Below, piece after piece: positions 1 through 64,000 of a stretch of DNA of 64,000 nucleotides. How positions within the stretch are numbered: the stretch's first letter is position 1; each line of letters begins with the position of its first letter. The position numbers and the translations under genes are program-made. The DNA lies in the NCBI RefSeq assembly GCF_040717445.1, contig NZ_JBFEFL010000001.1, positions 1,116,001-1,180,000 of the forward strand, read 5' to 3'. Under the pieces are notes generated by a model. It was given only the letters and a program-made list of their open reading frames with translations, was not told where the DNA came from and made no database searches. Origin of the DNA: Qipengyuania sp. JC766. GTDB lineage: Bacteria; Pseudomonadota; Alphaproteobacteria; Sphingomonadales; Sphingomonadaceae.

Positions 1-1
1 A

Positions 2-53
2 GCGCGGGATCGCCCTCCACGATCCCGCGCGCCTCTCCGGACTGGCGGAGAGG
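2..53 (-). terminator. two tandem perfect hairpins downstream of the small membrane gene
   Basis: Positions 2-12 and 20-30 form an 11-bp perfect inverted repeat with a 7-base loop. Positions 32-39 and 46-53 form an 8-bp inverted repeat with a 6-base loop. They lie just past the stop of the minus-strand gene at 62-484, so transcription-end or mRNA-stabilising structures are the simplest reading. No U-tract is visible before the window edge, so intrinsic termination is not proven. Confidence 0.4.
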
Positions 54-61
54 TCCTGAGG

Positions 62-484
62 TCAGTTGAACGCGGCGATCGTCACCACGGCGAGACCCCA
101 GACCACCAGCATCACCGGCAGGATCAGCATCTGGACGGTCGCGTCGCGCCCATCGAGGCGTCCGGTATAGGTCGCGATGCCCCGCCGGCGCAGCTGCCCC
201 AGCGTGAGTGGGGCCTTGCCATCATCCGGCCCGATCCGGGTCCAGATCGCCGGGACGACGAAGAAGCCGGTGATGAAGACGACGAAGATCGCCATCGGGA
301 TGATCAGCCCGGGGCTCGCGAAGCCGACCGCCGTGATCGCGAGGAACGCGAACAGCGATGCCGCGAACACGCCGTAGAGTGCGGTCGGCATCTCGAAGCT
401 CCGGTCGACCGGCGGCTGTTCGAAGGCCTGCTCGCGGATGATGGCCTTTTCGGCGAGGGCTTCGCGGAGAAGATGGCGTGACAT
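62..484 (-). CDS. small integral membrane protein of unknown function, candidate FNR-regulated
   Basis: 140 residues. A charged N-terminal stretch of about 35 residues is followed by two closely spaced hydrophobic segments (about 35-57 and 60-80), a polar loop rich in Gly/Arg (about 83-115) and a third hydrophobic segment at the C-terminus. I do not recognise the family. The ATG at 484 is preceded by a strong Shine-Dalgarno (AAGGAG), which is part of a hairpin. A perfect TTGAT-N4-ATCAA box lies about 55-65 bases upstream. This suggests control by oxygen through an FNR/FixK-type regulator, so a role in micro-oxic respiration or membrane adaptation is an inference only. Confidence 0.75.
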   Translation of the reverse strand: MSRHLLREALAEKAIIREQAFEQPPVDRSFEMPTALYGVFAASLFAFLAITAVGFASPGLIIPMAIFVVFITGFFVVPAIWTRIGPDDGKAPLTLGQLRRRGIATYTGRLDGRDATVQMLILPVMLVVWGLAVVTIAAFN

Positions 485-489
485 GGATT

Positions 490-510
490 GGCTCCTTTCG
501 TTGAGGAGCC
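490..510 (-). promoter_or_regulatory. hairpin that would hide the Shine-Dalgarno of the membrane gene
   Basis: On the minus strand, GGCTCCT (504-510) pairs with AGGAGCC (490-496) across a 7-base loop, and the second arm contains the AGGAG ribosome-binding site of the gene starting at 484. A second small hairpin (CGCGCG, TTTT loop, CGCGCG; 515-530) lies just upstream. The structure could restrain translation initiation; this has not been tested. Confidence 0.45.
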
Positions 511-537
511 TTGTCGCGCGTTTTCGCGCGGTCCGCC

Positions 538-551
538 TTGATCTCGATCAA
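538..551 (-). promoter_or_regulatory. perfect FNR/FixK-type binding site (TTGAT-N4-ATCAA)
   Basis: The 14-base palindrome TTGATCTCGATCAA matches the family consensus at all ten fixed positions. Its centre is about 60 bases upstream of the ATG at 484, a spacing compatible with activation of that gene from a promoter near 500-520. It also lies just past the end of moaE (stop at 562), but moaE is transcribed toward it, so the membrane gene is the likely target. Confidence 0.7.
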
Positions 552-561
552 ATGGCGAAAA

Positions 562-1029
562 TCAATTCCAGCGATCGAGGTCTTCGTAGTCGCCCTGCCG
601 CGGTTCGATCCAGTGCCAGCCATCGCTGCGCCGCTCGCGCTTCCAGAACCACGCACCGGCCTTCAGGTGGTCCATCATGAAATCGACCGCGGCGAACGCA
701 TCGCGCCGGTGCGTGGCGGCAGCGGCGACGAGCACGATCGCCTCGCCCGGCACCATGGTACCGATCCGGTGCCAGGCGAGCAGGCCGTCGAGCCCGAACC
801 GCTCGGACGCCTCGCCCGCGCGATCCTCGATGCCCGGCAGCGTCAACGGCTCGTAATGCGTGATCTCGAGCGCGCGCACATCCGTATCCGGCCGCACCTT
901 GCCGACGAAGGAGACGATTCCCCCCGCCTGCGGGCTGACTGCGTTGAATGCGGCCAGAGCCTCGCCCACCGAAAGCCCCCTGTCGAGCAGGCGGACATCA
1001 CGCGGCGTGGCGATTGCGAGCCTAGCCAC
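562..1029 (-). CDS. moaE: molybdopterin synthase catalytic subunit MoaE
   Basis: 155 residues, normal family length. Together with MoaD it inserts two sulphurs into precursor Z (cPMP) to give molybdopterin in the cytoplasm. Visible signatures are FVGKVR (about 41-46), THYE (about 57-60), HRR (107-109) and the C-terminal LKAGAWFWKRE, with the two expected active-site lysines at about 123 and 130. The start is GTG at 1029, overlapping the last codons of moaD by 8 bases, so the two subunits are probably translationally coupled. No other molybdopterin genes are in the window. Confidence 0.93.
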   Translation of the reverse strand: MARLAIATPRDVRLLDRGLSVGEALAAFNAVSPQAGGIVSFVGKVRPDTDVRALEITHYEPLTLPGIEDRAGEASERFGLDGLLAWHRIGTMVPGEAIVLVAAAATHRRDAFAAVDFMMDHLKAGAWFWKRERRSDGWHWIEPRQGDYEDLDRWN

Positions 1030-1264
1030 CGCTGACCGGCGGCAGCAGCGCGACCTCGTCCCCGTCCGACGCGCGGAGTGCGGTCCGGTCGGACAGGACC
1101 CTGCCCGCGCAGGCTACGCTGACTCGCGGCTGCGCAACGGCTTCGGCCAAGGCTGGCGGGAGCCTTGCCCGGAGACCTTCCCAGTCGAGCGGCGCGGCGA
1201 GTTCCATCGCTTCGCATCCGGCAAGGTCGCGCAATGGGCCGAGGAACAGCACGCGCACGCTCAC
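1022..1264 (-). CDS. moaD: molybdopterin synthase sulphur carrier MoaD
   Basis: 80 residues, ubiquitin-like beta-grasp protein. Its C-terminal Gly-Gly is adenylated and thiocarboxylated, then fits into the MoaE active site. The protein ends exactly in PPVSGG followed by TAG, the diagnostic tail. The start used is GTG at 1264, whose bases overlap the TGA stop of the upstream gene (GTGA), the same coupling seen elsewhere in this operon. A second in-frame GTG at 1258 would shorten it by two residues. The tail of moaD overlaps the start of moaE. Confidence 0.9.
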   Translation of the reverse strand: MSVRVLFLGPLRDLAGCEAMELAAPLDWEGLRARLPPALAEAVAQPRVSVACAGRVLSDRTALRASDGDEVALLPPVSGG

Positions 1265-1614
1265 GCGGCGCCGGTCCGGTTCGCCTTGGTCGGCTGGTCG
1301 TGCAACGGCAGGTACTGGCCGGTCACGCCCGGCGTGCGGTCGAGGAAGGCGACCAGCGCGGCCAGCGCTTGCGCATCGTCGGTGGCGGTCACGTTCACGC
1401 GGCGTTCGGGCGCATGCCCCCGCGCCAGGTCCCGGGCGAGCGTGCGCCGCCAGTCTGTGTGCTCCCACCCGGCCACGGGAAATGCGACCAGCACGTCCGC
1501 GCCACCCAACAGCTTTGCGATCACCGCCGGCAGTTCGTCGGCCAGGAAGCGCGCCGCCGCCTGAACGGGATCCTCGCCCCCGGCATTAGCATGGTGGACG
1601 ACGCAGCCGCTCAC
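1261..1614 (-). CDS. hypothetical protein between folB and moaD, possibly an eroded SDR-type Rossmann protein
   Basis: 117 residues with no catalytic motif I can name. The C-terminal third (LDRTPGVTGQYLPLHDQ) resembles the closing strand of short-chain dehydrogenases (consensus like VTGQ-x-L-x-VDGG), but there is no TGxxxGxG cofactor loop and no YxxxK. It overlaps folB at its GTG start and moaD at its TGA stop by four bases each, so it is embedded in the operon and is probably translated. Pteridine-reductase-type SDRs often sit near folB, which makes a degenerate or minimal SDR relative conceivable; this is inference. Confidence 0.7.
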   Translation of the reverse strand: MSGCVVHHANAGGEDPVQAAARFLADELPAVIAKLLGGADVLVAFPVAGWEHTDWRRTLARDLARGHAPERRVNVTATDDAQALAALVAFLDRTPGVTGQYLPLHDQPTKANRTGAA

Positions 1615-1982
1615 GGCCGCTCCCGGTGCAGCGTGATGCCGATCTGCTCGTTCGCTTCCGCGATGGCCAGCTTCACGATCTTCACCGTGACCGCCTCGAC
1701 CCGGTCGTCCTGCAGGAACAGCGTTTCGCAGATGTGGTCCGCCACCGCCTCGATCAGCTTGAAATGCACCCCTTCGGGCAGCGCATCCCCGGCAGCGAAC
1801 TTCAGGTCCATGTAGTTCTTGCTTTCGGACAGGGGCGTGTCCGGATCGTAGCGGTCGGCCACCTTCATCCGGGCGCGGATGGTGATCCGCAAGGGCTGCG
1901 GCTTGCCCGTCTCTTCGGAATAGATGCCGGTCAGGACATTGTGTTCGAGGTCGGCGACTTCGAGGATCAGCGAATCGGTCAT
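1611..1982 (-). CDS. folB: dihydroneopterin aldolase FolB
   Basis: 123 residues. FolB converts 7,8-dihydroneopterin to 6-hydroxymethyl-7,8-dihydropterin plus glycolaldehyde in folate synthesis and acts as a tunnel-fold oligomer. The sequence has the typical SESKNYMDL segment and ends with a KIVKLAIAEANEQIGITL-type strand followed by Arg. The ATG at 1982 is chosen because the following sequence (MTDSLILEV) matches the usual first strand. The RlmI-like gene ends at 1993, ten bases upstream. The stop overlaps the next gene (GTGA). Neighbouring moaD/moaE makes this a pterin-related cluster. Confidence 0.85.
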   Translation of the reverse strand: MTDSLILEVADLEHNVLTGIYSEETGKPQPLRITIRARMKVADRYDPDTPLSESKNYMDLKFAAGDALPEGVHFKLIEAVADHICETLFLQDDRVEAVTVKIVKLAIAEANEQIGITLHRERP

Positions 1983-1992
1983 GCGCCTGCGT

Positions 1993-2883
1993 CTAGACCG
2001 GATTGCTCCAGCGCGCGAAGATCGCGGTTGGAAGGACGCGCCCGCCCTCCCCTTCCTCGCGCACGGCCAGGTCGCCATGCTCCACCGTGCCGGGAAGGTC
2101 GGCGAACAGTTCGGCCAGCAACCCGCCCAGCGCGAGGCTGGACATGCGCACCGCATAGACGGTCAGGAACAGGAAGCGGCTGTCGGCATCGAGCAGCCGG
2201 CGGCAATCCGTCACGAGGTCCGGCAGGCCGTCCTCGATCCGCCATGTCTCGTTCTTCGGCCCGCGTCCGAACTTGGGCGGGTCGAGGATGATGCCGTCAT
2301 AGCGGCGTCCCCGGCGCACCTCGCGCGCGGTGAACTTGCCCGCATCGTCCACCAGCCAGCGGACCGGCCGATCGCCGTAACCGGAAAGTTCCGCATTCTC
2401 GCGCGCCTGCGCGACGGATTTCTTCGAGGCATCGACATGCGCGACAGGGCCGCATTCGCTGAGCGCGAGTGACCCGACGCCGGTATAACCGAACAGGTTC
2501 AGCGTCTGCGCGTCCGGCGTGCCGGCCAGCTGCCCGAGCATCCAGTCCCACACGGGCGCCATGTCGGGGAAGAAACCCAAGTGACGGAAGGGCGTGCACT
2601 GGGCGGTGAAACGCACGTCGCGCCAGTGTAGCGGCCATCCGTCTTCGGGGACATCGCGGGCGAACTGCCACTTGCCGCCGCCATCCTCGTCCGATCCGGG
2701 GACGAACTCCCCGTCGGCCTGCCAATCCGCCCGTCGCGGAGCCCACATGGCCTGCGGTTCCGGGCGGATGAAGCTGTATGGGCCATAGCGTTCCAGCTTT
2801 CGTCCATGCCCGCTGTCGACGAGGCCGTAATCGTCCCACGCCTCCCCGATCATGAGTGTCGGTGAGAGGGTCAGATCAGCCAC
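1993..2883 (-). CDS. class I SAM-dependent methyltransferase, RlmI/RlmK-like
   Basis: 296 residues from GTG at 2883, which overlaps the 3' end of thrC by eight bases. The C-terminal two thirds carry a Rossmann methyltransferase core: NLFGYTGVGSLA (SAM loop), HVDASKKSV (acidic ribose-binding strand) and the catalytic-region motif LDPPKFGRGPK, characteristic of the RlmI/RlmK 23S rRNA methyltransferase group. The N-terminal PUA domain of full-length RlmI is missing, so the exact RNA target is uncertain. Confidence 0.82.
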   Translation of the reverse strand: MADLTLSPTLMIGEAWDDYGLVDSGHGRKLERYGPYSFIRPEPQAMWAPRRADWQADGEFVPGSDEDGGGKWQFARDVPEDGWPLHWRDVRFTAQCTPFRHLGFFPDMAPVWDWMLGQLAGTPDAQTLNLFGYTGVGSLALSECGPVAHVDASKKSVAQARENAELSGYGDRPVRWLVDDAGKFTAREVRRGRRYDGIILDPPKFGRGPKNETWRIEDGLPDLVTDCRRLLDADSRFLFLTVYAVRMSSLALGGLLAELFADLPGTVEHGDLAVREEGEGGRVLPTAIFARWSNPV

Positions 2884-4279
2884 GCGACCCCGCCGCGTTT
2901 TCCACCACGAAGTCCCGGACCATGTCGTAATCGCCTGGCAGGTTCGTGAAGCGTTCCTCGCGCCCGAACAGGTCGCCGACGCGGGCGGGCAGCAGCGGGC
3001 GCGAACCGGTGGCACGCTCCACCGCGTCGCGGAACTTGGCCGGATGCGCGGTCGCCAGTGTCACCATGGGCACGTCCGGATCGATTTCGGCCGTGCGCGC
3101 CGCGTGGAGGCCGATCGCCGTGTGCGGATCGACGATCTCCCCGCACTGCTCGTGCGCCCAGCGCATCGCGCCCGACATTGCGTCCGCATCCGCGCGCGCG
3201 CTGCCGAACAAGCCGGTCGCGCCTTCGCGTTGCGCTTTGGTCAGCCGCATCGCCCGGTCCGCTTCGAAACCCTGCATCTGCGTGGCAAGCGCCGAACCGT
3301 CGCGCCCGCCGGTGTCGAACAGAAGGCGCTCGAAATTGGAACTAACCTGGATGTCCATGCTTGGCGCGGCGGTGGGCGTGACCTCGCCCGCGGAGTAATC
3401 GCCGTCGCTGAGCGCGCGGTGCAGGATGTCATTGACGTTGGTGGCGACGATCAGGCGCTCGATCGGCAGTCCCATCCGGGCCGCGACATAGCCTGCGAAT
3501 ACGTCCCCGAAATTGCCCGTCGGCACGCTGAAGGCGACCCGCCGCTCTGGCCCGCCCAATTGCAGCGCGGCGGCGAAATAATAGACCACTTGCGCCATCA
3601 GGCGGGCCCAGTTGATCGAATTGACCGCGCCGATGTTGAGTGTGCCGGTGAGCGCGGGATCGGCGAACATGCGCTTCACCATCGCCTGCGCATCGTCGAA
3701 GCTACCGTCGATGGCGATATTGTGGACGTTGGGCGCGAGCACCGTCGTCATCTGGCGACGCTGGACGTCGCTGACGCGGCCCGCGGGGTGCAGCATGAAT
3801 ATCTCGACATTCTCGCGCCCCGCCACCGCGTCGATCGCGGCACTGCCGGTGTCCCCGCTGGTCGCGCCGACGATCGTCAGCGGCGTGTCCCGGCGGGCGA
3901 GGAAGGTCTCGAACAGGCGGCCGAGCAGTTGCAGCGCCACATCCTTGAACGCGAGCGTGGGTCCGTGGAACAGTTCCAGCAGCCAGTGGCGCTCGTCCAG
4001 CTGCGTGAGCGGCGTGACCGCGGCGTGGGCGAACCGGCCATAGGCGCGTTCGCACAGGTCGCGCAGTTCGGCTTGCGTCAGGCTGTCGCCCACGAAAGGC
4101 ATCATCACGCGTGTCGCGAGTTCCGCATAGGGAAGCCCGCGCATGGCGGCGATTTCGTCATTGGAGAAACCCGGCCAGCTTTCAGGCAGATAGAGGCCCC
4201 CGTCGCTCGCCAGCCCGGCCAGGGTGACGCCTTCGAAATCGAGGGGCTCGGCCCCGCCGCGGGTTGAAACATAGCGCAT
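2876..4279 (-). CDS. thrC: threonine synthase ThrC
   Basis: 467 residues. PLP enzyme converting O-phosphohomoserine to threonine. The N-terminus (MRYVSTRG) and the PLP-lysine motif GPTLAFKD (Lys at about 112) are typical of the long alphaproteobacterial/fungal-type ThrC. Further family markers include the phosphate-binding VGATSGDTGSAA stretch. It lies directly downstream of the oxidase assembly gene SURF1 on the same strand, with about 48 bases between, and overlaps the following methyltransferase, so it may be co-transcribed with the ctaC-SURF1 cluster. Confidence 0.95.
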   Translation of the reverse strand: MRYVSTRGGAEPLDFEGVTLAGLASDGGLYLPESWPGFSNDEIAAMRGLPYAELATRVMMPFVGDSLTQAELRDLCERAYGRFAHAAVTPLTQLDERHWLLELFHGPTLAFKDVALQLLGRLFETFLARRDTPLTIVGATSGDTGSAAIDAVAGRENVEIFMLHPAGRVSDVQRRQMTTVLAPNVHNIAIDGSFDDAQAMVKRMFADPALTGTLNIGAVNSINWARLMAQVVYYFAAALQLGGPERRVAFSVPTGNFGDVFAGYVAARMGLPIERLIVATNVNDILHRALSDGDYSAGEVTPTAAPSMDIQVSSNFERLLFDTGGRDGSALATQMQGFEADRAMRLTKAQREGATGLFGSARADADAMSGAMRWAHEQCGEIVDPHTAIGLHAARTAEIDPDVPMVTLATAHPAKFRDAVERATGSRPLLPARVGDLFGREERFTNLPGDYDMVRDFVVENAAGSRG

Positions 4280-4327
4280 GTCCGGCGCGGGTTAGCGGCC
4301 ACGACGTTGCGCGGCAAGCAAGCTCGG

Positions 4328-4906
4328 CTACCCGTCTCGCTTCTTCGCCCTGCCCCGGACCGCCAGGGCGAATATGACCAGCGCGACGAGCGCGAAGAAG
4401 AACCACTGGCCGGCATAGGCGAGGTGGTTGTTCGGCAGGTCCGACGGGTCCGGCCGCGCGAGCTGCCCGAGCCCGGCCAGCGCCGGCTCCGCCACGATGC
4501 GCGGTCCGGGCGCCAGGATGCCTTCGAACTCGCCGCCATCCCAGCTCGGCGTTTCCGGCTCGAGCGTCCAGCCCAGCACCACCGGCACTTCCAGCCCGTC
4601 TCCAACAACGCAATTGGCCGTGTGTGCCCAGCCCTTGGCGCCGTTCGCTGCCGTGCCTGCGCCGCTCTCGATCGAGCGGACCGTCTGGCAAATGCCCGAG
4701 ACCGGGCGGTAGAGTTTCGCTTCGGTGTTGTCGGCAATGGTTTCGAAGATCACCGGGGGCCGGTCTTGGTCGACCGCCGCGTATTCCGCGATCAGCGCGG
4801 TCTTCTCCTGGTGGCGACCGAGCTGCCAGATGCCGAGGCCGATCATGACGCCCACTGCCAGCAGCACCACGATGGATGCGAACGGGGGGAAATCCTTCAG
4901 CTTCAC
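4328..4906 (-). CDS. SURF1-family cytochrome c oxidase assembly protein
   Basis: 192 residues, GTG start overlapping the stop of the DUF983 gene (GTGA). Topology is that of SURF1: an N-terminal membrane helix (about 8-30, ending GIWQLGR, the family signature), a large extracytoplasmic domain and a C-terminal helix followed by a basic tail. SURF1 proteins assist heme a insertion into subunit I of aa3 oxidase. It is at the short end for the family, which averages over 200 residues. Its position at the end of the cta cluster supports the call. Confidence 0.85.
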   Translation of the reverse strand: MKLKDFPPFASIVVLLAVGVMIGLGIWQLGRHQEKTALIAEYAAVDQDRPPVIFETIADNTEAKLYRPVSGICQTVRSIESGAGTAANGAKGWAHTANCVVGDGLEVPVVLGWTLEPETPSWDGGEFEGILAPGPRIVAEPALAGLGQLARPDPSDLPNNHLAYAGQWFFFALVALVIFALAVRGRAKKRDG

Positions 4907-5256
4907 GATCCGCCCTTGCCTTCCCCGGCACGGCGCCGGAACTCGAGATGGAGCAGCATGCCCTTGGCGACGCGAAGGCCTGCGAACACGAGCCCGAAAG
5001 TGACCGGGATCCAGATGATCGCGTGGACCCAGAACGGGTGCCGGACCGCCGCGTCGAGCCACAGGGCAAGACCCACGACGAAGGCGCCGATCACGAAGGT
5101 CAGGAACGCCGCCGGCCCGTCGCCCACGTTGAAGCCGTCATAGTCCAGTCCGCAGCTCCGGCAGCGCGGGGCGAACTTCACGAAACCGTCGAACAGGGTC
5201 GGCGCATCGCACCGCGGGCACTGGCCGAGCGCGGCCGCTTTCGCGGTTTCGATCAT
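4903..5256 (-). CDS. DUF983 small membrane protein of the oxidase cluster
   Basis: 117 residues. The N-terminus has a zinc-ribbon-like pattern (CPRCDAPTLF and CRSCGLDY), followed by two hydrophobic segments and a basic C-terminus. DUF983 genes are regularly found between ctaE and SURF1 in alphaproteobacteria, but the biochemical role is not established. The start chosen is ATG at 5256 with a G-rich ribosome-binding site upstream; longer in-frame extensions lack recognisable sequence. The stop overlaps SURF1. Confidence 0.82.
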   Translation of the reverse strand: MIETAKAAALGQCPRCDAPTLFDGFVKFAPRCRSCGLDYDGFNVGDGPAAFLTFVIGAFVVGLALWLDAAVRHPFWVHAIIWIPVTFGLVFAGLRVAKGMLLHLEFRRRAGEGKGGS

Positions 5257-5284
5257 GCCGCCGCCCCGTTGCGGCGCCGGGACA

Positions 5285-6175
5285 TCAATGGAATTCGGCG
5301 CCCCAGCCACCCCAGACGTAGACCACGATGAAAAGGAACAGCCACACGACGTCGACGAAGTGCCAGTACCAGGCCGCCGCTTCGAAGCCGAAATGCTGGC
5401 GCGGCGTGAAGTGGCCTGCATAGGCACGCGCGAGGCAGACGATCAGGAAGATCGTGCCGACGAGCACGTGGAAGCCGTGGAAGCCGGTCGCCATGTAGAA
5501 GGCCGAGCTGTAGGTGTTGCCGCCGAAGGCGAACGGCGCGACGACGTATTCGTAGGCCTGGATGCTGCTGAACAGCGCACCGAGCGCAATCGTGGCCCAC
5601 AGGCCCTTCTTGAGGCCTTCGCGGTCGCCGTGGATCAGCGAATGGTGCGCCCAGGTGACGGTGGTGCCCGAGCACAGCAGGATCAGGGTATTGAGCAGCG
5701 GCAGGTCAAACGGATTGATGACTTCGAGACCGACATGCGGGAACGTGCGCGCCGCGGCTTCGCCATCCTGTCCGAACAGGCTCGTACTGACACCGTCGAT
5801 CACCTCGATCGGTGCGGGGAACAGGGCGAAATCGAACCAGCTCCAGAACCACCCGACGAAGAACATGACTTCCGAAGCGATGAACAGGATCATGCCGTAG
5901 CGCATGTGCAGCTGCACGACCGGGGTGTGATGGCCGTCATGCGCTTCGCGGATGATGTTGCCCCACCAGCTGAAAAAGGTCGCGATCAGGCCCATGACGC
6001 CCAGACCCAACACGATCGGCCAAGAGCCGAACTGGGCGGGATCGGTTTCCGTCGCCGGGACGTGGTGCATGTAGAAAACCATGCCGGTCGTGAACGTCAG
6101 CGCCGATAGCGAGCCGACCAGCGGCCAGATGTCGGGCGGAAGGATGTGATAGGAGTGGTTGACTTTACCGGCCAT
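5285..6175 (-). CDS. ctaE: cytochrome c oxidase subunit III (CtaE/CoxC)
   Basis: 296 residues, seven membrane helices, the usual length for alphaproteobacterial subunit III. The start MAGKVNHSYHILPPDIWPL is the family N-terminus, and signatures such as SEVMFFVGWFWSWFD and the C-terminal HFVDVVWLFLF helix are present. The subunit stabilises proton uptake and turnover of aa3 oxidase in the cytoplasmic membrane. It follows ctaG by about 66 bases and precedes DUF983 by 28 bases on the same strand. Confidence 0.95.
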   Translation of the reverse strand: MAGKVNHSYHILPPDIWPLVGSLSALTFTTGMVFYMHHVPATETDPAQFGSWPIVLGLGVMGLIATFFSWWGNIIREAHDGHHTPVVQLHMRYGMILFIASEVMFFVGWFWSWFDFALFPAPIEVIDGVSTSLFGQDGEAAARTFPHVGLEVINPFDLPLLNTLILLCSGTTVTWAHHSLIHGDREGLKKGLWATIALGALFSSIQAYEYVVAPFAFGGNTYSSAFYMATGFHGFHVLVGTIFLIVCLARAYAGHFTPRQHFGFEAAAWYWHFVDVVWLFLFIVVYVWGGWGAEFH

Positions 6176-6241
6176 CGGTTCGGGTCCTGTCTGTTCGTTC
6201 GGGGGCAGCCTCTAAACCGCGACGGCGCGCGGGTCCAGAGG

Positions 6242-6817
6242 CTAGCGCCGTACTTCCTTGGCTTTGTGGAATGTGTAGCTCAGCGTGATCTGTTCGACCC
6301 CTTCCATGTTGGGATCGTCCAGCGCCTTGGGATCGATGAAATAGAGCACCGGCATACGCATTTCCTCGCCCGGCTGGAGCGTCTGCTCGGTGAAGCAGAA
6401 GCACTGGATCTTGTTGAAATAGGCGCCCGCCTGTTCCGGCTCCACGTTGAAGGTGGCGGTCCCGGTGATCGGCTGGTCGCTGTTGTTGCGCGCGGTGTAG
6501 AAGGCAAGATCGCGCTGCCCGATCTGGACGGTGCGCGTCGATTGAACCGGCTTGAAGGTCCAGGGAACGGTGCGCGCGGTGCTGGCATCGAAGCGGATAG
6601 AATAGACCTGCCCGCCCGCGCTCGCCGCCATGCGCGCGGCAAGGTCCGCCTCGCCCTCGGTCGCGACCTGCGTGGTGCCGCCGAAACCGGTTACCCGGCA
6701 GAACAGCTCGTAAAGCGGCACCGCGGCATAGCCGAGGCCGAGCATCGCCGCCGCACCGGCAAAGGCAAGCAGCGCGACGCGCAGGTTCTTCTGATCGACA
6801 GGTGCGGCAGTCGCCAT
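6242..6817 (-). CDS. ctaG: cytochrome c oxidase assembly protein CtaG (Cox11), CuB delivery
   Basis: 191 residues: an N-terminal membrane anchor (about 12-32), then a periplasmic immunoglobulin-like copper domain. The copper-binding CFCF motif is at 139-142 (Cys139 and Cys141) and the conserved extra Cys is at 40 in LYELFCRVTG. The protein delivers Cu(I) to the CuB site of subunit I. It starts two bases after the 41-residue protein and belongs to the ctaB-ctaG-ctaE block. Confidence 0.95.
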   Translation of the reverse strand: MATAAPVDQKNLRVALLAFAGAAAMLGLGYAAVPLYELFCRVTGFGGTTQVATEGEADLAARMAASAGGQVYSIRFDASTARTVPWTFKPVQSTRTVQIGQRDLAFYTARNNSDQPITGTATFNVEPEQAGAYFNKIQCFCFTEQTLQPGEEMRMPVLYFIDPKALDDPNMEGVEQITLSYTFHKAKEVRR

Positions 6818-6819
6818 GA

Positions 6820-6945
6820 TCAGAGCTCCATCCGCACGATGGTAATACCGTAGATCAGCAGGACGAACGCCAGCAGCAGCCCACCCAGTACGATGTTGCG
6901 CTGCTTCTGCCGGCGGCGGATTTCGGCTTCTTCTTCAGGTGTCAT
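6820..6945 (-). CDS. 41-residue single-helix membrane protein between ctaB and ctaG
   Basis: A 41-codon gene. Its ATG (6945-6943) overlaps the TGA of ctaB in an ATGA arrangement, and its stop is two bases before the ctaG start. The product begins with a highly charged Glu/Arg/Lys segment ([16 protein letters not shown]), followed by one hydrophobic helix of about 20 residues and a short tail (VRMEL). Small proteins of this kind occur at the same place in other alphaproteobacterial oxidase operons (sometimes called CoxF-like); function unknown. The tight coupling argues that it is real. Confidence 0.8.
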
Positions 6946-7874
6946 ACGGTCCAGCCCTGCGTCACGGAAAAGCGATCGATTACCAGCACCGCGAACAGCG
7001 CGAACAGGTACACGATGCTGAACGCGAACAGCCGCTTTTCGGGCCGCATCGCGTCCTTGCCCTCGATGTCGCGCAAGCCCACCGGAATCGCAAGCGCAAG
7101 GAAGGCAAGCGACAATGCAAGCGCGGCAATTCCGTAGATTTCACCGGTCCCGCCGATGAAATAGGGCGCCATCGCGACCGGGATCAGCAGCACGCTGTAG
7201 ACGAGGATCTGGCGGCGGGTAGAACGGGCGCCCTTCACCACCGGCATCATCGGAATGCCGACCTTGGCGTAATCGCTCTGCACGAACAGGGCGAGCGCCC
7301 AGAAATGCGGCGGCGTCCACATGAAGATGATCGCAAACAGGAGGATCGGCATCGCCGTCACCTCGCCCGTTACCGCGACCCACCCGATCAGCGGCGGAAA
7401 CGCACCCGCACCGCCGCCGATGACGATGTTCTGCGGCGTGCGCGGCTTGAGCCACATGGTGTAGACGACCGCGTAATAGAAGATCGAGAGCACCAGCAGC
7501 GCGGCGGCGAGATAGCCGACGGCAAAGGCCATCACGAGGACCGAGGCGCCCGAGAGGAAGAAGCCGAAATCGCGCGCGTCGGTCGGCTGCAGGCGTTTCA
7601 TCGGCAGGGGTCGCCCGGCCGTGCGCTTCATGCCGGCGTCGAGGTCCGCTTCCCACCACTGGTTCAGCGCCGCGGCCCCACCTGCACCCACCGCGATGCA
7701 CAGGATCGCGGTAAAGCCGAGTATGGGATGGATGGAGCCCGGAGCCGCCAGCAGGCCGCACAAGCCGGTGAAGATCACCAGGCTCATCACGCGCGGCTTC
7801 GTCAGCGCGAAGAAGTCGCGCCAGTCCGCGGGAAGGCGCTGGGCGCTGGCAGGGCTGGAAGAAGTGGCGGTCAT
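6942..7874 (-). CDS. ctaB: protoheme IX farnesyltransferase, heme O synthase (CtaB/CyoE)
   Basis: 310 residues, multi-pass UbiA-superfamily prenyltransferase that adds a farnesyl group to heme b to give heme o, the precursor of heme a for aa3 oxidase. The diagnostic motif [15 protein letters not shown] begins at about residue 71, with the conserved N/E/D prenyl-diphosphate-binding residues. The N-terminal [12 protein letters not shown] is also typical. It lies downstream of ctaD across a terminator-like hairpin and overlaps the next small gene. Confidence 0.95.
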
Positions 7875-7936
7875 TGTGTCGGAAGATAGCCGCTCAGGCG
7901 CGGCTTGGCGAGCGTCCAGCGCCCGGTTGCGGAAAA

Positions 7937-7963
7937 GCGCCCCTCCCGCCGTGGGAGGGGCGC
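7937..7963 (-). terminator. strong GC hairpin with T-run between ctaD and ctaB
   Basis: An 11-bp perfect stem (7937-7947 with 7953-7963) with a 5-base loop is followed on the minus strand by TTTT. It is placed between the end of ctaD and the start of ctaB. It could partly terminate transcription, giving more ctaC-ctaD structural mRNA than assembly-factor mRNA, or act as a processing and stability element. Confidence 0.65.
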
Positions 7964-7971
7964 CTGTCCGG

Positions 7972-9744
7972 TTACTCCGCGGGAAGCGGGTCCCCTCCGC
8001 GCGATGCGGGGCGGGTGTCGTCCGACGTTTCCTCGCGCGTGCCGCGCGGAAGGTGGTCGTGATAGTCGTGGTGATCCTCGATCACCGGCAGCGTCTCGAA
8101 CTGATGGTACGGCGGCGGGCTGGACAGTGTCCATTCCAGCGTCGTCGCACCTTCGCCCCAGTAATTCGCCTCGGCCTTGCGACCGGCTACGAGCGCGTAG
8201 GCGATGTTGATGAAGAAGATCACCATCGAGGCGGCCATGATGTGGTAGCCGACCGAGCTGATCTCGTTCCAGTAGCTGAACGCTTCCGGATAGTCGGGAT
8301 AGCGGCGCGGCATGCCGTTCAGACCGAGGAAGTGCTGCGGGAAGAAGATCACGTTCACACCGACGAAGAACACCCAGAAGTGCAGGTGTGCCAGGAGTTC
8401 GGAGTGCCAGCGGCCGCTCATCTTCGGGAACCAGTAGTAGAAGCCTGCGAAGAGGCTGAACACGGCGCCCATCGACAGCACGTAGTGGAAATGCGCGACC
8501 ACGAAGTAGGTGTCGTGGACCACGTCGTCGATCCCGCCATTGGCGAGGTAGACGCCGGTCACGCCGCCCACGGTGAACAGGAAGATGAAGCCCAGCGCCC
8601 AGACCATGGGCGACTTGAACTCGATCGAACCGTTCCACATCGTGGCGATCCAGCTGAAGATCTTCACGCCGGTCGGGACCGCGATGACCATGGTGGCCGC
8701 GGTGAAGTACATCTTCGTGTTCACGTCCAGACCGACGGTGTACATGTGGTGCGCCCACACGACGAAGCCGATCACGCCGATCAGGACCATGGCGTAGGCC
8801 ATGCCGAGATAGCCGAAGATCGGCTTGCGGCTGAAGGTCGCGATGATCTGGCTGACCATGCCGAAACCCGGCAGGATCATGATGTAGACTTCCGGGTGAC
8901 CGAAAAACCAGAACAGATGCTGGTAGAGAACCGGGTCCCCGCCGCCTGCCGGATCGAAGAACGTCGTCTGGAAGTTGCGGTCCGTCAGCAGCATGGTGAT
9001 GGCGGCAGCCAGAACCGGCAGCGCCAGCAGCAGCAGGAAGGCGGTGACCAGCACCGACCACACGAACAGCGGCATCTTGTGCAGCGTCATACCCGGTGCG
9101 CGCATGTTGAAGATGGTAGTGATGAAGTTCGTCGCGCCCAGGATCGAGCCCGCACCGGCAAGGTGCAGCGCGAAGATCGCGAAGTCGACCGCCGGACCTT
9201 GCGAGCCGGTGGTCGAGAGCGGCGCGTACACCGTCCAGCCCACCCCGGCGCCCGGACCCGTGCCGCCCGGCACGAAGAGCGAGAACATGAGGCTGCAGAA
9301 ACCGGCCACGGTGAGCCAGAACGAGATGTTGTTCATGCGCGGGAACGCCATGTCCGGCGCCCCGATCATCAGCGGCACGAACCAGTTGCCGAAACCGCCG
9401 ATCATGGCCGGCATAACCATGAAGAACACCATGATCAGGCCGTGGGCCGTGATAAACACGTTCCACATGTGGAGCGCCGTATCGATGTCCGAGGTGCCGC
9501 CCATGAACTGGGCCCACCACTGCAGGTACTGGATGCCCGGTTCGGCGAGCTCCATGCGCATGATGCCGGAAATCGCACCACCGACGATGCCCGCGATGAT
9601 CGCGAAGATCAGGTAGAGCGTGCCGATGTCCTTGTGGTTCGTGGACATGAACCAGCGCGCGAAGAAGCCGGGCTTGTGATCCGCGTCGTGATGCGCGTGA
9701 TCGGCCTCTCCGTGGGCCTGGAACTGGTCTGCCGTGCTTGCCAT
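7972..9744 (-). CDS. ctaD: cytochrome c oxidase subunit I (CtaD), aa3 type
   Basis: 590 residues, about twelve membrane helices, heme-copper oxidase subunit I. Visible features: heme ligand region [11 protein letters not shown] (about 92-102), GGFGNWFVP (about 116-124), the CuB/cross-link motif FGHPEVY (about 281-287, with the D-channel Glu), the CuB His pair HH (332-333), the K-channel VPTGVK (Lys about 361) and the [11 protein letters not shown] segment with the heme a3 and heme a histidines. D- and K-pathway residues mark an A1-type proton-pumping oxidase. The N-terminus has a short His-rich stretch. It lies 51 bases downstream of ctaC. Confidence 0.97.
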
Positions 9745-9795
9745 CGTTTCAGTCTCTTACGCTTGATCGAATCACAAAATAACTGCGCGGGGCGG

Positions 9796-10923
9796 TCACT
9801 GGCCCGCTTCGGCTTCGGCCGTGCCTTCGGCCGTTTCGCCAGCGCGTTCCGCCGGGTCCATGGCTTCCGCCTCGCCTGCCTGCGGAGCACCGGGCTGCGC
9901 GCTTACCGGCGCCTTCAGGTTCGCCGGCTCGGGCGTATCCTCGTCACCACCCAGCGTGCCGCCGGGCTGCGCCAGGACCCAGGCCTGCCACTGCTCGAGC
10001 GGAACCGCCTCGACCGCGATCGGCATGTAGGCATGGCGCGCGCCGCACAGTTCGGAGCACTGCCCGTAATAGATGCCCGGCTCCTTGATGAAGAGCAGCT
10101 TCTCGTTCAGCCGGCCAGGAATCGCGTCCTGCTTGAACCAGAGCGAGGGAACGGCGAACGAGTGGATCACGTCGGCCGCGGTCGTCTGGATGCGCAGCGG
10201 AACGCCAGCGGGCACGACCATCCGGTTGTCCACTTCCAGCTGCGCCGGGAAGCCGCGCGCGCGCGCCTCGTCCTCGTCGAGCATGTTGGAAATGATCTCG
10301 AACCCGCCATTGTCGGGATACTCGTAACCCCAGTACCACTGGTACCCGATCGCCTTGATCGTGATCGCGTCTTCGGGCGGGGTTTCGTACTGGCGTGCCA
10401 GCAGACTGATCGACGGGATCGCGATACCGACCAGGATAAGGACAGGCACGATCGTCCAGATCACCTCGATCATGGTGTTGTGCGTCGTCTTGGACGGCAC
10501 CTTGTTGGAGCGGCGATTATACCGCACGACGACCCAGACCAGCAGTGCGAGAACGAACGCGCTGATGATCGCCATCACCCAGACCAGGCCGATATGGAGC
10601 GGCTGCGCATAGTCGCCGATGTCCGAATACTGTTCCTGCAGGTCGATCGAACCGTCTTCGGGCTGGCCCTTGATCATATCGGGGCCGAGCGGCGTGTAGC
10701 CGGGAATCGCTTCCGCTTCCGGCGCGGCTTCCTCGGCCCCTTCGCCGACTTCCACGCCTTCGTCGGGCGTATCGGCCGCGGGCAGCGCCTCGGACGAGGC
10801 GGCCGGAACGGTTTCCGTCGCGGCCGGCGGCACGTCTTGGGCCAGCGCGGCCTGCGGCGCGAATGCCACCAGCATCGCCGCCCACAGGGTCATCATCGAT
10901 TTCGAAAGGCCTCGAGCCTGCAT
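9796..10923 (-). CDS. ctaC: cytochrome c oxidase subunit II (CtaC) with acidic N-terminal extension
   Basis: 375 residues. A signal sequence (about 1-29, ending AALA-Q) is followed by an acidic Ala/Pro/Glu-rich stretch (about 30-75) before the two membrane helices (about 112-134 and 152-175) and the periplasmic cupredoxin domain. The CuA ligands are present: His254, the Cys289-x3-Cys293 pair in GQCSELCG, His297 and Met300. A low-complexity Ala/Glu tail follows residue 320. The acidic extensions make it longer than classic subunit II. It is first in the minus-strand operon, with a predicted promoter about 120 bases upstream. Confidence 0.96.
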   Translation of the reverse strand: MQARGLSKSMMTLWAAMLVAFAPQAALAQDVPPAATETVPAASSEALPAADTPDEGVEVGEGAEEAAPEAEAIPGYTPLGPDMIKGQPEDGSIDLQEQYSDIGDYAQPLHIGLVWVMAIISAFVLALLVWVVVRYNRRSNKVPSKTTHNTMIEVIWTIVPVLILVGIAIPSISLLARQYETPPEDAITIKAIGYQWYWGYEYPDNGGFEIISNMLDEDEARARGFPAQLEVDNRMVVPAGVPLRIQTTAADVIHSFAVPSLWFKQDAIPGRLNEKLLFIKEPGIYYGQCSELCGARHAYMPIAVEAVPLEQWQAWVLAQPGGTLGGDEDTPEPANLKAPVSAQPGAPQAGEAEAMDPAERAGETAEGTAEAEAGQ

Positions 10924-11042
10924 AACCTACGCTATCCCGTTCAATGCCCCCCTGCCGCCCGTCCGGAACCGGATGGTACCGTTGCCGGACCCGGGGGCCG
11001 GATATGCGGTGCAGGGGCGCTAAAATGCGCCAAACTGCGAGG

Positions 11043-11071
11043 CCTATACGCATGCTTGCCGAGTGCCTCAA
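11043..11071 (-). promoter_or_regulatory. candidate sigma-70 promoter of ctaC
   Basis: On the minus strand TTGAGG, a 17-base spacer and TATAGG fit the alphaproteobacterial housekeeping pattern. Transcription would start near 11036, leaving a leader of about 110 bases before the ATG at 10923. The leader contains a small GGCGC/GCGCC hairpin. Confidence 0.5.
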
Positions 11072-11102
11072 GCGCAACTAGGAGAAAAATCCGCAACCGT
11101 CC

Positions 11103-11131
11103 TTGCCGGACGCGAAACCTTCCGAAAGAAT
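11103..11131 (+). promoter_or_regulatory. candidate promoter of the pyrE operon
   Basis: TTGCCG, a 17-base spacer and AAGAAT lie 11 bases upstream of the pyrE ATG at 11143. The -10 match is moderate. The transcript would have a very short leader, and no pyrimidine attenuator structure is visible. Confidence 0.4.
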
Positions 11132-11142
11132 TTGCACCACGC

Positions 11143-11724
11143 ATGACCGAAGACGACATCTACGCCGAATTCCGCAATGCCGAGGCACTGCTGGAAGGAC
11201 ATTTCAAGCTTTCCTCCGGTCGCCACAGCGCGATCTACCTCCAGTGCGCACGCGTCCTGATGAACACCGACCGCGCCGGTCGGCTCGCTCGCGCACTCGT
11301 GCAGAAGATCCCGCGCGAGCTGCGCGCGGAGATTCGCGCGGTCGTCTCGCCCGCGATGGGTGGCGTCATCATCGGCCAGGAAGTCGCCCGCAGCCTGGAC
11401 CGCGACGCCATGTTCCTCGAGCGGCCCGAAGGCACGTTCGAGTTGCGCCGCGGCTTCCGCCTGACCGAAGGGCAGAAGGTTCTGGTCGTGGAAGACGTGG
11501 TGACGACCGGCCTTTCCTCGAAGGAAGCGATGGAAGCGGTGCGCAAGGCCGGCGGCGAAGTCGTCGCCCTCGCCGCCCTGGTCGACCGCACCGGAGGCGA
11601 AGCGAGCTTCGACGTGCCGTTCTACCCGCTCCTCGAACTCAATTTCCCCACCTATGCCGAGGACGAACTGCCCGAAGAACTGGCCGCACTCCCGGTCGAG
11701 AAGCCGGGCAGCCGGAAGGCGTGA
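11143..11724 (+). CDS. pyrE: orotate phosphoribosyltransferase PyrE
   Basis: 193 residues. Makes OMP from orotate and PRPP, the fifth step of UMP synthesis, in the cytoplasm. The PRPP-binding signature VLVVEDVVTTG is at about 113-123, and an LSSGRHS substrate segment is near the N-terminus. The ATG at 11143 (MTEDDIYAEF) is chosen because the upstream in-frame sequence is only the antisense of the oxidase genes. The stop overlaps the GTG of the next gene (GTGA). Confidence 0.94.
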   Translation: MTEDDIYAEFRNAEALLEGHFKLSSGRHSAIYLQCARVLMNTDRAGRLARALVQKIPRELRAEIRAVVSPAMGGVIIGQEVARSLDRDAMFLERPEGTFELRRGFRLTEGQKVLVVEDVVTTGLSSKEAMEAVRKAGGEVVALAALVDRTGGEASFDVPFYPLLELNFPTYAEDELPEELAALPVEKPGSRKA

Positions 11725-12887
11725 AGCACGCCCTGATCGCCCTCGCGATGGCCGCATGTCTTGCGGGGCCAGGCCTTGCCGAACCTCCGCCCGCATTCAC
11801 CCCCGCCCCCCCTTCTACTCGCCCGTCGCGCGAGCTATCGCCCGAGCAGCAATATGCCAGCGACCGGATGGTAGCCCTCGTAGAGGGCTGGAAGGAGATT
11901 GCTGGGGCAGCGGGCTTCAGTGGCGAGATCGCATTCGGAGCGGTTCCGCGGCGATACCCTATCCTGGTATCTGCCGCGCAGAATAAGGATGGCAGCGTCC
12001 GCGATGCAGGCCAGTTGTGGCGCTGGGCATCGGTCACCAAACAGGTTGTCGCCACGCTGGTGATGCAGCAGGTCGAAGCGGGGATGATCGACCTCGACGA
12101 AAGCGTCGCGACCTACCTTCCCGATTTCGCGTCGCCCAATGCCGCTACCATTACGGTCGAACACTTGCTGCGCCACCAGAGCGGGCTCCCCAATCCGAGT
12201 GCCATGCCGGAAGGGACCGAAGGCCTGCCGGCATTCTATCTCCCCGGCTCGGGAATCGATCCGCTTGCCTTTTGCGCCGGGACGCCAACTGGTGCGCCGG
12301 GTGGCGACTGGTCGTATAATAATTGCGACTACATCGTTGCCGGAGCCCTGCTGGAACGCGTGACAGGCAAATCATGGCGCGAACTCGTTGCCGAACGGAT
12401 AGCCGATCCGGCCCAAATCTATACCTTGTCCAGCTTCCCCAACAACGAGCCGACCGTTTCTGGGATTTTTGGCGGTTCGCCCGAGGCCACCCAGGATATT
12501 GCGCAATACCAGGCGAGCGGGGCGCTGTATGGTCGCCCCTCCGACGTCATCAAGTTCGACCTCGCGCTGATGGGCGGCAAGCTGCTGGGTGCGGACGCGC
12601 TCGCGACCCTATGGGATGGCAAGCCGGAACTTGGGTACATGGCGCTTGGCCAATGGGTGTTCGAATTCCCGCTCGCCGGATGCACCGATCCGGTGCGGAT
12701 CGTGGAGCGTCGCGGCGCGATCGGCGGGGTGCAGGTGCGCAATTTCCTGCTGCCCGATTTCGGCATCGCGATCGCGCTGTTCAGCGATCGCGGTGAAGGC
12801 GATTTCGATTTTGGCGAAGTTTGGCAGGGATCAGGCTTCTCGCACGACATGTTGAGCCTCGCCGCGTGCCCTCAGGAGGCAGCATGA
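11721..12887 (+). CDS. secreted beta-lactamase-family serine hydrolase
   Basis: 388 residues from GTG overlapping the pyrE stop. An N-terminal signal peptide (about 1-20) is followed by a class C beta-lactamase/DD-peptidase fold. The nucleophile motif SVTK (Ser104-x-x-Lys107) and the second motif YNN (Tyr199-x-Asn201) are present. A clear KTG-type third motif is not obvious, so substrate is unknown: esterase, D-aminopeptidase or beta-lactamase-like are all possible. G+C appears a little lower than that of its neighbours. The stop overlaps the pdxJ start (ATGA). Confidence 0.85.
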
Positions 12888-13612
12888 GCCAACGGCTTAG
12901 ACTCGGCGTCAACATCGATCATGTTGCCACCATCCGTAACGCGCGTGGGGGGGATCATCCCGATCCGGTGCGTGCGGCGGAGATCGTGGCGCAGGTCGGC
13001 GGGGACGGAATCACCGCGCATCTGCGGGAGGACCGGCGCCACATCAGGGACGAGGACCTCGCGCGGATCCAAGCGGCGACGCAGCTTCCGCTGAACCTTG
13101 AGATGGCGGCGACCGAGGAAATGCTGGAAATCGCGCTGCGCCACAAACCGTATGCCGCCTGCATCGTGCCGGAGAAGCGGGAGGAGCGCACGACGGAGGG
13201 CGGGCTGGACGCGGCGGGGCAGCACAACCGGCTGCAACCGATCGTCACGGCCCTGTCCGATGCCGGCATCCGCGTGAGCCTTTTCATCGAAGCCGACCCG
13301 CGCCAGCTCGAAGCGGCCATGCGCCTTTCCGCCCCGGTGGTGGAGTTCCACACCGGCGAATACGCCCATGCCGAGGGCGAGGCGAAGGCCGTCCAACTGC
13401 GGCGTATCGCGGACATGGCCGCGCTGGCGGCCAAGAACGGCATCGAACCGCATGCCGGGCATGGGCTCACCTATGAGAACGTCCAGCCCATCGCCGCCAT
13501 TCCGCAGCTGGCCGAGCTCAATATCGGTCACTACCTGATAGGCGAGGCGGTCTTCATCGGCCTGGAAGCCAGTATCCGCCGCATGCGCGATCTCATGGAC
13601 GAGGCGCGCTGA
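12884..13612 (+). CDS. pdxJ: pyridoxine 5'-phosphate synthase PdxJ
   Basis: 242 residues. Condenses 3-amino-1-hydroxyacetone 1-phosphate with deoxyxylulose 5-phosphate to pyridoxine 5'-phosphate in the DXP-dependent vitamin B6 route. The TIM-barrel signatures are clear: [16 protein letters not shown] at the N-terminus, the CIVPEKREE-type catalytic loop and [11 protein letters not shown] near the end. The ATG at 12884 has the Shine-Dalgarno AGGAGG seven bases upstream and overlaps the preceding stop. Confidence 0.96.
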
Positions 13613-13613
13613 G

Positions 13614-13889
13614 ATGAATTCGGCCCCGCAACTGACGCCTGCGCAGAAACGCTGGGGACTTGCCGCCACGGCGCCCTTCCTGCTGAGCATCCTTTTGCTC
13701 GGCATCGCGCTCAACACGGGCCATCTGGTGGCTTTCGCGATCGGCTGGCCGCTGCTGATGGCGTTCGGTTATTACGGGTCGTTGCAGATGGCGAAAGGCG
13801 ATCTCGCGCATCCGCTGTTCAAGACGCAGGTCATTCTCCATTACACGGTGCTGGTCCTGCTGGTCGCCCTGCTGGTGAGGTCGCAATGA
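13614..13889 (+). CDS. small membrane protein between pdxJ and acpS
   Basis: 91 residues with two or three hydrophobic segments (about 17-36, 38-55 and 74-88) and little else. It starts one base after the pdxJ stop and overlaps acpS by four bases (ATGA), so it is clearly part of the operon. I do not recognise a named family. Its place between a B6 enzyme and the acyl-carrier-protein synthase gives no firm functional hint. Confidence 0.75.
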
Positions 13890-14290
13890 TCATCGGCCTC
13901 GGTTCGGACCTGTGCAATATCGAGCGAATCCAGGCATCTCTGGACCGTTTCGGCGAACGGTTCGAGAACCGCGTCTTCACCGAGACGGAGCGCAAAAAGG
14001 CGCGCCGCCGCCCCTTCACCATCGCCGGCACCTACGCCAAGCGGTTCGCGGCGAAGGAAGCCTTTTCCAAGGCGGTCGGCACCGGTTTCCGGCGCGGCGT
14101 CTTCATGAAGGATATCGGGGTCATTAACGCTCCGTCCGGCGCACCCACGCTGCAACTCGCTGGGGGCGCAGCGAAACGGCTTGAAGAAATGCTGCCCCCC
14201 GGTCATGGCGCCGCCATTCATCTGACCCTCACAGACGATCATCCATGGGCGCAGGCCTTTGTGATCATCGAGGCGATCCCTCAAGAGTAA
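13886..14290 (+). CDS. acpS: holo-[acyl-carrier-protein] synthase AcpS
   Basis: 134 residues. Transfers 4'-phosphopantetheine from CoA to apo-ACP, enabling fatty acid synthesis. The N-terminal [13 protein letters not shown] holds the metal-binding Asp8, and [11 protein letters not shown] holds Lys57-Glu58, the second catalytic pair. The start overlaps the preceding small membrane gene. acpS followed by lepB is a common alphaproteobacterial order. Confidence 0.95.
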
Positions 14291-14303
14291 CCTGGCCCCC
14301 CAC

Positions 14304-15212
14304 ATGAATTCCGGAATCATGGCGCTGAACCCCTTTGCGTCGCGCTCCAAAACACGCGAGTTCCGCAAGGACGGGACAAAGACCGACTGGGGTGCGGAAC
14401 TGCGCGGCCTTGCGCTGATGCTGCTGGCGGTGCTGGGCTTCCACAGCTTCATCGCCAAGCCGTTCTACATTCCCAGCACGTCCATGATGCCCAACCTGCT
14501 GGTGGGGGACAGGCTGGTGGTCAGCAAGTATCCCTATGGCTGGTCCTGGTCGTCGATCAGTTTCCATGTCTGGCCGCGCGGCGACTGGCGCATCATGTCC
14601 GCGACGCCGGAATATGGCGATGTGGTCATTGCCGTCCATCCGGAGCGCAACGAGGACTATATCAAGCGCGTGGTCGCGCTGCCCGGTGACCGGATCGCGG
14701 TGCGCAACGGGCAGATCGTCCTCAACGGCGTGCCCGTACCGCAGGAAGTCGAAGTGCCCGTGCGCCTCCCGGTGGACGATTTGCAACAATGCGACGGCAA
14801 TCCGTGCCTGTGGTACTTCGACGCCGACTACCGGACAGTCCTCGACGACGGGAGCGAGGTCTACGAGCTTCCGACCCTGCGCGAGACCATGCCCAACGGT
14901 GCGACGTATCTCGTCGTCGATCACCAGCGCCAGTATCTGGACGACATGGAAGAGATCGTCGTTCCCGACGACAGCGTCTTCCTGATGGGCGACAATCGCG
15001 ACCATTCCGCGGACAGTCGCGAACGGATCAGTCCGCGCGGCCTGATGGGTCCCGTCCCGCTGTCCAATGTCGGTGGCCGGGCCGAATTCATCACCTTCTC
15101 GCTCGACGGGTCTGCCACCTGGAACCCGCTGACCTGGTGGGGCGCGGCGCGCGGCGAACGCGCGTGGACAACCTTGCGCCCGCCGGTGGAGGATAATACG
15201 GCGGAACGATGA
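14304..15212 (+). CDS. lepB: signal peptidase I LepB
   Basis: 302 residues. Membrane-anchored endopeptidase that removes signal peptides from exported proteins. One N-terminal helix (about 35-52) is followed by the S26 catalytic domain. The nucleophile is Ser60 in IPSTSMMPNLLVGD and the general base is Lys121 in YIKRVVALPGDRI; the GDNRDHSADSR box is near residue 230. A second possible start at 14319 (MALNPF) has a slightly better upstream context. The stop overlaps the next gene (ATGA). The rnc-era genes that often follow lepB are absent here. Confidence 0.94.
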   Translation: MNSGIMALNPFASRSKTREFRKDGTKTDWGAELRGLALMLLAVLGFHSFIAKPFYIPSTSMMPNLLVGDRLVVSKYPYGWSWSSISFHVWPRGDWRIMSATPEYGDVVIAVHPERNEDYIKRVVALPGDRIAVRNGQIVLNGVPVPQEVEVPVRLPVDDLQQCDGNPCLWYFDADYRTVLDDGSEVYELPTLRETMPNGATYLVVDHQRQYLDDMEEIVVPDDSVFLMGDNRDHSADSRERISPRGLMGPVPLSNVGGRAEFITFSLDGSATWNPLTWWGAARGERAWTTLRPPVEDNTAER

Positions 15213-16318
15213 ACCATCCGGGGGACATTGTCGGGGGCGAGGAAGAACTCGGCAGCAGTCCGTCCAGGATAACCAATCCGAAACTGCGCTTCGAAGCGCA
15301 GCGGGCGATCATCTGGTCGCTCATCGTCGGCGGCTTCATCCTCGCGATCTACGTGTCCCAGGCGTTGCTGGTGGTGTTCGGCGCGCTGGTACTCGCTTCC
15401 ATGATCGACGGCGGCGCTCGCCTGCTGGGCCGGATAATGCCGGGACCGCGTTTCCTGCGCGTCGGCCTGATCCTGCTGGCCGCGACGAGCTTCCTGATCT
15501 GGCTGGCCTATTTTACGGGTACGCAGGTCGTGCAGCAGGCCGCCGAGCTGCCCGGCATCGTCGAGCAACAGGCGGCCCGCGTCGTCCTGTGGGCCCGCGC
15601 GAACGGGTTCGAGATCGGCCTGCAGGAACTGCAGAGCCTGTCCGGCCAGATCGTCAGCGGCGTTGGCACGGTGACGGCGGCCTTTACCGGCCTGATCGGC
15701 GGACTGACCACGATCGTCCTCATCGTGATCATCGGCATCTACATCGCATTCGAGCCGCGCATCTACGAACGCGGCGTGGGCTGGATCACCCCGCGCAATC
15801 ATCGCAAGGATCTGGCGATTACGCTGGACCGGATGGGCTACACCATGCGTCGCCTTATGGCGGGACGCCTGCTGGGCATGGTGGTGGAAGGCGTGTTCAC
15901 CTGGCTTATGTTGACGCTGTTCGATTTCCCGATGGCGATCCTGCTGGGCATCCTGACGGGCCTGCTGGCCTTCATTCCCAATATCGGCGCACTGGTTTCC
16001 GGCGTGCTGATGGTGGCGGTCGGCTTTTCCGAAGGCACCGAATACGGCCTCTACGCGATCTTCACCTACTTCCTCGTGCAGACGATCGACGGCTACGTCC
16101 TCATCCCGCTGATCGCGAAGAAGACCGTCGACCTGCCGCCGGCACTGGTGCTGGCGTGGCAGCTCATCATGGGGCTCCTGTTCGGAATCATCGGCCTGTT
16201 CCTCGCCGATCCGATGCTGGCCATGCTGAAGGTGGTGCTGGAACGGCGGGCGGAACGACACCAGGCGCTCGACGACGAGGCGGCCGGACAGGAAAGCTTG
16301 ATACCCGATGGCCCGTAA
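15209..16318 (+). CDS. AI-2E family transporter (PerM/UPF0118 type)
   Basis: 369 residues with about eight membrane helices and a soluble segment in the middle, the layout of the PerM/TqsA/AI-2E exporter family. The family is named for a quorum-signal exporter, but members also include sodium/proton antiporters, so the substrate cannot be assigned. ATG overlaps the lepB stop; the end overlaps the next gene by 11 bases. Confidence 0.85.
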   Translation: MNHPGDIVGGEEELGSSPSRITNPKLRFEAQRAIIWSLIVGGFILAIYVSQALLVVFGALVLASMIDGGARLLGRIMPGPRFLRVGLILLAATSFLIWLAYFTGTQVVQQAAELPGIVEQQAARVVLWARANGFEIGLQELQSLSGQIVSGVGTVTAAFTGLIGGLTTIVLIVIIGIYIAFEPRIYERGVGWITPRNHRKDLAITLDRMGYTMRRLMAGRLLGMVVEGVFTWLMLTLFDFPMAILLGILTGLLAFIPNIGALVSGVLMVAVGFSEGTEYGLYAIFTYFLVQTIDGYVLIPLIAKKTVDLPPALVLAWQLIMGLLFGIIGLFLADPMLAMLKVVLERRAERHQALDDEAAGQESLIPDGP

Positions 16319-17489
16319 GTTCCTCTATTTCGTGTTCGGCTGCATCCTGCTGGTGATCCTGGCCGCCTTCGCCTTCAACATCTGGGGGGAAGAGCTCCTG
16401 CGCGACCAGCTCGTTCCGAGCCGCGAGTTCACCGAGCAGGAGGCGCTGGCCCCCAATGCGTATCAGGACCCCGAAATGTGGTATTCGCGCCCCGGCATGG
16501 GTGCGCGCGATCCCGCCCGCTTCGACCCGCCCTACGCCGCGCGCGAGGACGAGACCGGCGCGGCCGACCGCCCGCCCGTCCCTGCGCCCGCCATCGCCGA
16601 GGACGTGCCCGGCTTCGCGGTCTTCTTCGTCCACCCGACGAGCTTCATTCCCGATGCCATCGGCGCGGACACCGAGTGGAACGCGAACTTCGGCGACGAG
16701 ATTACCGAACGGCGTGCGCGCCTTTTCACGCAAGGTATGGCGAGCGCCTTCGATCCGGCGGACGAGATCTGGGCGCCGAAATATCGCCAGGCAGTCGTCG
16801 GCGCGTTCCTGACCGACCAGCCCGAGGCGCAGCAGGCGATCGACGCAGCCTATCGCGACGTGCGGCAGGCCTTCGCCTTTTTTCTGGAAAGCGTCGATCC
16901 GGACAAGCCGATCGTGCTGGCGGGCCACAGCCAGGGTTCGCTCCACCTGCTGCAATTGCTGCTGGACGATGTCGCCAACAGCGAACTGGCCGATCGCATC
17001 GCCGCGGTCTATCCGATCGGCTGGCCGATCTCGGTCGAGCGCGACCTGCCCTCGCTCCCCTTCCCGGCCTGCGCGACTGCCGAGCAGCCGGCCTGCATTT
17101 CCAGCTGGTCCAGCTTCGCCGATGGCGGGAACGCGGACTTCCTGATGGACCGGTTCCGGATGACGCCCGGTTTCGACGGACAGCCACGCGGCGACAGTCC
17201 GATCCTGTGCACCAATCCGCTGACCGGCCGCATCGGCGGCGCTGCGCCGGCATCGGCCAATCTCGGGACGCTGGTGCCGAGCGCGGATCTCACCTCGGGC
17301 GAACTGGTCGTGGGCGCGGTGCCGGCCCGTTGCGGTGACAGCGGTATGCTGTTCATCGGCGATCCGCCGGAAATGGGCAACGCGGTCCTGCCGGGTAACA
17401 ATTACCACGTGTACGACATTCCGCTGTTCTGGGCGAACCTGCGGCAGGATGTCGTCCGCCGGGTACGTGCATGGGAAGCGGCCCGCTGA
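16308..17489 (+). CDS. DUF3089 alpha/beta-hydrolase-like protein, membrane-anchored
   Basis: 393 residues. An N-terminal hydrophobic helix (about 5-25) probably anchors or secretes the protein. The body has an alpha/beta-hydrolase core with the nucleophile elbow LAGHSQGS (Ser208) and a preceding VFFVHPTSF strand that fits the oxyanion region. Four Cys in the second half could form disulphides outside the cytoplasm. Substrate unknown; lipase or esterase activity is an inference. Confidence 0.82.
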   Translation: MARKFLYFVFGCILLVILAAFAFNIWGEELLRDQLVPSREFTEQEALAPNAYQDPEMWYSRPGMGARDPARFDPPYAAREDETGAADRPPVPAPAIAEDVPGFAVFFVHPTSFIPDAIGADTEWNANFGDEITERRARLFTQGMASAFDPADEIWAPKYRQAVVGAFLTDQPEAQQAIDAAYRDVRQAFAFFLESVDPDKPIVLAGHSQGSLHLLQLLLDDVANSELADRIAAVYPIGWPISVERDLPSLPFPACATAEQPACISSWSSFADGGNADFLMDRFRMTPGFDGQPRGDSPILCTNPLTGRIGGAAPASANLGTLVPSADLTSGELVVGAVPARCGDSGMLFIGDPPEMGNAVLPGNNYHVYDIPLFWANLRQDVVRRVRAWEAAR

Positions 17490-17956
17490 TTACCGACAGC
17501 GCCGCTGCCTATCGCGACGCCCTGCCCGATGGCGGCGCGTTGCTGGGCCTCGATCTCGGCACCAAGACCATCGGCATTGCCACATGCGACCGCGAATGGC
17601 GCTTCGCCACCGCCGGCAAGACCCTGCCACGCGGCAAGTTCGGCCGCGATGCGGAAGCGTTGCGCGCGATCCTGACGGAGCGCGGGACGAAGGGCATCGT
17701 GCTGGGTCTGCCCCGCAACATGGACGGCAGCGAAGGGCCGCGCGCGCAGGCCAGCCGTGCCTATGCCCGCAACCTGGAACAGGCATTCGCACTCCCCATC
17801 CTGCTGTGGGACGAGCGCATGTCCACCGTCGCGGCGGAGCGCGACCTCATCGGGCAGGACACCAGCCGTGCCAAGCGCGCCGGCAAGATCGACAGCCACG
17901 CCGCCGCCATCATCCTTCAGGGCGCCATCGACACGCTGGCGGGCGCTTCGTTTTAG
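17471..17956 (+). CDS. ruvX: Holliday junction resolvase-like RuvX/YqgF
   Basis: 161 residues, RNase H-like fold. The N-terminal LLGLDLGTKTIGIA contains the first catalytic Asp, KGIVLGLPRNMDGSEG is the conserved substrate loop, LWDERMSTV holds the Glu, and the C-terminal KIDSHAAAIILQ holds the last Asp. YqgF proteins act in pre-16S rRNA 5' maturation and are essential in many bacteria. The start lies inside the end of the DUF3089 gene (19-base overlap). Confidence 0.9.
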   Translation: MGSGPLITDSAAAYRDALPDGGALLGLDLGTKTIGIATCDREWRFATAGKTLPRGKFGRDAEALRAILTERGTKGIVLGLPRNMDGSEGPRAQASRAYARNLEQAFALPILLWDERMSTVAAERDLIGQDTSRAKRAGKIDSHAAAIILQGAIDTLAGASF

Positions 17957-17994
17957 GCGTTGCAACGCCGCGCCGCTTCGATAGGCAGCGCGGC

Positions 17995-18447
17995 ATGAAC
18001 GAACAGACGCAATTCGATCCGGGAAAGGCCGCGGGCATGCTGCTGCAGCATGGCCATCCGGGATGGCTGGGCCTGCGCTATACCGGCCATGGCGAGGACT
18101 GGGCGGAACTGGAGCTGCCGTGGCGCGAGGATCTCTTGGGCGAAGCCGACCGGCAGGTGCTCGCTTCCGGCCCGATCGTCAGCCTCATGGACATGGCATC
18201 CGGTCTTGCGATCTGGACGCGGGCGAAGCGCTTCAGCGCGATCGCCACGCTCGACCTGCGCGTCGATTACCAGCGCCCCGCCCGCGACCGGGCGGCGGTC
18301 ATCGGCCGCGCCGAATGCTACAAGATGACCCGCTCTGCTGCCTTCGTGCGCGGAGTGGCGCATGACGGCGATCCCGAAGATCCGGTGGCCAACATTGCCG
18401 GCGTCTTCATGACCATTTCCGGAGGAACGCGCCGTGACGTCGGCTGA
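17995..18447 (+). CDS. PaaI-family hotdog thioesterase, first of a tandem pair
   Basis: 150 residues, hotdog fold. The central segment GPIVSLMDMASGLAIW matches the helix of PaaI-type thioesterases, which hydrolyse aryl- or acyl-CoA esters. It overlaps the next gene by 14 bases. Two adjacent hotdog genes of similar size suggest an old duplication or a hetero-oligomer; substrate unknown. Confidence 0.82.
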   Translation: MNEQTQFDPGKAAGMLLQHGHPGWLGLRYTGHGEDWAELELPWREDLLGEADRQVLASGPIVSLMDMASGLAIWTRAKRFSAIATLDLRVDYQRPARDRAAVIGRAECYKMTRSAAFVRGVAHDGDPEDPVANIAGVFMTISGGTRRDVG

Positions 18448-18862
18448 ATCGAACACGCCCGACCATCCCGAGGCGCTGACGCCCTACGCCCGGTCGCTCG
18501 GCATCGCGGTCCATGGCCACGAGAGCGATGTGCCGGTGCTGTGCGTGCCGTTCGACAGCATCGTGGAGGGACGCCCCGGCTTCTTCCATGGCGGCGCGAC
18601 CGGCGGCCTCTTGGAAACGGCGGGCTACGCCGCACTGCGCGCGGCATTGGCGGAGCGGGACGAGCAGCCGCAACTCAAGCCGATCAATATCACCGTCCAG
18701 TACCTGGCTCCGGCAAAGAACGAGACGACGTACGCCAAGGCGCGCATCACCAAGCTCGGGCGGCGCAACGCGAACATCGCGGTGGAAGCATGGCAGGGCG
18801 ACAGGACGCGGCCCGTCGCCACCGCCGTGATGAACATCCTGATGGCGGAACCGAAGGACTAG
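18434..18862 (+). CDS. PaaI-family hotdog thioesterase, second of a tandem pair
   Basis: 142 residues from GTG at 18434, with GGAGG upstream. The hotdog helix is at PGFFHGGATGGLLETAGYAAL, containing the HGG motif typical of PaaI proteins, and a following strand INITVQYLAPA. It overlaps the upstream thioesterase. It converges on cobS with only about 15 bases between the stops. Confidence 0.85.
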   Translation: MTSAESNTPDHPEALTPYARSLGIAVHGHESDVPVLCVPFDSIVEGRPGFFHGGATGGLLETAGYAALRAALAERDEQPQLKPINITVQYLAPAKNETTYAKARITKLGRRNANIAVEAWQGDRTRPVATAVMNILMAEPKD

Positions 18863-18877
18863 CCGCCGGACAAGGCG

Positions 18878-19870
18878 TCAGGCGCTGCCGACGACGCTTT
18901 CTGGCAAGTCCTCGCCGAAAACGCGCTGGTAATATTCGGCCACCAGCATCCGCTCAGCCTCGTCGCACTTGTTGAGGAAGCTCAGGCGGAAGGCGAAGCC
19001 AGTGTCCTTGAAGATCGCGGCATTCTGCGCCCAGGTGATGACCGTGCGCGGGCTCATCACGGTGGAGATGTCCCCGTTCATGAATCCCTGCCGTGTCAGG
19101 TCGGCGACCTTGATCATGTCCGCCAGCAGCTTCTTGTCCGTGTCCGGGTTCTTCGACGCGACGATCTCCTGCTCGGTTTCGGCGGGCAGGTAGTTCAGGC
19201 CGACCACGATGTTCCAGCGGTCCATCTGGCCCTGGTTGATCGCCTGCGTGCCGTGATACAGCCCGCTGGTATCGCCCAGCCCGACCGTGTTGGACGTGGC
19301 GAACAAGCGGAACCACGGGCTCGGCCGGATCACGCGGTTCTGGTCCAGCAGCGTCAGCTTGCCCTGCTGTTCCAGCACGCGCTGGATCACGAACATCACG
19401 TCCGGACGGCCCGCGTCGTACTCGTCGAACACCAGCGCCACCGGGTGCTGCAACGCCCAAGGCAGCAGCCCCTCGCGGAACTCGGTGACCTGCAGACCGT
19501 CGCGCAGCACGATCGCGTCGCGCCCGATCAGGTCGATGCGGCTGATATGCGCATCCAGGTTGATGCGGATGCACGGCCAGTTGAGGCGCGCGGCGACCTG
19601 CTCGATATGCGTCGACTTGCCGGTTCCGTGATAGCCCTGGACCATCACGCGCCGGTCATGCGCGAACCCCGCGAGGATCGCGAGCGTGGTGTCCGGATCG
19701 AACACGTAGCTTTCGTCGAGGTCGGGCACCCGCTCGTCCGGCTTGCTGAAGGCGGGCACCTGCCAGTCGATGTCGATGCCGAACGTCTCGCGCACGTCCA
19801 CCGTGGTGTCCGGCTCTGCCATAGCGGTGCTCTCGGTCGCGTCGAAGCTCTTGTCGGTCATGTCGTTCAT
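18878..19870 (-). CDS. cobS: cobaltochelatase CobS-type AAA+ ATPase
   Basis: 330 residues. The AAA+ subunit of aerobic CobNST cobaltochelatase, which with CobT forms a chaperone-like ring that drives CobN. Walker A is GYHGTGKST (about 79-87); Walker B is [11 protein letters not shown]-terminal text ([11 protein letters not shown]) is family-typical. In alphaproteobacteria lacking cobalamin synthesis the CobS/CobT pair persists with unclear roles. No cobT or cobN is in the window. The start at 19870 is supported by a promoter only seven bases upstream. Confidence 0.88.
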
Positions 19871-19877
19871 TGCGGGC

Positions 19878-19906
19878 GAGGTAGCGAGGCCATGCGCATG
19901 CGGCAA
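19878..19906 (-). promoter_or_regulatory. candidate promoter giving a leaderless cobS mRNA
   Basis: On the minus strand TTGCCG, 17 bases and TACCTC end seven bases before the ATG at 19870, so transcription would begin at or next to the start codon. There is no Shine-Dalgarno in this interval. It faces the divergent MpaB-family gene, whose possible -10 (TATATC, 19938-19943) is equally close to its ATG. Confidence 0.4.
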
Positions 19907-19949
19907 GCGCCCGCGTTCCAATTCCTCGCCCGCCGCCTATATCCATCCC

Positions 19950-20795
19950 ATGCCAGACAGCGCCCTTTCGGAACGCCTGCGCCAGCGCCTCGTCGGGCAG
20001 GTCAGGGCCGTGTTCAACGACGTTGAGGGGGGCGAGCAGCCGGTCCCGCCGTCGGACGATGCCTATTTCGCGAAGGATACGCCGATCCGGATGGTCCATG
20101 CGGACGTGGTGGGCATGATGGTCGGCGGCATTCGCAGCCTGCTGCTGCAGATGCTCCACCCGCACGCGCTGCAGGGCGTCCTCGACCATTCCAATTTTCG
20201 CGCCGACATGCACGGCCGCCTACGCCGGACGGCGCGCTTCATCGCGGTGACGACGTTCGGCGAGGCCGCCCGTGCGGACGAGGCGATCGCGCGGGTCAAC
20301 CGCATCCACGCCGCCGTGTCGGGAACGCTTCCCGACGGTTCGCCCTATTCCGCCACCAACCCGCGCACGCTGGCCTGGGTTCACGTGGCCGAGGCGACCA
20401 GCTTCCTCGAGGCGTATCTGACCTATGTGCGCCCGGGAATGCCGTTTGCGGAGCAGGACGAATACTACCGGCAGTTCGCGCTGATCGCGCGCAAGCTCGG
20501 CGCCGATCCGGTGCCCGAGACGAAGAACGAGGCCGAGGCACTCTTTCGCGAGTTGCGGCGGGACCTGCGCCCGTCGAAGGAAGCGCGCGAAGTGGCGGAC
20601 CTCGTCCTGACGCAGAAACCGGAAGGCGCCCCGCCCGCCGTGCAGGCGATGCTGGGTACGGCGGCAGTCGACTTGCTGCCGGGGTTCGCGCGCGAGATGC
20701 TGGGGCTCGGCCGCCCCGGCCTCGGTGCCCTGCCCGCCCGCTTCGCCACGCGCGCCGCGGGCCGGACGCTGCGCTGGGCGTTCCGGCAGGGCTGA
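19950..20795 (+). CDS. oxygenase MpaB-family protein (DUF2236)
   Basis: 281 residues. The sequence matches the DUF2236/MpaB family, which includes heme-dependent rubber-cleaving latex clearing protein and fungal MpaB. Typical segments are RMVHADVVGMMVGGIRSLLLQMLHPHALQGV, with His residues placed as expected for a heme site, and TPLAWVHVAEATSF-like text in the middle. No signal peptide. Substrate unknown. Divergent from cobS and convergent with the HxlR-type gene. Confidence 0.82.
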   Translation: MPDSALSERLRQRLVGQVRAVFNDVEGGEQPVPPSDDAYFAKDTPIRMVHADVVGMMVGGIRSLLLQMLHPHALQGVLDHSNFRADMHGRLRRTARFIAVTTFGEAARADEAIARVNRIHAAVSGTLPDGSPYSATNPRTLAWVHVAEATSFLEAYLTYVRPGMPFAEQDEYYRQFALIARKLGADPVPETKNEAEALFRELRRDLRPSKEAREVADLVLTQKPEGAPPAVQAMLGTAAVDLLPGFAREMLGLGRPGLGALPARFATRAAGRTLRWAFRQG

Positions 20796-20804
20796 CCGGT
20801 GGCC

Positions 20805-21500
20805 TCACGCGAGCTTGGGCGGCAGGCCGAACAGGTTCACATATCGCATTGCCAGGTCCCGGTCGCCCGCGATCCGCAGGCCCGCATCGGCTTCCAGTTC
20901 CGTCCAGGGAATCCCGGCGTAGATCCCGGCGGCAATGATGGCTGCGTCAGGAGCGTGGAAGCTCGCATCCGCCTCGCCCACATCGCCGCGCCGGATCTTC
21001 ACTTCGCCCGGCGCTCCGCTCGCGAGGAAACTCTCTTCCCCAATCGCAAACCCGACCGTGCCGCGAAAATCCCCGATCCGATCCCGATCGACCATGGTGC
21101 GCATGGACAGCATCAGGGACACGGCAGACAGCGGCAGCGTCGGATCGTGGTCCGAGGATTTCGCCGCCCAACGGCCCAGTTCCTGGATCAGGGGCTCGGC
21201 CGCGTATCCCCATTCGGTCAGCTCGTAGGCCTGCACGCGTCCCGGTGGCGGCAACTGCCGCCTTGAGAGAACGCCTGCCTGTTCCAGCGATCCCAGCCGC
21301 TCGGTCAGGACTTTGGCCGAGATTCCCGGCAAATGCGCACGCAGGTCCGAAAACCGCCGCGGCCCGAACATGAGTTCGCGCACGATCAGCAGGGCCCACC
21401 GCTCCCCTACGAGCTCCATCCCAAAAGCGGTTCCGCAGGCATCGTTGTACCACCTGCCATGCACGTCCTGTCGCTTGTTTGTTTCGTTTGGTAACTTCAT
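20805..21500 (-). CDS. HxlR-type winged-helix regulator with C-terminal SCP2-like domain
   Basis: 231 residues from ATG at 21500. The first about 115 residues are a winged helix of the HxlR group (CGTAFGMELVGERWALLIVRELMFGPRRFSDLR, LPGISAKVLTERLGSLE). The remaining about 110 residues (about 120-231) look like an SCP2/sterol-carrier-type pocket, a plausible small-molecule sensor; that domain call is moderate. It is divergent from the six-gene operon starting at 21593, with 92 bases between, so it is the likely local repressor or activator. Two more in-frame starts upstream are possible. Confidence 0.85.
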   Translation of the reverse strand: MKLPNETNKRQDVHGRWYNDACGTAFGMELVGERWALLIVRELMFGPRRFSDLRAHLPGISAKVLTERLGSLEQAGVLSRRQLPPPGRVQAYELTEWGYAAEPLIQELGRWAAKSSDHDPTLPLSAVSLMLSMRTMVDRDRIGDFRGTVGFAIGEESFLASGAPGEVKIRRGDVGEADASFHAPDAAIIAAGIYAGIPWTELEADAGLRIAGDRDLAMRYVNLFGLPPKLA

Positions 21501-21516
21501 TGTTGCTTTTAGTAAC
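21491..21516. promoter_or_regulatory. candidate operator in the HxlR divergon
   Basis: The pentamer GTAAC occurs at 21491-21495 and 21512-21516, exactly 21 bases (two helical turns) apart, in an A/T-rich stretch that spans the HxlR start codon. A bound dimer could block the regulator's own translation start and promoter. By-eye call only. Confidence 0.35.
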
Positions 21517-21592
21517 ACACTATCGCACAAAGCTCAAGGTCCGAGTCGGCCTAAGGGGGAAGAGGGCCGACGCAATCGAAGGGAGAGTTTCG

Positions 21593-21946
21593 ATGTATGT
21601 GAACGGATTTGTCCTCGCCGTGCCCGAAGCCAGCAAGGAGGCCTACAAGGACGTGGCCGAGCGGTTCTGGGGCATCGTCAAGGATTTCGGCGCGACCGGC
21701 CAGTTCGAATGCTGGGAAGCCGATGTCCAGGACGGTCACACCACCGATTTCCGCCGGGCGACCAAGTGCGAGGAAGGCGAAAGGATCGTCTTCAGCTGGG
21801 TCACCTGGCCGGACAAGGCCACCGCCGATGCGAGCCAAGACAAGATGATGGCCGATCCGCGCATGGAACAGTTCGGCGACATGCCGTTCGACGGCAAGCG
21901 GATGATCTATGGCGGATTCGAGCCGCTCGTCTGGAAGGAAGCGTGA
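21593..21946 (+). CDS. DUF1428-family protein
   Basis: 117 residues, cytoplasmic, dimeric alpha/beta-barrel type (DUF1428, similar to E. coli YbaA). The opening MYVNGFVLAVPEASKEAY and the closing KRMIYGGFEPLV are family signatures. No enzymatic function is established. It is first in an operon with GST and VOC proteins and has GGGAGA upstream of its ATG. Its stop overlaps the next GTG (GTGA). Confidence 0.88.
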   Translation: MYVNGFVLAVPEASKEAYKDVAERFWGIVKDFGATGQFECWEADVQDGHTTDFRRATKCEEGERIVFSWVTWPDKATADASQDKMMADPRMEQFGDMPFDGKRMIYGGFEPLVWKEA

Positions 21947-22596
21947 CCGACCCGGTCACCATCTGGACGCTCGACTGGGTGCCGGAGGGCCCGCGCGGCT
22001 TCGTGCGCGATCTTCGGCTACGCTGGGCGTGCGAGGAAGCGGGCATCCCCTACGAGATCGAGACCGTCGCCTTCGAGACGCGCGAGACCAACCATCTCGA
22101 CCGCCAGCCCTTCGGCCAAGTGCCGATGCTGGAGGATGGCGAGATACGCCTGTTCGAAAGCGGCGCGGGACTGATCCATCTCGGCAGGAAAAGCGAGGTG
22201 CTCCTGCCGGCGGACGAGCGGGGCCGCGCCGAAACGATCCAGTGGATGCTGGCGGGGCTCAACACGCTCGAGATGGTCACCATGCCGTGGATAGTGCTGC
22301 AATGGTCGCAAGAGGACATTCCGGCGATCACGGACTGGCTGGACAAGCGGCTTGGCCAGATGGAGGCGGTGCTGGCAGCGCGCGAATGGCTGGTCGCCGA
22401 CCGTTTCACCCTGGCCGATCTCGTCATGGCGGACGTGCTTCGCGTGGACCTGGTCCGGCGCCACGGGGACCGCCCGGCCAGCGAAGCCTACGTGGAGCGG
22501 ATCACCGCGCGGCCCGCCTTCCGCAAGGTTCACGCCGAACAGATCGCGCAATTCGAGGCCGCGGACGCTGCACGCAAGGAGAGGGAACATGGCTAA
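21943..22596 (+). CDS. glutathione S-transferase family protein
   Basis: 217 residues from a GTG overlapping the DUF1428 stop. An N-terminal thioredoxin-like domain (about 1-85) has FGQVPMLEDGEIRLFESGA, the cis-Pro and glutathione gamma-Glu binding Glu-Ser pair, and an all-helical C-terminal domain has the FTLADLVMADVL N-capping motif. The first residues lack an obvious catalytic Ser/Tyr/Cys near position 10, so the class is unclear. It overlaps the next gene by eight bases. Confidence 0.88.
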   Translation: MTDPVTIWTLDWVPEGPRGFVRDLRLRWACEEAGIPYEIETVAFETRETNHLDRQPFGQVPMLEDGEIRLFESGAGLIHLGRKSEVLLPADERGRAETIQWMLAGLNTLEMVTMPWIVLQWSQEDIPAITDWLDKRLGQMEAVLAAREWLVADRFTLADLVMADVLRVDLVRRHGDRPASEAYVERITARPAFRKVHAEQIAQFEAADAARKEREHG

Positions 22597-23380
22597 CCAT
22601 CACGGCGACTTCATCTGGTACGAACTGCTGACGACGGATGCCGACGCGGCGCAGGAATTCTACGCGGGCCTGGTCGGCTGGCGCTTTCAGGGCGGCAACC
22701 AGCCGGACATGGATTATCGCATGTTCGGACCGGGCGACACGCCCGAAGTCGGCGGGCTCATGGCGATCACGCAGGACATGAAGGACGGCGGCGCGCGGCC
22801 CATGTGGGCTGGCTACATCGCGGTGGACGACGTCGATGGAACCGCGAAGAATATCGCCGATGCGGGCGGCACCATCCTGATGGAGCCGCAGGATATTCCC
22901 GATGTCGGCCGCTTCGCCTTCTGTACCGATCCGCAAGGCGCCCCGTTCTACATCATGCGCGGTTTCTCCGACGAGGAGAGCCATGCCTTTGCCCTCGACG
23001 GTCCGAAGGAAGGGCACTGCGCCTGGAACGAGCTCACGAGCGGGGATCGCGAAGGCGCCGCCCGCTTCTACGCCGACATCTTCGGGTGGGAGCTGGGCGA
23101 CAGCATGGATATGGGCGAGATGGGCCCGTACGACATGTACCGGAACCCGCCGCACGAGAACATGCTCGGCGCGATCATGCAGAAGCCCCAGGAAATGCCG
23201 GTATCTCTCTGGAATTACTACTTCCGCGTGCCCGATATCGACACTGCGGCGGACTATACCAAGGCGAATGGCGGGCAGGTCCTGTTCGGGCCGTCGGAAA
23301 TCCCCGGCGGGGAATATGTGTTCAACGGTATCGATCCGCAGGGTGCGATGTTCTCCCTGCTCGGCAAGAAAGGCAACTGA
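22589..23380 (+). CDS. two-module VOC-superfamily protein (glyoxalase/dioxygenase fold)
   Basis: 263 residues. Two VOC modules are visible, about 1-127 and 135-263, each starting with a similar strand (FIWYELLTTDADAAQEFY and CAWNELTSGDREGAARFY) and each ending in an FCTDPQGAPF- or NGIDPQGAMF-type segment. Such proteins act as glyoxalases, fosfomycin-resistance-like or extradiol enzymes; here a glutathione-linked detoxification role is suggested by flanking GSTs. Substrate unknown. Confidence 0.88.
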   Translation: MANHHGDFIWYELLTTDADAAQEFYAGLVGWRFQGGNQPDMDYRMFGPGDTPEVGGLMAITQDMKDGGARPMWAGYIAVDDVDGTAKNIADAGGTILMEPQDIPDVGRFAFCTDPQGAPFYIMRGFSDEESHAFALDGPKEGHCAWNELTSGDREGAARFYADIFGWELGDSMDMGEMGPYDMYRNPPHENMLGAIMQKPQEMPVSLWNYYFRVPDIDTAADYTKANGGQVLFGPSEIPGGEYVFNGIDPQGAMFSLLGKKGN

Positions 23381-23383
23381 TCC

Positions 23384-24022
23384 ATGGCGGAATATACCTT
23401 CTACACCAATCCGATGAGCCGCGGGCAGATCGCGCGCTGGGCGCTGCACGAGGCGGGCGCGGATTACGAGCAGGTGCTGGTCGAGTACGGGCCCGACCAG
23501 CCCGACGCGTTCGTCAAGGCGAACCCGATGCGAAAGTTTCCCACGCTGGTCCACCATAATGGAGACCACGACCACGCGGTCACCGAAGCGGCCGCGATCT
23601 GCCATTACCTCGCCGAAATGCATCCCGATGCCGGCCTGCTGCCGGATACGCACGAGAAGGCGGCGTATTTCCGTTACCTCTTTTTTGCCGCCGGGCCGAT
23701 GGAGCAGGCGATCACCGCCCAGAACATGGGCTGGACGATCGATGATCCGCAGAAACAGGGCATGGCAGGCTTCGGCAGCTACGACCGCGCGGTCGACGCC
23801 TTCGAAACGATGCTGGCGGATCGCGACTACGTGTGCGGCGACCGCTTCACGATGGCGGACGTCTATGTTGGTAGCCAGGCGATCTGGGGCGTCGATTTCG
23901 GCACCCTGCCCAAGCGCGACGCGTTCGTCGCCTATGGCGAGCGGTTGAAGTCGCGCGAAGGATACAAGGCGGCAAAGCAGATCGACAACGACCTGATCGC
24001 GAAGGCAAAGGCCGATGGCTGA
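23384..24022 (+). CDS. glutathione S-transferase family protein
   Basis: 212 residues, starts four bases after the VOC gene. The N-terminal TFYTNPMSRGQIARWALHE places a Ser or Tyr near the glutathione thiol, followed by NPMRKFPTLV (cis-Pro) and TEAAAICHYLAE (Glu/Ser-site region). The C-terminal domain has the FTMADVYVGSQAIWG helix cap. Second GST of the operon; the two are only distantly alike. It overlaps the next gene by eight bases. Confidence 0.9.
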   Translation: MAEYTFYTNPMSRGQIARWALHEAGADYEQVLVEYGPDQPDAFVKANPMRKFPTLVHHNGDHDHAVTEAAAICHYLAEMHPDAGLLPDTHEKAAYFRYLFFAAGPMEQAITAQNMGWTIDDPQKQGMAGFGSYDRAVDAFETMLADRDYVCGDRFTMADVYVGSQAIWGVDFGTLPKRDAFVAYGERLKSREGYKAAKQIDNDLIAKAKADG

Positions 24023-24497
24023 TCCCAGGGCCACCATCTGCCTGTGGTTCGACAAGGACGCAGAGGACGCCGCGCGCTTCTATGCCGCGACTTTCCCCGA
24101 AAGCAGGATGGGCGAAGTCCAGCGCGCACCGGGCGACAACCCCTCGACGAAGGAAGGCGAGGTTCTGCTTGCCACCCTCACCCTTTGCGGGCTGCCCTAT
24201 CTCCTGCTGAACGGCGGCCCCGCTTTCAAACCGGACGAAGCATATTCGCTCCAGGTCCATACCGACGATCAGGAAGAGACCGACCGGCTGTGGAACGCGA
24301 TCGTCGGCAATGGCGGGCAGGAGAGCGCCTGCGGCTGGTGCAAGGACAAATGGGGCGTTTCCTGGCAGATCACGCCGCGCGCGCTCACCAGCGCCCTGTC
24401 CGCCGGTGGCGAGGAATCCAGACGCGCCTTCGAAGCGATGATGGGCATGACGAAAATCGACGTCGCCGCGATCGAAGCGGCGCGGCGGGGAGACTGA
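24015..24497 (+). CDS. PhnB-like VOC protein (3-demethylubiquinone methyltransferase-like fold)
   Basis: 160 residues of the PhnB/PF06983 type. The opening RATICLWFDKDAEDAARFY and the later CGWCKDKWGVSWQITP are hallmarks. Despite the family's historical name these are not methyltransferases; they have a VOC fold and unknown activity. It ends five bases before the SRPBCC gene. Confidence 0.88.
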   Translation: MADPRATICLWFDKDAEDAARFYAATFPESRMGEVQRAPGDNPSTKEGEVLLATLTLCGLPYLLLNGGPAFKPDEAYSLQVHTDDQEETDRLWNAIVGNGGQESACGWCKDKWGVSWQITPRALTSALSAGGEESRRAFEAMMGMTKIDVAAIEAARRGD

Positions 24498-24501
24498 TGC
24501 G

Positions 24502-24954
24502 ATGAGCGAGCACAACGAACTGACGGTGACCACCTACATTGATGCCCCAACCGAAAAGGTGTGGAAGGTCATGGCATATCGTCAGACCGAATGGTTCTGC
24601 CCCGCCCCGTGGAAGGCCGAAGTGGTGGAGCAGGACCGGCGTCCGGGCGGACGCGACGCAATGATGTTCCACGGTCCCGACGGGGAGGAAATGCCTCAGG
24701 AAGGCATTTTCCTTGCCTGGGACGAAGGACGGCGCTTCGCCAGCACAGACGCGATCGTCGGCGATCTCGAACCCGCCGGTCCTTTCATGATCGGCATCTG
24801 GCAAGTTGAACCCGAAGGCGACGGAACACGCTATACGGGAATTGCGCGCCATTGGAGCGACGAGGAACGCAAGAAGCATGAGGCGATGGGGTTTTTGCAG
24901 GGATGGCAAGCCGCTGCCGCACAACTGAAGGCGATCTGCGAAAACGACAGCTGA
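24502..24954 (+). CDS. SRPBCC/AHSA1-domain protein
   Basis: 150 residues. A START-like ligand-binding fold: the opening LTVTTYIDAPTEKVWKVM and the closing helix KKHEAMGFLQGWQAAAAQLKAI are characteristic of AHSA1/ActivatorHsp90-type proteins. It probably binds a hydrophobic ligand; several such genes sit beside GST or HxlR/ArsR regulators. Last gene of the six-gene operon. Confidence 0.88.
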   Translation: MSEHNELTVTTYIDAPTEKVWKVMAYRQTEWFCPAPWKAEVVEQDRRPGGRDAMMFHGPDGEEMPQEGIFLAWDEGRRFASTDAIVGDLEPAGPFMIGIWQVEPEGDGTRYTGIARHWSDEERKKHEAMGFLQGWQAAAAQLKAICENDS

Positions 24955-25340
24955 CACTGGCAGGGTACAAAAAACCTTCGGGGGGCCTGCCTCGTGCCTC
25001 GTGCAAAGCTCGGTTGCATCGCGCGATCCGTTTTTCGAGGCATATGTTCGTGATCGCCGCCGGATTTTGGCCCGTACCTCTGCGATCCCCTCGCGGGCAT
25101 TCGCTTGGCGCGCATCTACTTGCGCTTTGCGCACTAATTTCGGTCATTCGCCCAACCACCTATGGCTCCTGAATGCGGTTATCACCGCGAGCCTCTAGTC
25201 ATAGCCGCTATCGGAACTGCTGGAGCGGTCCCTGAATGTCGGAGGTTGGACAGGAAATCATGCCCACAAATTGGGTCTGAGGGGTCCGCGCTTTCGGGCG
25301 GTACTTTCGCTTGTCCGATACTATCTCTACCCCTGTATAA
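24955..25340. other. 386-base spacer of lower G+C before the membrane LuxR-type gene
   Basis: No convincing gene on either strand. An interrupted inverted repeat (GGCTC...GCGG loop CCGC...GAGCC, 25163-25192) is present but has no T-run. A GGCAGG/CCTGCC pair at about 24960-24995 just after the operon could be a weak terminator. Base composition drops from here through 26087, suggesting imported DNA. Confidence 0.4.
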
Positions 25341-26087
25341 ATGGAGAACGAAGAGAAACTCGCCCGATTAACTGAGCGCGAGAAAGTGTGCCTGCGGCAA
25401 TGGCTGCAACACAAAACCGCGAAAGAAATCGCTGCCAACCTGCAGATTTCGCATCATGCGGTAGAGAAGCGCTTAAAGATGGCTAGAACGAAGCTTGGCA
25501 CCACTTCCTCGATGGCAGCCGCACGGTTGCTCAATGAGGCAGAGGGGTACGGTCGAACAGTACCCCAAGCGCCGGACCTTACTGCTTCATCTCGCCAGTC
25601 CCATACGGCCTTCACCAGGCCACTAATTATGGGAGCAATCGGCATGACCTTGATCGCAGCAACAGCATTATTCTTTATGTATCAGTCCGCAGCAGAGCAG
25701 ACGCCCCATCGGGATACCGCGCCTCAGGTTCGGCAAGAAGATGAGCAACTTGACCTCGCACTTGCCAACCTTATCACTTCGGCTGAGGTTGGCCCTGATG
25801 GGGAGGTCTTTTTGGCAATCCCTCTTAGCGACCAACGCTATCTGCAACCGCTAAGCGGCCACTACTGGCAGATTAGCGCCGCAGGGCACCGCGACCTTGC
25901 TTCGCGCTCGCTGTGGCATCGCACCCTCGATGTGAAGGGCCGCCAAGCGTCGGGCAAACCGCTCTATTACGATTTAAATCAATTCCCGAGTGAACCCCTC
26001 CGGGTTGCTCAGCGTTCGATTTTCTTGCCACGCAGCAATGTCGAATGGCAATTTATCGTCGCGCGGTCACGCGAATCGTACGATTGA
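25341..26087 (+). CDS. membrane-anchored LuxR-type HTH protein with extracytoplasmic sensor-like domain
   Basis: 248 residues. Residues about 5-65 are a LuxR/GerE helix-turn-helix (LTEREKVCLRQWLQHKTAKEI, ISHHAVEKRLKMARTKLG). A linker leads to one membrane helix (about 95-114) and then an extracytoplasmic domain (about 135-248). That domain (SDQRYLQPLSGHYWQI, RSLWHRTL, RVAQRSIFLP) resembles the periplasmic sensor of alphaproteobacterial histidine kinases, but the protein ends where the second helix and kinase would start. This gives a CadC/ToxR-like one-component layout. G+C is low for the window (29 of 60 bases at 25441-25500). Confidence 0.8.
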   Translation: MENEEKLARLTEREKVCLRQWLQHKTAKEIAANLQISHHAVEKRLKMARTKLGTTSSMAAARLLNEAEGYGRTVPQAPDLTASSRQSHTAFTRPLIMGAIGMTLIAATALFFMYQSAAEQTPHRDTAPQVRQEDEQLDLALANLITSAEVGPDGEVFLAIPLSDQRYLQPLSGHYWQISAAGHRDLASRSLWHRTLDVKGRQASGKPLYYDLNQFPSEPLRVAQRSIFLPRSNVEWQFIVARSRESYD

Positions 26088-26247
26088 ACCTTCTATCTTG
26101 GCGGATGTTCGAAGTGGGGCGTCAGCCGGACGGCAGCTTATTGTCTCGCATCGACTCAAAACGGACCGACCGCATTCGGTCCACAAGGTGTCGTTTCAGT
26201 CGCCGGCATCGATCAACCGCTTTCCACCCCACTCCCGGACGCTGCTC

Positions 26248-26856
26248 CTATCCGATCGCTCCGGATTTCCTCAGCAACTGGTACGCCTCGACCACCCGGC
26301 CGAGGCGTTTTTCGTATTTGCGGTCGCCGCCGTTGCGGTCGGGGTGATAGCGGCGGACGAGTTCGGAATAGCGGCGGCGCAGGCGCTGGCGGTCGGTGTC
26401 GGTGCCGAGCCCCATCGTCTCCAGCGCTTCCGCCTCCTCGCGGCTGAAATGCCGGTTGCCGGTGCCCGTCGCCATGGCCATCGCGGCCTTGCGTTCGGCC
26501 CGGCTGCGGATGCCAGCGACACGCGCGCCGATCGCGTCCAGCGGATCGTCGTAGTCCGCCCACCGCGGCATGCCGTCGACGCCGGCTGTCGGCTTGAACG
26601 CGGGCTGTTCCGTGCGCCAACCGGACGCGGGCGACTGCGCGGCGAGGATCTCGTCCGCGCTCATCCCTTCGAACCAGTCGTACCCGGCGTTGAATTCGCG
26701 CACATGGTCCAGGCACAGCCAGCGCCATTGGCCCGGTCCGTCGAAACTGCTGCCCTGCGGTCCGGGCGCGCGGAATTCGCCTGCGCGGGTACAGGCGGGA
26801 TGCTCGCAGGTCCGGCCTTCGCTTTCGTATCGTCCGTGGAACTTCGATGGGCGCAT
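26248..26856 (-). CDS. J-domain protein with N-terminal Cys/His segment
   Basis: 202 residues. The C-terminal about 65 residues form a J domain with the invariant HPD motif (171-173 in RRYHPDRN), which stimulates Hsp70 ATPase. The N-terminal half has Cys17, His19, Cys22 and Cys48, His51, which could hold zinc. Genes of this type usually lie beside bolA and cobS in alphaproteobacteria; here bolA is divergent 57 bases away, but cobS is about 6.4 kb distant. Confidence 0.9.
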   Translation of the reverse strand: MRPSKFHGRYESEGRTCEHPACTRAGEFRAPGPQGSSFDGPGQWRWLCLDHVREFNAGYDWFEGMSADEILAAQSPASGWRTEQPAFKPTAGVDGMPRWADYDDPLDAIGARVAGIRSRAERKAAMAMATGTGNRHFSREEAEALETMGLGTDTDRQRLRRRYSELVRRYHPDRNGGDRKYEKRLGRVVEAYQLLRKSGAIG

Positions 26857-26913
26857 AGGGCTTAATGGTGGAGACTAGGACGCCGGATTTGAAGGGCCAA
26901 AAGAAGGACGGAC

Positions 26914-27183
26914 ATGGCATCGGTACAGGACGAAATGGAAACCAAGCTGCGCGAGGCGTTCGCGCCAACCCGGCTGGACATCATCAACGACAGCGCCACC
27001 CATCGCGGGCATTCGGGCGATGATGGCAGCGGCGAATCGCATTTCACCGTGGTCATCGAGGCGCCGGCCTTCGGCGACATGAGCCGGCTGGAACGCCAGC
27101 GCGCGGTGATCGGCGCACTGGGCGACATCGTGGGCGAGCGGGTCCACGCGGTCGCCATCCAGGCGAGCGCACCCACGCAATGA
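26914..27183 (+). CDS. BolA-family protein
   Basis: 89 residues. BolA proteins pair with monothiol glutaredoxins to bind [2Fe-2S] clusters and also influence transcription. The THRGHSGD segment and the C-terminal GERVHAVAIQA with its invariant His are visible. GAAGGACGG lies upstream of the ATG. The stop overlaps the next GST gene (ATGA), so this BolA is coupled to a GST rather than to a glutaredoxin gene. Confidence 0.93.
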   Translation: MASVQDEMETKLREAFAPTRLDIINDSATHRGHSGDDGSGESHFTVVIEAPAFGDMSRLERQRAVIGALGDIVGERVHAVAIQASAPTQ

Positions 27184-27896
27184 GCTACGACCTGTGGTAC
27201 TGGCCGGGCCTGCAGGGTCGCGGCGAATTCGTCCGCCTGTTCATGGCCGCTGCCGGGATCGAGTGGCGCGACAGGGCACAGCAGGCCGATGCGCAGGCTC
27301 TGGTCGAGGACATGGAAGCGCGCGAGGACGGTCCCGATTTCGCGCCCTGGGCCCCGCCCTACATCGTGGACGACAGCGGCTTCGCCATCAGCCATGTCGC
27401 CCATATCCTCAGCTGGCTGACGGACCGGCACGATCTGGGCACCGGAGATAGCCGGACGGACCTCCATTTGATCCAGCTGCAACTGACCATCACCGACATC
27501 GTCGCGGAGGCGCACGATACGCACCACCCGGTGGCTGACAGCGCCTATTACGACGAGCAGAAGGACGAGGCGAAACGCGCGGCCGCCGCATTCCGGGACG
27601 AGCGCATGCCGAAATATTTCGACCATTTCGAAAAGGCGCTGGGCAAGCGGGAAGGCCCGTTCGTGGCGGGCGAAGGCTGGAGCCATGTCGACACGTCGCT
27701 GTTCGAGCTGGTCGAGGGGTTGCGCTATGCTTTCCCGACCCGGATGTCCGAGCTGGAAGGCGAGTATCCGAAGATAATCGCGTGCCGTGACGCGGTCGCG
27801 AGGATCGACGGGGTTGCGCAGTATGTTGCATCGGACCGCCGGATCGCGTTCAACGAGGACGGCATCTTCCGCCACTACCCGGAGCTCGACGCATGA
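27180..27896 (+). CDS. glutathione S-transferase (sigma/alpha-like N-terminus)
   Basis: 238 residues. The N-terminus YDLWYWPGLQGRGEFVRLFMAAAGIEW has Tyr where sigma-, mu- and alpha-class GSTs have the thiol-activating residue, followed by APPYIVDDSGFAISHVAHI for the glutathione site. The C-terminal domain is all-helical. Both ends overlap neighbours by four bases, tying it to bolA and pirin. Confidence 0.88.
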   Translation: MSYDLWYWPGLQGRGEFVRLFMAAAGIEWRDRAQQADAQALVEDMEAREDGPDFAPWAPPYIVDDSGFAISHVAHILSWLTDRHDLGTGDSRTDLHLIQLQLTITDIVAEAHDTHHPVADSAYYDEQKDEAKRAAAAFRDERMPKYFDHFEKALGKREGPFVAGEGWSHVDTSLFELVEGLRYAFPTRMSELEGEYPKIIACRDAVARIDGVAQYVASDRRIAFNEDGIFRHYPELDA

Positions 27897-28774
27897 TCGA
27901 ACAGACCGTCACCCCCACCACCCACGATCTCGGCGCCTTCGAGGTCCGGCGCGCCCTGCCCAGCCCGAAGCGGCGGATGGTCGGCCCGTTCGTGTTCGTG
28001 GACGAGTTCGGACCCGGTCAGCTCGACATCGGCGGCGGAATGGACGTGCGCCCGCATCCGCACATCAACCTCGCCACGGTAACCTGGCTGTTCCAGGGCG
28101 CCATCGACCACCGCGACAGCTTGGGCACGTTCAGCACGATCCGTCCCGGCACGGTGAACCTGATGACCGCCGGCACCGGCATCGTCCATTCCGAACGCAG
28201 TCCGGAGGAAGAGCGCGCCAAGGGGCCGGAACTATACGGCATGCAGACCTGGCTGGCCCTGCCCGACGGACGCGAGGAGATCGATCCGGCGTTCGAGGCG
28301 GTCTCCGACCTGCCGGTGATCGAGGACGGGGGCACGAAGGCGATCGTGATCATGGGCAGCCTCTGGGGCGAGCGTGCGACGACGACGACCCATGCCGAGA
28401 CGATCTACGCCGAGATCCTGCTGGGCGCGAATGGCTCCATACCGATCGAGGCCGATGCCGACGAACGCGCCCTCATGCTGGTCGGCGGGGAAGCCGAAGT
28501 GGACGGCATCGCGCTCGGCCTGTTCGAACTGACCGTCCTGAAGCCGGGCGAAGCGATGACGCTGCGCTCGCGCGAGGGCGCGCGCGCCATGCTGCTGGGC
28601 GGCGAAGCCTTCCGCACGAAGCGCCACGTCTACTGGAACTTCGTCAGTTCCGATCGGGACCGGATCGAGCAGGCGAAGGAGGACTGGCGCGAAGGGCGGT
28701 TCCCCAAGGTCCCCGGGGACGAGCACGAGCGGATTCCCTTGCCCGATCAGCCGAAGACGGTCAGCTATCCCTGA
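27893..28774 (+). CDS. pirin-family protein
   Basis: 293 residues, two-cupin pirin fold. Metal ligands are in RPHPHINLATVTWLFQG and in TAGTGIVHSE, matching the His/His/His/Glu set of pirins. Bacterial pirins include quercetinase-like dioxygenases and regulators of metabolic enzymes. A PIRIN_C domain follows (KPGEAMTLRSREGARAMLLGGE). The start overlaps the GST stop (ATGA). Confidence 0.93.
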   Translation: MIEQTVTPTTHDLGAFEVRRALPSPKRRMVGPFVFVDEFGPGQLDIGGGMDVRPHPHINLATVTWLFQGAIDHRDSLGTFSTIRPGTVNLMTAGTGIVHSERSPEEERAKGPELYGMQTWLALPDGREEIDPAFEAVSDLPVIEDGGTKAIVIMGSLWGERATTTTHAETIYAEILLGANGSIPIEADADERALMLVGGEAEVDGIALGLFELTVLKPGEAMTLRSREGARAMLLGGEAFRTKRHVYWNFVSSDRDRIEQAKEDWREGRFPKVPGDEHERIPLPDQPKTVSYP

Positions 28775-28796
28775 CAGCGAGGACGGGGAGGAAAAC

Positions 28797-29624
28797 ATGG
28801 CGGACGCGAATGCCTTCGAAGGCCACGCATGGTGGATCACCGGCGCGAGCAGCGGCATCGGTGCGGCGCTGGCGCGCGAACTGGGCCGGCGCGGTGCGCG
28901 GATCGTGCTGTCGGGGCGTGACGAGGCCCGACTGGAGGCGGTCGCTACGGAGATCGCCACCGAAACCCTGGCCCTGCCATTCGACGTGCGGGACGAGGAC
29001 GCGATGCTGGCGGCGCGCGGCCGGGCCCTGGAATGGTCCGGCGGGATCGACGGCTTCGTCGCCAATGCCGGCATCAGCCAGCGCAGCCGCGCGACGAAAA
29101 CCGCGATGGAGGTCTATCGCGACATCATCGACATCGATCTGACGGCGCAAATCGCCGCGACGCAGGCGCTGCTTCCCCACATGACGACGCGCGGATCGGG
29201 GCGGCTCGTTTTCATCTCGTCCATCGCCGGCAAGGTCGGCGTGCCGATGCGCACCGCCTACAGCGCGGCGAAATTCGGTCTTGCCGGCTATGCCGACGCC
29301 CTGCGGGCCGAGCTTTCGCAGAACGGCGTGGACGTCCACGTGATCTATCCGGGATCGGTCGCCACAAACGTTTCGCGCAACGCGCTGACCGGCGAGGGCA
29401 AGGCGCGCGGGCGCAGCGACCGTGCGATCGACGAGGGCATCCCCGCAGACGAAGCGGCTGCGACGATGCTGGACGCGATCGCTCTCAACCAGCGGGAAAT
29501 CATCGTGGCGCGCGGCATGGAGGAAGCGATGGGCGAAATGCGCCGGACGCCGGACCAGCTGTTCGACCAGGTCGCGGCGATGGTCGCCAACGGATACATG
29601 GAAAAGATGGAGGCGGACGAATGA
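28797..29624 (+). CDS. short-chain dehydrogenase/reductase
   Basis: 275 residues, classical SDR: TGASSGIG cofactor loop (about 16-23), NAGIS strand, ISSIAGK catalytic Ser and YSAAK catalytic Tyr/Lys. Likely NADP(H)-dependent oxidoreductase of a small carbonyl or alcohol. It begins 22 bases after pirin with GGAGG upstream, and overlaps the hydrolase (ATGA). Confidence 0.92.
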   Translation: MADANAFEGHAWWITGASSGIGAALARELGRRGARIVLSGRDEARLEAVATEIATETLALPFDVRDEDAMLAARGRALEWSGGIDGFVANAGISQRSRATKTAMEVYRDIIDIDLTAQIAATQALLPHMTTRGSGRLVFISSIAGKVGVPMRTAYSAAKFGLAGYADALRAELSQNGVDVHVIYPGSVATNVSRNALTGEGKARGRSDRAIDEGIPADEAAATMLDAIALNQREIIVARGMEEAMGEMRRTPDQLFDQVAAMVANGYMEKMEADE

Positions 29625-30532
29625 GCATGGACCTGACACGCGTGACACTGGCCAACGGCATCGAGCTCGATGTCGTCGACACAGGTCCGAAGGACGCGCC
29701 CGTCCTCATGTTCCTGCATGGCTTCCCGGAAAGCCACCGGACCTGGCGCCACCAGATCGCGCATCTTTCGGACCGCTATCGCTGCATCGCGCCGGACCAG
29801 CGCGGCTATCGCGGCAGTTCCAAGCCGCAGGAGGTATCGGCCTACACGCCCGACAAGCTCATCGGCGACGTGTTCCTGCTGGCGGCGGAACTGGGCGTGG
29901 ACGAATTCACCGTCGTCGGCCACGACTGGGGCGGCGCGATCGCCTGGGGCGTGGCGCTGATGGGACAGAAGGGTACCGGCACGGGCCGCGTCACGCGTTG
30001 CATCATCGCCAACGCGCCCCATCCCGCAGTCTTCCAGAAGCTGCTCTACACCAATCGCCACCAGCGCGAGTCCAGCCAGTACATGCGGGGTTTCCGCGAT
30101 ACCGGGAACGATGCGCTGGTGCGCGAACACGGTCTCGTCGGCATCCTCATGAAAGAGGTCAAGTGGGACCGCCCCGATGCCATGGAGAAGGAAGAGCGCG
30201 ACGCGCTGCTGGAGGACTGGCAGGACCGCGAGGCGGCTTTCGGCATGCTCAACTGGTACCGGGCGAGTCCCGTCGAGGTGCCGGCAATGGACGAGCCCTT
30301 CGAACTGCCCGATGGCTATTCGGCCTCCGGCCTGCCCGACCTGAAGATCCCGACACTGGTGATCTGGGCGCTGGAAGACCGCGCCCTGCCGCCCGAAAAC
30401 CTCGAAGGCCTGGACGCGGTGATCCCCGACCTGGAAATCGTGAAGGTGCCCGATTGCGGACACTTCGTGCCGTGGGAAGCGCCCGAAGCGGTCAACGCGG
30501 CGATGGACACGTTTCTGGACCGAACCGGCTGA
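29621..30532 (+). CDS. alpha/beta-hydrolase, epoxide-hydrolase-like
   Basis: 303 residues. HGFPES oxyanion motif (33-38), nucleophile Asp102 in VGHDWGG, and the terminal His in DCGHFVPWE are the epoxide hydrolase/haloalkane dehalogenase arrangement. A lid Tyr is plausible in NWYRASP. Together with upstream GST, pirin and SDR it suggests a set handling reactive electrophiles such as epoxides; inference. Confidence 0.9.
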   Translation: MSMDLTRVTLANGIELDVVDTGPKDAPVLMFLHGFPESHRTWRHQIAHLSDRYRCIAPDQRGYRGSSKPQEVSAYTPDKLIGDVFLLAAELGVDEFTVVGHDWGGAIAWGVALMGQKGTGTGRVTRCIIANAPHPAVFQKLLYTNRHQRESSQYMRGFRDTGNDALVREHGLVGILMKEVKWDRPDAMEKEERDALLEDWQDREAAFGMLNWYRASPVEVPAMDEPFELPDGYSASGLPDLKIPTLVIWALEDRALPPENLEGLDAVIPDLEIVKVPDCGHFVPWEAPEAVNAAMDTFLDRTG

Positions 30533-30541
30533 GCCGGCGCG

Positions 30542-31639
30542 TCAGCCGGTCCACTCGATCCACGCCCCGTGCGGGTGTGCGGTCGCAAGCGTGTGCCACT
30601 CCTCGCCGCCGGGCCAGTATCGCACGCGCAGTTCGTGGCGGTGGAGGTCGCGGTTCGCTTCGAGCGATATCCAGGCGAGCGGCGCATCCTCGCTTGCCGC
30701 GGCGCCCAGTTCCTCCATGGTCGCCTCGATCCGCTCGCGCTGCTCCTGCGGCAGGTACTGCCACACGACCGAGTGCATCAGGACGCGCGTCGTACCGGCG
30801 CCCGGCCCTTCATTCTGCGCCATCGCGGCGACGAAGGCATCGGCCGCCTGCCGCTCGACCTCGGGCGGAAAGGTCCGCGCCGCGGCAATGGCCGCATCGA
30901 GGCGCGCGAAGCGTTCGGTCTGCTCTGGCCAGATATAGGCCCGCAGGCGCAGCGCCGCGTCCTCATCGGTCAGGTCGACCGGCTTGATGTCGCAGCCGCG
31001 CGCCGCAACGATGTCGATGTCCGCCTGCGGAGGCGGGTCCCCGCGCCAGTCGGGGGCAATCTGCATCCGCGCAGTGGCCGGGCCGGTGGTCGTTCCGCCC
31101 AAGTCGTAGCGATAGCGCCGCATCATCAGATTGACGCCCGCGCTCGACCCCAGCTCGTACAGCGCGAAATCGCCCGCCAGCCCGCGGTCCGCCAGCCACA
31201 GGAGCGCCGCCGCGTAGCAGGCCGACCGGCCCGCCTCGTTGGTCTGCGGCGGTCCGTCCAGCCACGGCATCAGCACCGCTTCGTGCCGCTCCATGACGTC
31301 CGCCAGGAGCGCGGCAGCCTCGCTCACGCGCTGTCCCGTGAAGAGCGGCGCGAGCTCGGGCGCATCGCCCGACAGGTGCAGCGCGTGCAGCCCGCCCGCC
31401 ACTCTCAGCGGCAGTGCATCGGCCAGCGGCGGTCCGGCCCACATGCGGACGCGCCGCATGACTGCCCCGCCCCGCTCGCTATCCAGCAATTCCCGCAAGG
31501 CCGCGCAAATATCCGCGGTGATCTGCGCGCCGTTGTCCCGGCAATAGGCGACCTGGTTCTCGAAGGCGCGATCGACCGCCTCGGTCCCGGTCGCCTGCGG
31601 GTCGATCACCTCGTATTGCGCGTCCCTGTCGATTGCCAT
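30542..31639 (-). CDS. DUF2332 domain protein
   Basis: 365 residues, soluble. The sequence fits DUF2332 ([23 protein letters not shown] in the centre, followed by [14 protein letters not shown]). The region around LGSSAG looks like a degenerate SAM-binding loop, so a methyltransferase-like fold is possible but unproven. It converges on the hydrolase gene and is divergent from hisG with 41 bases between starts. Confidence 0.82.
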
Positions 31640-31644
31640 CGCGA

Positions 31645-31673
31645 TTGCCCTTTCCGGTACCCGGCCCTATCTG
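31645..31673 (+). promoter_or_regulatory. candidate promoter giving a leaderless hisG mRNA
   Basis: TTGCCC, 17 bases, TATCTG ends seven bases before the hisG ATG at 31681. Transcription would start at or adjacent to the A of ATG. No Shine-Dalgarno precedes this start. Confidence 0.45.
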
Positions 31674-31680
31674 GCGCGCC

Positions 31681-32349
31681 ATGTCCCAAGCTCCGCTCAC
31701 CTTCGCCGTGCCCAAGGGCCGTATCCTCGAAGAAGCGCTGCCCGTGATGGCACGCGCGGGCGTCGTGCCGGAAGAGGCCTTCCACGACAAGGCCAACCGG
31801 TCGCTGACCTTTGCGACCACCCGCGACGACATGTCGCTCATCCGCGTGCGTGCCTTCGATGTCGCGACATTCGTCGCCCATGGCGGCGCGCAACTGGGGA
31901 TCGTCGGCTCCGACGTGATCGAGGAATTCGACTACGCCGACCTCTACGCGCCGGTCGATCTCGATATCGGGCATTGCCGTCTGTCGGTGGCGGAACCGGT
32001 CGAAGGTGCTGCCTCGGTCGACGGCGCGAGCCCCAACGAGAGCCACGTGCGGGTCGCGACGAAATATCCGAACTTGACCCGCCGCCATTTCGAGGCGCGC
32101 GGCATCCAGGCCGAATGCGTCAAGCTGAACGGCGCGATGGAAATCGCGCCCAGCCTGGGCATGTGCGGGCGGATCGTGGACCTCGTTTCCACCGGGCGGA
32201 CCCTCAAGCAGAACGGGCTGGTGGAAACCGCCCGCATCATGGACATTTCCGCGCGGCTGATCGCCAATCGCGCCGCAATGAAGACCGACTCGCGTGTCGC
32301 CGAACTGATCCAGGCCTTCCGGTCCGATGCGAAGGAAAAGGCCGCCTGA
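31681..32349 (+). CDS. hisG: ATP phosphoribosyltransferase HisG, short form
   Basis: 222 residues. First enzyme of histidine synthesis (ATP + PRPP to phosphoribosyl-ATP). The PRPP loop [18 protein letters not shown] is present near residue 165. The protein is the short form without the C-terminal regulatory domain, so it should need HisZ, which is not in the window. The stop overlaps the hisD start (TGATG). Confidence 0.95.
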
Positions 32350-33644
32350 TGCTGTGGCTCGATAGCAGGGACGCCGATTTCGAAAGCCGCTTCGCGCGGC
32401 TGGTCGATGCGCGCCGCGAAAGCGACGAGGACGTCCGCGGCGATGTCGCCGCGATCCTGCGCGACGTGCGCGCGGAAGGCGATGCCGAAGTCATCGAACT
32501 GACGCGCCGTTTCGACCGGCACGAACTGGACGATGGCGACGAAAGCTGGTGGTTCGGTCCGGACGCCTTTCGCCGGGCCTACGATGCGCTGGAAACGGAC
32601 CTGCGCGATGCGCTCGATCTCGCCGCCACGCGTATCCGCGCCTATCACGAAGCGCAGCTGCCCGAAGACCGGGACTATACAGACGATGCCGGGGTCCGGC
32701 TGGGGGCCAAGTGGCGCGCGGTGGACGCGGCGGGCATTTACGTTCCGGGCGGGCGCGCCGCCTATCCATCATCGCTCCTTATGAACGCCATTCCGGCGAA
32801 GGTGGCCGGGGTCGAGCGGATCGTCGCCGTCTCCCCCACGCCGCGCGGGCAGATCAATCCGCTGGTTTTGGCGGCCGCCCACATTGCCGGGCTGGACCGG
32901 CTCTGGCGGATCGGCGGGGCGCAGGCGATCGCGGCGCTGGCCTACGGCACGCAACGGATCGCGCGGGTGGACGTCATCACCGGTCCGGGCAATGCTTGGG
33001 TCGCGGAGGCCAAGCGGCAGCTTTACGGCGTGGTCGGCATCGACATGGTCGCAGGGCCGAGCGAGATCCTGGTGATCGCGGATGGCGAGAACGATCCCGA
33101 CTGGATCGCTGCCGACCTGCTCAGTCAGGCGGAGCACGATCCCAGTTCGCAATCGATACTCATTACCGACGATGCCGCCTTCGCCCGCCGGGTGGAAGAC
33201 CGGGTCACGGTCCAGTCTTCCATGCTCTCCACGCGCAAGGTCGCGCAGGAGAGCTGGAATGCGCACGGCACGATCATCGTGGTGGACCATCTCGACGAGG
33301 CGGTCCCGCTCGCCGACCGTCTGGCGGCCGAACACGTGGAACTGGCCGTCGCCGACCCCGAACCGATGATGGACCGGCTGCGACATGCGGGCAGCGTGTT
33401 CCTCGGCCGGATGACTCCCGAGGCGGTGGGCGATTACGTCGCCGGACCCAACCACGTCCTGCCGACCGGGCGCCGGGCCCGCTTCGCCAGCGGCCTTTCC
33501 GTGCTCGACTTCATGAAACGCACCAGCTTCCTCTCGGTCGGCGACAACGGCCTCGACGCGATCGGCCCTGCCGGCATCGCGCTCGCCCATGCCGAGGGGC
33601 TGCCCGCACACGCCAGATCGATCGAATTGAGGATGGGCAAATGA
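32349..33644 (+). CDS. hisD: histidinol dehydrogenase HisD
   Basis: 431 residues. Zinc enzyme catalysing the last two NAD-dependent oxidations from histidinol to histidine. Family signatures: YVPGGRAAYPSSLLMNAIPA, DVITGPGNAWVAEAKR, DMVAGPSEILVIAD, LLSQAEHDPSSQ (Gln and His zinc ligands) and the C-terminal GPNHVLPTG. It is coupled to hisG and to nusB (overlap ATGA). Confidence 0.97.
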   Translation: MLWLDSRDADFESRFARLVDARRESDEDVRGDVAAILRDVRAEGDAEVIELTRRFDRHELDDGDESWWFGPDAFRRAYDALETDLRDALDLAATRIRAYHEAQLPEDRDYTDDAGVRLGAKWRAVDAAGIYVPGGRAAYPSSLLMNAIPAKVAGVERIVAVSPTPRGQINPLVLAAAHIAGLDRLWRIGGAQAIAALAYGTQRIARVDVITGPGNAWVAEAKRQLYGVVGIDMVAGPSEILVIADGENDPDWIAADLLSQAEHDPSSQSILITDDAAFARRVEDRVTVQSSMLSTRKVAQESWNAHGTIIVVDHLDEAVPLADRLAAEHVELAVADPEPMMDRLRHAGSVFLGRMTPEAVGDYVAGPNHVLPTGRRARFASGLSVLDFMKRTSFLSVGDNGLDAIGPAGIALAHAEGLPAHARSIELRMGK

Positions 33645-34084
33645 ACAAACGCTCCCAGGCGCGTTCCGCCGCGCGGCTCGCCGCGGTGCAGGCGCTTTAC
33701 CAGCAGCAGATGGAAGGCACCGCCCTTGCGAAGCTTCTCAACGAATTCCACCAGCACCGGCTCGGCCGCGAGATCGAGGACGAGCAGATGGCGGATGCCG
33801 ACATCGACTTCTTCGACGATGTCGTGTCCGGCGTGGATGCCCGCCGGGACGAGATCGACGCGAAGCTGACCGCGCGCCTCGCTCAGGGCTGGACGTTGGC
33901 ACGGCTCGACAAGACGATGCTGCAGGTCCTGCGCGCCGGGGCTTACGAACTGATGGCTCGTCCCGACATCGCGATCGGCACGGCGATCGGCGAATATGTC
34001 GACGTCGCAAAGGCCTTCTTCGACGATCGGGAGGCGAAATTCGTCAACGGCATCCTGGACGGTATCGCGAAAGAGGTGCGGTGA
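33641..34084 (+). CDS. nusB: transcription antitermination factor NusB
   Basis: 147 residues, all-helical. Part of the rRNA antitermination complex with NusE (S10) binding boxA RNA. The ARLAAVQALYQQQM opening and AIGEYVDVAKAFFDDREAKFVNGILDGIA closing helices are typical. The hisD-nusB-thiL order with 4-base overlaps couples it to both neighbours. Confidence 0.94.
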   Translation: MNKRSQARSAARLAAVQALYQQQMEGTALAKLLNEFHQHRLGREIEDEQMADADIDFFDDVVSGVDARRDEIDAKLTARLAQGWTLARLDKTMLQVLRAGAYELMARPDIAIGTAIGEYVDVAKAFFDDREAKFVNGILDGIAKEVR

Positions 34085-34953
34085 ACGAAACCGCCTTCAT
34101 CGCGGCCCTCCGTTCGCTCGACCTGTCGGATGCCGCGCGCAATCTGGAGGACGACGCGGCCGTCCTCGAGATCGGCGGAGAGACCCTGGTTGTCACCCAC
34201 GATTCCATGGTCGAGGGCATTCACTTCCTCCCGGGACAGGACCCGGCCGACGTGGCGTGGAAACTGGTCGCCACCAATCTTTCCGACCTGGCGGCGAAAG
34301 GTGCCATGCCGGTCGGCGTGCTTCTTTCTTACATGCTCGGCGACGAGAACGAGCGCTTCATTGCAGGATTGCGTGACGTGCTGGCGCACTTCGAGGTCCC
34401 GCTTATCGGCGGAGACACCGTCAGGGGCGGACCGCCGCGGACCTTCGGCCTGACGGCCATCGGCCGCGCAACCAGCATGCCGGTGCCCGCACGCAGCGGC
34501 GCCAGGCCAGGTGACGCACTCTACCTTTGCGGTAACGTCGGTGCCGCGATGATGGAATTTGAAGCCCTAGAAAACGGCAAGGAGGTGGCAATCGGTACCT
34601 ATCGCCGTCCGCATCCCCTGCTGGCTGAGGGTGCCGCACTGGCCGCGCAAGTCACTGCAATGATGGATGTTTCCGACGGACTGCTGCTCGATGCCTCCCG
34701 CATCGCGCGCGCCAGCGGAGTCACCATCGACATAGCGACCGAAAGCGTCCCGATCGAAGCGCCCGCGAACCGGCGCGCAGACACGCTTCGCTGGGGAGAC
34801 GACTACGCCCTGCTCTTCACCCTGCGGCCGGGCACGAAACCGGCGGCGGCATCTGCGCGCATTGGACGAGTCCTCGACCTGTCGGGATCGCCGCTCCTGC
34901 TGGACGGTAAGCCACCCGCCGACGGAGACGCTCTCGGCTACATCCACCACTGA
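34081..34953 (+). CDS. thiL: thiamine-monophosphate kinase ThiL
   Basis: 290 residues from GTG overlapping the nusB stop. Phosphorylates thiamine phosphate to thiamine diphosphate. PurM-like fold: DDAAVLEIGG and VVTHDSMVEGIHF (metal Asp residues), LSDLAAKGAMPVG, and MDVSDGLLLDASRI. Slightly shorter than the E. coli enzyme. No TPP riboswitch is seen upstream. Confidence 0.94.
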   Translation: MNETAFIAALRSLDLSDAARNLEDDAAVLEIGGETLVVTHDSMVEGIHFLPGQDPADVAWKLVATNLSDLAAKGAMPVGVLLSYMLGDENERFIAGLRDVLAHFEVPLIGGDTVRGGPPRTFGLTAIGRATSMPVPARSGARPGDALYLCGNVGAAMMEFEALENGKEVAIGTYRRPHPLLAEGAALAAQVTAMMDVSDGLLLDASRIARASGVTIDIATESVPIEAPANRRADTLRWGDDYALLFTLRPGTKPAAASARIGRVLDLSGSPLLLDGKPPADGDALGYIHH

Positions 34954-34967
34954 GCGCGCGAGAGGGC

Positions 34968-34995
34968 TTGCCCTGCGGCCTTCCCCAATTATACC
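34968..34995 (+). promoter_or_regulatory. candidate promoter of hppA
   Basis: TTGCCC, 16 bases, TATACC lies between thiL and hppA. Transcription from near 35002 would give a leader of about 58 bases before the GTG at 35060. Confidence 0.45.
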
Positions 34996-35059
34996 CAGGC
35001 ATTCCTATGCGTGACCCGTAGAAAGCGGGCGCGCTCTTCTCTGGGATTGGGGAACCTTC

Positions 35060-37216
35060 GTGACACTTGTATTGATCGCAATCGCGCTCGGCCTGCTGGC
35101 CGTTCTATACGGCTTCATTACCAGCCGACAGGTTTTGGGCGCCGCAGCCGGCAACCAGAAGATGCAGGAGATCGCAGGCGCGATCCAGGAAGGCGCGCAG
35201 GCCTACCTCAACCGCCAGTATACCACCATCGGCATCGTCGGCGTGGTCGTGGTCGTCCTGGTAGGCGTGTTTCTCGGGGTCATTCCGGCCGCAGGCTTCC
35301 TGATCGGCGCGATCCTTTCGGGTGTCGCGGGCTATATCGGGATGAACATCTCGGTCCGCTCCAACGTCCGCACCGCTGCCGCCGCGCAGAGCGGCCTGCA
35401 GCAGGGCCTGACGCTCGCTTTCCGCGCCGGTGCGATCACCGGCATGCTCGTCGCAGGCCTCGCCCTGCTCGCGATCGCGGTGTTCTTCTACGTCATGGTC
35501 GATTTCCTCGGCCTCGGCGCCAGCAGCCGCGAAGTGATCGACGGGCTCGTGGGTCTCGCCTTCGGCGCATCGCTCATTTCCATCTTCGCGCGCCTCGGCG
35601 GCGGCATCTTCACCAAGGCGGCCGATGTCGGCGCCGACCTCGTCGGCAAGGTCGAGGCCGGTATCCCGGAAGATGATCCCCGCAACCCCGCCGTGATCGC
35701 GGACAATGTGGGCGACAATGTCGGCGACTGCGCCGGCATGGCCGCGGACCTTTTCGAAACCTATGTCGTGACTGTCGGGGCCACCATGGTCCTGACCGCA
35801 CTGCTGCTCGCCGACATCGGCGACCTTCTGCTCCCGATGATGTCCCTGCCGCTGCTGATCGGCGGTGCCTGCATCGTCACCAGCATCATCGGCACCTATT
35901 TCGTCCGCCTTGGCAAGGGCACCAATGTCATGGGCGCGATGTACAAGGGCTTCCTTGTCACCGCCGTCCTCTCGATCCCGCTGATCTGGCTCGTGATGCA
36001 GTACGCGCTCGGCGACATGAACGTCGCGATCGGCGCCGAAAACCTCGGCGCTGTCGATCCGGGCGCCCCCATTTCGGAAGAAGGTACCGCGGCCATCGCG
36101 CCCTTCACCGGCTGGGACCTGTTCTGGTCCTCGATCATCGGTCTGGTGCTGACCGGCGTCATCATCTGGATCACCGAGTATTACACCGGGACGAACTTCC
36201 GCCCGGTCAAGTCGATCGCCAAGGCTTCGGAAACCGGCCACGGCACCAACGTGATCCAGGGTCTGGCGATCAGCCTTGAATCGACCGCCCTGCCGACGCT
36301 GGCGATCGTCGCCGGCATCATCGGCGCCTACCAGCTCGCCGGCCTCATGGGCATCGCCTACGCTGCCACCAGCATGCTGGCACTCGCAGGCATGGTCGTG
36401 GCGCTCGACGCCTATGGCCCGGTCACCGACAACGCAGGCGGCATCGCCGAAATGGCAGGCCTCGACGACAGTGTTCGTGAAAAGACCGACGCACTCGACG
36501 CGGTGGGTAACACGACCAAGGCGGTGACCAAGGGCTATGCCATCGGTTCGGCGGGCCTTGCCGCGCTTGTCCTCTTTGCGGCCTATACTACCGACCTCGC
36601 CGAGTTCTTCCCGAATGCGGACGTCGATTTCAGCCTGGAGAACCCGTACGTCATCGTCGGCCTGCTGCTCGGCGCCCTGTTGCCCTACCTCTTCGGGGCG
36701 ATGGGCATGACCGCGGTTGGCCGCGCTGCCGGTGACGTGGTGAAGGACGTGCGCGAGCAGTTCGCCGCGGACAAGGGCATTATGGCCGGCACCAGCCGTC
36801 CCAATTACGCCCGCACGGTCGACCTCGTGACCAAGGCCGCGATCAAGGAGATGATCATCCCCTCGATGCTGCCGGTTCTCGCTCCGATCGTAGTGTATTT
36901 CGGCATCTTCCTCATCGCCGGGCAGGAAAACGCCTTCGCGGCGCTTGGGGCCTTGCTCCTCGGCGTGATCGTCGGCGGCCTTTTCGTCGCCCTTTCCATG
37001 ACCGCCGGAGGTGGCGCGTGGGATAACGCGAAGAAATACATCGAGGACGGCAATCACGGCGGCAAGGGTTCCGAGGCCCACAAGGCGGCAGTCACCGGCG
37101 ACACGGTGGGCGATCCCTACAAGGATACCGCTGGACCAGCCGTAAACCCGATGATCAAGATCACGAATATCGTGGCATTGCTGCTTCTGGCTGCGCTGGC
37201 CGGTCAAGGGGCATAG
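35060..37216 (+). CDS. hppA: membrane-bound proton-translocating pyrophosphatase, K+-independent type
   Basis: 718 residues, about 16 membrane helices. Couples PPi hydrolysis to proton pumping. The catalytic loop [16 protein letters not shown] and [19 protein letters not shown] are at about 184-223. Lys487 in [10 protein letters not shown] is the residue that marks K+-independent enzymes (Ala in K+-dependent ones). GTG start. The last about 25 codons are duplicated at 39521-39596; the resident copy now ends AGQGA, whereas the displaced copy would end AGQSAV. Confidence 0.96.
37132..37207 (+). repeat. direct repeat copy A, inside the 3' end of hppA
   Basis: 76 bases, matching 39521-39596 at 75 positions; the single difference is G at 37195 versus A at 39584. 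This copy is in frame in hppA and runs to nine bases before the stop. Confidence 0.97.
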
Positions 37217-37238
37217 ACCATAATATTCGAGATTTAAC

Positions 37239-37269
37239 ACCCCGTTCAGCTTGTGTCAGACGGGGTTTT
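37239..37269 (+). terminator. terminator after the resident hppA stop (imported side)
   Basis: A 7-bp stem (37239-37245 with 37260-37266) with a 14-base loop is followed by a short T-run. It lies 22 bases after the hppA stop and differs in sequence from the hairpin at 39627, as expected if it came with the inserted DNA. Confidence 0.65.
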
Positions 37270-37407
37270 AACTTGCGGTTCAGACCACGTTATGCATCAT
37301 AGAAACGTTGAGCTAAGGGTAGCCATTTTGGACTTACTCCAGCTTTGACTTGGCTAATGCTGGTCACAAAGGTCGCGGGATCGACCATAGATTTGGGGAC
37401 GCATACA

Positions 37408-39468
37408 ATGACGATCAGACGTATTATTTTTCGCGGTGCAAGCGCCTGTGCAATGTCTTTTGCTATATTGTCGGGGACCCCAGATGGAATGTCGGCATTC
37501 GCTCAAGAAACGCCGCCTCAGGTTGCAGAAACGGCAAACAAACGAATTCCTGTCGCGGAATTCGTGAAGCAATTAACGATGCGCAACACGAGGATATCTC
37601 CAGACGGGAAGAAGCTTGCGTATTTGACAGGGAAGGATGGTCGGGAGGTACTCGTCGTCTTCGATCTTGAAACTCTCGAAGAGAAACCAATCCTCGCTGC
37701 CGAAGAGGCTCGGAGCGGTGGCGACCGTACCTTGGCGGGGTTTCGATGGATTGGAAACGAACATGTAGTGATGACCGTCATCCTGCGGGAAGAAATCAAT
37801 GGGAATCTCGGTGATTTCCGCCGCCTCGTTGCCTACGACGTCGTGTCCGGCGATCTTGTCAATCAGGCTTGGCGCGATTCCGGTGCAGACGCGGGCGCCA
37901 TTCTCGATATTGATCACGCAAGCGGAACATACCTTCTCCAGCGCGACAGCGTTGCAAACAGCACCGAGAGATGGGGTTTTCCGGAAGTCGGTGAAGTCGA
38001 AGTCGATACGGGGAAATTTAAACGCGTGCAGCGGACCAATCCGATTGTTCGGAGTTGGTCGGCCGACTCGCGTGGGAATCTTCGTTTTGGGAGCGCTTAC
38101 GATGGCGACACGGGCAAAGTTCGCATTTTGTACAAGGGCGAGAACGACAGCAATTTTAAGACAGTATACAACGAAGCGGACGAAACCTTTACGGAAGGGC
38201 CTCCTACGCCAATAGCCTTCATTCCTGGGACGGATATGGCCTATGCGACGTCGCGTCATGAGGGTCACACGAAAGTGTACAAACTCGACCTCACAACGAT
38301 GAAGCCGGTCGAAACGGTCTTCGAAACTCCCGGCTTTGATGTGCAAGGCGTCGTTACCGACGATAATGGAAAAATACTTGGATACAGCGTCTTTGATGGT
38401 GAGCGTAAGGTCGAATATACGGATCCAAATCTGAAGGCGATCAAGCGTATGCTGGAGGATACCTTCGGCGAAGGCGAGGTCAGCCTCGTCGATTATACTG
38501 AAGATTTTGGCATGGTTCTCTTCAACGCGGGAGGCAAACAGCGTGCCAGCGGATATTACTCATTCAATACCAAAACCGGTCAAGTCCAGCTTTTGAATTG
38601 GCAGCGAAATACGCTTAAGGACGCACCGCTCAATCCCGTCCGAGCCGAGTGGTACGAAGCTAGCGACGGAACAAAAATTCAAGCAGTGGTCACGTATCCG
38701 CGACATCGCATGGGAGAAAAAAACCTCCCGGTGGTAGTCATGCCCCACGGCGGACCTTTTGGGGTCCTTTCTGCTACGAACAGCACGGAACCGTGGAACC
38801 AGCCGCTGGCAGAGCAAGGCTATGTGGTCATTCAACCAAACTATCGTGGTTCTGGAGGCTACGGAAAAGAGTTCGAACAATTGGGTCGCGAGCCTGGCGG
38901 TTATGGCAAGCGGATGCAGGATGATCTGAACGATATCCTCACTTACTACGGAGAAAAGGGCGTAATCGATCCTAATCGCGCATGCATTATGGGATGGTCG
39001 TATGGGGGCTTCGCTGCTGCCCGCGGCGCGCAACGTGACCCTGAAATTTGGAAATGCGCCGTTGCTGGTGCGGGGGTTTACGACATGCCTTTGATGAATA
39101 AGTGGGATGCAGACAATCTCGGTCGATTCAGCAGCGGCTTCCAAGCAACCTCCAACGATCCGGAAGCGATTTCTCCGGCACGCCATCCGAATGGCGATTG
39201 GGCCCCGATTCTAATCGTGGCGGCAGAGAGAGACGCACGCATTCCGATGGAGCAGGCTCGAACACTGGTGTCCGCTCTACGAGGTGCCGGAAAGAAAGAA
39301 GGAACGGATTTCAAATACGTTGTTCAACCGGAGGGTACGCACAATTTACCTTATGACGATGTCCATATCGAATGGATCGAAGAAGCTTATGCATGGCTGG
39401 AACGGTTTAATCCGGCGTATATTCCTGAGGACGATGGAGTTAAGCCAGAGCTTCTCAGCTTCAACTAG
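37408..39468 (+). CDS. secreted S9-family (prolyl oligopeptidase-type) peptidase
   Basis: 686 residues from ATG at 37408 with GGGGA upstream. A signal peptide (about 1-30, ending SAFAQ) is followed by a WD40-like beta-propeller (about 45-400) and a C-terminal alpha/beta-hydrolase. The catalytic triad is visible: Ser531 in GWSYGGFAAARG, Asp609 in AAERDARIP and His645 in EGTHNLPYDD. This is the acylaminoacyl/dipeptidyl peptidase layout, acting on short peptides in the periplasm. Lower G+C and A/T-ending codons contrast with all neighbours, consistent with transfer; it is the only gene in the inserted segment. Confidence 0.93.
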   Translation: MTIRRIIFRGASACAMSFAILSGTPDGMSAFAQETPPQVAETANKRIPVAEFVKQLTMRNTRISPDGKKLAYLTGKDGREVLVVFDLETLEEKPILAAEEARSGGDRTLAGFRWIGNEHVVMTVILREEINGNLGDFRRLVAYDVVSGDLVNQAWRDSGADAGAILDIDHASGTYLLQRDSVANSTERWGFPEVGEVEVDTGKFKRVQRTNPIVRSWSADSRGNLRFGSAYDGDTGKVRILYKGENDSNFKTVYNEADETFTEGPPTPIAFIPGTDMAYATSRHEGHTKVYKLDLTTMKPVETVFETPGFDVQGVVTDDNGKILGYSVFDGERKVEYTDPNLKAIKRMLEDTFGEGEVSLVDYTEDFGMVLFNAGGKQRASGYYSFNTKTGQVQLLNWQRNTLKDAPLNPVRAEWYEASDGTKIQAVVTYPRHRMGEKNLPVVVMPHGGPFGVLSATNSTEPWNQPLAEQGYVVIQPNYRGSGGYGKEFEQLGREPGGYGKRMQDDLNDILTYYGEKGVIDPNRACIMGWSYGGFAAARGAQRDPEIWKCAVAGAGVYDMPLMNKWDADNLGRFSSGFQATSNDPEAISPARHPNGDWAPILIVAAERDARIPMEQARTLVSALRGAGKKEGTDFKYVVQPEGTHNLPYDDVHIEWIEEAYAWLERFNPAYIPEDDGVKPELLSFN

Positions 39469-39520
39469 TTCGTGATCCCGACTTGCAAGCTCTATCTAGC
39501 CTTCAATTCGAAGTCCTTGT

Positions 39521-39596
39521 TGGACCAGCCGTAAACCCGATGATCAAGATCACGAATATCGTGGCATTGCTGCTTCTGGCTGCACTGGCCGGTCAA
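39521..39596 (+). repeat. direct repeat copy B, displaced original hppA 3' end
   Basis: Matches 37132-37207 at 75 of 76 positions. It would read on into QSAV and TGA (stop at 39606-39608), the probable ancestral hppA C-terminus, and is followed 18 bases later by a strong terminator. Confidence 0.97.
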
Positions 39597-39626
39597 TCGG
39601 CGGTCTGATCCGCGTCCTCGTTTAGG

Positions 39627-39671
39627 AAAGCCGGGTGATCGGGTTCATCCTGATACACCCGGCTTTTCTTT
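39627..39671 (+). terminator. strong intrinsic terminator, probably the ancestral hppA terminator
   Basis: An 11-bp perfect stem (39627-39637 with 39656-39666), an 18-base loop that can itself fold, and a following T-rich tract (TTTTCTTT). Today it lies downstream of the S9 peptidase and repeat copy B. Confidence 0.85.
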
Positions 39672-39743
39672 AAGCCTTCGTCAGTCTCTCCCCGCTAGGC
39701 CGCATTCGCGGCAATTCCGCCGCAAGTGCCTGCAGGCGGACAC

Positions 39744-40895
39744 GTGCGTAGCGAAGCGCTTAACCAGTTTCATCAACCGCACCGGACGGCAACCGCCGCT
39801 CCGCACCTCGAGGTCGCCCGTTGGCCGGAGTCGTGCGCTCTGGACAACGCTGTCTGGTCCGAGTTGTCTGCCGACGCCCAAGTGCCCAATCCCTTCTTCA
39901 CCGAATGGGGCCTTCGGCCTGCGCTGGACGCACTCGATCCGAAGAGCAGCGTGAAGCTCGCATCGCTCTTCAGCGGTCAACAACTGTCCGGGCTCATGCC
40001 GCTGGCCTTCAGGGGCGATTATTACGGCTATCCCCTGCCCCACTTCAGCGGTTGGCTGCATGCCAACGCTTTCGACGGAACCCCGCTCGTCAGGTCAGGC
40101 GCAGCCGAGGATTTCTGGCGAGCGCTGCTCGACTGGTGCGATGCCAATTCGGGCCGCGCACTCTTCCTGCACATACCGCTGATGGATCGCGACGGCCCGG
40201 TCTTCGCAGGATTGAAAGCCGTCACGGCAGACCAAGGGCGCGCAGCCGCAATCGTTCAGGAAGAGGACCGGGCCTCCCTGAACACGGAACTTGGATCGGA
40301 AGCCTACTACGAGGAATCCCTCAGCACGAAGAAGCGCAAGGAACTGCGTCGACAGCACCGGCGCCTGGCGGAAGTGGGCGAGCTCTCCTTCGCGCGCGAG
40401 ACCGGGGAAGAGACGCTCGACGACTGGATCGCCGCATTCCTTGCATTGGAAGCAGCAGGCTGGAAGGGCGAGAACGGATCGAGCCTCGCCGCAGCGCCGG
40501 CGACCGACACGATATTCCGTGAAACGCTGACGGGCGCCGCGCGCGCAGGGGCGCTCGAACGGCTGAGCCTCACGCTGGACGGCAAGCCGATCGCTATGCT
40601 CGCCAATTTCATCGTTCCGCCCGGCGCTTTTTCCTACAAGACCGCCTTCGACGAAGAATATGCGAGATTTTCTCCCGGCGTCCTGCTGCAGCGCGAGAAC
40701 CTCGCCCTGCTTGATCGCGCCGATATCGCCTGGACCGACAGCTGCGCCGCGCCCGATCATCCCATGATCGACCGCATTTGGCGCGAGCGACGGCGCATGG
40801 TCCGGGTCAGCGTTGCCATCGGCGGCAAGGCGCGACGCCTGCTCTGCCGCCAAATCCTGCGCCGCGAAACCGGCGAGGACCTGAAAGGACTATGA
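39744..40895 (+). CDS. GNAT-superfamily protein of the CelD/BcsL (Acetyltransf_6) type, first of two
   Basis: About 383 residues; GTG at 39744 is used but GTG at 39726 is equally possible. The layout is that of the double-GNAT Acetyltransf_6 group: an N-terminal half with LMPLAFRGDYYGYPLPHFSGW and a C-terminal half with YYEESLSTKKRKELRRQHRRL followed by LTLDGKPIAMLANFIVPPGAFSYKTAFDEEYARFSPGVLLQ. Related proteins act in polysaccharide clusters or resemble FemAB aminoacyl transferases; the substrate here is unknown. The JmjC-type gene starts one base after its stop. Confidence 0.82.
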   Translation: MRSEALNQFHQPHRTATAAPHLEVARWPESCALDNAVWSELSADAQVPNPFFTEWGLRPALDALDPKSSVKLASLFSGQQLSGLMPLAFRGDYYGYPLPHFSGWLHANAFDGTPLVRSGAAEDFWRALLDWCDANSGRALFLHIPLMDRDGPVFAGLKAVTADQGRAAAIVQEEDRASLNTELGSEAYYEESLSTKKRKELRRQHRRLAEVGELSFARETGEETLDDWIAAFLALEAAGWKGENGSSLAAAPATDTIFRETLTGAARAGALERLSLTLDGKPIAMLANFIVPPGAFSYKTAFDEEYARFSPGVLLQRENLALLDRADIAWTDSCAAPDHPMIDRIWRERRRMVRVSVAIGGKARRLLCRQILRRETGEDLKGL

Positions 40896-40896
40896 C

Positions 40897-41787
40897 ATGG
40901 GCGTGATGCAGCATCTGGACGGCGAGCCGCTTCATGACGAAATTGCCTTCGACGAAGACGCCCGCGCGCTGTTTGCTCGTAATTACCCGGAAGTGCCGCA
41001 TAGGCTGACGCACGGCCTGTCCCTGCGAAGCGAGATGCAACTCGATGCGTTGGCAGAACTGGCCGAACGCCTTCCGGAAAACTCCATCGAGTACAACCGG
41101 GGCGACGTGCCGATCGGGGTGGACGGCAAACCGGGATCGACCGGGCGCTCAATCGGAGAAACGATTCGCGCCATCGCCACCAGCAACAGCTGGGCAGTCC
41201 TGAAGAACATCGAGCAGGATCCCGAATACGCGGCCCTGCTGCACGCGCTGCTGGGCGAACTCGCACCCCAGATCGAAGCGACGACCGGCGAACTTCTGAC
41301 GCCGCAGGGCTTCATATTCATCTCCTCGCCGAACGCGGTCACGCCCTATCATTTCGACCCGGAGCATAACATCCTCCTGCAGTTGAAGGGGACGAAGGTC
41401 ATGACCCAGTTCCCTGCGGGAGATGCGCGCTTCGCGCCCGATCGGGTGCACGAAAGCTATCACCTTGGCGGCGCGCGAGAGCTCGTGTGGGATGACGCAT
41501 TCCTTTCCGACGGTCGCGAGTTTCCGCTGGGACCGGGGCAGGCCGTCTATGTTCCGGTCATGGCGCCTCATTTCGTGCGCAACGGGCCGGGAAGCTCGAT
41601 CTCTCTCTCGATCACCTGGCGGTCGAACTGGTCCTATGACGAGGCGGGAGCCCGTTGCTTCAACGCGATCCTGAGGCAGGCCGGAATGAACCCGAATCCG
41701 CCGCATCGCTGGCCGGGGAGCAACCGGTGGAAGCGTCTCGGTTTTCGGGCCTGGCGCAAGGTCTTCGGTCCGCCTTCCCCGTCATGA
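40897..41787 (+). CDS. JmjC/cupin-like Fe(II)/2-oxoglutarate oxygenase
   Basis: 296 residues. The facial triad of a JmjC-type hydroxylase is visible: His152-x-Asp154 in TPYHFDPEHN and His225 in MAPHFVRNG, on a double-stranded beta-helix. Lys164 in LLQLKGTKVM fits the 2-oxoglutarate carboxylate site of FIH-like enzymes. Such enzymes hydroxylate protein, peptide or small-molecule side chains. It is sandwiched between two GNAT genes, one base from the first and overlapping the second (ATGA), so the three products probably act on one substrate. Confidence 0.85.
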   Translation: MGVMQHLDGEPLHDEIAFDEDARALFARNYPEVPHRLTHGLSLRSEMQLDALAELAERLPENSIEYNRGDVPIGVDGKPGSTGRSIGETIRAIATSNSWAVLKNIEQDPEYAALLHALLGELAPQIEATTGELLTPQGFIFISSPNAVTPYHFDPEHNILLQLKGTKVMTQFPAGDARFAPDRVHESYHLGGARELVWDDAFLSDGREFPLGPGQAVYVPVMAPHFVRNGPGSSISLSITWRSNWSYDEAGARCFNAILRQAGMNPNPPHRWPGSNRWKRLGFRAWRKVFGPPSPS

Positions 41788-42833
41788 CCGCCTTGCCTCC
41801 CGCCGACGATTTCGCCGCTTTCGTGACCGACTGGTCTGCGCTGGACGCACTTGCCGCAGGTGAGCATCCGGCGCGCCGGTTCATGCGGGCTGCATGGTTC
41901 GCTTCCGGCACCGATGCCGCGGAAACCGTCGTGCCGATCCGTTCCGGCGATGGTGAATTGCTCGCGGCCATGCCGCTTTCGAAGAAGGCATTCGGGCCGG
42001 TGGGTATCTCGCAGATTGCCGGGCCCTACTGGCCTTTTCGCGGTTTTCCCGTGCGCGCCACGGCGGACGCGAATGAGCTTCGCAAGGCATTTTCATCGAA
42101 ATCGCTTGGCAGGGAACTCGGACCTGTCTGGCGGCTCGGCCCCGCTGTGGACGACGATCCCTCGCTCGAGGCGACCGTCCGTGCAGCCACAGCCGCGGGC
42201 TGGACCGTGCTGTCCCGGCCAGTTGGCTCGCTGTTCGTCCTGGACCTGAAGGCCCTTCGTTCGGGCGGGAACTGGCCTTCCAGCAAGGGCAAACAGAAGG
42301 ATCGCTGGCGGGTCCGGCAGCTGGGAAAAACGGGCCCCGTGACGATCCGCGCCTTTGATGGCAGGAACTGGACGGAGGAAGACCGCGAGGCGATCGCGCG
42401 AATAGAGAGCAATTCCTGGGTGGGGCAGCTCGAAGAGGGAGGCGATACCAAGTTCGCTGATCCGGCGCTTCGCAAGACCTGGACGCAAATGAGCCGTGAT
42501 CCTGTCCTGGCAGGCATGATCCGCGGGCACATCCTGCATGTCGGCGACACGCCGGCGGCCTTCACTTTCTGCCTGGAGACGGGCGACACGCGCTATTGCA
42601 TCGCAAACAATTTCGACCAGCGGTTCAAGAATTTCAGTCCCGGTCGCGTGCTGCTGTATTACGATTTCGAGGACGCCGCCGACCGGGGCATCGCCCGCAT
42701 CGATTGGGGTTTGGGAGACGGCGGCTACAAGAGTCAGATGGGGGCGACGCAGGGATCCTCGGTTTCCGACTTGCTCTTCGTCCGCAGCAGGTTGCTGGCA
42801 CCCATCCTCAAACGGATCTGGCAGCGCGGTTGA
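41784..42833 (+). CDS. GNAT-superfamily protein of the CelD/BcsL (Acetyltransf_6) type, second of two
   Basis: 349 residues from an ATG overlapping the JmjC stop. Same family as the gene at 39744: KGKQKDRWRVRQLGKTG in the linker, then HILHVGDTPAAFTFCLETGDTRYCIANNFDQRFKNFSPGRVLL. The two are clearly diverged, so they are more likely to form a heteromer or act in sequence than to be a recent copy. tesB starts about 30 bases later. Confidence 0.83.
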   Translation: MTALPPADDFAAFVTDWSALDALAAGEHPARRFMRAAWFASGTDAAETVVPIRSGDGELLAAMPLSKKAFGPVGISQIAGPYWPFRGFPVRATADANELRKAFSSKSLGRELGPVWRLGPAVDDDPSLEATVRAATAAGWTVLSRPVGSLFVLDLKALRSGGNWPSSKGKQKDRWRVRQLGKTGPVTIRAFDGRNWTEEDREAIARIESNSWVGQLEEGGDTKFADPALRKTWTQMSRDPVLAGMIRGHILHVGDTPAAFTFCLETGDTRYCIANNFDQRFKNFSPGRVLLYYDFEDAADRGIARIDWGLGDGGYKSQMGATQGSSVSDLLFVRSRLLAPILKRIWQRG

Positions 42834-42863
42834 CGGCCGGTGCCGCGTTTCGCATGGCGAAGC

Positions 42864-43760
42864 GTGCACGAAAACACCGATCCCGCCCGCCTCGTCGACG
42901 ACCTTGTCTCCCTGCTCACGGTAGAGCCGACCGACGATCATCACTGGCAGGCGAAGCCGCAACCGGGCGGCGTCGGGCGCGTCTTCGGGGGGCAGGTCAT
43001 TGCCCAGGCACTGCAGGCGGCGCAGGGCACGGTCGGCGATGGCAAGATCGCGCATAGCCTCCACGCCTATTTCCTGCGGGGCGGAAAAGAGGGACCGCCA
43101 ATCGATCTCAGGATCGCGCGCGATTTCGACGGCCGCAGCTTTTCCAACCGGCGCGTGGTGGCCAGCCAGTCTGGCGAGCCGATCCTCAACCTGACCGCCA
43201 GCTTTCAACGGCCGGAGACGGGCATCGAGCACCAGCAGTCTTCGATGCCGACGGTAACGCCGCCCGAAGAGCTCGTGTCCGACCAGGAGCTGCGCCGCAA
43301 GATGGTCGAGAAGCGGCGCGATGATATGTCGGAGGCGCAACTGGCGATCCTCCTGCGCCCCCGTCCGATCGAAATCCGCTCACCCGATGCGCGGCACTGG
43401 ACCAATACCGAGCCGCGCGAGGCACAGCTTGAGAGCTGGTTCCGGACGGTAGCCCCTCTGCCGGACGATCCGGCCCTGCACCGTGCGGTCATCGCCTACG
43501 CCAGCGACTACACCCTTCTTGGCACCAGTGCCCTGCCCCATGGATTGTCTTGGATGCGCAACGAAATCGTGGGCGCCAGCCTCGATCATGCCATCTGGTT
43601 CCATCGCGACGCCCGCGCCGACGAATGGCTGCTTTACAGCACCGACAGCCCTTGGAGCGGCTCCGGCCGGGGATTCAACCGCGGCAGCATCTATGACCGC
43701 AAAGGCCGCTTGGTCGCCAGCGTGGCACAGGAAGGGGTGATGCGCAGACAGAAGGGCTAA
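42864..43760 (+). CDS. tesB: acyl-CoA thioesterase II (TesB)
   Basis: 298 residues, two fused hotdog domains. TKPQPGGVGRVFGGQVIAQAL-like text in the N-terminal domain and RAVIAYASDYTLLGTSALPHG and HDHAIWFH-like text in the C-terminal domain are characteristic. Hydrolyses medium- to long-chain acyl-CoA. GTG at 42864 (VHENTDPARLVDDL) matches the usual start; GTG at 42840 would add eight residues. Transcription ends at the shared hairpin 22 bases downstream. Confidence 0.92.
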   Translation: MHENTDPARLVDDLVSLLTVEPTDDHHWQAKPQPGGVGRVFGGQVIAQALQAAQGTVGDGKIAHSLHAYFLRGGKEGPPIDLRIARDFDGRSFSNRRVVASQSGEPILNLTASFQRPETGIEHQQSSMPTVTPPEELVSDQELRRKMVEKRRDDMSEAQLAILLRPRPIEIRSPDARHWTNTEPREAQLESWFRTVAPLPDDPALHRAVIAYASDYTLLGTSALPHGLSWMRNEIVGASLDHAIWFHRDARADEWLLYSTDSPWSGSGRGFNRGSIYDRKGRLVASVAQEGVMRRQKG

Positions 43761-43782
43761 GGACGGCAGGCATTTGCCCATA

Positions 43783-43810
43783 AAAAAGGCCTCCGAACGG
43801 AGGCCTTTTT
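43783..43810. terminator. bidirectional terminator shared by tesB and the 11-codon ORF
   Basis: A 13-bp palindromic stem (43783-43795 with 43798-43810) with A-run on the left and T-run on the right works on both strands. It ends tesB from the left and the micro-ORF/EAL transcript from the right. Confidence 0.88.
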
Positions 43811-43829
43811 CACGTCAAATGAAAGGATC

Positions 43830-43865
43830 TTAGCTGTAGATCCAGTCCCAGATCGAACGGAACAT
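43830..43865 (-). CDS. 11-residue micro-ORF (MFRSIWDWIYS) with strong ribosome-binding site
   Basis: A 12-codon ORF ending in TAA. AGGAG lies seven bases upstream of the ATG (sequence TAGGAGAATTGTTATG), one of the best Shine-Dalgarno sites in the window. The peptide has two Trp, one Tyr and one Phe and would be a short amphipathic aromatic peptide. The transcript then meets a strong terminator 20 bases after the stop. It is 60 bases downstream of the EAL gene on the same strand, so it may be its last cistron; a weak promoter (TTTACA, 17 bases, TACTCC) inside that gap would allow a transcript of its own. No homology can be checked here. Confidence 0.5.
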   Translation of the reverse strand: MFRSIWDWIYS

Positions 43866-43925
43866 AACAATTCTCCTAGCTGCGTCACCAGCAGGAGTAT
43901 GTTAACCTTAACTGTTTGTAAAGCA

Positions 43926-46217
43926 TTAACCCTGTTGAATCTTGGGCCTCAGACTATCGTTCTGTAAAACAAGGATTTCCCGAAACTCGACCAAGTGAAG
44001 GGGCCGGGAAATGTAAAAGCCCTGCCCCGTGCGGCAGCCCATCTCACGCAACAATCTGTATGATTCGGCGTCCTCAATCCCCTCTGCGACAGAGTGCATC
44101 TCCGACTCCTCCGCCATGCGCACGACATTCGAAACGATCGCACGCGCGCGCGAAGATGACGCCAATTGCCGGACGAACATCTGGTCGATCTTGATCTCGT
44201 CGAAGGGAAGCTCGAACAATGCCTCGAGGTTCGCACTTTCGACGCCGAAATCGTCCATGGAGAAGCGGATTCCCGTACGCCGGATCTCCTCGAACACGTC
44301 CCTCGCCGACCGGAAATCCTCGATGCGAGCCGTTTCGGTGACTTCAATGGCAAGGCTCGCCGGATCGACCTCGAACTTGCGCAGATTTTCCTCGAACAGA
44401 TCTGCGATTCGGTTGTCCACAAACTGGATCGCCGAAACATTGATCGAGATCTTGGGCTGGTGGCCGTGTTCGCCGAGCATGGACGCGGCGCGCAAGCTTT
44501 TCAGCACGACGCGCTTGGTCAGTTCGTCCAGCCTTCCGGCGCGTTCGCATTGCAGGATAAAGCGCGCTGGCGAGATTTCGCCCCGTTCCTCGTCGACCCA
44601 TCGTGCCAGCGCCTCGGCCCCCTCGATCATTCCCGTTCGCAAATCCACCTGCGGTTGAAGCTTGATCGAAATGCGGTCTTCCGAGAGCGCCGTTTCCAGT
44701 CGCGCCTGCAGAGAATAGTCCCACGTATCTCCGTTCTCTTCGAGTTCGGAGATAACGAAGACGGGGCGATAGGCTTCGCGCGCTTGGTCGGCGGCTGCAA
44801 TCGCCGAGCTCAACCGGCTGGCTATCGGCTTGCCGGTTCCTTCGTCCGCGCCGAAGGTCAGCGAAACATCGAGAGCACGGTCGCCCGTCGCGATCGACTG
44901 AGACGCAACCGCTCGCAGCCCTTCGAGATGCGCCTGCAGGTCGAGGTCTGGGGTCTTCTTCAGAGCAAAGGCAAAATACTTCCCGCCGTCGTAATAGATC
45001 GCCGTCCCCGAATCGCCGAGTGCAAGGCGGGAGGCGATCTGCCTCAAATAGCCAGCGCGTTCTCCTTGCGGCAGGTTGGCGAACATGGCGTCGAGCCTGG
45101 CAATTTTCGCCACAACTATGGCATGAGACGGTCCATGGTCACCGTTCTCGACATCACGCTGGAGGGCGGCGAAATTCGGTAGCTTCGTCCGGTTGTCGAT
45201 GTAGACGTGCCGCCGCTTGTAGCGCGCTATCGCGCGCAGCATCGCGTACCAGGCGCCGAGCAATGCAGGTTCGGAAAAGGTGATGCGGATGCCGAATTTA
45301 GCGCTCAGGACGAAGACGACAAGAAGCGCCGCTACCCACGAACAATAGAACAGGCGCCTCGCCCTGTCCTTCTTGAATTTCGCGGCCCCGGCGATGAGTG
45401 CGATGGCGAAAAGCGCGAAAACGATCCAGGGCGCGGTGTAGCCCGTTCCCCGTTTCAAGGTTTCCGCTCCGATGATGTGAATGACGCTCGACGGTACTAT
45501 TCCGGCGTCCGGCACCTTCACGAGAACAGAATTCGGCCCTGCCTCGCCAATGACAACCGTCTTGCCGCGCAAATCGGTCGCGGGAATTCGCTTAAGGTCC
45601 AGCGCCGAGATACGTGGGATCGTTGCCGGGTCGATTGTGTAATCGGGTAGCACGAAGGACCGCGATGTATCTTCGCCTGCGATCGCGAAACTGAGCGATT
45701 CCAGTTCGGCCCCATCCCAGGACTGCCGGGCTCCTATATCCCACACGAAGCCGAGAAAGTCGGTCTGATAGTCACGGCTTACCTGCGGCATACCCCTGGT
45801 AAAGAAGGGATCCGTTTCGGAATAGGTCTCGCTGTCGTGGAAATCGCTTCGCACCGTGCGGGTCAGAAGGACCCTATTGCGATTGGCCTGAAGTACCGAC
45901 CGCAAGTCGTCATTGGTCCGGTCGGAGCGGCTGAGCTTGATAGGAAGATCGACGACGATCGTTTCGGCATTGGAATCGGCAAGACGTCCTAGGACCTCGG
46001 CAAGCTGGTCGTTTTGCTCGCTGTTGCTGGGAAACTTGCTCCCATCCATCTCGACGAAGACAATATCGCCGCTCGCCGAATGATCGAAGAACTTCGACTG
46101 GGTCGTCCACACCCCGATATCGAGCGGTCGCAACAACGTGACCAGCCCCACCACGAACGCGACGAGGGTCGCGATCACAGCGTGGCGGAGCCGTATGTTG
46201 CTGGTCAGTTTGCGCAC
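43926..46217 (-). CDS. CHASE2-degenerate GGDEF-EAL cyclic-di-GMP phosphodiesterase
   Basis: 763 residues. Membrane helix (about 13-29), CHASE2 extracytoplasmic sensor (about 33-255), two more helices (about 263-278 and 291-307), a GGDEF-like domain (about 335-490) and an EAL domain (about 505-750). The GGDEF motif is GGKYF (411-415), so it should not make c-di-GMP. The EAL domain keeps its catalytic set: Glu535 (EAL), Asn593, Glu625, Asp655-Asp656, Lys676, Glu712 and Gln732. Predicted role: hydrolysis of c-di-GMP in response to an envelope signal. Confidence 0.92.
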   Translation of the reverse strand: MRKLTSNIRLRHAVIATLVAFVVGLVTLLRPLDIGVWTTQSKFFDHSASGDIVFVEMDGSKFPSNSEQNDQLAEVLGRLADSNAETIVVDLPIKLSRSDRTNDDLRSVLQANRNRVLLTRTVRSDFHDSETYSETDPFFTRGMPQVSRDYQTDFLGFVWDIGARQSWDGAELESLSFAIAGEDTSRSFVLPDYTIDPATIPRISALDLKRIPATDLRGKTVVIGEAGPNSVLVKVPDAGIVPSSVIHIIGAETLKRGTGYTAPWIVFALFAIALIAGAAKFKKDRARRLFYCSWVAALLVVFVLSAKFGIRITFSEPALLGAWYAMLRAIARYKRRHVYIDNRTKLPNFAALQRDVENGDHGPSHAIVVAKIARLDAMFANLPQGERAGYLRQIASRLALGDSGTAIYYDGGKYFAFALKKTPDLDLQAHLEGLRAVASQSIATGDRALDVSLTFGADEGTGKPIASRLSSAIAAADQAREAYRPVFVISELEENGDTWDYSLQARLETALSEDRISIKLQPQVDLRTGMIEGAEALARWVDEERGEISPARFILQCERAGRLDELTKRVVLKSLRAASMLGEHGHQPKISINVSAIQFVDNRIADLFEENLRKFEVDPASLAIEVTETARIEDFRSARDVFEEIRRTGIRFSMDDFGVESANLEALFELPFDEIKIDQMFVRQLASSSRARAIVSNVVRMAEESEMHSVAEGIEDAESYRLLREMGCRTGQGFYISRPLHLVEFREILVLQNDSLRPKIQQG

Positions 46218-46584
46218 GATAGTCCTGGTTACTAGGAGCGAACCCTGCGTGTTCTCTATCGTGTTAAGGTAAACAGGGCGTTCACAGACGCGACGTTCCG
46301 CGCCCGCGACGAAGCAGGTAATTCTACCTAGTGACGTGCATGCAGACGGGATTGCCGCGACTCATCCGGCCCGCCGCAGCGCGGGTATCGCGCTGTTATC
46401 ACCCGAGAATATCAATGGCCCGCGCCGTGCTGCCGAGCGCCCAGCAAGTCCTCGGAGGCAAGCAGACGAATTCAAGAAAAATCAGGACGGCGGGACTGAT
46501 CAGGCTGAGACGTTAACCGTCTTTGCCGAACTGGGACCAGAAACACGAGCTTCGAACCACGGCGAAATCCACTCCCGGAGGCGC
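46218..46584. other. 367-base intergenic region upstream of the EAL gene and downstream of the phytase gene
   Basis: No gene is supported on either strand. It must hold the promoter of the minus-strand EAL gene, but I see no strong -35/-10 pair. No clear hairpin terminator follows the phytase stop. Confidence 0.5.
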
Positions 46585-47607
46585 CTATTGATCGCCGAGG
46601 GCAGCCTCGATCGCACCGAGTGGCACGAACTTGAAATTCTGTGCCGATCCCGGATTGACACCATCCTGAGCAACGAACAGGCCGCCCGGGAAGGCCGGGC
46701 CGAAATCTCCGCGCATCGCTTCGATCCCGTCGGTTTCCTCGGTAGATCCCAGTTCGCCCTGTGCGATGCGGAAGCGACCTGCCGGCACCATGTCCGGCAG
46801 GCGATAGCGCATATAGGTGTTGTCACCCTGGCTCGACGCATAGAGCCATCCGCCGTCGCGTCCTTCGGGGACGAGCGCCAGACCTTCGAGGTCTGCCACG
46901 AGATTCCGGTTGTCGACGCGGGCGACCAGTTCGCCATCCGTCCGGCCAGTTTCGAAGCGCCAGACACCGCCAGCTTCTTCGCCGATGTAAAGTGCCCCGT
47001 TGCGCTGATCGATGGCACAGCCTTCCGGCTGGCTGGGCACACGCATCGTCCGCAGAAGCTCGGCCGAAGGCCCGCCGTCCAGCGTGACGCGATATTCGCG
47101 TATCTCGCCTTCCTTGGGCACGGCGTAAGCAATCAGCGCTTCGCCTTGGCGCCACGCGCAGATTCCGTATCCCTCACCCGGTCCGCTCGCCACCTGTCCG
47201 ATCGGCCGCAGTTCGGCCGAAGCCGTTTCGAGCCGGAAAAGCGAGAACTTCGAATTTGCGAGATCGCTCCGATCACTGGCAATCACGATGATGCCCCCGC
47301 TCCCCATATCGACGAGGTCGACATTGTTGAGCCCCGGTGCCGCCAGGAAATGGCGGACCGCCCCCGTCAGGTCATAAACGTACAGGCCGCCCTTCTTGTC
47401 GGTACCGATGACCAGGCTTTCGGCACCATTGTCGGGATTAAGCCAAATGGCGGGATCGTCCGCCGCATCCTCATTGTTCGTCGCAACCGGCTCCGTTTCC
47501 GCGACGGCGTAGACAGGCACCGCGGGGTCTCCGGTGATGGGGATCGTAGCGCAGGCCCCAGCCATGCCGAGAGAGAGAAGCGCCAGGCTTTGAAATCCGT
47601 ATCGCAT
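46585..47607 (-). CDS. beta-propeller phytase, probable lipoprotein
   Basis: 340 residues. The N-terminus has a lipobox (AGAC, Cys19), so outer-membrane or periplasmic anchoring is likely. DDPAIWLNP (about 50-58) is the signature of beta-propeller 3-phytases, which need calcium to bind and cleave phytate. Further motifs are NNVDLVDMG, GEGYGICAW, VPSQPEGCAID, VADLEGLAL and TEETDGIEAM along the six blades. Its ATG overlaps the stop of the TonB receptor gene, so receptor and phytase form one transcription unit. Confidence 0.92.
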   Translation of the reverse strand: MRYGFQSLALLSLGMAGACATIPITGDPAVPVYAVAETEPVATNNEDAADDPAIWLNPDNGAESLVIGTDKKGGLYVYDLTGAVRHFLAAPGLNNVDLVDMGSGGIIVIASDRSDLANSKFSLFRLETASAELRPIGQVASGPGEGYGICAWRQGEALIAYAVPKEGEIREYRVTLDGGPSAELLRTMRVPSQPEGCAIDQRNGALYIGEEAGGVWRFETGRTDGELVARVDNRNLVADLEGLALVPEGRDGGWLYASSQGDNTYMRYRLPDMVPAGRFRIAQGELGSTEETDGIEAMRGDFGPAFPGGLFVAQDGVNPGSAQNFKFVPLGAIEAALGDQ

Positions 47608-50435
47608 CAGAACGTCAACCTCACGCCACCCTTCATGGTCCAGTTGTATTCCTCATACTGGTAGATGTTACGACGACCACCGAGCTGGTTGTACGCGAAG
47701 TACTTTGCGTCGTTGATGTTCACCCATTCGTAGAACAGCTGGATCCTGTCATTGAAGCGGTACTTCGCGGAAAGATCGAGCTGGAAGTGATCGTCGACGA
47801 ACCGGTCGAGGTCGGGCTCGCTGCCGAGCTCGTCGAGATACTTGTCGCGGTAGGTGCCCGAAAGACGGATGTCGATCGGCCCCTTGTCATAGCCGATCGA
47901 GACATTGCCTGTGTGCCGGCTCGTCGTCGGTAGGGCGATTTCGCGCGGGCCTTCGGCGGCGACCAGCGTGACGGTCCCGGACGCGTCGGTGAAGGTGTAG
48001 TTCGCGCGAAGGACGAACCCGTCCAGCATCCCGGTGAAGGCTTGCGCCGCACCGATCTCCACGCCGAAAATGTCGGCTTCGTCACCGTTGAACCAGATCG
48101 TCGCCTCGTCGAATGCGACCCCGCGGAAGCTTCCGTTGAACGGCGCGTCGTCTGCTTCGAACACGGTTTCGACGAAGAAGTTCTCGATGTCCTTGTAGAA
48201 CAGCGAGGCATACAGCGCGCCATTGTCGTTCGTGTAATATTCGATAGCTGCATCGATATTCCACGCTTCCGCCGGCATCAGGCCAGGGTTCCCGAATTCG
48301 CCTTCGCGTTCGCCATCGTCGGCTTCTTCCACCGCGACACGCGGCGCCTGCTGGAAAGGGCCGGGTCGCACGATGGACCGGTATCCGGCCGCCCGCAGGA
48401 TGACGTTCGGTGAAGCTTCGACGCGGACATTGAGGCTCGGCAGCCAGTGATCGTAATCCTTGTCGATCGCGATGGGCGTCACGATGACCGTCTCTTCGTC
48501 AGCAATCCCCCCGCCGGGAAGCGTTCCGTCTTCTTCCACCAGAAGGACATCGTTCCCGCGCAACGTGTTCGATGTGTCTTCATATCGCAGGCCCCCGATA
48601 ACGGTCAGCGTCGAACTGTCCCAGCGGCCCAGAAGATACCCCGCCAGAATATCCTCCTCGACGACGAAATCCTCGACATTGCTATCGAAGAGGCTGTCGA
48701 TTTCCTGCAGCTCGAAATCGTCGAAATTCGCATTGAAGAAGTCACGGGTTTCGGTGAAGCCGGGCACGGGGGCGATGTCCCCGATGCGATAGGTCGGACC
48801 GGTACCCAGCGCGTCCGCCAGGGTAAAACCGTCGTTTTCGTAGAATTCGACCGTACCGTTGAAGCTCTTCTCGCGCCAGCGGCCCTTCGCCCCGGCCTGC
48901 ACGGTGAACTCCCCGCCATCGGTCGCGAAGCGACGCCCGACGTCGAAGCGCGCCGAGTACTCCTCGTCCTGCGAATCCGAAAGTGCGACGAACTCGATGT
49001 CGTTCAGTTCGTAAGCCTCCGGCGCAAAGAAATCGCCTGTCGGGTCGGCTATGACCGAATAAGAGGGGAAGCGCGGATCGGTCAGATCGACACCGATCTG
49101 AATACCTTCGGCCTCGAATTCCCGCTCGAAGCTTGCCGGATCGATGCTGCCGTCTTCCCGTTCGCTCGATTTCGCCCAGCTGGCGGAATACTCTGCGAAC
49201 CAGTCGCCCCAGTCGCTCTCGCCGCCGGCCACGAGGCTGCGGATCTTCTGGCTTTCGAAGCGGTCCTTGACGTCGCGCTCTATGACGATCGCCTCGTCGT
49301 CCTCGTAGATGAGTGAGTCCGCGGTTCCCGAGACGGCGGCATCGCCGAAATCGAAGATCAGCCGGCGCCGGTATTCCTGATCGTCGAACTGGCTATATAT
49401 GCCCCGGACATACAATTCGGTGAAATTGCCCGCCCGGAAGTCCAGGCCAAGCGTGGCGCTGATGCGCTCGCGCTCCACGTCGTAATCGCGGAATTCGAGA
49501 TCTTCGGCATAGACGAGGCCATCGTCGATTTCCCAGCCGTCGGCTTCGATATTGTCCGTCTCGAAGGTGCGATTGTAATAGGAGACCCCGCCCGAGACTC
49601 CGACATTGTCTGTCAGGCGATAGGCGAAATCGACACTGCCTTTCGGGCTGATTTCGTTGGCGAAATCGTTGTAGCTGCCTTCGAGCTTTACGCTCAGCAG
49701 ATCGTCGCGGCGGTCGAAAGCACTGGTGGTCTCGATTTCGATGGACGCACCGACCGTATCGGCATCCATGTCCGGCGTGAGCGACTTCTTCACCTCGATC
49801 GATTCGATGATGTCGCTGGATACCACGTCGAGCGCTACCGCGCGGATGTCGCTTTCCGGGGAGGGCAGCCGGACGCCGTTGAGCGAGGTCGCGTTAAGGC
49901 TCGGATCGAGCCCGCGGACCGACACGAAGCGGCCCTCCCCCTGATCGTTGAGGACATTGATCCCGGGCAACCGACGCAGGCTTTCCGCCACGTTCTGGTC
50001 CGGAAACTGCCCGATTGCATCGCGCGTCAGCACGTCGGACACGACATCGCTTTCCCGCTTGCGCGAAAGCGCGCTGGAAAGGTTGGCCGCCTGGCCGACG
50101 ACGAGGATTTCGTATCCGTTGTTACCCGAAAGGGCGAGGTCGAGGCGCACCGACCCGGTCGCAGGAACGGCGACGGTGCGGCGCAGGGTCTCTGCGCCGA
50201 CATAGCGGACTTCAACCGTATATTGCCCCTCTGGCACGTCGGCGAAGATGAAGGAGCCGGTGCGGTCGGTCGCGACAGACCGGTCGAGCTCGACGATCCG
50301 GACCTCTGCCGCGCGAAGGGCGATCCGGCCCGATCCATCGACCACTTCGCCCGTGATCTCGCCCGCGAGCGCCATGCCCGGCATGCACATTGCGAGTGCG
50401 AGTGCGCCGGCCTGCAGCCTGAACCTGTTCTTCAT
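47607..50435 (-). CDS. TonB-dependent receptor coupled to phytase
   Basis: 942 residues. Signal peptide (about 1-24), carboxypeptidase-D-regulatory-like domain (about 25-105, with GEITGEVVDGSG and YTVEVRYVG), plug (about 125-235, with DQNVAESLRRLPGI and VRGLDPSLNATSLNGVRL), then the 22-strand barrel ending in aromatic Phe. This layout is that of receptors importing large organic ligands. The phytase overlap and the upstream Pho-box-like element suggest uptake of phytate or its breakdown products; inference. Confidence 0.92.
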   Translation of the reverse strand: MKNRFRLQAGALALAMCMPGMALAGEITGEVVDGSGRIALRAAEVRIVELDRSVATDRTGSFIFADVPEGQYTVEVRYVGAETLRRTVAVPATGSVRLDLALSGNNGYEILVVGQAANLSSALSRKRESDVVSDVLTRDAIGQFPDQNVAESLRRLPGINVLNDQGEGRFVSVRGLDPSLNATSLNGVRLPSPESDIRAVALDVVSSDIIESIEVKKSLTPDMDADTVGASIEIETTSAFDRRDDLLSVKLEGSYNDFANEISPKGSVDFAYRLTDNVGVSGGVSYYNRTFETDNIEADGWEIDDGLVYAEDLEFRDYDVERERISATLGLDFRAGNFTELYVRGIYSQFDDQEYRRRLIFDFGDAAVSGTADSLIYEDDEAIVIERDVKDRFESQKIRSLVAGGESDWGDWFAEYSASWAKSSEREDGSIDPASFEREFEAEGIQIGVDLTDPRFPSYSVIADPTGDFFAPEAYELNDIEFVALSDSQDEEYSARFDVGRRFATDGGEFTVQAGAKGRWREKSFNGTVEFYENDGFTLADALGTGPTYRIGDIAPVPGFTETRDFFNANFDDFELQEIDSLFDSNVEDFVVEEDILAGYLLGRWDSSTLTVIGGLRYEDTSNTLRGNDVLLVEEDGTLPGGGIADEETVIVTPIAIDKDYDHWLPSLNVRVEASPNVILRAAGYRSIVRPGPFQQAPRVAVEEADDGEREGEFGNPGLMPAEAWNIDAAIEYYTNDNGALYASLFYKDIENFFVETVFEADDAPFNGSFRGVAFDEATIWFNGDEADIFGVEIGAAQAFTGMLDGFVLRANYTFTDASGTVTLVAAEGPREIALPTTSRHTGNVSIGYDKGPIDIRLSGTYRDKYLDELGSEPDLDRFVDDHFQLDLSAKYRFNDRIQLFYEWVNINDAKYFAYNQLGGRRNIYQYEEYNWTMKGGVRLTF

Positions 50436-50499
50436 CGAATTGCCCTCCTGAGTCAGGAGGGCCGTTAGTCGCGCGCTGTGACCGAATGACTGCGTTTCC

Positions 50500-50517
50500 C
50501 TGACAGGATTACGACAA
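50500..50517 (-). promoter_or_regulatory. Pho-box-like direct repeat upstream of the receptor-phytase operon
   Basis: On the minus strand TTGTCGT, four bases and CTGTCAG match the tandem CTGTCAT repeats of PhoB boxes at 11 of 14 positions with the correct 11-base period. It lies about 65-80 bases upstream of the ATG at 50435. Function with phytase fits phosphate-starvation control. Confidence 0.5.
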
Positions 50518-50531
50518 TCGACAGGCTTTTG

Positions 50532-50547
50532 GTGACAGTCCTGTCAC
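50532..50547. promoter_or_regulatory. perfect GTGACAG-TC-CTGTCAC palindrome upstream of the receptor-phytase operon
   Basis: A 7-2-7 inverted repeat lying between the uvrC stop and the Pho-box-like repeat. It uses the same GACAG core as that repeat. It could be an additional regulator site or part of a multi-box PhoB array. Confidence 0.4.
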
Positions 50548-50574
50548 ACTCCATTGGGCGTCGTTGGACCGGGC

Positions 50575-52518
50575 CTAGCCGCCCGCATGATAGAAATCGT
50601 GGACTTTGCGAGCCACCGCTTCGCTGATGCCGGGCGCCCGGCGCAGATCTTCCAGGGCTGCCGCGCGAACCTTTCCGGCGGTGCCGAAATGAAGCAGCAA
50701 GGCCCGCTTTCGGGTCGGACCGATGCCCGGTATCTCGTCGAGCGGACTGGCACTGATTGCCCGGCTCCGCTTCGCCCGGTGGGCCCCGATGGCAAAGCGA
50801 TGCACTTCGTCGCGCAGGTTCTGCAGGTGGAACAGCACGGGTGAATTGACCGGCAGCGTTTTCTCGCGCCCGTCGGGGAAGTGGAAAACCTCCCGGCCTT
50901 CCCGCCCATGGTGCGGGCCCTTCGCAATCGCGATGAGCGGCACGTCCTCGATGCCCAATTCCTCGAGCGTGTCGCGGACAGAAGACATCTGGCCCTTGCC
51001 GCCGTCGATCAGGACCAGGTCGGGCCATACACCGGCCTTCTCACGGTCCGGATCGTCCTTCATCGCACGCGCGAACCGTCGCTGCATGACCTCGCGCATC
51101 ATCCCGAAATCGTCGTTGGTCTGCGCGGTCTTGATATTGAACTTGCGGTACTGGCTTTTCTCGAACCCCTCGGGGCTGGCGACTACCATCGCGCCGACCG
51201 CTTTCGACCCCTGGATATGGCTGTTGTCGTAGATTTCGATGCGCTGCGGAATATCCTCGAGTTCAAGGAACTCGGCCAGCTCGCGCAGTATCTTCGTCTT
51301 GGTTCCGGTTTCGGCCAGCCGGCGGTCCAGCGCCTCTCTGGCGTTGCGGCTGGCCTGTTCCATCAGCCGCCGCCTGTCGCCACGCTGGGGGATCGAGATC
51401 GCGACCTTCACGCCCGCGCTTTCGCACAGGGCAGCTTCCAGCAGGTCCTGCTCCGGGAGTTCGCGGTCCACCAATATGGTCTTGGGCGGCGGGACTTCCT
51501 CGTAAAATTGCATCAGCACATCGGCGAGAACCTGGTCCTCTTCCACGTCCTGGGTGTGCGTCGGGAAGAACGCCCGGTGGCCCCAGTTCTGGCCACCGCG
51601 GACGAAAAAGGCCTGGACACCGATCTGGCCGCCCTTCGCAGCCAGAGCGAACACATCGGCATCGCCGACACCGTTGGCATTGATTGCCTGACTGCCCTGG
51701 ATGAAGGTCGCGGCGCGCAGCCGGTCGCGAAGGATCGCGGCAGTCTCGAAATCGAGGTCTTCGGCCGCCCGCGCCATCTGGCGTTCCAGATCCTGCTGCA
51801 CTGCGCTCGACCTGCCGCCGAGGAAATCCTTCGCCTGGCGGACCAGCTCGGCGTAGCCGTCCTCGTCGATGCGGCCGACGCAGGGCGCACTGCATCGCTT
51901 GATCTGGTAGAGGAGGCACGGACGGTCGCGGCGGCTGAAGAAGCTGTCGGTGCAACTGCGCAGGAGGAACAGCTTCTGCAGGGCATTGATGGTCGTGTTG
52001 ACGCTGCCTGCGCTGGCGAAGGGTCCGTAATAATTGCCCTTCGCCCGGCGTGCGCCGCGGTGCTTCATGATGCGCGGAAAGTCGTGCCCGTCGCGCAGAA
52101 GGATGAAGGGGAAACTCTTGTCGTCCCGCAGCAGCACGTTGAACGGCGGCCGGTAGCGCTTGATGAGCTGCGCCTCCAGCAGCAGGGCTTCTGCCTCGCT
52201 GTTGGTGGTGACGATTTCCATTCGGCGCGTTTGGCTGACCATACGCTTCAACCGGTTGGAGAGGCCCGGCAATTGCGTGTAGTTCGGAACGCGAGACTTC
52301 AGGCTGCGCGCCTTGCCGACATACAGCACATCCCCGCGCGCATCGAGCATCCGGTACACGCCAGGCACCGGTTTCAGTGTCCGCGCCGTTTCGCGGATGG
52401 CGTTCACACCAGCATCAATATCCGGTTGCGCGCGGGCGACCGTGTAGGAGGCCCTTTCCTCGTTGAATCGCTCGGCCCCGCGGGGGTTATGGGGTGTTCC
52501 GGCGGAAGTTCGGCTCAT
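50575..52518 (-). CDS. uvrC: excinuclease ABC subunit UvrC
   Basis: 647 residues. Makes both incisions around lesions recognised by UvrAB. GIY-YIG nuclease domain near the N-terminus (PGVYRMLDARGDVLYVGKA), a Cys cluster (CLLYQIKRCSAPCVG), UVR motif (DLDFETAAILRDRL), the RNase H-like nuclease (IEIYDNSHIQGSKAVGAMVV and LVLIDGGKGQ) and C-terminal helix-hairpin-helix (DEIPGIGPTRKRALL). The ATG at 52518 is taken; an extra 12 codons upstream are in frame but poorly supported. Confidence 0.97.
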   Translation of the reverse strand: MSRTSAGTPHNPRGAERFNEERASYTVARAQPDIDAGVNAIRETARTLKPVPGVYRMLDARGDVLYVGKARSLKSRVPNYTQLPGLSNRLKRMVSQTRRMEIVTTNSEAEALLLEAQLIKRYRPPFNVLLRDDKSFPFILLRDGHDFPRIMKHRGARRAKGNYYGPFASAGSVNTTINALQKLFLLRSCTDSFFSRRDRPCLLYQIKRCSAPCVGRIDEDGYAELVRQAKDFLGGRSSAVQQDLERQMARAAEDLDFETAAILRDRLRAATFIQGSQAINANGVGDADVFALAAKGGQIGVQAFFVRGGQNWGHRAFFPTHTQDVEEDQVLADVLMQFYEEVPPPKTILVDRELPEQDLLEAALCESAGVKVAISIPQRGDRRRLMEQASRNAREALDRRLAETGTKTKILRELAEFLELEDIPQRIEIYDNSHIQGSKAVGAMVVASPEGFEKSQYRKFNIKTAQTNDDFGMMREVMQRRFARAMKDDPDREKAGVWPDLVLIDGGKGQMSSVRDTLEELGIEDVPLIAIAKGPHHGREGREVFHFPDGREKTLPVNSPVLFHLQNLRDEVHRFAIGAHRAKRSRAISASPLDEIPGIGPTRKRALLLHFGTAGKVRAAALEDLRRAPGISEAVARKVHDFYHAGG

Positions 52519-52711
52519 GTCGGCAGAGATAGGATGGCTGGCCGCAGTCCGCAAAGCGCAATCGGGCCCTCGAGGCGCTCATTCGAAACAGATCGTAGCG
52601 GATCTGTGTTCGGGAATATCGATCCACATGGCTCGATTTTCGTCCCCGCACCGGCACAACGACTTCTCCAGCCGGCATTCGCTTCCGGTCGCAAGTTCGA
52701 CTGCAAGCATT

Positions 52712-52748
52712 TGTGGAACTCGCGCCCAGTAAATAAGCTTGTGGATAA
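52712..52748 (+). promoter_or_regulatory. DnaA-box-like sites upstream of the MipZ-like gene
   Basis: TGTGGATAA at 52740-52748 is a perfect 9-base DnaA box on the opposite strand (TTATCCACA). TGTGGAACT at 52712-52720 matches at seven of nine. A GANTC methylation site (GATTC) is at 52785-52789. These lie 25-100 bases before the start at 52813 and could link expression to the replication cycle. Confidence 0.45.
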
Positions 52749-52812
52749 CTCTCGCTTAAGCAATCCTGTCGACAATCGGCAATCGATTCGACGCGTGGTT
52801 GGGGACGGCGAA

Positions 52813-53796
52813 ATGGAAGAAGCGGGCTGGACCGAAACCGCGCGAAATGAAGGCGATCGGTACGAAAACGGCGAGTGCCCGTCCCGCGTTCTCGACGCTA
52901 TTTCGCAACGCGGCCGGCCGGACGCCGACATTATCGTGTTCGCGAACGAGAAGGGTGGCGTGGGCAAGTCGACCCTCGCCTTTCACACCGCCGTCCGGCT
53001 CGCCGAAGAAGGACGCAAGGTCCTCACGATCGATCTCGATTATCGCCAGAAAAGCATGTCTTCCGCGATAGCCGCTCGTTCGGGAACGGCCAGTTGCCTT
53101 GGCGCGGAACTTGCGATCCCGCGGCACTGTGTGATCGACAAACCGAGCGGCAGCCTCCTTCTGCAGGAAATGTTCCGGCTTGGCGGCCAATGCGATGCGA
53201 TCGTCATCGATTGTCCGGGCAGCGACAGCGGTCTGGCGCGCCGCGCCATCGCCCTTGCTACGACGCTGGTCACGCCGATCAACGCGTCGCATTTCGACTG
53301 CGACGTGCTGGCACATTTCCACGCCGCCTCTGGGCGGCTCGAAGGGCCGGGCGCTTTCGGACAGACCGTGCTCGACCTGCGGGCCGAACAGAAGCAGCGC
53401 GGACAAAGGCTCGCCGACTGGATCGTCGTGAAGAATCGCGTGCGAACCCTTGAAAAGGCGCAGATTGCAAGGATCGACGATCAACTGGCGCGCCTAGCAG
53501 ACCGGTTCGGGCTGCGGACCGGCGAAGGCCTGAGGGAGGGCATCGCCTACCGGGAACTGCTCCCTTACGGTCTGCTGCGGAGCGACCTGAAAAGGATCGC
53601 CGAACTCGACCAGTTCAGTACCCGCGACAACGGAGAGCTGGACGAATTCATCGCCACTCTCGCCCTTCCCGACCGCTCCGGGATGACCGAAACGCCCAGC
53701 TCCTTTCCCTCGCGCTCGCGAACGCTTCGCAGCACGCGGGAGCGTTATGCACAATCGCTTCGCGCGAGCGTCGCCGGGAAGCTCGCGGTCGCCTGA
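52813..53796 (+). CDS. MipZ-like ParA-superfamily ATPase
   Basis: 327 residues. Deviant Walker A NEKGGVGKST (about 45-54), IDLDYRQKSM, VIDCPGSD (Walker B region) and LADWIVVKNRVRTLEKAQIARIDDQL plus AYRELLPYGLL match MipZ, which forms a polar gradient that places FtsZ at mid-cell in alphaproteobacteria. It has an extra about 40 residues before the ATPase core and about 30 after it, so it may be a paralogue with its own partner. Gene is flanked by uvrC (divergent) and a convergent TonB receptor. Confidence 0.85.
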   Translation: MEEAGWTETARNEGDRYENGECPSRVLDAISQRGRPDADIIVFANEKGGVGKSTLAFHTAVRLAEEGRKVLTIDLDYRQKSMSSAIAARSGTASCLGAELAIPRHCVIDKPSGSLLLQEMFRLGGQCDAIVIDCPGSDSGLARRAIALATTLVTPINASHFDCDVLAHFHAASGRLEGPGAFGQTVLDLRAEQKQRGQRLADWIVVKNRVRTLEKAQIARIDDQLARLADRFGLRTGEGLREGIAYRELLPYGLLRSDLKRIAELDQFSTRDNGELDEFIATLALPDRSGMTETPSSFPSRSRTLRSTRERYAQSLRASVAGKLAVA

Positions 53797-53813
53797 GCTT
53801 ATCGCTCGCTGTG

Positions 53814-56624
53814 TCAGAACCGCTTGCGGATTTCCGCGCTGAGGTAACGTCCCGTCGGATCAATCCTGAGCGGATCGTAGGCATCGGGCGTGATCCCGTT
53901 CCCGTCCACGACGGACCGGCGCGCATCGAAGATGTTGTCGACACCCAGGGAGACACGAAGGCCGTCCAGCCAGCCGTCCTCCTGCTTCAACGCCTCGCCA
54001 AGATCGGCGAACAGGCGCAGGTCGAACGTGGCAAGGTCACCGAAGAAGAGGTCCGAACTGCCGCCGGTACCGAAGCCCTGAAGTGTCGCCTCGCCTATGT
54101 AATTGCCGGAGAGGCGGAAGCCGTAGCCCTGCCAGAACAGGCCGCCCTCCAGCCGGGCGGAGTGCCGCGGGATCGCCCCGCCGCCGATCACCTGCCCGTC
54201 GAGCTGGTCGAAGACCGGGCCGTTCTCGGCCAGCGTCACTTCGCTTTCCAACTGGATCGAATGGTTGAGGCTGATGAAATAGCGCGGCCGGGGATCGCGG
54301 TCGCCGCGGCCGAACGGAAGGCTCGGAGCACCACTGCCACCACCGCGTCCCTGCCCGCGATTGCCGGCTTCGCCCGAACCGGACGCAGCCTGCTCGCCGC
54401 CGCCCTCACACACCCGCGCCTTGAGTTGCGCCAGACGTTCCTGGTCGATTTCGCCGTTCTCGTTGCGCAGCCTTTCGAGCACGCGCGGCGGAAGGGCATC
54501 TATGTTCACCGGGTCGACGCACAAGGCCCCGCGGATCGCAGCGAAACGATCGAGACCCTGCTGGGCCTCCTCACCACAGAACCGCTCGCGCGCTTCGGCA
54601 ATCTTCTGCGGATCCGGATTGCCGTTCTCGTCCAGCAGGCGCGCGCGGAACTGTTCGGGGATGCCGGACAGATCGGGAACCTGGTCTTCGGGCGTTGCGC
54701 AGAACGTCTGGCGAATGGCCTGCATGCGCTGCGGATCGAAGCGGCCCGCGCCTTGCTGCGAACCCTGATTGCCGGTGGCTTCGGCAGGAGGTGTCGCCGC
54801 CTGACCGCCGCCCATGCCACCGCGCCGGCCCCCGCGACCACCGCGACCTTCGCTGTCTGCGGGTGCGGGACCGATCTGTCCGCGTGCGTTGATGCCGAAG
54901 CTCAAGCTGCGTCCACGCGTTTCGAACAGAGTTACCGGGCGCCGGTCGATGGCAAGAAGGTCGCCGGCCGCGTTGCGGGTGACGCGATCGGGAAAGGCGT
55001 CTTCGAACGCGGATGTGAAAGCCGGGGACGACAGGGTGACATCGTCCGACCGGTTGACGGTGTAATTCATCTGGAACCGTGCCCCGTCAAGGAACGGCAG
55101 TTCCCAGTTGAGGCCGAGCAGCCAGTCGCTCTGCGTCTCCGCCTCGAGGTTCGGATTGCCGCCCGAGATCACATCCACCAGCGCGTTCTCTCCGGTGGTG
55201 AAATCGAACACCGGAACGTTGAAGTCGGTGACGACGGGCGCACCCAGCGCGCTGAGGCCGGGCGCGCTCTGCCTCCACACACGGGTGGCCGTCAGATCGA
55301 GACCGTCCAGAGGCGACCAGGTCGCGCCGATCGAGTAATCCGCCAGCAGGCCGAAGTCCGAGATATCCTCGAAGCCGCCGGCAAGGTTTATGCTCAGATC
55401 GCCGATGGCACCCCAGTGACCGTCCCGCTCCGCAAGCGGAACCGCCACGTTGACACCGCCATCGAACTGGCGCCGGACGAGCGAGGTGCTGGTCGAGGAC
55501 CGCGTGTCCTCGCCCTTGATCTTCTGCCAATTGAGCCCGAGGTCGAAGGTTGTCGAGACATCGCCGGCCGGCAGGAAGATCGGCGTCCCGCCGAGCGTAT
55601 ATTTGTTGTCCAGAGTGTAGGTTTCGCTTCGCGACGTGTCGAAGCCGGCCGCGCTCTCGCGGTCGATTTCCGTAATCGAGCCGACGCGGTTCATGTCCAG
55701 CGTGGCGGTGAAGTTGAAGTCGCCGACCGGCTGGTTGTACGATCCGCCCAGCGCCTGCGTATCGGTTTCGCGGCGCCGCTCCAGCGGATCGAGCGTGCCC
55801 GTTCGCAGTCCGGAAAGACTGGTGCTCTGTTCGTATTCGCCAGCCGCGGTCAGGCTTATGTTCGACGCATTCTCGACGAACCCCCGCGCGTAATTGACCG
55901 TCCCTTCCAGTTGCATGCTGTCCGCGATGAGACTGCGGAAAGGCTCCTCACCCGGCGCGCCGATCGTTACGAGGCCACGCTCCGCTTCGGTGAGGAGGCT
56001 CGTATCGGATGCCTCGAGGTTGACGTTGATGCGCGCACCGCCGTCACCGATGTCGAGGTAGTTCACTTCCTGCTCGTTGCGCGAAAAACCGCCGCGATCA
56101 GGTTGTTCGTATTCGACCTCCGCGGTGATCTGCGAGAAATCATCCTTGAGGATGATGTTCACCACGCGGCGCGTCGGCGGGAAGCCGAAACGCTGGGCAA
56201 CTTCTTCCGGGAACACCTCGAGACGCGCGATCGCCTCGGGGGGATAGCGGAAGAATTCGCGGAAGCTCGAAACCCGGATGCCGTTGATCAGGAATACCGG
56301 GCGCCCGCCGCCGCCGCGCCCGCTGGTCGTGCCGGTCGCAGGTTCGATGGCCGCCAGCAGATCCTCGATCGAGCCCGCGCCGAAAGCGGCGATATCGTCT
56401 TCGTTCAGTTCCAGAACCGGTGCTTGTTCGACATTCAGCTGCCCGCGAACGCGGCTGGCCGTCACGACGATTTCGTATTCGCCCGGATCGACGTCCTCTT
56501 CCACTTCCGGATCGGCCTGCTCGCTCGGCGGAGGGTCTGCCTGCGCCATATCCTGGGCGTGCGCGAGGGATGGCGAAAGGAGGGCGAGCATCGAAGCGCC
56601 GGCCAGAAAGGGCATAGTTTTCAT
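53814..56624 (-). CDS. TonB-dependent receptor with a Gly-rich, Cys-repeat insert in the barrel
   Basis: About 936 residues from ATG at 56624 (ATG at 56636 also possible). Signal peptide ends SLAHAQ; plug about 45-165 with ILLKDD-type VVNIILKDDFSQIT; the C-terminus ends in the expected aromatic Phe. Between barrel strands, residues about 588-782 form an insert: Gly/Arg-rich linker, then two similar segments each bracketed by Cys (642/683 and 702/739) that share IR-x3-C, a central (D/N)ENG(N/E)x-D turn and a closing Cys, then another Gly-rich linker. The insert should face outside the cell. The convergent MipZ-like gene ends 17 bases away. Confidence 0.92.
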   Translation of the reverse strand: MKTMPFLAGASMLALLSPSLAHAQDMAQADPPPSEQADPEVEEDVDPGEYEIVVTASRVRGQLNVEQAPVLELNEDDIAAFGAGSIEDLLAAIEPATGTTSGRGGGGRPVFLINGIRVSSFREFFRYPPEAIARLEVFPEEVAQRFGFPPTRRVVNIILKDDFSQITAEVEYEQPDRGGFSRNEQEVNYLDIGDGGARINVNLEASDTSLLTEAERGLVTIGAPGEEPFRSLIADSMQLEGTVNYARGFVENASNISLTAAGEYEQSTSLSGLRTGTLDPLERRRETDTQALGGSYNQPVGDFNFTATLDMNRVGSITEIDRESAAGFDTSRSETYTLDNKYTLGGTPIFLPAGDVSTTFDLGLNWQKIKGEDTRSSTSTSLVRRQFDGGVNVAVPLAERDGHWGAIGDLSINLAGGFEDISDFGLLADYSIGATWSPLDGLDLTATRVWRQSAPGLSALGAPVVTDFNVPVFDFTTGENALVDVISGGNPNLEAETQSDWLLGLNWELPFLDGARFQMNYTVNRSDDVTLSSPAFTSAFEDAFPDRVTRNAAGDLLAIDRRPVTLFETRGRSLSFGINARGQIGPAPADSEGRGGRGGRRGGMGGGQAATPPAEATGNQGSQQGAGRFDPQRMQAIRQTFCATPEDQVPDLSGIPEQFRARLLDENGNPDPQKIAEARERFCGEEAQQGLDRFAAIRGALCVDPVNIDALPPRVLERLRNENGEIDQERLAQLKARVCEGGGEQAASGSGEAGNRGQGRGGGSGAPSLPFGRGDRDPRPRYFISLNHSIQLESEVTLAENGPVFDQLDGQVIGGGAIPRHSARLEGGLFWQGYGFRLSGNYIGEATLQGFGTGGSSDLFFGDLATFDLRLFADLGEALKQEDGWLDGLRVSLGVDNIFDARRSVVDGNGITPDAYDPLRIDPTGRYLSAEIRKRF

Positions 56625-56797
56625 AGGTCGGCGCATCTCTTTGGGTTGGGCCTGCAAAGCAAGCAACGGATCGTATCAAGATGTCGCAAGCATCGACGAA
56701 CGGCTTCAACACCATGCAAGCACGGCGCTTCCCTTTTGTTCCGCCCGCCGCTATGGGCGCGTCCAGTTTTTGCAACGACAACGGAATACGACGACGC

Positions 56798-57055
56798 ATG
56801 GCCAAAGAAGAACTCCTCGAAATGCGCGGGCGTGTGGTCGAGCTACTGCCGAACGCGATGTTCCGGGTGGAGCTCGAAAACGGCCATGAAGTGCTCGGTC
56901 ACACTGCCGGCAAGATGCGCAAGAACCGCATCCGCGTCCTCGTCGGCGACGAGGTTCTGTGCGAACTCACGCCCTACGACCTGACCAAGGCGCGGATCAC
57001 CTATCGCTTCATGCCCGGTCGCGGCGGCCCCGGTCAGGGTCCGGGCCCGCAATAA
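56798..57055 (+). CDS. infA: translation initiation factor IF-1
   Basis: 85 residues, S1/OB-fold. The start [30 protein letters not shown] and [22 protein letters not shown] are near-invariant for IF-1. The tail is longer than E. coli's by a Gly/Pro-rich extension ([13 protein letters not shown]). First gene of infA-maf-RNase E/G-like-yacG. Confidence 0.96.
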
Positions 57056-57068
57056 TCCGGCGGCGGAA

Positions 57069-57644
57069 TTGTCCGCACCTTCCCTGATCCTCGCATCGGC
57101 CAGCCCCCGGCGCACAGAGCTGCTTGCCCGTCTCGGTCTCGAACCCGACGCGATCGAGCCTGCCGATATCGACGAGACGCCACTGAAAGGCGAACTGCCC
57201 CGCGATTACGCAATCCGGATGGCCCGCGAAAAGGCGGCCGCCATCGCGTCTGCCGCTTCGCACGTCCTCGCAGGCGATACGGTCGTTGCGGCCGGGCGCA
57301 GGATCCTGCCCAAGGCCGAGGATGCGCAGACCGCGCTCCGGTGTCTCGAGCTGCTGTCGGGGCGGCGACATCGGGTTCTGTCGGCGATCGCCCTTCGTTC
57401 GCCCGATGGACGCTTGCGCGAACGGCTGAGCGAGACCGTGGTCGCATTCAAGCGCTTTTCCCGCGAGGAAATCGACGCCTACCTCGCGACCGGCGAGTGG
57501 GAAGGCAAGGCAGGGGGCTACGCCATACAGGGCCGCGCGGAGGGGCTGATCGCCTGGATCCGGGGAAGTCATTCCGGGGTCGTCGGATTGCCGCTGTTCG
57601 AGACCCGGGCGCTTTTGAAGGCAGCAGGGTTTCCCATTGGTTGA
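57069..57644 (+). CDS. maf: Maf-family nucleotide pyrophosphatase
   Basis: 191 residues from a TTG start with CGGCGGAA upstream. Maf proteins hydrolyse non-canonical or pyrimidine nucleoside triphosphates. The ASASPRRTELL opening, VLAGDTVV (catalytic Asp) and KAGGYAIQGRA motifs are present. The end overlaps the RNase E/G-like gene by eight bases. Confidence 0.93.
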   Translation: MSAPSLILASASPRRTELLARLGLEPDAIEPADIDETPLKGELPRDYAIRMAREKAAAIASAASHVLAGDTVVAAGRRILPKAEDAQTALRCLELLSGRRHRVLSAIALRSPDGRLRERLSETVVAFKRFSREEIDAYLATGEWEGKAGGYAIQGRAEGLIAWIRGSHSGVVGLPLFETRALLKAAGFPIG

Positions 57645-58611
57645 GTGGTTCGTCGAAGAGGGGATCGGCGAGGATCGCGCCATCCGCCTGTCCGGTGACC
57701 GTATCGTCGCGGCGCATTGCGAGCCGCACGGACGGCTGCGTGTCGGCGCGCGTCTTGCGACCACGCTTTTTCAACGCATCCGGGGCAGCGCACGGGGCCT
57801 TGCGCGAACGCAGGGCGGGTCCGTAATCCAGGTCGACAGGCTGCCCCGTTCCGTGACGGAGGGCGCGCAGATGACGGTCGAGATCGTCCGGCAGCCGATT
57901 TTCGAAGCCGGCAGGACGAAGCCTGCCGCAGGACGCTTTACCGAGTGCGAGCCCGCCGGGGCGTCAAGTCTGGCGGAAATGCTGGGGTCGGACGTCGAAA
58001 GCGCGGTTCGGGTAGTCCATCGCTTTCCCGCGGGCGACTGGGACGAATTGATGGCGGAGGCCTTCGGCGTGACGTTGCCGTTTGCCGGTGGGGAGCTTCA
58101 CCTGACGCCGGCTGCGGCCATGACGCTGGTCGACATCGACGGAGGACTGCCGCCTCGCGAGCTGGCGATGGCTGCGATCGAGCCGGTCGCGGATGCCCTT
58201 CGCCGCTTCGATATCGGCGGGTCGATCGGCATCGATTTCCCGACCCTCGACACGAAAACGGGACGCAGGGATGTCAATGATGCGCTTGATCGGGCGCTCG
58301 CCGACTGGCCGCACGAACGCACGGCGATGAACGGGTTCGGCTTCGTCCAGATCGTCGCCCGTCTCGAACGTCCCTCGCTCCTGCACCGCGCCCGGTACCG
58401 CACGCGCGAGACGGCCCTGCGCTGGCTGATGCGAAAGGCGGAGCAGGTCGAAGCGCCGGGCCCGCTCCTGCTCGTATCGCCCTTCGAAACCGCCGACGCC
58501 ACGATCGAGGGATGGACCGGAGAGCTGGCGCGGCGGACCGGCCGGCGGGTGCGCTGGCAGCGCGACCCTTCCCTCGCCCCGGAAGGCTCCTATGTTCAGG
58601 CCATCCCATGA
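57637..58611 (+). CDS. RNase E/G-family protein, shortened
   Basis: 324 residues from TTG at 57637. It resembles the catalytic region of RNase G (RSVTEGAQMTVEIVRQ, TLVDIDGGL and IGIDFPTLDTKTGRRDV, where the metal-binding Asp residues sit), but the N-terminal S1 domain is very short and the Zn-link Cys pair is not seen. Alphaproteobacteria carry this form between maf and yacG. RNA cleavage is likely but unproven for the truncated type. Confidence 0.85.
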   Translation: MVEWFVEEGIGEDRAIRLSGDRIVAAHCEPHGRLRVGARLATTLFQRIRGSARGLARTQGGSVIQVDRLPRSVTEGAQMTVEIVRQPIFEAGRTKPAAGRFTECEPAGASSLAEMLGSDVESAVRVVHRFPAGDWDELMAEAFGVTLPFAGGELHLTPAAAMTLVDIDGGLPPRELAMAAIEPVADALRRFDIGGSIGIDFPTLDTKTGRRDVNDALDRALADWPHERTAMNGFGFVQIVARLERPSLLHRARYRTRETALRWLMRKAEQVEAPGPLLLVSPFETADATIEGWTGELARRTGRRVRWQRDPSLAPEGSYVQAIP

Positions 58612-58793
58612 CGACGCGAAACAAGCCCTGCCCCATCTGCAAGAAACCGCGCACCGAGGAGTTCGCGCCCTTCTGCTCGGCCCGGTGCCGCGACCGGGAC
58701 CTGGCGAGCTGGTTCAACGACAGCTACGCCGTTCCGGGCCGTCCTGCCCTGCCCGACGAGCTGTCCGGCGACAGCTCTTCGCAGGAGGACTGA
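58608..58793 (+). CDS. yacG: DNA gyrase inhibitor YacG
   Basis: 61 residues, zinc-ribbon protein that binds GyrB and inhibits gyrase. The four zinc ligands Cys8, Cys11, Cys23 and Cys27 are in CPICKKP and FCSARCRDRDLASWFN, both signature segments. The ATG overlaps the RNase E/G-like stop. Confidence 0.94.
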   Translation: MTTRNKPCPICKKPRTEEFAPFCSARCRDRDLASWFNDSYAVPGRPALPDELSGDSSSQED

Positions 58794-58803
58794 AACAGAC
58801 CCC

Positions 58804-58832
58804 TTGCCAAGCGGCGCGCGCTTCGCCATAGG
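58804..58832 (+). promoter_or_regulatory. candidate promoter of tRNA-Phe
   Basis: TTGCCA, 17 bases, CATAGG ends about 51 bases upstream of the tRNA 5' end. A moderate match; it begins ten bases after the yacG stop. Confidence 0.35.
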
Positions 58833-58883
58833 CGCGCTTCACTCGCTCGCCGGCTCGCATTCGCGATCCGTCGCCGCAGCGAT

Positions 58884-58958
58884 GCCCGGGTAGCTCAGTG
58901 GTAGAGCAGACGACTGAAAATCGTCGTGTCGGTGGTTCGACTCCGCCCCTGGGCACCA
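58884..58958 (+). tRNA. tRNA-Phe (GAA)
   Basis: 75 bases including encoded CCA. The acceptor stem GCCCGGG pairs with CCTGGGC (one G-U), the D-arm is GCTCAGTGGTAGAGC, the anticodon loop is CTGAAAA with anticodon GAA at 58916-58918, and the T-arm contains GGTTCGACTCC. It lies between yacG and purC. Confidence 0.97.
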
Positions 58959-59028
58959 CTGCATTGCTGGCCCCGCCTTTCGGCGCTAAGGCCGCTGCTT
59001 TGAGCATCCGGTCGAAAGAGCCCCTCCC

Positions 59029-59832
59029 ATGTCCCGTCGTCGCCAGATTTACGAAGGCAAGGCCAAGATCCTTTACGAAGGACCCGAGCCGGGCACCATC
59101 ATCCAGTACTTCAAGGACGATGCGACTGCCTTCAACGCGGAAAAGCGCGGCACGATCAACGGCAAGGGCGTGATCAACAACCGCATTAGCGAGTTCGTGT
59201 TCACCCGCCTGTCCCATATCGGGGTGCCCACCCACTTCATCCGCCGCCTCAACATGCGCGAACAGCTGGTCCGCCAGGTCGAGATCATCCCGATCGAAGT
59301 CGTGGTCCGCAACGTCGCCGCCGGATCGATCTGCAAGAGGCTGGGCCTGGAAGAAGGCGAGCCGCTACCGCACACGCTGATCGAATATTACTACAAGGAT
59401 GACGGGCTCGGCGATCCGATGGTCGCGGAAGAGCATATCGCCTGCTTCAACTGGGCCGGGCCGGAGGAGATGCAGGACATTTCCAGCATGGCGATCCGCA
59501 TCAACGATTTCCTCGTTGGCATGTTCGCGGCGATCGACATCCGGTTGGTGGACTTCAAGCTCGAGTTCGGGCGCATCTTCGACGGCGATTTCAGCCGCGT
59601 CATTTTGGCCGACGAGATCAGCCCGGACGGCTGCCGCCTGTGGGACATGAAAACGGGCGAAAAGCTGGACAAGGACCGCTTCCGCCGCGATCTGGGCGGA
59701 GAGGAAGAAGCCTACCAGGAAGTCGCCCGCCGCCTCGGCCTGCTCGAGGGCGAGAACAACGGCCCCGGCGAAGTCTTCGACCTCAACGCCCACCGCGGCA
59801 AACTGCGCGGACAACCCAAGCCCAAGAAGTAA
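59029..59832 (+). CDS. purC: phosphoribosylaminoimidazole-succinocarboxamide synthase PurC
   Basis: 267 residues. SAICAR synthase, de novo purine step joining CAIR and aspartate with [17 protein letters not shown] opening, [16 protein letters not shown] and [14 protein letters not shown] are signature segments. The purS-purQ pair lies about 3 kb downstream, separated by an M16 protease gene. Confidence 0.96.
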
Positions 59833-59887
59833 AACAACCGGCTAGGGTTGTTGCGAGTTCAGGATGGGGTTGCCATAGGCAACATCC

Positions 59888-62797
59888 ATGAAATCCGTTC
59901 TTTACGCTCCACTCGTCCTTTCCATTGCTCTTGCCTCGCCGCTTGCCTCGCAGGAAGTCCAGACACCGGTCGAGGCGACCGACGCGGTGGCCGCTTCGGC
60001 CCAGAACTGGAATCCGGCCGACTGGGACCTCGAGGACAGCGAGTTCACGCCGGAGGCCGGCTGGGTCTTCGGCAAGCTCGACAACGGGATGCGCTACATC
60101 ATCCGGCGCAACAACCGGCCCGAGGGCACGGCGCTGGTCCGGATGGAATTCACGGCCGCGGCGCTGGACGAGGAAGACGACGAGCGCGGCTACGCCCACT
60201 ATGTCGAGCACATGGCCTTCAACGGGTCCACCAACGTGCCCGAAGGCGAGATGATCAAGCTGCTGGAGCGCAAGGGCCTCGCCTTCGGTGCCGATACCAA
60301 TGCGTCCACAGGCTTCGAATACACCCAGTACAAGCTCGACCTGCCGCGCGCGGACGAGGACTTGCTCGACACGTCGCTCATGCTGATGCGCGAGACGGCG
60401 AGCGAGCTCTTGTTCGACGAAGAGGCCGTCCAGCGGGAAAAGGGCGTCATCCTGTCGGAGCGCCGCGTGCGCAACACCTATGCGCTGCAGAACCTGGTCG
60501 ACAGCCTCGAGTTTTCCTACCCGGACGCACGGATTGCCGAGCGACTGCCGATCGGGACGGTCGAGACGATCGAGGCCGCCAACGCGGAAAAGCTGCGCGC
60601 CTACTGGAAACGCGAATACGTCCCTGCCTCCACCGTTCTGGTCGTGGTCGGCGATTTCGATCCCGCCATGGTCGAAGCCAAGATCAGGGAGCGGTTCGGC
60701 GACTGGGAAGCGACCGCGTCCCCCGATCAGCCCAGCGCAGGCCCGGTCGATCCGGGCTATAGCGGTGCGACGGACATCTACCTCGACCCGGCCCTGACCG
60801 AGACGGTCACGCTGTCGCGCAACTTCCCCTACGAGGACCGGGCCGATACGCTTGCCGAGCGCCGGAAAAACCTCCTTCGCGGGATCGGCACAGACATCGT
60901 CAGCCGGCGGCTCAACCGGCTGGTCCGGAGCGAGGATCCGCCCTTCCAGGGCATGAACTTCTCCAATTCCGAATTCTTCGAAGCGGGCCGGACCCTCACG
61001 CTGGCCGTCGCCACCGAAGAAGGCGGCTGGCGCCGCGGACTGGAAACCGCGATGGACGAATATCGCCGCGCGCTGCTGTTCGGCGTGAGCGAGGCGGAAA
61101 TCGCGGAGCAGGTCGCCAACCGGCGCACAGCGCTCGAAGCGACGCTGGCCAATGCCGGCACGCGCAGCAATGCCAATTTCCTGGGCGATGCCTTCGCCAT
61201 TGCGCGGGGCGACTACGTGCCCGATTCGCCGGCGAACGACCTCGCCCGTTTCGAGGCCGCCGTGGCGGACATCACGACCGAGGCCGTGCTCGCCGCCATG
61301 CGCGAGGACTACAAGGAGTTCGAAGATCCGCTGATCCGCTTCACCGGCAAGACCGTGCCCGAAGGCGGTGCCGAGGCACTGCGTGCGGCAGTGAACAGCG
61401 CGATGGCCCGCGCGGTCCAGCCACCCGAAATGACCGAGATGGGCGAATTCGCCTACACCGATTTCGGCCCGGCGGGCGAGGTTGTTTCGGACATGCGCAC
61501 CGAGGAACTCGACATCCGGACCCTGCGGTTCGCGAACGGGGTGCGGCTCAACCTGAAGCCGACCGACCTGTCCGACGACCGCGTTTCCGTGCGGATCAAT
61601 GTCGACGGCGGATCGCTGCTCAACACGAGAGACAATCCGCTTGCGGTCGAATTGTCCGGCCTGCTGGTGTCCGGGGGCCTTGGCGAACACAGCCGCGACG
61701 ATCTCGACACCATCCTTGCCGGCCGGTCGGTCGGCGGATCCTTCGGTGCGGGATCGGAGACCTTCATCAGTTCGCAGACCACGACGACGCGCGATCTCGA
61801 ACTGCAATTGCAGCTGATGGCGGCCTATGTCAGCGATCCGGGCTATCGTCCGGAAGGCCTGGGGCCGTGGCGCAACGGGCTGGACGATTTCTTCGCCCGC
61901 ATCGGCCGTACGCCCGGATCGGCCTTTGCCGAGGGTATCGGGCCGATCCTGTCCGACAACGACCCGCGCTTCACTCGCCAGCCGATCGAGGCTTACAAGG
62001 CGCTCGACTTCGCCGGGCTTGACGCGAACATTTCCGACCGGCTCGAAACCGGCGCGATCGAGATCGCGATCGTCGGTGATTTCGAGGAAGATGACGCGAT
62101 CCGCTACGTGGCGCAGACCTTCGGGGCGCTGCCGCAGCGCGAAGAGGATTTCCGCGCCTACGAAGACCGGCGCCAGCGCGCCTTCACCGACGACCGCCGG
62201 CGCTACACGCTGACCCACGAGGGCGAGCCCGACCAAGCGATCATCCAGCTGGTCTGGCCGACCACCGACGATGACGACTGGCAGCGCACGTCCGAGCTGG
62301 AAATGCTGTCCGGCGTCGCCCGCCTGCTGCTGCTGGACAAGTTGCGCGAAGAGCTGGGCCAGACCTATTCGCCGTCCGCTTCGGCCAGCCAGTCCAACGT
62401 CTATGACGATTACGGGACCTTCAGCATGGGGGCGGCCGTCGATGTCGGCGATCTCGACGCCACTTACGAGGCGATGGTCGAAGTGGTCGAGGCGCTGCGT
62501 TCAGGGAGCGTGGACGAGGACCTGCTGCAGCGCGCGCGCCAGCCGATCCTGGAAAGCCTCGACAACCGCCTGAAGAACAATGGCGGCTGGATGGTCCTGG
62601 TCGACCGGGCCCAGTCGCGCAGCGAGGACATCGAACGGTATCTGACCGCCAAGGACCGCTACAGCGCAATCACGCCGGAGCAGGTGCGGGCGCTGGCGGT
62701 CGAATACCTGACCCCGGCGCAGGCGGTGGAAATCCGCGTCGTCCCGTCCGAGGAAGCGATGGCAAAGGCTCAGGCGGGTGCGGACGTCGGGGGATAG
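59888..62797 (+). CDS. M16-family zinc metallopeptidase, secreted
   Basis: 969 residues. Signal peptide (about 1-20), N-terminal active M16 module with the inverted zinc motif HYVEH (His104, Glu107, His108) and the third ligand Glu184 in [13 protein letters not shown], exactly 76 residues after His108. A second pair of modules follows and lacks HxxEH, as in two-module pitrilysin-like enzymes. Probable periplasmic degradation of peptides. Sits between purC and purS. Confidence 0.94.
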
Positions 62798-62836
62798 GCC
62801 GCGCGCCAGCGGCCCACAGGCAAACATCCGCACGGG

Positions 62837-62865
62837 TTGGCGCGTATCGGCGCGCTCGCTATAGG
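62837..62865 (+). promoter_or_regulatory. candidate promoter of purS-purQ
   Basis: TTGGCG, exactly 17 bases, TATAGG lies about 47 bases upstream of the purS ATG at 62912, giving this pair a promoter independent of the M16 gene. Confidence 0.5.
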
Positions 62866-62911
62866 AGCGCGCCAGATTGCCTTCGCCCAGCCCATCCTGC
62901 GGGAGCCACCG

Positions 62912-63148
62912 ATGAAAGTTCATGTCCACGTCTCCCTCAAGCCCGGCGTGCTCGATCCCCAGGGTCGGGCGATCCACCACGCGCTGGAAGGTCTGGGCTT
63001 CGAAGGCGTGGAGGATGTGCGCGCGGGCCGGCTGATCGCGCTCGACGTGGCCGACGACACCTCAGACGAGACGCTGGACGAGATGTGCCGCAAGCTGCTC
63101 GCCAACATGGTGATCGAGAACTACCGCATCGAGAAGGTCGCACCGTGA
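62912..63148 (+). CDS. purS: phosphoribosylformylglycinamidine synthase subunit PurS
   Basis: 78 residues. Small structural subunit that links PurL and PurQ in the three-component FGAM synthase. The pattern [26 protein letters not shown] and the closing [10 protein letters not shown] are family-typical. Stop and purQ start overlap (GTGA). Confidence 0.95.
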
Positions 63149-63822
63149 CTCTGCGCGCGGCCGTCGTCACCTTTCCGGGATCGAACTGCGACCGGGACAT
63201 GGTCGTGGCGATCGAGCGGCTGGGCGGGACGAGAGTGGAGAACGTCTGGCATGGCGAGACCGCCCTGCCCGACCGGCTCGACCTGATCGCCCTGCCCGGC
63301 GGATTTTCCTACGGCGACTACCTGCGTTCCGGCGCGATGGCCGCCCGCAGCCCGATCATGGCGGCCGTGATGCGCGAAGCGGAGCGCGGCGTGCCGGTGC
63401 TGGGGGTCTGCAACGGCTTCCAAGTGCTGACCGAATGCGGCCTGTTGCCGGGCGCGCTGATGCGCAACGCGGGCCAGCGTTTCCTCTGTCACACCGTGCC
63501 CCTGCGCGTAGAAAGCCGGACCGGGCCTTTCCTGTCCGGCTTCGAAACGGACGAAACGATCCATATTCCGGTCGCGCATCACGACGGTAACTACTTCGCC
63601 GACGATGCGACGCTGGACCGGCTGGAAGGCGAAGGGCGCGTGGCCTTACGCTACCTGGAAAACCGCAACGGGTCGCAGCGCGACATTGCGGGCATCGTCA
63701 GCGAGAATGGCAATGTGCTGGGCATGATGCCGCATCCCGAGCGTGCCGTCGACGCGGCGCATGGCGGCACCGATGGCAGCCGCATTTTCCGGAACGTGAT
63801 CGAAAGCTTGGCGAACGCCTGA
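63145..63822 (+). CDS. purQ: phosphoribosylformylglycinamidine synthase subunit PurQ (glutaminase)
   Basis: 225 residues from GTG overlapping purS. Class I glutamine amidotransferase feeding ammonia to Pur[16 protein letters not shown] opening, [14 protein letters not shown], the nucleophile Cys in [11 protein letters not shown] and the catalytic His/Glu in [11 protein letters not shown] are visible. purL is not in the window. Confidence 0.96.
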
Positions 63823-63828
63823 CGCGCG

Positions 63829-64000
63829 TCAGGCGCTGATCCTTTCGCGCGGGCGGCGCGGCTGGCGGAATATGTCCTGCACATCGTCGGCGGCCATCGG
63901 CCTGCCGAAATAATAGCCCTGGATCTTGGTGCAGCCCATGGTGCGGACCATTTCCGCCTCCTCCGCATCCTCGACCCCTTCGGCTGTCGTGCTCATACCG
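63829..64000 (-). CDS. EAL-domain protein, 3' part only
   Basis: The last 56 residues of a minus-strand gene that continues beyond the window. AEGVEDAEEAEMVRTMGCTKIQGYYFGRPM is the C-terminal end of an EAL c-di-GMP phosphodiesterase, with the catalytic Glu of AEGVE and Gln of KIQGY. Domain architecture upstream is unknown. Second EAL gene in the window. Confidence 0.9.
   Translation of the reverse strand, partial: GMSTTAEGVEDAEEAEMVRTMGCTKIQGYYFGRPMAADDVQDIFRQPRRPRERISA

Follow-up and report, generated by a model that had tools for sequence, protein, structure and literature searches.

Genes and features at the locus

The micro-ORF lies on the minus strand of the window, by which we mean the whole 64-kb stretch of DNA analyzed here. 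It reads from an ATG at 43865 to a TAA ending at 43830 and begins ∼60 nt beyond the stop codon of a gene for a CHASE2-EAL protein (Table 1). As the original prediction had described, the ORF comprises 11 codons with AGGAG 7 bases upstream, and a hairpin begins ∼19 nt past its stop codon. The window holds no gene downstream of the micro-ORF on the same strand; a convergent thioesterase gene lies there instead.

Table 1. Features of the micro-ORF locus (positions in the window)
Feature	Position	Strand	Remarks
Micro-ORF MFRSIWDWIYS, 11 codons plus TAA	43865-43830	-	Orthologues conserved; purifying selection specific to this frame; lengths differ by multiples of three
Shine-Dalgarno (SD) sequence AGGAG, 7-nt spacer	43873-43877	-	AGGAG/AGGGG-like site kept in aligned relatives
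-10-like TACTCC, 17-bp spacer	43894-43899	-	Inferred position; second base A in 46/50 relatives
GGTTAA in promoter spacer, possible regulator half-site	43902-43907	-	Conserved in 44/51 sequences
-35-like TTTACA	43917-43922	-	TTGACA in three relatives
Upstream GGTTAA repeat, overlapping EAL stop codon	43926-43931	-	Retained also with the EAL stop at another position
Putative SD-masking hairpin (-10/start region paired with SD)	43873-43897	-	Per-sequence folding, arm-swapping test
Bidirectional intrinsic terminator, 12-bp stem	43783-43810	.	Placed to end the micro-ORF RNA and, on the plus strand, the thioesterase gene
CHASE2-degenerate GGDEF-like-EAL protein, 763 aa	43926-46217	-	Conserved genetic partner
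Convergent acyl-CoA thioesterase (TesB type)	42840-43760	+	Neighbor in only some relatives

Conservation and selection on codons

Named genomes were searched with a profile of the upstream EAL protein, which yielded 18 loci of the Erythrobacteraceae type. An orthologous micro-ORF was present in all 18, each time with an SD sequence, a promoter-like block and a terminator, and at a distance of ∼60 to 72 nt from the EAL stop codon; a DNA search of the family revealed the same arrangement in other genomes. The encoded peptides include MLRSIWDWIFN, MFRSIWDWIFDN, MERSWFWEWVFN and MWSIWKWLLG, and ORF lengths differ among relatives by multiples of three. Among the single-base codon differences in the seven-codon core, which are pairwise counts and not independent events, 48.5% (0.485) were synonymous in the coding frame versus 16.2% (0.162) expected, and the share in the other two frames was at expectation. 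This is the opposite of the pattern that the original prediction had named as speaking against a gene, namely, codons that are not conserved while the flanking DNA is.

An unbiased scan of both strands for an SD sequence, a start codon, at most 40 codons and the motif [FIW][WY]xW matched exactly one site in the window, which is the micro-ORF itself. The same scan of the loci of 18 relatives (231 kb, both strands) returned only the orthologous site, one per locus. We conclude from these sequence comparisons that the micro-ORF is an unannotated coding gene under purifying selection, and the ORF for MFRSIWDWIYS is almost certainly a real, translated gene. No paralogue was found in its own genome by DNA search or promoter motif search, and the sequence model described below gave one match there.

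Linkage to one lineage of CHASE2-EAL proteins

The gene upstream of the micropeptide always encodes an EAL protein of ∼750 to 810 aa; of 19 such proteins checked, all matched EAL and 15 matched CHASE2. Genes downstream of the micropeptide differ between genera, and in relatives the downstream gene is often convergent. On sequence inspection, the GGDEF-like part of the partner protein is degenerate. Its EAL catalytic residues are invariant, and it is therefore probably an active phosphodiesterase.

We applied a profile of the EAL protein to 120 genomes (96 genera), setting full-length relatives apart from other EAL proteins, and classified the downstream ORFs by hand. An SD-led, Trp-bearing micro-ORF was observed downstream of nearly every orthologue (e.g., MKNQKSRPVRGFWDWLFGGSGGAAGGKG and MAKRTKQPVRGFWDWLLGGGWSN) and behind none of the paralogues. 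In the EAL tree, 42 of the 44 orthologues are accompanied by the micropeptide, the other two having degenerate versions, and it occurs in 0 of 15 members of the paralogous clade, which forms one branch with support of 100/100. The association between peptide and lineage had a Fisher P value of 3e-12, with no correction for relatedness. Among the 42 peptides, a few have diverged, with no WxW in MWIIEALFGTGRR or MFWRFFHDVFGRR, and the ORF of locus L131 was seen only in part. Since some orthologues carry diverged or degenerate peptides (MWIIEALFGTGRR, MLLRILFGY and one GTG-start form), the micropeptide is not indispensable to the enzyme.

These genome comparisons show that the gene follows one orthologous CHASE2-EAL lineage throughout the Sphingomonadaceae (in the GTDB sense). 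Co-occurrence with one enzyme lineage, by which a small-protein modulator can be judged, was thus found. Together with the conservation and the codon-level selection, this family-wide linkage gives strong support to the suggestion of a real micropeptide with ties to a c-di-GMP phosphodiesterase. Such linkage can also reflect shared regulation or ancestral position and not physical interaction. The paralogous CHASE2-EAL clade (L219 to L233) is found in the same family, sometimes as a second copy in the genome, and is without the micropeptide.

Reach of the family and forms of the peptide

A sequence model of promoter plus ORF matched 65 of 398 genomes of the family at an E value of ≤0.01, usually once per genome, and ∼60 of these 65 matches were judged real on inspection. 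No credible match was obtained outside the family among 385 genomes of the class and 398 of the order. Weak matches there (L077 to L080, L172 and L178) had E values of at least 0.0015 in the class search and at least 0.0009 in the order search and were not accepted; inspection of two of them, L172 and L178, showed no EAL gene and no WxW ORF.

The micropeptides of the family are Trp bearing and 10 to 38 aa long, with a common core of [FI]W-x-W-[LIF]-[FL] that is often followed by G. Divergent and longer members recognized on inspection include MRRTIWDWLFGGRHG, MWNFWEWLLGDGHRKR, MSNRKTMQAPKARTAQSARGFWEWLLGGYYR, MKKIKKTQKGIWEWLLGGGWGGTGSGG and MGWFWRWMGGGGSGNGGAEA. Within this set, the window 11-mer is a miniature form of the family-wide peptide and among the smallest; the EAL tree is unrooted and does not settle the ancestral peptide length. 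In L159, the whole unit is duplicated in tandem (G985:C5:348875-349164), encoding MGRSIWDWLFGRGSRD and MRIWDWLFHRGTR, and each copy has a promoter-like block, SD sequence and terminator of its own.

The longer relatives (20 to 38 aa) matched no Pfam or NCBIfam entry at an E value of ≤1, the 11-mer being too short to scan. The micropeptide had no match in the PDB, plasmid and phage records searched with two longer peptides gave nothing convincing, and Rfam 15 gave no match above the gathering score for the micropeptide locus. No description of the family was found in the literature searched, the coverage of which was partial and is not proof of absence. We regard the micropeptides as a new family that belongs with small proteins linked to membrane signaling enzymes and is unusual for its size.

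Promoter-like block and candidate regulator sites

Upstream of the micro-ORF lies a conserved promoter-like block of the pattern TTTACA-17-TAnTCT with GGTTAA repeats. In the window, this 21-base block is unique in the genome even with up to 1 mismatch allowed. Because TTTACA is followed, after 17 bp, by a -10-like hexamer with a conserved A at its second base, it is likely a sigma-70-type promoter for the micro-ORF. The GGTTAA repeats occur as a spaced pair, GGTTWA-N17..19-GGTTAA, in 33 of 51 sequences, which suggests a regulator site.

These repeats resemble the half-sites of CtrA-controlled promoters of Alphaproteobacteria (TTAA-N7-TTAA; PMC8921679, PMC9437464), which read as GGTTAA/TTAACC-like repeats here. 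In contrast to such promoters, the full TTAA-N7-TTAA site was present in just 1 of the 51 micropeptide promoters, the others having half-sites only (GGTTAA in 44/51), and we did not retain the assignment as a CtrA-regulated promoter. Since full sites are absent, CtrA is only a guess as the regulator. In a Sphingomonas, CtrA has been reported to raise phosphodiesterase gene expression and to lower c-di-GMP (PMC8921679).

Terminator and RNA hairpins

The terminator has a GAAC/GTTC loop and a run of T at its end, and relatives retain its stem, several pairs of which show compensatory changes. It is as strong as the original prediction held; it is not private to the micro-ORF, since the hairpin is bidirectional and placed to end the convergent thioesterase gene as well. 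The fold of the whole 151 nt was strong (z = -5.7). RNAalifold on the whole alignment recovered the terminator only, because the other hairpins shift register between sequences, and for the same reason we turned to per-sequence folding and an arm-swapping test.

The hairpin that pairs with the SD sequence had a mean z of -2.9 (25 sequences, per-sequence folding). In the arm-swapping test of 51 sequences, the relatedness among which was not removed, the hairpins' own arms gave -8.36 kcal/mol versus -6.67 kcal/mol for permuted arms, and 0 of 20,000 permutations was as good. The predicted transcription start falls downstream of the hairpin's left arm. Formation of the hairpin is therefore expected in transcripts that continue out of the EAL gene and, to a much smaller extent, in the micro-ORF's own RNA; the modeled value for an unpaired SD sequence was 0.17 in the former and 0.41 in RNA beginning at the predicted start. 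The hairpin thus probably hides the SD sequence in read-through RNA and not in the peptide's own transcript, an idea of two transcripts that depends on the predicted start.

Around the stop codon lies a second hairpin (window 43825-43843, -), which covaries in part and overlaps the last codons. Its arms are GGATC...GATCC in the window and GGCT/AGCC or GGGT/ACCC in relatives, and it is weak (mean z, -1.3).

Proposed function and alternatives

The best explanation in our view, with a probability of about 0.5, is a separately transcribed micropeptide that acts with the CHASE2-EAL phosphodiesterase. The promoter located where the EAL gene ends would drive a separate transcript for the peptide, with the GGTTAA repeats as the sites of regulation. 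In transcripts continuing from the EAL gene, a hairpin whose left arm falls in the -10/start region of the promoter would mask the SD sequence, and because of this masking the peptide would be made mainly from its own transcript, given the predicted start. The Trp-rich core, [FI]W-[DE]-W-[LI]-F, would lie at the membrane surface, where the peptide would tune the activity or stability of the phosphodiesterase and hence c-di-GMP.

It is the genetic linkage that points to the peptide working with the CHASE2-EAL protein, and such action would probably take place at the membrane. The peptide is hydrophobic, near neutral and Trp rich, a composition that suits the membrane interface. The window 11-mer makes a good amphipathic helix (P = 0.018); across the family, amphipathicity relative to shuffled sequences is weakly positive (10 of 60 peptides with P < 0.05; median P, 0.18). 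We put forward, as a tentative extension, that the peptides of this family, reduced to 10 to 12 residues in Erythrobacter-like bacteria, might be dedicated regulatory subunits of a CHASE2-EAL c-di-GMP phosphodiesterase, with translation restricted to the short transcript of their own and the promoter DNA doubling as the anti-SD arm.

A membrane-active or signaling role, as originally suggested, is possible for the peptide. Taken further, the micropeptide could be real and independent of the EAL protein, a membrane-active or stress peptide resembling type I toxins that merely shares the locus, although we consider this doubtful. A hydrophobic peptide this short and rich in Trp, with its SD sequence putatively masked, does resemble such toxins, the tandem duplicate in L159 has a separate promoter, SD sequence and terminator, and the amphipathic tendency would fit. 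However, the micropeptide is tightly tied to one EAL lineage over dozens of genera and is found nowhere in the paralogous clade, no antisense RNA element was recognized in Rfam, and a peptide of ∼11 residues with a central Asp or Glu is too short to span a membrane.

It is also conceivable, by analogy with the rhizobial trp leader, that the peptide or RNA acts elsewhere in trans. That the locus makes mainly a structured small RNA, dual functional or trans acting like rnTrpL/peTrpL, with the peptide in a secondary role or working together with RNA targets, we consider unlikely. A predicted promoter and terminator of its own would define an RNA of ∼100 to 110 nt with a strong fold, a covarying SD hairpin and a partial second hairpin around the stop codon. 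Selection nevertheless follows the codons, the amino acid core is retained across changes in nucleotide sequence, length and hairpin arms, and the second hairpin is weak.

Two further readings are highly improbable. The locus resembles a trp leader in having a short ORF that contains two Trp codons and is followed by a terminator hairpin, but a cis-acting leader peptide or attenuator is refuted by the gene order: the micro-ORF is not upstream of a biosynthetic operon on its strand, the window has no same-strand gene downstream to control, and in relatives the downstream gene varies and is often convergent. The match to the Rfam Phe_leader is below threshold (30.6 bits versus a cutoff of 55) and spans the terminator. 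The original prediction had also raised, more speculatively, a precursor peptide modified by the GNAT-JmjC(cupin)-GNAT enzymes, whose genes lie within ∼4 kb in the window and of which the first GNAT and cupin genes are nearby in 10 of 18 relatives' loci. This was abandoned, as 8 of the 18 peptide-bearing loci lack these enzymes in the fetched stretch, other genera have unrelated neighbors, and in the window the genes are convergent to the micro-ORF with the thioesterase gene in between. Finally, an ORF of 11 codons is common in itself, but a chance ORF between two genes is contradicted by the conservation in 18 of 18 loci, the codon selection, the family matches, the linkage in the EAL tree and the unique scan site, and can practically be dismissed.

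Relation to known systems

Small membrane proteins are known to modulate an adjacent or cognate membrane sensor or enzyme, as MgrB and SafA do with PhoQ. The micropeptide is similarly tiny, is predicted to have a transcript of its own and is linked to a sensory protein of the membrane. It differs in length, most members having 10 to 17 aa compared with ∼50 to 65 aa for the MgrB/SafA type, in having no apparent transmembrane helix or signal peptide, and in its CHASE2-EAL partner, which is known here from linkage.

Type I toxin peptides are short and hydrophobic, with the SD sequence masked by 5' structure and an occasional tandem copy, and the micropeptide, whose SD sequence is predicted to be masked in read-through RNA, is alike in each of these respects. 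Unlike them, it has a charged central residue and a fixed tie to a c-di-GMP enzyme lineage, and no antisense RNA was seen in Rfam. With rhizobial peTrpL/rnTrpL, it shares a short Trp-rich peptide on a short terminated RNA; in contrast, it is unrelated in sequence, follows an EAL gene, does not precede a biosynthetic operon and is no attenuator of a downstream gene (PMC7298713).

ORFs this short are ignored by gene finders. In a database of small ORFs, entries for peptides of ≤10 residues are almost only from Escherichia and have no detectable ribosome sites (PMC11796252). The product of 10 to 12 residues described here has a clear ribosome site and a predicted promoter and terminator of its own; it is under selection at the codon level in many genera and is associated with a specific lineage of partner enzymes. 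From the longer relatives one can see how small a protein can become with its core kept. The micropeptide offers a testable partner of the CHASE2-EAL enzyme and a way into what may be a new input to c-di-GMP signaling in sphingomonads, and it illustrates that functional proteins of some ten residues can be detected by covariation together with synteny.

Neighboring genes in the window

Among the 18 relatives' loci, the order of the first GNAT gene, the cupin/JmjC gene and the thioesterase gene is preserved in 10. The second GNAT gene of the GNAT-cupin-GNAT cluster (window 41655-42833, +) has a homologue in 0 of the 18. A tRNA gene (window 58884-58955, +) is the sole above-threshold Rfam match within the window. 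A copy with 83% identity to a 41-base stretch of the end of the thioesterase gene (window 43704-43744) lies at another place in the same genome (G000:C1:66305-66345).
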